From positions 1 to 21,424 of the IMG/VR virus record IMGVR_UViG_3300037086_000135: a DNA stretch of 21,424 nt; one strand, written 5' to 3'. This document shows, one piece after another, positions 1-21,424 of this stretch; the first letter of the stretch is position 1, and each line of letters opens with the position of its first letter. The translations under genes and the position numbers were made by a program. This DNA comes from a virus. Under the pieces are notes generated by a model that worked only from the letters and a program-made list of their open reading frames with translations, made no database searches and was not told the origin of the DNA.

Positions 1-902
1 AACCGCTGCATATTGTCAACGGGGTACAGCAACCCCTCACGCTCCACGGGCGTCTGCATGTACTCGGCGTCGAAGATGAAGGAGGGCATCGTTGTCTGCA
101 TGTCGATAAGCGTCGGCGTGGAGATCACGTCCTCGCACGCTGATTTGCCATCGACCATCGCGGGGAGGCTGAAGACCTCGTAGTCCCCCGGGTCGCTCTC
201 CGCCATCTTTCGCCCGATGATGTCGCGGTTTGACCAACGGGTACCGATGAACAACTCGGGGCAACGGACTCCGTCTCTTTCCTCTTCACGGGTAAAAAAT
301 GTGCTTTGGTACCATAACCAATCCTTGTCCAGTTTTAGCTCGTTCAATGCATCGTCGATGTTCTTGAGCTGGTCGTCGATCATCGCCAGCCGCGACGCGC
401 CCTTTCCCGTAAACGGCCCGCCCACACCGGCGCAGAAATAAGAAGATGTCACGGCGCCACAGACCGACCAATCCGCAACGGCCTGGTGGTCTAACTTCAT
501 GCGGACGTCGGGAAAGATCAGGCGGTACTTGTCCGACTGGACGAAGCCCATCACCTGTTTCGACAGCGTTTCAGCAAGGTCCGCGCCGTAAGATGCTCTC
601 ATTATCGAATCCGTCATCCACTTCCCGATGGTCCACGCACTGAGGAGAGAGCCGGTGATGCTCTTGCCAAACCGCGGCCCCGTCGTAACGATGCCGCCCT
701 TCTTCCCCGATTTGTGTTCCACAACCCGCTGCGACAGGTCGCAGATTTCTTCGAGGTACGGGCGCTTTTCGGAGTACACCGTCGGAACCATATACTGACA
801 GAAGGAGTATAGGGAAGAAGTGACGCGCTCACGAAGCTCAGCCCTGCGGTCTATCTCCCGCCGCGCCTGCTCTGCCAGAACGTCGTCGAGGGTGATGCTC
901 AA
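1..902 (-). CDS. terL: Terminase large subunit, N-terminal part (cut by left edge)
   Basis: This is the ATPase motor that packages phage DNA into the prohead. My translation of 300 codons shows a Walker A-type motif TTGPRFGKS (residues 73-81), a Walker B-like LAMIDDQ (about 172-178) and FIGTRWS (218-224), which fits the coupling motif of large terminases. The C-terminal nuclease domain lies beyond the left edge. No suitable ATG is near. The best start is TTG at 902, directly after the TAG stop of the small subunit and in the same frame, with GGAGG eight bases upstream inside the end of that gene. A later in-frame ATG (MVPTVYSEK, about residue 38) is possible but lacks such a site. The family call is firm; the exact start is inferred. 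Confidence 0.9.
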   Translation of the reverse strand, partial: MSITLDDVLAEQARREIDRRAELRERVTSSLYSFCQYMVPTVYSEKRPYLEEICDLSQRVVEHKSGKKGGIVTTGPRFGKSITGSLLSAWTIGKWMTDSIMRASYGADLAETLSKQVMGFVQSDKYRLIFPDVRMKLDHQAVADWSVCGAVTSSYFCAGVGGPFTGKGASRLAMIDDQLKNIDDALNELKLDKDWLWYQSTFFTREEERDGVRCPELFIGTRWSNRDIIGRKMAESDPGDYEVFSLPAMVDGKSACEDVISTPTLIDMQTTMPSFIFDAEYMQTPVEREGLLYPVDNMQR

Positions 903-1445
903 CTACGCCGCCTCCGGCCCCTCGTCCGTTCTTGCCGCAGCAGCACGTGCGCGTCCAACCTTCACGGCCTCGGCCAATTCTTCATCAGTCAAATCGGACA
1001 TAGGCTTGTCAGACTTGATGATAACAGTGTCCATCGCCGTTCCATCGAGCGCGCAAACCGTGTGGACAAGCTTGTCAAGCGCGCCTGCGAGCTGGGAGAT
1101 GGTCTTTCCATCGTCGATAGTGATGTTTTCGAACGACTTGTCGTCACACAGCAGCCCCGCGATCTTATCCACCAGGGTCTCGACCTTGCCACGCAGCTTC
1201 TCTTTTCGCGTCCGAGCGTCCAGGCCCTTCTGAACCGTCTGCGCATCCTGCGCCAGGCGTTCCTCCCAGTGGAAGAAGCCGGACCAGGTGTGGACGTCGC
1301 TTGTATCGACATCCGCACCGAGGCGAGACGCCACAGCCTGTTCGCGCTCCGAAGGGGAGAGTTCGGGGTCGAGTGTAGAGTAGAGAAGAAAGGCGCGTTT
1401 GTGCGTCGCCGTTTCTTCGATGTTGAGATCGAGGATTTTGGGCAT
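903..1445 (-). CDS. terS: Putative terminase small subunit
   Basis: A 180-residue protein directly upstream of the large terminase, so by position it is the small subunit that recognises phage DNA for packaging. I do not recognise a definite family motif. The middle is predicted helical with many charged residues (EERLAQDAQTVQKGLDARTR, then a run ending in LVDKIAGLL), and the C-terminus is Ala/Glu-rich, ending PEAA. The frame stays open for another 119 codons upstream, but that stretch has an unnatural composition, so ATG at 1445 (MPKILDLN) is chosen. A GAGG lies about ten bases before it, inside the 3' arm of a hairpin. The last codons contain the GGAGG that serves the large subunit. Function rests on context. 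Confidence 0.7.
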   Translation of the reverse strand: MPKILDLNIEETATHKRAFLLYSTLDPELSPSEREQAVASRLGADVDTSDVHTWSGFFHWEERLAQDAQTVQKGLDARTRKEKLRGKVETLVDKIAGLLCDDKSFENITIDDGKTISQLAGALDKLVHTVCALDGTAMDTVIIKSDKPMSDLTDEELAEAVKVGRARAAAARTDEGPEAA

Positions 1446-1451
1446 GGCTAT

Positions 1452-1477
1452 CGGGCCTCGCCCGAAGGTCCGGCCCG
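1452..1477 (-). promoter_or_regulatory. Hairpin just before the small terminase start
   Basis: Inverted repeat CGGGCC / GGCCCG with a 14-base spacer, ending seven bases before the ATG at 1445. On the minus-strand RNA the only Shine-Dalgarno-like GAGG falls in and next to the 3' arm, so folding would hide it. A role in limiting terminase translation is inference. Confidence 0.4.
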
Positions 1478-1832
1478 AAGAGCCACGCACAGTTGCCCAG
1501 ACTGCTGATTGCCCATGTATACCACGCTCCCGCCCTGCTATTGTGAGCAGCCCGCCCATACGCTCACATGCCCCTGAACGAACGGAAGAGTTCTGCCCAG
1601 AACCCCGTCGAAACCGCCGTTCAGCCACCTGAATTGAATGCGGGTCCAGGAGGGGAAACGATGCTCCTTCCGATCCTTTTGCCAACTGATGCCGAGGCAC
1701 CCGCCTTAAGTGGAGGGTCGGGGACACCGACACCAACCCCCTCCACTCGTCAAAGCCAGGGGTGCATGGACGGTTGTGACTCAAACTGCCGCTCCCCATC
1801 ACTCACCCTGCTACCTATAAGTATAACGGATA

Positions 1833-1861
1833 TTGCAGACCAGCGGTGTATGTGCTATAAT
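1833..1861 (+). promoter_or_regulatory. Sigma-70/sigma-A type promoter with extended -10
   Basis: TTGCAG (1833-1838), 17-base spacer, TATAAT (1856-1861), preceded by TGC, which makes an extended -10 (TGnTATAAT). This is the best promoter seen in the left control region. It points rightwards and would start RNA near 1868. No gene follows closely, so it would make either a long leader to the early genes or a non-coding RNA across the palindrome at 1959-1980. Confidence 0.5.
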
Positions 1862-1958
1862 GAAAGATTTGTGAAGACAAGTTATTGAAGCGGGGATTTT
1901 GTAGATTTTTCTGGCGCTCCCCTTGTCCGCCGGGGTCGCCAGGGGCTTACCCCCCCCA

Positions 1959-1980
1959 TGTGTAGTGTATACACTACACA
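1959..1980. repeat. 22-bp perfect palindrome, likely operator
   Basis: The half-site TGTGTAGTGTA is followed directly by its exact reverse complement, with no spacer. This is long enough to be a specific binding site for a dimeric regulator. It lies about 100 bp downstream of the extended -10 promoter. The binding protein is unknown; the HTH protein at 8211-8462 is one candidate. Confidence 0.6.
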
Positions 1981-2042
1981 GACAGGAAGTTACTAACAGG
2001 ACATCGCAAGAAGCAGTCCACAAGCGACGTTTGCACTCCAAT

Positions 2043-2066
2043 GTTCATAAATATTAATTTATGAAC
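2043..2066. repeat. 10-bp inverted repeat, operator-like
   Basis: GTTCATAAAT and ATTTATGAAC are perfect inverted arms separated by ATTA. The site is AT-rich and lacks a U-tract, so it looks more like a protein binding site than a terminator. Confidence 0.5.
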
Positions 2067-2127
2067 GTGGACAAATGAGCATTGATGCGCCTTCCAGCGA
2101 TAGCGTACTCCTGGCAAGAGAAGATCG

Positions 2128-2440
2128 ACATACATGCCCATGCCAGAGACGCCGCGTCGGGCAGTGTATCAAAAGGCCACTTTTTTGAGGCCTCTGGTAC
2201 ATCACACTAGACACCTGCGCTATGCTGTCCACAACAGGCGATAAGGGCTAAAGAAATCACAAAAGCCAAATCAGTGTGCGCGCGCGTAGACGTTGCATAA
2301 ACACTACTTCGCACCTATCTTGATACGCATAGCACATACTTGGGCTCAACATACATGGGCATTTAGATTTCCCTATACAGTGTATCAAAAATCGCCTAAA
2401 CCCGCATTAATACTCACTTCTTCTCCAAAATCCTCTGGTA
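2128..2440. repeat. Diverged direct repeat of a control segment
   Basis: Three short words recur in the same order in two blocks: ACATACATG (2128-2136 and 2349-2357), CAGTGTATCAAAA (2162-2174 and 2378-2390) and CCTCTGGTA (2191-2199 and 2432-2440). The spacing differs between blocks, which suggests an old duplication with drift, or repeated binding sites for one factor. Confidence 0.4.
2293..2321 (+). promoter_or_regulatory. Possible weak promoter
   Basis: TTGCAT (2293-2298), 17-base spacer, TATCTT (2316-2321). Correct spacing but a poor -10 hexamer. It points towards the early genes and lies between the two blocks of the diverged repeat. Confidence 0.22.
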
Positions 2441-2570
2441 TATCTCTAGTACATAATGCCCTCAAACCCGCTCTGCGACTGGATGCGCATGTGGTACATT
2501 TTGCTATTTACTAGCGATCCAGGCATCCCGTCCTGTGGCGATCCCGTCGAACGTCCCAATACCCTCGGAC

Positions 2571-2588
2571 GTCTTATAAAAATAAGAC
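2571..2588. repeat. 7-bp inverted repeat with AAAA loop
   Basis: GTCTTAT, AAAA, ATAAGAC. The perfect arms and short AT-rich centre fit an operator. There is no U-tract after it on either strand, so a terminator is unlikely. Confidence 0.4.
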
Positions 2589-2612
2589 AGTCCCATTCGT
2601 TCAACTCCTGTG

Positions 2613-2659
2613 GTGTCAGTTTCAGAGCGCTGTCCCATAAATGTGGGACGTTCTGACAC
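2613..2659. repeat. Nested inverted repeats
   Basis: An inner pair GTCCCA (2632-2637) / TGGGAC (2644-2649) sits inside an outer pair GTGTCAG (2613-2619) / CTGACAC (2653-2659). The two pairs are nearly concentric and could form one long imperfect hairpin or two linked binding sites. Confidence 0.45.
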
Positions 2660-2850
2660 TCCAATATTCATACTTTCATCACTTTATACGATTGCGTTAT
2701 TTGCCATTGCCACTATCATTTCATCGTAAGGCTTAAACACTGCGCTTTGACATAGCATCGACAGTCCGAAACTGCCAGAAGATGCGCGAATCACCGCCCC
2801 ACAGTGAGTATAGCGTGACCAGACCGGCGCTGTGGATTTGTGTATGTGAC

Positions 2851-2875
2851 CGCCACAGGTCCTGAAGCTGTGGCG
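2851..2875 (+). promoter_or_regulatory. Leader hairpin
   Basis: CGCCACAG, 9-base loop, CTGTGGCG: an 8-bp perfect stem. A further CCACAG / CTGTGG pair lies just upstream (about 2800-2835), so the motif is repeated. It lies in the probable leader of the first early gene. There is no run of T after it. Confidence 0.4.
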
Positions 2876-2906
2876 ATGTGGTGTGATTGTACTACGCGAT
2901 ATGCTG

Positions 2907-2932
2907 AAGGCTCCCGCACTCGCAGGAGCCTT
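2907..2932 (+). promoter_or_regulatory. Leader hairpin before the first early gene
   Basis: AAGGCTCC, 10-base loop, GGAGCCTT: an 8-bp perfect stem about 70 bases before the first early start codon. No U-tract follows, so it is not a standard terminator. It may act in transcript stability or antitermination (inference). Confidence 0.4.
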
Positions 2933-3000
2933 GAACGTATTGCCGAAACAGCGCGGTGGCACTGGTTCAATGATTCGTATCCGAATTAAGGAGGCGTGGC

Positions 3001-3141
3001 ATGAAGAACTTTTTGGCGAACGCATTTCACATCCTCGGTATCATTCTCATCCTCTTCATTCTCTGGTTCCTCTTGGAGTTCACGGGCTTTCTCCCCGCGA
3101 TGCGGAGCACGTGGCAGGTGATGAACGCAGCAGGGCACTAG
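3001..3141 (+). CDS. Small single-span membrane protein, 46 aa
   Basis: The open frame starts at ATG 3001 behind a near-perfect AAGGAGG (2988-2994), the strongest ribosome binding site of the first early genes. The product has a short polar N-terminus, a strongly hydrophobic segment at residues 10-27 rich in Ile, Leu and Phe, then a short tail. It should cross the cytoplasmic membrane once. I do not recognise a family. As the first gene of the early run it is probably highly expressed; small early phage membrane proteins often modify the host or exclude other phages, but nothing here proves that. Confidence 0.7.
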   Translation: MKNFLANAFHILGIILILFILWFLLEFTGFLPAMRSTWQVMNAAGH

Positions 3142-3144
3142 GCT

Positions 3145-3459
3145 ATGGGCGATCAGAAACCGTTTGTCACTGCTCCTTGTCGGATTCGTCTGCTGTCAAC
3201 GTCGTTTGACCATTCGCACCGTGAGGGGCACATCGAGTGGACATTGAACCCAAAGTATAACGATTGTGCAGAAATTGCCTTCGGCGATACGCGAAAGGAT
3301 GAAGTGAGCAAGAGCTATGACGACGAATATGAGACGACAGTTCTGATGACAAGCGCGGATCAACTTCTCACGTTCTTCAACCAGATTGGTTGTCCCTGCG
3401 TGGTAGACGTTGTGGACGGAGTTCTTCAAGTAGAGGTTTACGACACTTACCGCGAATAG
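3145..3459 (+). CDS. Hypothetical protein, 104 aa
   Basis: Starts three bases after the previous stop, with ATG in the context GGCTATGGGC. That context recurs before the genes at 3514 and 4458. No clear GGAGG precedes it, so it may depend on translation of the upstream gene. The protein mixes short beta-like stretches (ETTVLMTSADQLLTFF, CVVDVVDGVLQVEVYD) with charged loops and ends TYRE. No membrane segment, signal peptide or catalytic motif is visible. I do not recognise it. Confidence 0.7.
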   Translation: MGDQKPFVTAPCRIRLLSTSFDHSHREGHIEWTLNPKYNDCAEIAFGDTRKDEVSKSYDDEYETTVLMTSADQLLTFFNQIGCPCVVDVVDGVLQVEVYDTYRE

Positions 3460-3467
3460 GCTTGTAG

Positions 3468-3497
3468 CGGTCGGAGGCCAGCCTAGCTGGTAGACCG
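3468..3497 (+). promoter_or_regulatory. Intergenic hairpin
   Basis: An inner stem CCAGC / GCTGG with a CTA loop (3478-3490) is flanked by CGGTC (3468-3472) and GACCG (3493-3497). It fills the gap between two early genes and ends just before the next GGAGG. Only three T follow, so full termination is doubtful; RNA processing or partial attenuation is possible. Confidence 0.4.
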
Positions 3498-3513
3498 TTT
3501 CGGAGGCATGGCT

Positions 3514-3690
3514 ATGGGCATTTACATCAAGGGCACATCCGTTCGTCACGTCAGCACTTCTCGAAGTTCTATCTCTTACAAAAGCCCCGTGGCAGCACTG
3601 AAAATCAGCCGTGCTGTCAAGCGTGGCTCTCGTCATTGCGCCATCGTCGAGGCGTGGGCTATGGTCAACGATCTCGGGAGGGCGGCATGA
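3514..3690 (+). CDS. Small basic hypothetical protein, 58 aa
   Basis: Two ATG codons follow GGAGG (3502-3506). The first (3508) is only one base away; the second (3514, MGIYIK) has seven bases of spacing and is preferred. The product is basic and rich in Ser, Arg and Lys (HVSTSRSSISYK, KISRAVKRGSRH) and ends GRAA. It could bind nucleic acid, but no known motif is visible. Its last codons encode the GGGAGG for the next gene, whose ATG overlaps its TGA. Confidence 0.55.
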   Translation: MGIYIKGTSVRHVSTSRSSISYKSPVAALKISRAVKRGSRHCAIVEAWAMVNDLGRAA

Positions 3691-3914
3691 ACCGCGATAT
3701 GGCGTTGTGGCTCAGCATGGTCATGGGTATGGATATGGGCACCCGACATGAGTTGGCAGACGGTCATTGTGAGAAGGACGGGAAGCATTGTACTTTCTTG
3801 CAGGATGATGGTCGCTGCCGTCTTTATGACCGTCCGCTTGAAAGGGGCGTGGAAGGGCATGTGCGGTTGAACATCTGCAAAGAGCGAAACTTCGTCATCG
3901 GGAGGGCAGCATGA
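3687..3914 (+). CDS. Cys-containing small protein, YkgJ-like motif, 75 aa
   Basis: Starts at the ATG that overlaps the previous TGA (ATGA), with GGGAGG upstream. The core HCEKDGKHCTFLQDDGRCRLYD resembles in shape the YkgJ-type putative zinc- or iron-binding proteins, in which cysteines precede a D-G-R-C-x-x-Y-x-x-R-P turn; here RCRLYDRP fits well, and a further Cys (NICKE) follows. The protein is shorter than usual YkgJ members, so this may be only a metal-binding remnant or mini version. The N-terminus is Met-rich (MVMGMDMG). It ends GRAA, again overlapping the ribosome binding site of the next gene. Confidence 0.65.
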   Translation: MNRDMALWLSMVMGMDMGTRHELADGHCEKDGKHCTFLQDDGRCRLYDRPLERGVEGHVRLNICKERNFVIGRAA

Positions 3915-4081
3915 AAACCTCCGCCTACGATTGGTATCCAAAGCCAGAAAGTTGTATTGATCTCGGCAACGGCATCTGTCGGATGATTGATGATCTTCTT
4001 GCTGAAGTCTATGGCGTGAAGATCGGGGAGAAGCAGGTCAAGATCAAGGTGGAGGAGGCACAACATGAGAATCGTTGTTAA
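3911..4081 (+). CDS. Hypothetical protein, 56 aa
   Basis: Starts at ATG 3911, overlapping the previous TGA, with GGAGG ten bases upstream. It stops at TAA 4079-4081, inside the next gene. The product begins MKTSAYDWYPKPESCIDLG and is acidic in the middle, then Lys/Glu-rich (KIGEKQVKIKVEEAQHE). Its last codons carry the GGAGG for the following gene, so the 17-base overlap looks functional. I do not recognise a family. Confidence 0.65.
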   Translation: MKTSAYDWYPKPESCIDLGNGICRMIDDLLAEVYGVKIGEKQVKIKVEEAQHENRC

Positions 4082-4391
4082 TCATTGCTATGGTGGATTC
4101 AGCGTGTCTCATGAAGCATATCTGAGACTTCGTGAACTCGGCAGCAAGGTTGCGCTTAAAGAAAGAGATGGCAAAGATGGAAAGCCGCGAGGAGGTTATA
4201 TGGAGGCGTTCTGCTACGATATTGAACGTACTGACCCGCTGCTCTTGCAAGTCATGGATGAACTTGGTTCAGATCAAGCAAGCGGTGCGTTGGCGGAATT
4301 GGAAGTCGTCGAGATTCCCGACGGTGTTGATTGGGAAATCGACGATTACGATGGCATGGAATCCGTCGAAGAGAAGCATCGGAGATGGTGA
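4065..4391 (+). CDS. Conserved phage-type hypothetical protein, 108 aa
   Basis: Starts MRIVVNHCYGGFSVSHEA behind GGAGG and ends with an acidic block and ESVEEKHRRW. This overall plan (a VVN-C-x-GGF start, a central helical part, then IPD-x-(V/I)-x-WEI-x-(D/E)YDG and a terminal EKHR-x-W) matches a small protein I associate with many phages of Firmicutes. Its function is not known. The two halves are joined by a basic stretch (KERDGKDGKPRGG). There is no membrane segment. Its end is followed by a 66-base gap that may hold a promoter. Confidence 0.75.
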   Translation: MRIVVNHCYGGFSVSHEAYLRLRELGSKVALKERDGKDGKPRGGYMEAFCYDIERTDPLLLQVMDELGSDQASGALAELEVVEIPDGVDWEIDDYDGMESVEEKHRRW

Positions 4392-4422
4392 GTTCTTCAC
4401 CCCTCTCGTCTTGCTTCAGTCG

Positions 4423-4428
4423 TATAAT
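4423..4428 (+). promoter_or_regulatory. Possible -10 element before the helicase gene
   Basis: A perfect TATAAT lies in the 66-base gap before the SNF2-type gene. No TTGACA-like hexamer sits at the right distance and there is no TGn extension, so it is a weak or activator-dependent promoter at best. Confidence 0.22.
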
Positions 4429-4457
4429 GTAAGTCCACAATCGGAGGCATAGGGGCT

Positions 4458-6131
4458 ATGGGCGACATAAACGTCATCACTCGTTTCACTGAATCGGGGA
4501 TCGTTGTGCAGGGACCGTATGACGAACTGCTGACGGTCCCCGGCCTGTCGTGGAGCAAGCCGAAGGGCGCGTTCTGCGGCGATCTTTCTCCCTCTCTTGC
4601 ATCCTCTCTTCTCCGCACTTTCACAGGGCGGCTGTTGTGTAACGACGCACAGCGTCTGAAGGACCTCGCCGCACAGGAAGGGGAGACAAATCGTCTCCGT
4701 GCCATCGGTTCTGACCTTCCCGATGTCCCCAACGCCAAGCTCGCGCCGTGGCCTCATCAGAAGCTGGAGTATTGGGCGATGGTCAAGCAGCCCGCCCTTT
4801 TGGCTTATTTAGGATTAGGCACGGGTAAGACTGCGCCCGTCGTGTGGTATGTGCAAAATATGCACGTTCCTCTGACCCTCGTCGTCTGCCCTCTCTCCGT
4901 CATCGACGTGTGGCTCTCGGAGTTCCCGAAGCACGCCACCGTGCCGGTGACGATTTGGCATCAGCATAAGCTCTTCCCTTCTCCTGGCGGTATCCTTGTG
5001 GTGCCACTGGACAAAGGGAGCGTCACACAGAAGAACCAGACGATGATGGACGCTCTCGCGTATGAGGGCAGCGTGGTCATTGTTGTGAACTATGAGAGCG
5101 CATGGAGGGAGCCAATTTCTAAAACCCTCTCCAGGTGGGGCTTTGATCTTCTCGTCCTCGATGAAGGCCATAAACTCCAAAGCCCAGGGTCCCGCGTCAG
5201 CAAGTTCTTTCACGCCCTCGGCAAAACAGTGCCGAAACGCGTAGCCCTCACGGGAACGCCTTGTCCGAACGGACCTTTGACCATTTATGGGCTATATCGG
5301 TCACTAGACAGCGGCATCTTTGGCACTTCCTTCGCCCGCTTCCGTGACGAGTTTGCGGTTATGGGCGGCTTCCAAAACTACCAAGTGGTAGGATATAAGA
5401 ACGTCGAGGAGTATAATCGTCGTTTCTACTCCATTGCCATCCACGCCGACAGAAGCGTTCTGTCTCTTCCTTCTTCCACAACGGTCCAACGTACTGCTTC
5501 TCTTTCTCCCTCAGCCCTTAAGATTTACAAGAGCCTTGAGAAAGACTTGGTGGCTCAGATCGAGAACGGCACAGTCACCGCAGCGAACGGGCTTGTGAAG
5601 CTACTCCGGTTGTCGCAACTGACAGGAGGCTGGCTTTCTCCTGATGTTGATTTATACAATGCAGAGGCGAAGCCTCAGCGTATCGACACAGCGAAACAGG
5701 AACTCCTTGCCGACGTCCTGGACGACCTGCCGAAAGAAGAGCCGGTGGTGGTGTTCTACAGATTCACCGCCGATTCAGAGAGCATCAAGGCTGTCTGCCA
5801 CGAACAAGGACGCACGTACTCTGAATTATCGGGACAGAAGAACCAGTTGAAGGACTGGCAGAACAATGGTCAAGTTCTTGCCGTTCAGATCGCCACAGGC
5901 GGTCTTGGCGTGGACCTTACGCGCAGTTGCTACTGCCTGTACTACTCCGTGGGCTACAGCCTGTCCGAGTACGAGCAGTCCTTGGCAAGGGTTCACCGTC
6001 CAGGGCAAGGTCGCGCAGTGACATACATCCAACTGATAATGAACGGGACTGTGGATGAGAAAGTCTACAAAGCGTTGCAAGACAAGGCCGATGTGGTTGA
6101 GACGGTATTGAAGGACATGGGAGGTGCATAG
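4458..6131 (+). CDS. SNF2-family DEAD/DEAH-like helicase, 557 aa
   Basis: A superfamily 2 ATPase that moves along double-stranded DNA; in phages such enzymes serve replication, recombination or removal of bound proteins. Visible motifs are Walker A GLGTGKT (119-125), motif Ia-like VVCPLSV, motif II DEGH (235-238), motif III LTGTP (264-268) and the motif VI region QSLARVHRPGQ (507-517) with its arginines. About 100 residues precede the ATPase core. The QSLAR-x-HR-x-GQ signature places it in the SNF2 group rather than in plain DEAD helicases. GGAGG lies upstream, with the start context GGCTATGGGC. The next gene begins on the last base of its TAG. Family is clear; exact role is inferred. Confidence 0.93.
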   Translation: MGDINVITRFTESGIVVQGPYDELLTVPGLSWSKPKGAFCGDLSPSLASSLLRTFTGRLLCNDAQRLKDLAAQEGETNRLRAIGSDLPDVPNAKLAPWPHQKLEYWAMVKQPALLAYLGLGTGKTAPVVWYVQNMHVPLTLVVCPLSVIDVWLSEFPKHATVPVTIWHQHKLFPSPGGILVVPLDKGSVTQKNQTMMDALAYEGSVVIVVNYESAWREPISKTLSRWGFDLLVLDEGHKLQSPGSRVSKFFHALGKTVPKRVALTGTPCPNGPLTIYGLYRSLDSGIFGTSFARFRDEFAVMGGFQNYQVVGYKNVEEYNRRFYSIAIHADRSVLSLPSSTTVQRTASLSPSALKIYKSLEKDLVAQIENGTVTAANGLVKLLRLSQLTGGWLSPDVDLYNAEAKPQRIDTAKQELLADVLDDLPKEEPVVVFYRFTADSESIKAVCHEQGRTYSELSGQKNQLKDWQNNGQVLAVQIATGGLGVDLTRSCYCLYYSVGYSLSEYEQSLARVHRPGQGRAVTYIQLIMNGTVDEKVYKALQDKADVVETVLKDMGGA

Positions 6132-6316
6132 TGCTTTATGCAATCGTTGTGTATAAGGAAGACGGTGATTTCCCCTATGAAGGTATTCGTTCCTGGCAGA
6201 TTCGTGGGGACTGGCTGGTTTTGACCTGTTCCCGTCATGAGCACATTCTGGTTCCTGCGGAAGCGGTGACGAGCGTGGAGATCAGAGAGGACAAGGAGGC
6301 CGACAATGACCGTTGA
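6131..6316 (+). CDS. Hypothetical protein, 61 aa
   Basis: Begins with GTG at 6131, sharing the last base of the helicase stop codon, with GGGAGG at 6120-6125. It looks like a small beta-rich domain: YAIVVYKEDGDF, then SWQIRGDWLVLTCS and HILVPAEAVTSVEIRED, reminiscent in shape of a small SH3-like or PH-like barrel. There are no catalytic residues. It overlaps the next gene by eleven bases and carries that gene's GGAGG. I do not recognise the family. Confidence 0.7.
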   Translation: MLYAIVVYKEDGDFPYEGIRSWQIRGDWLVLTCSRHEHILVPAEAVTSVEIREDKEADNDR

Positions 6317-6878
6317 GGAACTACGAGAGAAACTATATCTCGCATTGCAAAGTGAGAGTCATGCCATGTCTCGATGGGAAGCAGCGGCACTTCTCAATAC
6401 CTTTAGGGTTGCCGTTGACGCTGAGGCATTTGCAAGGGGCCGTGCGGAAGGGGAAGAGCAGGTGAAAGGGGACATACGGAAAGCAGCAGATGGGTGGGCA
6501 GAGAGGTACGAATATGCACCGATGCGTGGAACGTGTGTTGTTCCAGAGTCTCTCCTCGCCCCTGCCCGTGCAGAAGGCAAGGCAGAGGGAGAGGAACGGT
6601 TGCAAAAGTATACCGAAGAATATCTCAAAGAGGGCATCAAGCGATGTAATGCGGCTCTCGCTCAGGGCCGCGTAGAAGGGGCAGAACAGGAGAGGCACAA
6701 GCAGAAAGTTGAACAGGAAATCAAAGATGTACGCGCAGAGATAGAGGCATATGACCAGTTCCTTGTCATAATCCCTAAGGATCTGGCCCTCACCCGTATG
6801 GACTATGAAACCAAGAAGAAAGATGCAGAGGAACGGTTAGCCGTCCTCTCCCCTGCCCCGAAGGAGAGTGAGAAATGA
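6306..6878 (+). CDS. Coiled-coil protein with AEG repeats, 190 aa
   Basis: ATG at 6306 follows AAGGAGG with good spacing. Most of the protein is highly charged helix. Three related segments recur: GRAEGEEQ (about 45), RAEGKAEGEERLQ (about 89) and GRVEGAEQERHKQ (about 120), each followed by a helical stretch. This suggests internal duplication of a coiled-coil unit. The C-terminal part (EIKDVRAEIEAYDQFL) is also coiled-coil-like. No catalytic motif or membrane segment is present. It is possibly a scaffold or oligomeric accessory protein, without a recognised family. Confidence 0.75.
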   Translation: MTVEELREKLYLALQSESHAMSRWEAAALLNTFRVAVDAEAFARGRAEGEEQVKGDIRKAADGWAERYEYAPMRGTCVVPESLLAPARAEGKAEGEERLQKYTEEYLKEGIKRCNAALAQGRVEGAEQERHKQKVEQEIKDVRAEIEAYDQFLVIIPKDLALTRMDYETKKKDAEERLAVLSPAPKESEK

Positions 6879-6921
6879 GAGCAGGAACCCATTTGTCAGA
6901 AGAAACGCTGAAGAAGGGGAA

Positions 6922-7236
6922 ATGATCAGCCAGATACCAGATGAGAACAGCGACTATTGCGAAGGCTGTCCGTTCTACCATTGCGGCGACGATGATCCCG
7001 ACGACTGCTCCAACCCGGCCCTGAAAACCGGTGACGTGTGTGGCGGCCAGCGGACCAACGAATGTTTAGAGACGTATCCACTCGGAGGAACGGTGACGAT
7101 CGAGGCAAAGCCCTCGTTCAGGCATGAGTGCAAGGACTGTCCGAAAGCCGAGACGCACTCTTGTCCATGGGACGCACATCCAGAACAGATACAAGGTGGC
7201 CACTGTTTCACGGTCGAGCCCGAGGTGAAGCCATGA
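6922..7236 (+). CDS. Cys-rich small protein, probable metal binding, 104 aa
   Basis: The frame is open from GTG 6868, but that codon has a poor ribosome site; ATG 6922, behind AAGGGG, leaves the whole Cys-rich part and is preferred. Ten cysteines lie at about residues 13, 16, 21, 29, 40, 48, 70, 73, 81 and 95, with two CxxC pairs (CEGC, CKDC), plus several His and acidic residues. The pattern suggests one or two zinc sites or an iron-sulfur cluster. I do not recognise the family. It overlaps the next gene by four bases (ATGA). Confidence 0.65.
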   Translation: MISQIPDENSDYCEGCPFYHCGDDDPDDCSNPALKTGDVCGGQRTNECLETYPLGGTVTIEAKPSFRHECKDCPKAETHSCPWDAHPEQIQGGHCFTVEPEVKP

Positions 7237-7511
7237 ACAATATCGTTGTTCTCTGTGGGTCAACACGGTTCAAGCCCCAGTTTGAGAAAGAGACAAGACG
7301 CCTAACGCTAGAAGGCCGTATTGTGCTAACCCTAGGCATCTTTACGCACTCGGAGGGTATTGAGCTGTCCGCCGAGACAAAGAAGATGTTGAAACGTATG
7401 CAATACCAGAGAATTGACATGGCATCACGCGTGCACGTTATCAACGGGAGGCACTATGATAACATTGATTCCATCCACAGATTACAAAACCGTCGTCACG
7501 TGGTCGAATGA
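7233..7511 (+). CDS. Truncated nucleoside 2-deoxyribosyltransferase/DUF4406-like protein, 92 aa
   Basis: Starts at ATG 7233 (ATGA overlap). The N-terminal two-thirds fits the phage nucleoside 2-deoxyribosyltransferase-like group: LCGSTRF (7-13), TLEGRIVLTLGIF (25-37) and the (I)DMA-x-x-VHVIN strand (61-71). In intact members the VIN strand runs into a GGYIG-x-ST-x-x-EI segment that forms the rest of the nucleotide site. Here the frame instead runs into NGRHYDNIDSIHRL, which is the ribosome site and start of the next gene read in another frame. No other frame restores the motif. It is probably a shortened, possibly inactive copy. Confidence 0.65.
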   Translation: MNNIVVLCGSTRFKPQFEKETRRLTLEGRIVLTLGIFTHSEGIELSAETKKMLKRMQYQRIDMASRVHVINGRHYDNIDSIHRLQNRRHVVE

Positions 7512-7827
7512 CGTTTGTACCGCCGTCGTGGACATCGGTACGGTGGACGCAACCTCGGCAGTGCAACTGAAGCTGCTGCTGGAGAAGCTGAACGTCCACG
7601 CGAACGTCCACCTTCTGTTTAATGATGATAAAACTGCCGTCGTTCAGTGGCGTGGCTATATTCACTCCACGCTGGACAGCTCAGAGATGTGGCACGACAA
7701 GATCGTCTCCGCAGCCCTGTACCGTCTCGATCTGTTGAAAGACGACATCGAGGAGTACAACCACCTTTGTTCTATCCGCGAAGCGGCGGACGGCGCATGG
7801 GGATATGCAGACAAGAAGGCGGCGTGA
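7456..7827 (+). CDS. Hypothetical protein, 123 aa
   Basis: ATG 7456 (MITLIPSTDYKTVV) follows GGGAGG with four bases of spacing. The gene lies 56 bases inside the previous frame. The N-terminal half is beta-rich with a conspicuous repeat of Val (TVVTWSNDVCTAVVDIGTVD); the C-terminal half is helical (ALYRLDLLKDDIEEYNHL). It ends ADKKAA. No known motif or membrane segment. The deep overlap fits the idea that this gene was joined onto the truncated upstream one. Confidence 0.65.
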   Translation: MITLIPSTDYKTVVTWSNDVCTAVVDIGTVDATSAVQLKLLLEKLNVHANVHLLFNDDKTAVVQWRGYIHSTLDSSEMWHDKIVSAALYRLDLLKDDIEEYNHLCSIREAADGAWGYADKKAA

Positions 7828-8153
7828 TGATAGAACTTGGCAAGAAGTACCAGACACGTGACGGGCGGTCGGTCAGGATTCTGTGCGTGGACGGGCCGGA
7901 CGAATATTGGCCCGTTGTCGGTTTTATGGGAGATAGAACAATGCCCGATGTGTGGGATAAGAACGGGTTGTTTACAAGGCGTGAAGGCTACGAATCCGAC
8001 CTCATTCCCGTCCTCACGAAGCATGAGGGATGGATGCCGATAACGCAAGAAGAGCCTTGGGGAAATCGAGTATACATGGGGAGAGATGCCGCCCTCAGGG
8101 AGGCTTCTAGCCGAAGTGAAGGGTATGTTGTTCGCGTCACCTGGGAGGATTGA
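7827..8153 (+). CDS. Hypothetical protein, 108 aa
   Basis: ATG 7827 shares its A with the previous TGA; GTG 7824 is an alternative start in the same frame. AAGGCGG upstream is a weak ribosome site, so coupling is likely. The start (MIELGKKYQTRDGRSVRIL) and the tryptophan- and glycine-rich body resemble small phage proteins with an SH3-like N-terminal strand set, but I do not recognise a named family. There are no catalytic residues. A promoter-like site overlaps its stop codon. Confidence 0.7.
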   Translation: MIELGKKYQTRDGRSVRILCVDGPDEYWPVVGFMGDRTMPDVWDKNGLFTRREGYESDLIPVLTKHEGWMPITQEEPWGNRVYMGRDAALREASSRSEGYVVRVTWED

Positions 8154-8177
8154 TGTATTTGCAGAAGGTGATATGAT
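8150..8177 (+). promoter_or_regulatory. Possible promoter for the HTH gene
   Basis: TTGATG (8150-8155), 16-base spacer, TATGAT (8172-8177), about 34 bases before the HTH gene's start. It is the only clear break in the tight gene packing here, which makes a local promoter plausible. Confidence 0.35.
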
Positions 8178-8210
8178 AAAAGCGAAGGTGGAGCGAAAGG
8201 AGGTAAGTGG

Positions 8211-8462
8211 ATGAAAAAGTTGAAGAAGGAAGTAACTGAGTGGCGCAGGTCTCACCCTCTCGCTCTGTACTTGGAGCAGGAGGGCATCACGCAGGGGGAT
8301 TTGGCTGCGCTGCTCGGCGTGACGCAGGTGTCGATCCGTTCATGGCTCGCCGGAGCGGCGATCAGCGACAAGTATCTTGTGCGGTTCAATGAACTTATTT
8401 CAGGGTTCGACGAGAAGGTTGAAGCGTGGCGGCAGGCGTCGCCATTGATGAAGCAGAGATAG
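8211..8462 (+). CDS. Small HTH DNA-binding protein, 83 aa
   Basis: ATG 8211 follows AAAGGAGG with good spacing. Residues 26-47 (ITQGDLAALLGVTQVSIRSW) form a typical Cro/CI-type helix-turn-helix, with the usual Q-x-x-LA and V-x-x-x-S-I-x-x-W pattern. Short basic (MKKLKKE) and acidic/aromatic flanks follow. It is too short to carry a peptidase or large dimer domain, so it resembles Cro-like or antirepressor-control proteins. A promoter-like site lies just upstream. It could bind the palindromes in either control region; this is inference. Confidence 0.8.
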   Translation: MKKLKKEVTEWRRSHPLALYLEQEGITQGDLAALLGVTQVSIRSWLAGAAISDKYLVRFNELISGFDEKVEAWRQASPLMKQR

Positions 8463-8476
8463 ACAAGGAGGCACTC

Positions 8477-9211
8477 ATGGGCAAGGGCACTGAGATTGTT
8501 TCATTGAACGATTACGCAATTTCCAAACTGGCTCCAACTCAGCTCAGCGAGATCATCAAGGCAAACATCGGGGGAAATCTGACGCCCGATAGTTTGCAGA
8601 AGATTACCATGCCGACCAGCGGCAGCACGACATGGCTGGTTCCCTCCATCGAGAACCCCGACGGCTTCCCCGTCAAGGACCTTGAAGGCGTCATCATCTA
8701 TCAGCACGACTGCCGCGCTCTCTTCGCCAAGGGAGCAAAGGGCGTCATCACGCATGACCCTCCGCTCTGCGTCTCAGAGGATGCAATCTCGGGCGAAGGA
8801 ACCCCCGGCGGCACCTGCGACGGCTGCGCTCAGTCTGCGTGGGGTAGTTCCGGTCCCGGTGAGAAGGGGCAGGCGTGCAAATCCCTCCACCGCATGTACC
8901 TCATCACCGCAACGTCGATCCTCCCCTTCATTCTCACGCTCAGCCCCACGTCACTCGCCCCGTGGCGCAAGTACATGGTCAGTTTGATTAATGGCGGGCT
9001 GCGGGTAAGCGGCATCGTCACGCGCCTCGGTCTGACAAAGGTTGAAGGCGGTCCAGCTCCGTATGCTCGTATCGTTCCTTCATTTGTCAGGGCACTGTCT
9101 GTGAAGGAGCAGAAGGAGATTGACGACTACGCGGCCAGCATCGTGCCTGCCCTCAAGAAGGGCTACGCCACGCCTGAAGGCGACGACGAGCAACTAGAAG
9201 CCGTCGCCTAA
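8477..9211 (+). CDS. Conserved phage-type protein with four-Cys site, 244 aa
   Basis: ATG 8477 is chosen because AAGGAGG lies just upstream; the frame opens earlier, inside the HTH gene. Four cysteines (about residues 98, 114, 117 and 134) sit around GGTCDGCAQSAWGS and GEKGQACK and probably bind a metal. They are followed by LPFILTLSPTSLAPWRKY and a beta-like region. I have seen this C-x-x-C, GKGQAC, LPPTS-type layout in phage proteins near primases, but cannot name its function. It lies directly before the primase, so a replication role such as binding DNA is likely but unproven. Confidence 0.75.
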   Translation: MGKGTEIVSLNDYAISKLAPTQLSEIIKANIGGNLTPDSLQKITMPTSGSTTWLVPSIENPDGFPVKDLEGVIIYQHDCRALFAKGAKGVITHDPPLCVSEDAISGEGTPGGTCDGCAQSAWGSSGPGEKGQACKSLHRMYLITATSILPFILTLSPTSLAPWRKYMVSLINGGLRVSGIVTRLGLTKVEGGPAPYARIVPSFVRALSVKEQKEIDDYAASIVPALKKGYATPEGDDEQLEAVA

Positions 9212-9233
9212 TCTCGCCCGACAACAATGAGGC

Positions 9234-9260
9234 TGCGGCGGGGAAACAAGTCTCGCCGCA
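9234..9260 (+). promoter_or_regulatory. Hairpin before the primase gene
   Basis: TGCGGCG, 13-base loop, CGCCGCA: a 7-bp GC-rich stem between two genes. It ends three bases before the primase ribosome site. No U-tract follows. It could separate or slow the two translation units. Confidence 0.35.
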
Positions 9261-9273
9261 CTGAGGAGGCGAG

Positions 9274-10971
9274 ATGGCGATTGATCTAAAACAGGCGCAT
9301 CCTTTTCTGGACGCGCTCTTTGGCAACATGGCCGCCGGTGAGTTCTTTCTTGTGTGGACTCTCGCCGACAGCCGTTCGACATGGTTTCAAGATGTGGATG
9401 TGGCATGTGCCGCACTGACGGGTCCTCTGTTCAATAACAAGGACGTCTACACCGGTATGTGTACCTCGCACACCGATCTCGGTCCACTGCGGCGTGGAGA
9501 GGCTGCCGCTGTCGCCTCGATGGGCTGCTTGTGGGCGGATATTGACATCGGCAAGGACGGACACGCTCCGGGGAAAAACTATCCGCCGACGGTCGAAGAT
9601 GAAATGACCGTGTTGTCTGCATATCCCAAACCCTCGATGATTGTTTCTACCGGCCACGGCCTTCACGTCTACTGGCTTTTCCGTGAACGGTTCGACACAT
9701 CGCGTCCTGCTGATAATACGGCTGCCGCAGAACTTTCGAAGGGCTGGCAAATGCTTATTGGCAGGGATATGAAAGCGAGGGGATGGGACCTTGACCCGAC
9801 GGCAGACCTTGCCCGTATTCTTAGGATACCGGGAACGAGCAATTTCAAAAGTCACGAGCATATTCTGCCCGTTACCCTAATAGAGGACAACCACATACGT
9901 TATGACTGGCTGGAACTATCAAAAATGATTCCGTCAGACATTAAGTCGGCTGTGGTGGCACAAACGAAACATACGAAGCCCAGCGGTATCGGCGCGTTGA
10001 AGCTGGACGAGAACCGCGTGCTGGATGGGGACAAGACGGGGGAACTGCAAGACAAGTTCGGTGCGAAGTTCAGAGATAGTTACGACCGCGTGAAGCCTCT
10101 CCCCGGCGGCGACCGGTCTCCTTCCGCCTACGACGCTTCTCTGGCGATGTACGGTGTCATCGCGGGATGGAACGACCAGCAGATAGCGGATATTCTGATT
10201 ATGTCAAGACGTAAGGCACATCAGGACTTGAAGCTAAGGCAGGATTATTACGCAAGGACGATCGCCTCAGCACGCGCCGAGGTGACAAAGACGGAGGGAA
10301 TTGAAGAACTGCTCTCGCAGGCGCAGAGCACACCTGAGTCTATTGCGGCGCTGAATATTACAGAGGATGAGGCGCGGAGACGGCAGCTCGACAGCCTCAG
10401 CACCGTCCTCGGCGTCCATGTGGACCGTATTGTAAAATACGATGTGGACCCCGACCCGATGTTCTGGATGGAGGTGGGCGGCAGCAGGCGTGTTCGCATC
10501 GGCACCGTGGATGTCATCATGGAGGAGCGAAAGTTCAAGAACAAGGTGATGGGGATGATAGGAGCATTGCTTCCCGACTTCAAGCGAACGGAGTGGGAGA
10601 AGATCGCGCAGTTGATTGTGAACAGCGCTGAGGTGGCAGATGGCATCGTGGACGGGAGGTTCGAGGACAGTACGAAGTCCCTCGTTTCGGAGTACCTTCT
10701 TGCCACCAAAGTGAGCGAGGACCCGAACGAGGCCGCTGCGCTGGGGATGCCGTTCACGAAGGACGGCAAGATTTTCATTTCTGTCGAGTCGCTGAAACAG
10801 TGGGTGTACTACACGCGCCACCAGCGCATCGAGCCACAGGACCTGGCGCAGTTCCTCACGAACGCCGGGTGCGCGTCGAAGCAGATGCACTTCGTTATGC
10901 GGGCGTCGGGCAAAAGCACGAGCCGCCGCGTGTGGCAAGTGCCGTCAGAGTTGATCCCGGGAACGGGATAA
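9274..10971 (+). CDS. AEP-type DNA primase (primase-polymerase), 565 aa
   Basis: It makes primers for phage DNA replication and may also extend them. The N-terminal catalytic domain shows the archaeo-eukaryotic primase pattern: DID metal-binding motif (89-91, in LWADIDIG), STGHGLHVYWLF (125-136) with the conserved His, and LDPTADLARILRIPGT (173-188), the third acidic motif and its R-x-x-R-x-PG-T extension. A linker (about 210-390) with PGGDRSPSAYDASL leads to a C-terminal domain of unknown type. No Walker A motif is present, so there is no fused helicase. GGAGG precedes ATG 9274. The frame ends at TAA 10969-10971, inside a 19-base direct repeat. Confidence 0.9.
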   Translation: MAIDLKQAHPFLDALFGNMAAGEFFLVWTLADSRSTWFQDVDVACAALTGPLFNNKDVYTGMCTSHTDLGPLRRGEAAAVASMGCLWADIDIGKDGHAPGKNYPPTVEDEMTVLSAYPKPSMIVSTGHGLHVYWLFRERFDTSRPADNTAAAELSKGWQMLIGRDMKARGWDLDPTADLARILRIPGTSNFKSHEHILPVTLIEDNHIRYDWLELSKMIPSDIKSAVVAQTKHTKPSGIGALKLDENRVLDGDKTGELQDKFGAKFRDSYDRVKPLPGGDRSPSAYDASLAMYGVIAGWNDQQIADILIMSRRKAHQDLKLRQDYYARTIASARAEVTKTEGIEELLSQAQSTPESIAALNITEDEARRRQLDSLSTVLGVHVDRIVKYDVDPDPMFWMEVGGSRRVRIGTVDVIMEERKFKNKVMGMIGALLPDFKRTEWEKIAQLIVNSAEVADGIVDGRFEDSTKSLVSEYLLATKVSEDPNEAAALGMPFTKDGKIFISVESLKQWVYYTRHQRIEPQDLAQFLTNAGCASKQMHFVMRASGKSTSRRVWQVPSELIPGTG

Positions 10972-11177
10972 GGAGAGTGGATGGAGAAACAGCGGATTAT
11001 TTGGATGTCAGAAACCAGAGCTGTTGTTATCAGCCCTCGTGGGCGCAGAGATGAAGTTGAGGCCGAGGTTATCAACCGCGCCGAAGAGAAAGAAATGACG
11101 GTGCATGATTGTCTGGCGCCAGAACAAGACGCGCCAGAAGTGTTGGGTTTCCGTCCCTGAACGGGATAAGGAGAGTG
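10961..11177 (+). repeat. 19-base direct repeat carrying a ribosome binding site
   Basis: GAACGGGATAAGGAGAGTG occurs exactly at 10961-10979 and 11159-11177. Each copy spans the end of one gene and gives the AAGGAG for the next (starts at 10981 and 11182). The first copy contains the primase TAA; the second begins in the TGA of the 59-residue gene. Confidence 0.8.
10981..11160 (+). CDS. Hypothetical protein, 59 aa
   Basis: ATG 10981 follows AAGGAG in the duplicated leader. The product starts MEKQRIIWMSETRAVVISPRGR, then is acidic (DEVEAEVINRAEEKEM). Its N-terminus has a weak likeness to that of the next protein (E-x-I, then VVISPRGR against IVIVSARR), which together with the duplicated leader suggests the two genes arose by tandem duplication. 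No motif is recognised. Confidence 0.6.
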   Translation: MEKQRIIWMSETRAVVISPRGRRDEVEAEVINRAEEKEMTVHDCLAPEQDAPEVLGFRP

Positions 11178-11181
11178 AAGC

Positions 11182-11541
11182 ATGGGCGAACGGATTGAAC
11201 TTGCTTGTATCAACGCTGAACCTATTGTTATCGTAAGCGCGAGAAGGGTGCATACGGTAACTCTTTCTGAACACGGTGGAAAGTGGAACGATACCTCGTT
11301 CTACTTCAAGACAGACGGCGGCGTGGAGCTAGAGATTGATACCTACGATATGCTCTACTTTGGTGGTTTTCGGGGCGAGGTTGCCGTTAAGACATTCCGC
11401 GTCCTTGACGAGCCGTTTCCGGAACGCTGGTTGCAGATTGTAGCAGGACTATTGGTGATGCTGCAAGCCGCCCCGCTGGAAGAGGTGGTGAAGGACGAGA
11501 GAGAGAAGGTTGACCCGCAGGAGGAACTGAAGGCTGCATAG
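11182..11541 (+). CDS. Hypothetical protein, 119 aa
   Basis: ATG 11182 follows the second copy of the AAGGAG leader. The N-terminal part is beta-rich (IVIVSARRVHTVTLSEHGGKW, then WNDTSFYFKTDGGVELEIDTYD). The C-terminal part is helical and slightly hydrophobic (WLQIVAGLLVMLQAAPLEEVV), ending in a charged tail and KAA. The hydrophobic stretch is short and amphipathic, so a soluble protein is more likely than a membrane one. I do not recognise a family. Confidence 0.7.
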   Translation: MGERIELACINAEPIVIVSARRVHTVTLSEHGGKWNDTSFYFKTDGGVELEIDTYDMLYFGGFRGEVAVKTFRVLDEPFPERWLQIVAGLLVMLQAAPLEEVVKDEREKVDPQEELKAA

Positions 11542-11568
11542 CGCGTTCTGAAAACAGACAAAGCATAG

Positions 11569-11663
11569 GGGGCGATGATGATGACTTGGGCAGCTTCTTC
11601 TGGTTCTGTTTTACCCTCCTTCTCCACGATCGCCCCTCAACGGGCGAACTTCCCGCAGGGAGG
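11569..11663 (+). promoter_or_regulatory. Leader with mutually exclusive stems before the HNH-like gene
   Basis: GGGGCGAT (11569-11576) can pair with ATCGCCCC (11629-11636), but the TCGCCC part of that arm can instead pair with GGGCGA (11642-11647) in a tight 6-bp stem with a 6-base loop. A short TCCC / GGGA stem (11651-11661) then covers part of the GGGAGG ribosome site. The layout resembles an attenuator. It is valid only if the downstream gene starts at 11665 or 11668 rather than at 11575. Confidence 0.35.
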
Positions 11664-11664
11664 C

Positions 11665-12312
11665 ATGGTGCTGAATGAGATTGATATTCGTGAGGACGTG
11701 GTATACGTTACTCTTCCCGACCGCTGTTCAGACTGCGGAGGTTCAGTCTCTGTGGTGATCGACAAGGATGATTTGGAAAAGATGGATGCGGCAACAGACG
11801 GCTTCTGGCAGTATGCCAAGCCGGGGTGTCACTCCGAGGGCGTGTACCTTCCGCAAAAGAGGAATGTGCTGGTCGGCCTCGCCCGTCTTCTCCTCGACGC
11901 CCCTCGTGGCACGTGGCGGCTCTTCAAGGACGGAGACCCGCTAAACTGCCGTCGTTCCAACCTTGGCCTCCTTCCACATTATCCGCGTCAGCAGGACTGG
12001 CTGTGGAACGCTCCTCTGCCTTGCGGGTTTACGGAGCTGTGCAGGTCGGAGAACTACATCATGGTCTGCGCTGAACGAGGCGCAGACAACAGATTGATGT
12101 GGCAGTATCTCCTTGAACGCTGGCAGTTCTGCCGATATCACGACATCTCGTTATCCGTTCCACGTATCCACACAGTGCGGACCTCATGGCTGAAACGTCT
12201 GACCGTTATCGTCAAAGAGGAACGACAGTGCTATTCCTTCGACATCGGTGATGACGGGGCGAGGGAGAACTGCCAGTACGACGTGAGAGAGACCGAAGAG
12301 ATGGCGGCATGA
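11665..12312 (+). CDS. HNH/AP2-type homing-endonuclease-like protein with lost catalytic His
   Basis: The layout fits small phage HNH proteins: an N-terminal strand set with IDKDDLEKMD and a tryptophan, then a short YLP strand, LARLLLDAPRGTWRLFKDGD (about 72-91) and PLNCRRSNLGLL. In active members these read LHRL, then VDH-x-DGD-x-LDNR-x-x-NL. Here the first His is Ala and the VDH His is replaced (WRLF), while N and R residues of the last motif remain. It is therefore probably inactive as a nuclease and may only bind DNA. Starts at 11575-11581, 11665 (ATG, one base after GGAGG) and 11668 (GTG) are all possible. Confidence 0.65.
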   Translation: MVLNEIDIREDVVYVTLPDRCSDCGGSVSVVIDKDDLEKMDAATDGFWQYAKPGCHSEGVYLPQKRNVLVGLARLLLDAPRGTWRLFKDGDPLNCRRSNLGLLPHYPRQQDWLWNAPLPCGFTELCRSENYIMVCAERGADNRLMWQYLLERWQFCRYHDISLSVPRIHTVRTSWLKRLTVIVKEERQCYSFDIGDDGARENCQYDVRETEEMAA

Positions 12313-12458
12313 GAGCGCAGGGCAAGGGCAACGCCGCGTGCTGGGATTGTCGCCTATACATTGTCATCAACGGCGTCCCGATGTGCTGTGCAACGGCTCA
12401 GAATGTCCCGATCCTCGTCAAGCCCATAAAGTGCGACAAGCGGGAAACGAAGAAGTGA
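12309..12458 (+). CDS. Small Cys-rich protein, 49 aa
   Basis: ATG 12309 overlaps the previous TGA, and GTG 12455 of the methyltransferase overlaps its TGA. It holds a CWDC pair, a CC pair and a later Cys (IKCDKRE). This could be a small zinc-binding protein. Its sequence NAACWDCRLYIVINGVPMCC suggests a compact zinc ribbon with one arm incomplete. No known family is recognised. The exact overlaps on both sides support a real gene. Confidence 0.55.
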   Translation: MRAQGKGNAACWDCRLYIVINGVPMCCATAQNVPILVKPIKCDKRETKK

Positions 12459-13819
12459 CGGATATTCGTATTGGCGATTGCCTGCAAGTCATGCCGACCC
12501 TTCCAGAAAATAGTGTGGACAGCATTATAACAGACCCACCCTATGGCCTTGATTTCATGGGCAAGGAATGGGATCACGGTGTTCCTGGTGTGGAGTTCTG
12601 GCAAGCCGCCCTCCGTGTTGCCAAACCCGGGGCAATCCTGATGGCCTTTGGTGGTACTCGTACCTTTCACCGTCTAGCCTGTGCCATTGAGGACGCAGGT
12701 TGGGAACTGCGCGATACGATGTGCTGGCTCTACGGTTCAGGATTCCCGAAGTCGCTGGACATCAGCAAGGCGATTGATAAGGCGGCACCACGGGAGGGGA
12801 TGTTTGCTGGATTTGCTGCAGATTTTTTGGAGCAAGTTCGTAGGGCGGGTCTTTCGTATAAATCAGTTGCCCAGGGTTTTCTCAGCAAGACAGGGGGAAT
12901 CACCGGATGCGCGTGGAACTGGGCACATGGGCTAAGCGTTCCAACGCTTGAGCAATGGCATACTTTGAAATCTCTATTTCCGCATTTGTCGAGTGAGTGG
13001 CTGCCCCTCATTGAACGAGTAGAAGCCGAACGTGAAGTGGTGGGGCAATCGCCGCGGTCCTATCGAGTTGGAATACCGCTTCCGGGTACATACGACGGGA
13101 AACGGCAGATGCTAGACATCACCACCCCCGCTACCGATTCCGCAAAGCAATGGCAAGGTTATGGTACTGCCTTGAAGCCCGCATGGGAGCCAATCATCGT
13201 TGCCATGAAGCCATTGGAAGGAACCTATGCCGAGAATGCGCAGAAGTGGGGCGTGGCAGGACTATGGATAGAAGGCGGAAGAATTGGTGGCATTGGCGGT
13301 GTTCGCAAGGTTAACATAAAGCCGAATAGTGGCGGATTCAACGGAGAGGACTTCGGCTGTGATGGCGACCTTGAACCCGCTGGCGGTCGTTGGCCTGCCA
13401 ATCTCCTGCTCGACGAGGAAAGCGCACCCCTTCTCGGCGGTGCTTCCCGCTTTTTTTATACAGCGAAAGCGTCTGCAAGCGAGAGGAACGCGGGGCTGGA
13501 AGATTGCGAACCACAGTTTGCGCCGGCTATGGGGAATGGCATAGGTGGCAAGGAACATGACCCCGAAACAGCAACCAAGAAGTTGAATATTCACCCTACA
13601 GTGAAGCCTGTCGACCTCATGCGCTATCTCTGCAAGTTGACCAAGACCCCAACAGGCGGTGTTGTCCTTGACCCCTTCATGGGTTCAGGTACGACAGGAA
13701 TTGCTTGTATTTTGGAGCATCGAGACTTCATCGGGATTGAGATAGACGAGAAGTATGCGGAGATCGCCAAGAAGAGAATTGCAGACATGGAAGGGCCATT
13801 GTTCCAAGAGGCCGCATGA
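12455..13819 (+). CDS. Beta-class DNA N6-adenine/N4-cytosine methyltransferase, 454 aa
   Basis: Transfers a methyl group from S-adenosylmethionine to the exocyclic amine of a base, likely to shield phage DNA from host restriction. Catalytic motif IV DPPY (27-30, followed by GLDFMGKEWDHG) comes first and the cofactor motif I DPFMGSGT (406-413) last, the order of the beta class. In between, IHPTVKPVDLMRYL is the usual motif X region. About residues 110-185 form an inserted helical domain (SYKSVAQGF, TGGITGCAWNW). Start GTG 12455 overlaps the previous stop (GTGA). No restriction endonuclease gene is next to it, so it is an orphan methylase. Confidence 0.9.
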   Translation: MTDIRIGDCLQVMPTLPENSVDSIITDPPYGLDFMGKEWDHGVPGVEFWQAALRVAKPGAILMAFGGTRTFHRLACAIEDAGWELRDTMCWLYGSGFPKSLDISKAIDKAAPREGMFAGFAADFLEQVRRAGLSYKSVAQGFLSKTGGITGCAWNWAHGLSVPTLEQWHTLKSLFPHLSSEWLPLIERVEAEREVVGQSPRSYRVGIPLPGTYDGKRQMLDITTPATDSAKQWQGYGTALKPAWEPIIVAMKPLEGTYAENAQKWGVAGLWIEGGRIGGIGGVRKVNIKPNSGGFNGEDFGCDGDLEPAGGRWPANLLLDEESAPLLGGASRFFYTAKASASERNAGLEDCEPQFAPAMGNGIGGKEHDPETATKKLNIHPTVKPVDLMRYLCKLTKTPTGGVVLDPFMGSGTTGIACILEHRDFIGIEIDEKYAEIAKKRIADMEGPLFQEAA

Positions 13820-15459
13820 CCACGAACGAGCAGTGGGTTCTTGGCCCGCCAGGAACGGGGAAGACGACGTTCCTTTCTCGGACCATTGAATCCCTTGTCG
13901 AAAAGCGAGGTTCTGATGCCGTGACCGTTTGCTCCTTCTCCAAGGCCGCCGCGACAGAGCTTGTCTCTCGCGACCTTCCTATCGACGACAGCCACGTGGG
14001 GACGCTCCACGCCCTGTGCTACCGCGCCCTCAACAGGCCGACGATTGCAGAGACGAAGATCGCAGAGTGGAATGACTACGCCCCCGAGTTTCGGCTTCAG
14101 TCGTCGGGGACGGTTCAGATCGACGACCCGTTGACCGGCGACGAAGGCGGCTCGGGGTCTGATTCAGATAAGGTGTTCGGTGAATATATGCTTCTCCGCG
14201 CCCGCCTTGTGGACCGCGCTCTATGGTCGCCACAGGTGGAGGCGTTTGCAAGGAAGTGGGAGTTCTGGCGTGACAACAGCGGGTTCGTGGACTTCCAGGG
14301 TCTTATAGACCTCGGCCTCCGAGACCTTGAAACCTGCCCCGGAGACCCGCAAGTGTTGATAACCGACGAGGTGCAGGATAGTTCCGCGTCTGAACTGCTC
14401 CTTCTCCGAAAGTGGGAGGAGCACACCGATTACACCATTCTTGCGTTCGACGATGATCAGGCCATTTTTGCTTTCCGTGGCGCATCACCCGAGGCGCTTC
14501 TTGCGGCACAAGTGCCACAGGACAACCGGCGCGTTCTTCACCAGTCGTACCGCGTGCCTGTTGCGATACAAAATCTTTCGCAACAGTGGATCAAGCAGGT
14601 GACGCTGAGACTGGAGAAAGAGTACCAGCCACGCAAGGCTCCCGACGGCACTGCCGTTCAAGGCGAGTGCCGCTTCTTCCCGCAGGGGAACTACCGCAAC
14701 GCCGAGGCACTGCTGGATGACAGCGAACAGTACCTGGTGCAAGGGAAGTCTGTCATGTTTCTCAGCACGTGCGGTTATTTCCTTGACCCCTTAAAAGCCG
14801 TCCTTCGCAAGCGTGGGATGCCCTTCCACAACCCCTACCGCAAGGCACGGGCAGACTGGAACCCGTTGGCGGGGAGAGAAGGCGCGGTAGGTGCGAAAGA
14901 TCGCCTCCTATCATACCTCTCCCCTATGACAGCAGGAAGGCCGTGGTCGCCTGTAGAGGCCGAGCAGTTTTTCAACATCATCAAAAGCAAGGACGTGCTG
15001 AACAGCGGGGCAAAGACGATATTGAAGCGTGCCGTGGATGATGAACGAGAATTGACGGACGCTGAAGTGGTGGGGCTGTTCGAAGAGGGCGCGTTCGACG
15101 AGGCGTTTGGAGGGGTTCTTGACCCGAACCTCCAATGGCTTGAGAACCATCTGCTACCGAGCAAGGCAAGGGGGATGGAGTTTGTGCTAGATATTTACAG
15201 AAACGGTGGGCTGGAGTTGTTGCAGAAAAAGCCACAAGTGACGATAGGAACCGTGCATTCGGTGAAAGGCGGCGAGGCTGACGTGGTATATGTTTTGCCT
15301 GATCTTTCTCTATCCTCGATGGCTCAGTGGAGCCAGTATGGGCCGGAGCGTGATGCGATAATCAGGCTGTTTTATGTCTCTATGACGCGGGCAAAGGAAA
15401 GCCTGATTCTCGCGGCACCGGCGACATCAATGTACGTTGAGACATGGACGAACGTCTAA
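13816..15459 (+). CDS. UvrD/Rep-type superfamily 1 helicase, 547 aa
   Basis: A 3'-5' DNA helicase by family. Motifs are Walker A GPPGTGKT (10-17), motif Ia FSKAAATEL, motif II DEVQD (184-188), motif III DDDQAIFAFRG (212-222), motif IV QSYRVP, motif V TVHSVKGGEAD (479-489) and motif VI FYVSMTRAKE (519-528). All catalytic motifs are intact. It is shorter than host UvrD or PcrA (over 700 residues), so the 1B/2B subdomains are reduced. Its ATG overlaps the methyltransferase TGA. With the Cas4-like nuclease downstream it may work in end processing or recombination, as AddAB-like pairs do; this is inference. Confidence 0.93.
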   Translation: MTTNEQWVLGPPGTGKTTFLSRTIESLVEKRGSDAVTVCSFSKAAATELVSRDLPIDDSHVGTLHALCYRALNRPTIAETKIAEWNDYAPEFRLQSSGTVQIDDPLTGDEGGSGSDSDKVFGEYMLLRARLVDRALWSPQVEAFARKWEFWRDNSGFVDFQGLIDLGLRDLETCPGDPQVLITDEVQDSSASELLLLRKWEEHTDYTILAFDDDQAIFAFRGASPEALLAAQVPQDNRRVLHQSYRVPVAIQNLSQQWIKQVTLRLEKEYQPRKAPDGTAVQGECRFFPQGNYRNAEALLDDSEQYLVQGKSVMFLSTCGYFLDPLKAVLRKRGMPFHNPYRKARADWNPLAGREGAVGAKDRLLSYLSPMTAGRPWSPVEAEQFFNIIKSKDVLNSGAKTILKRAVDDERELTDAEVVGLFEEGAFDEAFGGVLDPNLQWLENHLLPSKARGMEFVLDIYRNGGLELLQKKPQVTIGTVHSVKGGEADVVYVLPDLSLSSMAQWSQYGPERDAIIRLFYVSMTRAKESLILAAPATSMYVETWTNV

Positions 15460-15469
15460 GGAGGCACAG

Positions 15470-15766
15470 ATGTGGAAACTGGGCAAGTGGGCAATCTTGA
15501 CGCACGACGAAGTCCAAGCGATTACAGACGAGGCAAGGGCGCGTGGGTATCACGCGGGGCTGAACTCGAAATGGCGGGCGAAGAAGTTGCAAGAACCGAT
15601 GAGCGCATTGGACGTAGCGAGGGAGAGCAGTGCTTTTCCTGCCATGCCGATAACCTACGGCGACTCCCTTCCTCTCCCCAACTGCAATGCTGAGACGTAT
15701 GACGAAGGGCACGAGGAAGAGTCGCAGTTCAACATGAAGGAATCAGAAGCGGAGGACGCCGCATGA
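15470..15766 (+). CDS. Hypothetical protein, 98 aa
   Basis: ATG 15470 follows AAGGAGG with good spacing. The N-terminal half is helical and basic (MWKLGKWAILTHDEVQAITD, then WRAKKLQEPM); the C-terminal half is acidic and disordered-looking (YDEGHEEESQFNMKESEAEDAA). It ends in DAA and overlaps the next gene by four bases. No catalytic motif. I do not recognise a family. Confidence 0.7.
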   Translation: MWKLGKWAILTHDEVQAITDEARARGYHAGLNSKWRAKKLQEPMSALDVARESSAFPAMPITYGDSLPLPNCNAETYDEGHEEESQFNMKESEAEDAA

Positions 15767-15894
15767 CCGCCCTCTGGTCGAACTTCATCTGTGGCATTTT
15801 CACCGGCTTCACGCTCGCCGTCGTCATTGGCGTGGCGATGCAGGTCCGCGAGCAGAGAAAGACGAGGAAGTGGCATGAAGACCATCCCGCTTGA
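15763..15894 (+). CDS. Small single-span membrane protein, 43 aa
   Basis: ATG 15763 overlaps the previous TGA, and its GGAGG is inside the previous gene. The product has a short N-terminus, one hydrophobic segment at about residues 8-26 (FICGIFTGFTLAVVIGVAM) and a basic tail (REQRKTRKWHE), the pattern of a small membrane anchor with its tail in the cytoplasm. It overlaps the VRR-NUC gene by 20 bases. Its function is unknown. Confidence 0.6.
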   Translation: MTALWSNFICGIFTGFTLAVVIGVAMQVREQRKTRKWHEDHPA

Positions 15895-16201
15895 GAGCAC
15901 CATCGTCTCCAACGCCGTGAAGTGGACGAACATGCAGCCCCGCTGCTGGGCGATGAAAACCCATGGAGGGATGTACGGCAAGGCGGGCATTCCCGATGTG
16001 ATAGCGTGTATCAACGGTCAGTTCCTCGCTGGCGAGTTCAAGAGGCCAAAGCCCGCAGGTACGCAGATCACGGCAATACAGGAACGGACGCTGGAAGCCT
16101 TGAACAAGGCAGGCGCCGCAGTCGGCGTCTTTCGCAACGTGGAGTCGTGGAAGATGGCGGTGGATGGACTGCTGTGTGTGGTGATGAAGAAGGCGGCATG
16201 A
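15875..16201 (+). CDS. VRR-NUC domain nuclease, 108 aa
   Basis: A stand-alone PD-(D/E)XK-type nuclease of the VRR-NUC family; phage members cut branched or flapped DNA. GIPD (38-41) and GEFKRP (53-58, with E54 and K56) give the catalytic core, followed by TQITAIQERTLEALNKAGAA with its conserved Gln. The length is normal for the single-domain type. The frame opens earlier, but ATG 15875, with GAGGAAG upstream, is chosen. It ends KKAA. In many phages this gene goes with a SNF2-type helicase, which is also present here at 4458-6131, though not adjacent. Confidence 0.88.
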   Translation: MKTIPLESTIVSNAVKWTNMQPRCWAMKTHGGMYGKAGIPDVIACINGQFLAGEFKRPKPAGTQITAIQERTLEALNKAGAAVGVFRNVESWKMAVDGLLCVVMKKAA

Positions 16202-16458
16202 CAGACCAATGGCACATTCCTGTTACGTATTACTACGGAGCGGAAAGTCACATCTTTCACAACGGCGAAGAGTGGCTTTACGAAGCAACGTGGATGCCGG
16301 TCGGTATAACGCACATCATCTATGTCACGCAAGAAACCCTGCAAATGATGTGCAATGAGAAAGAAGAGGGGCAGACTCCCCCACACGGCGAGTCGTATGA
16401 CAACGCCCGCCGGTTCTACCGCGACGTGGTGGAAGAAGAATTGAAGGAGGCGGCATGA
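16198..16458 (+). CDS. Hypothetical protein, 86 aa
   Basis: ATG 16198 overlaps the previous TGA, with AAGGCGG before it. The protein starts with tyrosine-rich strands (VTYYYGAESHIFHNGEEWLYEA) followed by HIIYVTQETLQMM, then a charged helical end (RRFYRDVVEEELKEAA). Three His residues and several acids are present, but no known motif. No family is recognised. Its end encodes GGAGG for the next gene. Confidence 0.7.
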   Translation: MTDQWHIPVTYYYGAESHIFHNGEEWLYEATWMPVGITHIIYVTQETLQMMCNEKEEGQTPPHGESYDNARRFYRDVVEEELKEAA

Positions 16459-16652
16459 ATAGAGACGAATATCTGGCGATGAAAGCTGAACGTGACGCCC
16501 TTGCTGAGCGTTGCGTTTGCGCTCTCGGAGAAGAGGCGCGTCCCTCTGTCAATCGTTTGATGACGCTGACTCGGATTCTCGATAGAGCGGCAGCAGAATA
16601 TGCCGAGCATTATGACGATGCCCAGTACGAAGGACGAGAGGAACAAGCATGA
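16455..16652 (+). CDS. Small helical hypothetical protein, 65 aa
   Basis: ATG 16455 overlaps the previous TGA; GGAGG lies six bases upstream. The sequence is almost all predicted helix (DEYLAMKAERDALAERC, RLMTLTRILDRAAAEYAEHY) with an acidic end. It may be a small coiled-coil accessory protein. It overlaps the Cas4-like gene by four bases. No family is recognised. Confidence 0.65.
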   Translation: MNRDEYLAMKAERDALAERCVCALGEEARPSVNRLMTLTRILDRAAAEYAEHYDDAQYEGREEQA

Positions 16653-17347
16653 ACCACAGTTTCTCGTCTTTGAACCTGTACAGCCAGTGTCCTCAAGCCT
16701 GGTACGTCAAACAAGTTCTCCGCACCCCCGAGAAGCCGAACAACGCATCCAGTTTCGGCATGGCAGTACACAGTGCTATTGAAGGAATATTTAAGGGCGT
16801 GCCCATCGGCATGTCTGTCAAGGATGCAACAGAAAAAGCCGTCCTGCCTGTGGACGAACTGCAAGTCTTCACGAACACCAGCACCGTCCCCGATCAGTGT
16901 TCTGGCGAGGACCGCCACGCTGAGGAATGGTTGAAGATGCAACTGCCTGAGTGCAACTGGCCTCTTGTGGCGAAGATTGACCTGTGGTATAAAGAGGGAG
17001 TAATTGGTTACGTTTGGGACTGGAAGACGGGCAAGCCCTACCGTCCCGACAAACAGGTGGCCCTGTACGCCTGGGCCGTCATGGAGGCGGCAGGGTGCGA
17101 TGTCGTCAGTGGGCACCTGTACTTCACGAAGTACCAGCAGGACGAAGCGAGGATTTACACACGAAAGGAGTGTAAGGCTGCCGTCGATTGGGCGTCTACT
17201 GTGGGACAGGAGATCGAACAGCAGTACGCCCTCGTTCAGGTCGGCGGGTTTGACGTTCTGCGTGCCTTTCCCCACAAGTATTGCAAACAGTGTCAGTGGT
17301 GCACGGAGCAGGCTGTCTGTTATCAGAACATGGAGAAGGCAGCGTGA
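16649..17347 (+). CDS. Cas4/RecB-type PD-(D/E)XK nuclease with predicted iron-sulfur cluster, 232 aa
   Basis: A DNA end-processing nuclease. SSLNLYSQCPQAWYVKQ gives the first conserved Cys (14). GMAVHSAIEG holds the metal-binding His (41), KIDLWY the Asp (111), WDWKTGK the D-x-K pair (124 and 126), and QVALYAWA the Q-x-x-x-Y motif (136-140). C-terminal cysteines at about 212, 215, 218 and 224 complete a four-Cys set of the Cas4/AddB kind that holds a 4Fe-4S cluster. No CRISPR array or cas gene is near, so this is a phage recombination or replication nuclease rather than part of adaptive immunity. ATG overlaps the previous TGA. It is the last large early gene. Confidence 0.9.
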   Translation: MNHSFSSLNLYSQCPQAWYVKQVLRTPEKPNNASSFGMAVHSAIEGIFKGVPIGMSVKDATEKAVLPVDELQVFTNTSTVPDQCSGEDRHAEEWLKMQLPECNWPLVAKIDLWYKEGVIGYVWDWKTGKPYRPDKQVALYAWAVMEAAGCDVVSGHLYFTKYQQDEARIYTRKECKAAVDWASTVGQEIEQQYALVQVGGFDVLRAFPHKYCKQCQWCTEQAVCYQNMEKAA

Positions 17348-17400
17348 TGATTGTGAGCCGTCGCCCTCTTGACAATCTTTTTGGTGATCTGTACCTATAA
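17347..17400 (+). CDS. Possible tiny peptide (17 aa) after the last early gene
   Basis: ATG 17347 shares the A of the previous TGA and reads MIVSRRPLDNLFGDLYL to a TAA 19 bases before the terminator stem. The overlap pattern is like that of its neighbours, but such short frames arise by chance. Doubtful. Confidence 0.2.
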   Translation: MIVSRRPLDNLFGDLYL

Positions 17401-17418
17401 CGCATAAAGAACGATATG

Positions 17419-17461
17419 GCCCCTCATTTTGGCAAACCATCGCCAAGGTGAGGGGCTTTTT
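17419..17461 (+). terminator. Strong intrinsic terminator of the early genes
   Basis: GCCCCTCATTTTGGC (17419-17433) pairs with GCCAAGGTGAGGGGC (17442-17456), loop of eight bases, followed by TTTTT (17457-17461). The stem has eight perfect outer pairs. The U-tract is only on the plus strand, so it ends rightward transcription of the whole early block. Confidence 0.9.
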
Positions 17462-17705
17462 GCATTTTCAGTCTTTCCAACTGTGGCAAATTCGCCATAA
17501 TAGCCCGCCTGGCACGGATCAGGCTCGCCACGCGCATGAAGGGGATAAAGACGTACCTGAGTAAGGTCAAGTTCCGATTTGGGGCTAGAAACGGGCAGTT
17601 TTCTCTACTGTGACAATCCGTGGTCGGCTACTGTGACAATTCTGCATCTCGAATGTCAAAACTATACCAGAAAGACAGTTTTGGCATGTTCAATGCAAAA
17701 AGTCC
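17462..17705. other. Convergent intergenic region with short repeats
   Basis: It lies between the early terminator and the end of the leftward HNH gene. CTACTGTGACAAT occurs twice (17605-17617 and 17628-17640, 23 bp apart). CAAAACT (17657-17663) and AGTTTTG (17677-17683) are inverted and could form a weak stem just after the HNH stop, without a clear U-tract. No gene is seen. Confidence 0.5.
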
Positions 17706-18269
17706 TTATCCGCCCCGTAAATACTCCGCTAGTTTTGTCAGAAGCCCGGGATCGTCATGGGTCATTCCGAGTGCGATATTACACTGAGTGCACAAAAGTC
17801 CCCGAACCTTGCCGGTAATGTGGTCGTGGTCTATGTGCATTCTTTTTCTTTTCCCTGCTTGGATTGCCCCAGAGTGTTCCCTTCCGCATACGGCACACCT
17901 TCCGTTTTGCGCTTGGTATAGTTCATCGTACTCTTTCTGCGTAATTCCATATCTTGCAAAACATGCGTCAGTTCCCCACTGTCTCTCTTTTTTCTTTCGG
18001 CACTCTGGACAATACTTCTGCGTTGAATTACCCGGTTGAAACTCCTTTCCGCAGAGAATGCAAATGCGGGATTTGTGGGGTTTACCGGGTTTTCTATTTG
18101 GGAATTGTGCGTGACCCAAGGTTTGTTGCGTTTTCCTGATGAGCAAACCATGCATGGCGTCGGCTTCATCTTTGCACTCGGGACAATATACCTGAAACCC
18201 ATTTGTGGGGACATACTCATCTCCACACCAAAAACAGCGCTTTGTCTTGAACTCTGGAATCTTTCTCAT
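17706..18269 (-). CDS. Endonuclease VII-like HNH nuclease with two zinc knuckles, 187 aa
   Basis: The C-terminal half matches the recombination endonuclease VII group: YDELYQAQNGRCAVCGR (114-130), HIDHDH (145-150) and GLLCTQCN (157-164) form the His-Me finger with its Cys-bound zinc. Such enzymes resolve branched DNA, or act as free-standing homing nucleases. The N-terminal half holds two copies of one zinc knuckle: C12/C15/C29/C32 and C70/C73/C87/C90, each ending YCPEC. The gene stands alone, opposite to the early genes, with its own promoter. ATG 18269 is chosen because the frame has no better start; its ribosome site (GGGAAG, about 12 bases off) is weak. Confidence 0.88.
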   Translation of the reverse strand: MRKIPEFKTKRCFWCGDEYVPTNGFQVYCPECKDEADAMHGLLIRKTQQTLGHAQFPNRKPGKPHKSRICILCGKEFQPGNSTQKYCPECRKKKERQWGTDACFARYGITQKEYDELYQAQNGRCAVCGREHSGAIQAGKRKRMHIDHDHITGKVRGLLCTQCNIALGMTHDDPGLLTKLAEYLRGG

Positions 18270-18305
18270 TGTCTCTCACTTCCCTTTCTTCCCTTGTCTG
18301 ATTGT

Positions 18306-18363
18306 TGGCGGCCCCGAAGGGAAGTTCGGTTTCATGTGGGTTCGAAGTCCACACTAGCCGCCG
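18306..18363 (-). ncRNA. Structured leader RNA before the HNH gene (possible three-way junction)
   Basis: GGCGGC and GCCGCC close a domain that holds two hairpins: GTGG / CCAC (on the plus strand GTGGGTTCGAAGTCCAC, 18336-18352) and CCGAA / TTCGG with a 6-base loop (18314-18329). The predicted start of minus-strand RNA is at the first base of the closing stem, so it would be the 5' end of the HNH message. On the plus strand it resembles a tRNA without a D-arm, but the T-arm lacks the conserved C61. A leader fold is preferred. Confidence 0.45.
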
Positions 18364-18368
18364 TATTC

Positions 18369-18396
18369 ATTATACCACAAATGATGTTTGATGCAA
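18369..18396 (-). promoter_or_regulatory. Promoter of the HNH gene
   Basis: On the minus strand, TTGCAT (18396-18391), 16-base spacer, perfect TATAAT (18374-18369). RNA should start near 18362, at the first base of the folded leader, about 90 bases before the HNH start codon. Confidence 0.6.
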
Positions 18397-18452
18397 CACA
18401 GGAACAGGGTTCCATTTTCGATTGTTGCGCTTTCGGTTAACAATCCAGCATG

Positions 18453-18518
18453 GAGGTGTCCGGCATTTCCCGAGGTGTCCCGAGGTGTGCCTGGGTGTCG
18501 GGAGGTGTCGGGAGGTGT
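18453..18518 (+). repeat. Iterons with 10-bp period
   Basis: GAGGTGT or a one-base variant recurs at 18472, 18482, 18492 (TGGGTGT), 18502 and 18512, exactly 10 bp apart, plus one outlying copy at 18453. The flanking bases change from CCC to CGG to the right. One copy per helical turn would place all sites on one face of the DNA. Confidence 0.7.
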
Positions 18519-18574
18519 TCCACGCTTTTACGTCCATAAAAGTGAGAGGGGTTACACTTTCAAGGGGGTATCGT

Positions 18575-18592
18575 TTTGTTGACGTCAACAAA
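18575..18592. repeat. 18-bp perfect palindrome
   Basis: TTTGTTGACGTCAACAAA, perfectly self-complementary, about 55 bp after the iterons. It looks like a binding site for a dimeric protein. Confidence 0.6.
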
Positions 18593-18753
18593 TCGATCAA
18601 CTCTTCGGAATTACCGGATACTTCAAATAATTTTAAGGTATGTGCAACTGGTTACGGATCATAACCGCTTGCGAGAAAGTTGCCAAGCTTGCACACTTAC
18701 TTGTCAAAACCGTGCGTACATGTAAGGAATGTTTACAGGTTCGGGGAAAAGTT

Positions 18754-18853
18754 ACAACTCATGATGTGTACACTCAATGGACATATCCTCCGTGATCTGT
18801 ACACGTTTTGCCATTTTGTGTACACATGCCCCGATTATCTGCATATGAGTTGT
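18754..18853. repeat. GTGTACAC boxes flanked by a 9-bp inverted repeat
   Basis: ACAACTCAT (18754-18762) and ATGAGTTGT (18845-18853) are perfect inverted arms. Between them are GTGTACAC (18766-18773), CTGTACAC (18797-18804) and GTGTACAC (18818-18825), about three and two helical turns apart. The 8-bp box is itself palindromic. A related TGTGCACC lies just outside (18861). Confidence 0.55.
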
Positions 18854-18950
18854 TGTCAAATGTGCACCTACTGAAAAGCAATATGCATTAAACGCACATA
18901 AGGTATAATTCCAGGTTGGAGATGTATACTCAAATCCGTATCTATCCCAA

Positions 18951-19000
18951 ACAATAATAAGAATCCCGCTATTATTGTAAAAGGGCAGTTTGCAATAATA
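18951..19000. repeat. CAATAATA repeats, two of them inverted
   Basis: ACAATAATA (18951-18959) and TATTATTGT (18970-18978) form a 9-bp perfect inverted repeat, and GCAATAATA follows at 18992-19000. They are AT-rich, so this may be an easily melted or protein-binding element. Confidence 0.45.
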
Positions 19001-19187
19001 AGGCAAATATCTTAACGCAATTCACGTTTCGTGTAACCCATAACGTGTTACGCAAGGTGCGTCATGCTCCGATCGTGGTATTCCAAGAGAATAATTCCAA
19101 AGGATATTGCCGGTTTGCTCCACTTATCGCGCCCCTGACACGAATACTAGAGCAACAACTTAACAGCGGGATAGGGTACATAATGCG

Positions 19188-19239
19188 AGAGCCGACCTGT
19201 CGTAGCATCGGCTCTGGATCTCTTTCCGCACTTGGCGGA
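19188..19239 (-). terminator. Inverted repeats after the metallophosphoesterase gene, possible late terminator
   Basis: AGAGCCGA (19188-19195) and TCGGCTCT (19208-19215) form an 8-bp stem with a 12-base loop. A second short stem, TCCGC / GCGGA, lies at 19225-19239. Both are downstream of the last leftward late gene. Neither has a clear U-tract on the minus strand, so termination is only likely by position. Confidence 0.3.
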
Positions 19240-19296
19240 TGAGTCTCTTGCCTCTCTGGGCAGCGTGGTCACCGTAATCTGACCCTATGGACCAAT

Positions 19297-19320
19297 CTAC
19301 TGCGTCACGCTACTGCGTCA
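19297..19320. repeat. 11-base direct repeat at the end of the metallophosphoesterase gene
   Basis: CTACTGCGTCA occurs at 19297-19307 and 19310-19320. The second copy contains the stop codon. It probably reflects a small slippage duplication. Confidence 0.5.
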
Positions 19321-20109
19321 TTCTGAAACGTGTATATCCTTACGGCAACCATCCAACCTGATTCTCGGAGCACCCATGTGCGTCGGGGGCAGTCCCTTCT
19401 CTTCTGCATAGGAACCCTCCCAGCTGAGGAAACTGCCGGAGTCCACGAGGAACACCTTGTCGGCCTTCACTCGTGCCTCGCCCGAGGAGTCGGTGTGCAA
19501 ACGGTAGCGGTCGATAGGCACGCCCGCCTCCATGTGGTTGTGCGCCCCAATCAGGGCGTCTGCTCCCTCGAAGATTTCAGCGAGCTTCGCCACGCGGTTT
19601 AGTTTGCCCCCTGGCGTAGAGCCGCCTCCTGTCGTGTGATGGCAGTAGAGCGTGTAGTTGATCCTCGTGGAATCGTAGGCTTTCCCGTCGATGTTCCTCG
19701 GCGTGTGGCCTACCCGGTAGCGCATCACCGCAGAGAACCCCGCATAAGGTACACCCAGGTCATCGCACAAATCCTCTATCAAGTCGCAGTCTGCGTAACG
19801 CACTAAGCGCATCTCGTGGTTCCCGATGATCATGGTGTCAATTAGGTCTTTCACTGAACCCAATCTGTCTTTTGCATACTTCTTCGCTTCCCTGAGACCC
19901 ATGCTTGCACCGAACGGGCTGGACACGCCGCCTATGACCACTGTGTCAAAAATGTCACCCATGATGACGATGTGTGCTTTCTCTCTCCGCGCCCACTTCA
20001 GGTATTCCTCGAACTTCTCCAAGTCGGTTTGTGGAGAACCCAAATGCAGATCGCCCAACGGGAGAACATAGCAAGAAGTCCGCCTGTCCTCAACCTCAAC
20101 GAGTCTCAA
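19318..20109 (-). CDS. Metallophosphoesterase (calcineurin-like), 263 aa
   Basis: Hydrolyses phosphoester bonds with a two-metal centre. All signature motifs are visible: GDLHLG (19-24), GDIFD (51-55), GNHE (96-99), YCHHT (155-159) and GAHNH (188-192, a variant of GHxH). Most bacteriophage members of this kind are thought to act on nucleic acid or nucleotides, but the substrate cannot be read here. The start is TTG 20109, overlapping the TGA of the HEMGH gene; there is no strong ribosome site, so translation is probably coupled. It is the last gene of the leftward lysis block. Confidence 0.88.
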   Translation of the reverse strand: MRLVEVEDRRTSCYVLPLGDLHLGSPQTDLEKFEEYLKWARREKAHIVIMGDIFDTVVIGGVSSPFGASMGLREAKKYAKDRLGSVKDLIDTMIIGNHEMRLVRYADCDLIEDLCDDLGVPYAGFSAVMRYRVGHTPRNIDGKAYDSTRINYTLYCHHTTGGGSTPGGKLNRVAKLAEIFEGADALIGAHNHMEAGVPIDRYRLHTDSSGEARVKADKVFLVDSGSFLSWEGSYAEEKGLPPTHMGAPRIRLDGCRKDIHVSE

Positions 20110-20414
20110 GCGTTGTGCCCGTTTTCACTATGCGTGTACTTTCTCTGTATCGCACGCATCGTGTCTTCCAGCGTCTCGGGGATCTCAAGGTCGGCGGGAA
20201 AGCCGTACAGCCCCTCAAGGACGTGGCCCATCTCGTGTGCGCCGATAGCGGCGTCCGAGACCGTTGTGATGACGTAACAGCTCCTGGTGGGGTGTGAACA
20301 CACACCCCACGAGCCGGCGTCGATGAGTTTCCCCGAGGAGTTGCTGTCGAGGATGCGGAACTTGATGGTGATCTCGTTGTACCCAGTCTTCTTCTTTCCT
20401 TTCGCATCGCCCAT
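20106..20414 (-). CDS. Tiny HEMGH protein, possible zinc metallopeptidase, 102 aa
   Basis: ATG 20414 follows GGGAGG with seven bases of spacing. The notable motif is AIGAHEMGHVLEGLYG (57-72), which contains HEMGH, the HExxH zinc-binding and catalytic signature of metallopeptidases, in a helical context. An upstream strand (SCYVITTVSD) would form the usual edge strand. The protein is much shorter than known families and no third zinc ligand is obvious after it; E77, E80 or D84 might serve. It may be a minimal peptidase, perhaps acting on phage or host proteins during late infection. Function is inferred from one motif only. Confidence 0.7.
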   Translation of the reverse strand: MGDAKGKKKTGYNEITIKFRILDSNSSGKLIDAGSWGVCSHPTRSCYVITTVSDAAIGAHEMGHVLEGLYGFPADLEIPETLEDTMRAIQRKYTHSENGHNA

Positions 20415-20438
20415 GTCTATGCCTCCCGTGCGCCCGTT

Positions 20439-20582
20439 TCAGGGATTACGCATTTTCATCTTCGCCGAAATCCACGTCTTCATCTGCTTTTGCAAGTGGC
20501 GTATCTTCGCTGGCTTGCTCTTCGTCCCTCTGTTCCTCTCTTTCGGCTTCTCGGCGATCTTCTCGATCTGTTCTTCTGTCAT
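20439..20582 (-). CDS. Small basic protein, 47 aa
   Basis: ATG 20582 overlaps the holin TGA (ATGA). The product is very basic (EKPKERNRGTKSKPAKIRH, then KQMKTWISAKMKMRNP) and could bind nucleic acid or membrane lipid. Codon use in its first part resembles that of neighbouring genes. A second frame of the same DNA encodes an acidic stretch ending DVDFGEDENA, but has no suitable start. I do not recognise a family. Confidence 0.55.
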   Translation of the reverse strand: MTEEQIEKIAEKPKERNRGTKSKPAKIRHLQKQMKTWISAKMKMRNP

Positions 20583-20950
20583 CCCTGAACGGGTGGTTCG
20601 GTTGGCGTCGTGTCGGTGGTGGTCGTGGTAGACGAATCAGGCACGATGGGCGTCACAGTCGTTGTCGTTGTGACGCTGCCCCCCTTGATGCGAGTCAGCA
20701 AGTCATTCAGAGCATTGGAACCGCGGGATATGATGATGCCCGTAAATATCCAATCAACGATCGGTATCCCGCCTTCCACGCCAAGCAGGGCAATGAGTCC
20801 GACCTTGTAGACGATGCAGACGCCGATACCGAGAACAATAGACGCCACTTTCTTGACCCATCCGGGGCAAGTCGTTACGTCGCCGAGCGTCATGTTGATA
20901 ATCGCTTCAACGAGGATCGCAAAGATAAACAGAATCAGAAACTGTGTCAT
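20579..20950 (-). CDS. Probable holin, 123 aa
   Basis: A small membrane protein next to the endolysin gene, the usual place of the holin that opens the membrane at lysis. Hydrophobic segments lie at about residues 4-19, 34-56 and 62-75, which fits two or three crossings. The tail (about 92-123) is a Thr-rich low-complexity stretch (TTTTTVT, STTTTTDTTPTEPP), likely flexible, and unusual for a holin. ATG 20950 follows GGAGG. The family is not named with certainty; the call rests on size, hydrophobicity and position. Confidence 0.75.
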   Translation of the reverse strand: MTQFLILFIFAILVEAIINMTLGDVTTCPGWVKKVASIVLGIGVCIVYKVGLIALLGVEGGIPIVDWIFTGIIISRGSNALNDLLTRIKGGSVTTTTTVTPIVPDSSTTTTTDTTPTEPPVQG

Positions 20951-20959
20951 ACGTGCCTC

Positions 20960-21424
20960 CTATTTGCTAAACATATTCCGCATCCACGCCAGCATCTCTG
21001 CCGGGGTCATGATGTGAATTGGTTGTTTCGCTGGTTTTGGTGTGGCAGGTGGAACCGCTGCGGGTGCCGTCACAGGCATCCATGCTCCGAAGTCCAACTG
21101 TCGGCTTTGATTCAGATCTACCGAGGCGCCCGCCACGACCTGACCATTGTCATATTGGAGCAGGTGGGCATGGGTTGAAACCTTCCCTCCGCTCCAGGCA
21201 TAGGTCTGCCAGTACCATCGGGCGGAGCCGGACACGTAGCAGCGTTCGACAACACCAAAGGAACCATAGACGCCTACCCTGGCAGTACCGATAACTCCCC
21301 CCGCGCCTCTCAGGTAAGCATCGATTACTGGCTGCTGCGCACCGGTGGCGTTGAAGTCCACAGCAAAGTAGATCGGCCTGGTTTCAGGGAAGCCGATCGA
21401 ACGGGCCCAGGCAAGGGCGATCTT
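20960..21424 (-). CDS. Endolysin, DUF1906 glycoside-hydrolase-like (5' end beyond right edge)
   Basis: A cell-wall hydrolase for host lysis. The visible part begins KIALAWARSIGFP and has PIYFAVDFN, the strand with the catalytic-type Asp of the Rv2525c/DUF1906 glycoside-hydrolase-like (TIM-barrel) domain. WYWQTYAW and HAHLLQYDNG, then SVDLNQSRQLDFGAW, complete the end of the barrel (the D-x-x-QY and DLN signature). A Pro/Ala-rich linker (PAAVPPATPKPAKQP) joins it to a short tail ending MRNMFSK. The start lies outside the window; an internal Met at 21361 is not the true start. It precedes the holin gene in the same transcript. Confidence 0.88.
   Translation of the reverse strand, partial: KIALAWARSIGFPETRPIYFAVDFNATGAQQPVIDAYLRGAGGVIGTARVGVYGSFGVVERCYVSGSARWYWQTYAWSGGKVSTHAHLLQYDNGQVVAGASVDLNQSRQLDFGAWMPVTAPAAVPPATPKPAKQPIHIMTPAEMLAWMRNMFSK

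Follow-up and report, generated by a model that had tools for sequence, protein, structure and literature searches.

The closest described systems are found in the cluster A mycobacteriophages, in which a ~600-bp region that lacks a rep gene lies upstream of parA and expresses a noncoding RNA directed opposite to parA (PMC7157519). Stable lysogeny depends on this region, which can also drive plasmid replication when parABS is absent, and the RNA-based prophage origins of cluster A were, to the knowledge of the authors who described them, the first of their kind (PMC7157519). In RedRock, a phage of this cluster, the parS sites contain an 8-bp motif repeated directly eight times (PMC7157519). 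Short tandem direct repeats with a period of about one helical turn also form the upstream centromeres of type Ib and type II plasmid partition systems, such as parS of pSM19035 and parC of R1 (PMC5016525).

The stretch examined here, hereafter the window, is an entire IMG/VR record of 21,424 bases and probably a fragment. A repeat array within it had been read in the initial annotation as the iterons of a replication origin. The array and its surroundings comprise the following features.

17706-18269, - strand: endonuclease VII-like HNH gene, the left neighbour of the array, not array-adjacent in other phages.
18300-18375, - strand: TATAAT promoter-like box and putative three-way-junction leader of the neighbouring HNH gene, as read from the sequence.
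18453-18518, + strand: repeat array of six GAGGTGT-type units, with gaps of 19, 10, 10, 10 and 10 bp.
18525-18542, no strand: dyad CTTTTACGTCCATAAAAG immediately 3' of the array, equal to the CACTTTTACGG element of the relatives G005, G009 and G016.
18570-18597, no strand: palindrome around TTTTGTTGACGTCAACAAA, recurring in G004, G016 and G018.
18601-19000, no strand: the most AT-rich part of the window, without a gene, GC 0.39.
18900-18952, + strand: conserved block AAGGTATAATT...CCGTATCTATCCCAAAC, a predicted rightward promoter-like -10.
19183-19250, + strand: two hairpins, GAGAGCCG..CGGCTCT and CCGC..GCGG, which precede a structured RNA in relatives.
19318-20109, - strand: metallophosphatase gene at the end of the late block, the right neighbour and the anchor for finding relatives.

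To the left of the HNH gene lie rightward early genes encoding an SNF2-type helicase, a primase-like protein, a methyltransferase, a UvrD-like helicase and a PD-(D/E)XK nuclease, and to the right lies a leftward late block, of which the metallophosphatase gene forms the end. The sequence beyond this gene suggests an endolysin-like ORF, a reading that does not come from a family match. ARAGORN detected no tRNA. The palindrome reported earlier proved to be real, with arms at 18570-18583 and 18584-18597, and the AT-rich gene-free DNA was found as described, with no credible gene from 18270 to 19317.

Exact GAGGTGT copies start the array at 18453-18459 and recur at 18472-18478, 18482-18488, 18502-18508 and 18512-18518, with TGGGTGT at 18492-18498; this bears out the description of a run of five units at 10-bp intervals with another copy at 18453, which lies 19 bp upstream. 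All five exact copies of GAGGTGT in the 21.4-kb window are inside the array and on the + strand, and Tandem Repeats Finder reported 18468-18518, with a period of 10, as the top-scoring array of the window. We searched for chains of 7-mers with at most one mismatch to the first, at periods of 8-25, in the window and in 60 length-matched first-order Markov sequences. A chain of five was found in the window at period 10 only, with no second such place, and was never reached in the controls, whose longest chains were of three (34 times), two (25 times) and four (once). The flank shifts from CCC to CGG across the array, as had been noted, the hexamers between the GGTG cores being TCCCGA, TGCCTG, TCGGGA and TCGGGA.

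Searches with proteins and DNA patterns yielded 13 distinct records holding the region, the window (G000) included; several are incomplete, and G002 and G019, near-copies of G003 and G018, were not counted as distinct. The array was present at the corresponding place in eight records (G000, G003, G005, G009, G013, G016, G017 and G018) and missing from the other five (G001, G004, G010, G011 and G012). The search for conserved repeats in related phages that had been proposed with the initial annotation was thereby answered positively, with three to six units at exact 10-bp spacing in eight distinct phages. Among 38 units, GTGT at positions 4-7 was invariant, GAG and C strongly predominated at positions 1-3 and 8, and positions 9-10 varied; the unit-picking pattern fixed GTGT and restricted positions 2, 3 and 8, so that conservation there is partly a result of how the units were chosen, while the 10-bp spacing and the spacer variation are unaffected by it. 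The core was accordingly refined in the relatives to GAGGTGTC followed by a 2-bp spacer. Only the first gap departed from 10 bp: it measured 19 bp in G000, G005 and G013, and in G017 a weak extra unit lies at a distance of 21 bp. Since the 19-bp gap recurs in G005 and G013, its presence in the window array does not represent decay. Conserved in this way, the array is a maintained feature and not a chance one. After the last unit, in fixed phase, comes one of two elements: NCACTTTTACGG, which the window and G003 carry in slightly altered form, or GTGACCATTT...AATGGGG. When fifteen sequence blocks were scored in the 13 records, their order was mostly kept and each block occurred well above the chance rate, with the complete set found in no record. 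The region is present in G016 though most of its proteins are without a relative in the other phages, which points to a cis-acting region moving between phages.

In the relatives, the stretch from the array region to the end of the late genes contains a region of ~140 nt, located downstream of the conserved -10-like block, and inspection by eye placed a TTGACA-N17-TATA-like sequence upstream of it in several of them as well. Alignment of nine phages gave a multibranch fold of 40 pairs, 24 of which show compensatory changes. Pairing was retained in 96.9% of the cells, a value matched by none of 500 shuffles, and sliding the partners abolished it. The + strand is favoured by G-U pairs; the consensus energies of the two strands are close. 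A covariance model found a match in ten relatives, including G016, which lay outside the alignment. Six of the ten loci are as follows.

L027, 8411-8545, + strand: structured RNA.
L026, 1459-1593, - strand: structured RNA.
L128, 15025-15160, - strand: structured RNA.
L126, 18440-18579, + strand: structured RNA.
L071, 5029-5162, - strand: structured RNA.
L123, 5900-6035, - strand: structured RNA.

The model found no RNA domain in the window, G009 or G012, and the window keeps only the two hairpins that precede the RNA. Rfam gave no match in the window, L003, L005, L006 or L007, and the RNA model R1 gave none in 400 genomes of one phylum. The structured RNA is undescribed so far, and its transcription is predicted.

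We found that the present group and the parABS phages of cluster A (RedRock, Alma, LadyBird, Gladiator and Et2Brutus; PMC7157519) share several traits: a region without genes that follows the virion genes, parA next to this region in some relatives, the lack of a rep gene, an RNA directed away from parA (in the present group, by prediction), short direct repeats of ~8 bp, and low sequence conservation between phages. Unlike in cluster A, the presence of the array here is independent of parA, the RNA has a strong structure and is known from sequence, and the phage of the window is without parA and the RNA domain. Replication in cluster A was shown by cloning, whereas the likeness described here is one of layout, with no homology seen. 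By this analogy, the region most likely works like the cluster A origins, and its other members in the relatives, namely parA and the structured RNA, together with the lack of a tyrosine integrase match in the 13 records, suggest extrachromosomal maintenance. A resolvase-type recombinase was found only in G001 and G003 among these records. A second phage group with this layout, a strongly covarying RNA and a conserved array resembling docking sites for an unlinked protein would suggest a wider use of such lysogenic maintenance, for which a segment of ~1 kb is now defined.

The array itself probably provides docking sites for a protein other than the phage's own replication starter protein. With GAGGTGTC every 10 bp, all sites would lie on one helix face, and a sequence-specific DNA-binding protein, probably cooperative, may form a wrapped or filament-like complex on them. 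The array would then belong, as an optional module, to a conserved mosaic cis-acting region that separates the late from the early genes and most likely governs the maintenance of the phage genome in a plasmid-like state, with replication start or copy control from the rightward promoters and the structured RNA, and a partition operon alongside in some relatives. Because the array is independent of the replication module and no gene family is common to the array phages, the binder is probably host-encoded or the product of a gene unlinked to that module. We prefer this joint reading, of one-face binding sites for an unlinked, perhaps host-encoded protein in a modular maintenance or control region, while giving it somewhat less than an even chance of being correct as a whole. 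The array, the RNA and the partition genes do not travel together, as there are array-bearing records without the RNA domain or parA: the window, G003, G005, G009 and G013 have the array without parA, and the window, G009 and G012 are without the RNA domain. The function is least certain for the phage of the window, where the cassette is incomplete in the record; the absence of parA and the main RNA domain may mean that they were lost, or that the array is used differently here. A more specific proposal, which we regard as unlikely to hold in full, is an RNA-initiated modular prophage origin in an uncultivated phage group. Its cis-acting cassette, passed between phages with unrelated replication genes, would combine the undescribed structured RNA with a partition operon that has 11-bp repeats of its own and with a separate GAGGTGTC array for recruiting a host protein.

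Alternatively, the array may be an operator without a replication role, bound by a transcriptional regulator of the rightward promoters and the RNA, or of the leftward early operon in phages with all genes on one strand. Tandem sites on one helix face are typical of cooperative regulators, and the array keeps one orientation throughout, with the conserved promoter-like blocks, where present, downstream of it. However, the distance to the -10-like block is ~390 bp in the window and ~190 bp in G005, G003 has the array but not the promoter-like blocks, and no regulator gene is common to the array phages. Such an operator is an unlikely explanation.

A centromere of the parS/parC type, in which the repeats would be coated by a small partition protein on the pattern of type Ib or type II plasmid systems, was weighed against the distribution of partition genes. 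ParA is encoded near the region in five of the 13 records (G001, G004, G016, G017 and G018) and missing from the other eight, the window included. The gene is leftward beside the region in G001, G004, G017 and G018, whereas in G016 it is oppositely oriented and ~3.3 kb away from the array; small ORFs flank it in G017 and G018, and a small ORF follows it in G001 and G004. Tandem repeats near the helical period, as a centromere would have, occur at 10 bp in eight phages, and in the two lineages G017 and G018 they precede a small-ParA operon flanked by small ORFs. Type Ib and type II centromeres are likewise upstream tandem repeats (PMC5016525), and the eight 8-bp repeats of RedRock parS (PMC7157519) offer a phage parallel. 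A linked partition ATPase with a small binding protein is not a general companion of the array, as ParA occurs in only three of the eight array-bearing records. Unlike the plasmid centromeres, the array is also found without ParA: it is present in three of five parA-positive and five of eight parA-negative records, showing no association, and although the window is a fragment, the parA-negative array phages G003 and G005 have terminal repeats and are probably complete. A different element tracks parA instead. A TTTCCATTTTGGAAATAGCTCATGGGCC-like element was found at the locus in 5/5 parA-positive and 0/8 parA-negative records (with 0-2 mismatches in four and six in G004), an association noticed in the same 13 records, of which several are fragments, so that absences are not proof. 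Repeats of 11 bp, of the TTGGGACYAAG type, accompany this element in four of the five and occur also in G013. The TTTCCATTTTGGAAATAGCTCATGGGCC-like element is therefore a better par-site candidate than the array, and it is doubtful that the array serves as a centromere. The small par-linked proteins were rejected as its binder, as they are confined to G017/G018, without relatives among the other array phages. The parA-linked 11-bp repeat is now told apart from the parA-independent 10-bp one. In G001, G013, G016, G017 and G018, the 11-bp TTGGGACYAAG repeats are direct and lie 100-200 bp to the left of the array or its equivalent.

In the reading of the initial annotation, the repeats would be iterons of a classical origin, bound by the phage's own initiator, which melts the adjoining AT-rich DNA. 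The array, its conservation, the palindrome and the AT-rich gene-free DNA stood up to examination, and direct repeats beside AT-rich DNA (GC 0.39 at 18601-19000) are shared with theta-plasmid and phage P1 iterons. The present array differs from these in its 10-bp period, its lack of a linked initiator and its lack of DnaA boxes. Iterons are usually ~20 bp. We found the array with four initiation modules, none of them common to the array phages: primase-type (G000, G003), Phage_rep_O (G009), Phg_2220_C (G005 and, by BLAST cluster, G013) and DnaA-like (G016). Modules of the same kinds also occur without the array, namely primase in G001 and G004 and, by sequence cluster, Rep_O-like and related proteins in G010, G011 and G012. 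Apart from translations of the array itself, no gene family of at least 40 aa was common to all five long array-bearing records, and DnaA boxes, exact or with one mismatch, were at chance level in the 13 regions. GC skew, suggested earlier as a check, gave no origin signal and follows gene direction: there is no switch here in relatives with genes all one way, and where gene blocks converge a maximum, not a minimum, lies near the array region. Absence of the repeats with the gene order kept, which had been named as evidence against an origin, was found in part, G001 and G004 being array-less with the early/late order. Taken together, the four modules, their occurrence without the array, the lack of a common family, the chance-level DnaA boxes and the absence of an origin signal in the skew make iterons of a phage initiator unlikely, and we consider this part of the earlier reading quite improbable, even with a DnaA-like gene ~2 kb from the array in G016. 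The protein that binds the repeats would then come from the host or be a phage protein so diverged that it escaped detection. The DnaA-like protein of G016 (L122-L124; PF00308, E 2.5e-25) is encoded at 11343-12578 in reversed orientation; a ParA gene lies near it, and the other genes of G016 are mostly unrelated to those of the window.

Neutral tandem-repeat expansion without function is highly improbable, for although similar short tandem arrays occur in unrelated viral and bacterial genomes and copy number differs among the relatives, the core and phase are kept with diverged spacers in very different phages and the 19-bp first gap recurs, which only a very recent exchange among all eight phages could otherwise explain, whereas most unrelated arrays have identical spacers, as fresh duplication predicts.

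Several other candidates were rejected. A coding origin fails because repeats with a 10-bp period encode an identical 10-residue peptide whichever frame of a strand is read, and the apparent 'family' of the array phages is only that. For a Shine-Dalgarno decoy, the conserved positions 7-8 (TC) mismatch the anti-SD complement. An AP2-like protein (cluster 18) does not fit as the binder, as it is also found in the array-less G010, G011 and G012. Matches in L007 and in genome contigs share the motif only and are mostly duplications with identical spacers, and were not accepted as kin; in L007, a 203-kb phage record, 16 GRGGTGT units lie in 10-bp register at 807-991, some replaced by GTACATAAAA. 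The WhiA motif is GACAC (PMC3781837), which lies within the reverse complement GACACCTC; WhiA as the binder is only a lead.

As for the host, a metallophosphatase search of genome contigs found no prophage. Small proteins with the pattern VVGYLRPVxxWNKGKxxEW are encoded in G001 (27944-28150), G003 (6465-6707), G011 (9469-9666) and G012 (12552-12755). Their sequences are similar to the C-terminus of a G016 protein encoded at 21763-23790, apparently an anaerobic ribonucleotide reductase. They are perhaps a separate glycyl-radical domain and a hint at anaerobic hosts.

The HNH gene was rejected as the source of the array, as it has its own leader and the array occurs elsewhere without it. DNA resembling this leader is present in related phages at L023 (12534-12657, upstream of an HNH gene) and L028 (1788-1893 and 5728-5787), as if leader and gene travel together, and they form a separate mobile cassette outside the array module. 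At the 3' end of the metallophosphatase gene, CTACTGCGTCA occurs twice, 13 bp apart (19297-19320), and the same 11-mer is found at the corresponding place in five relatives.
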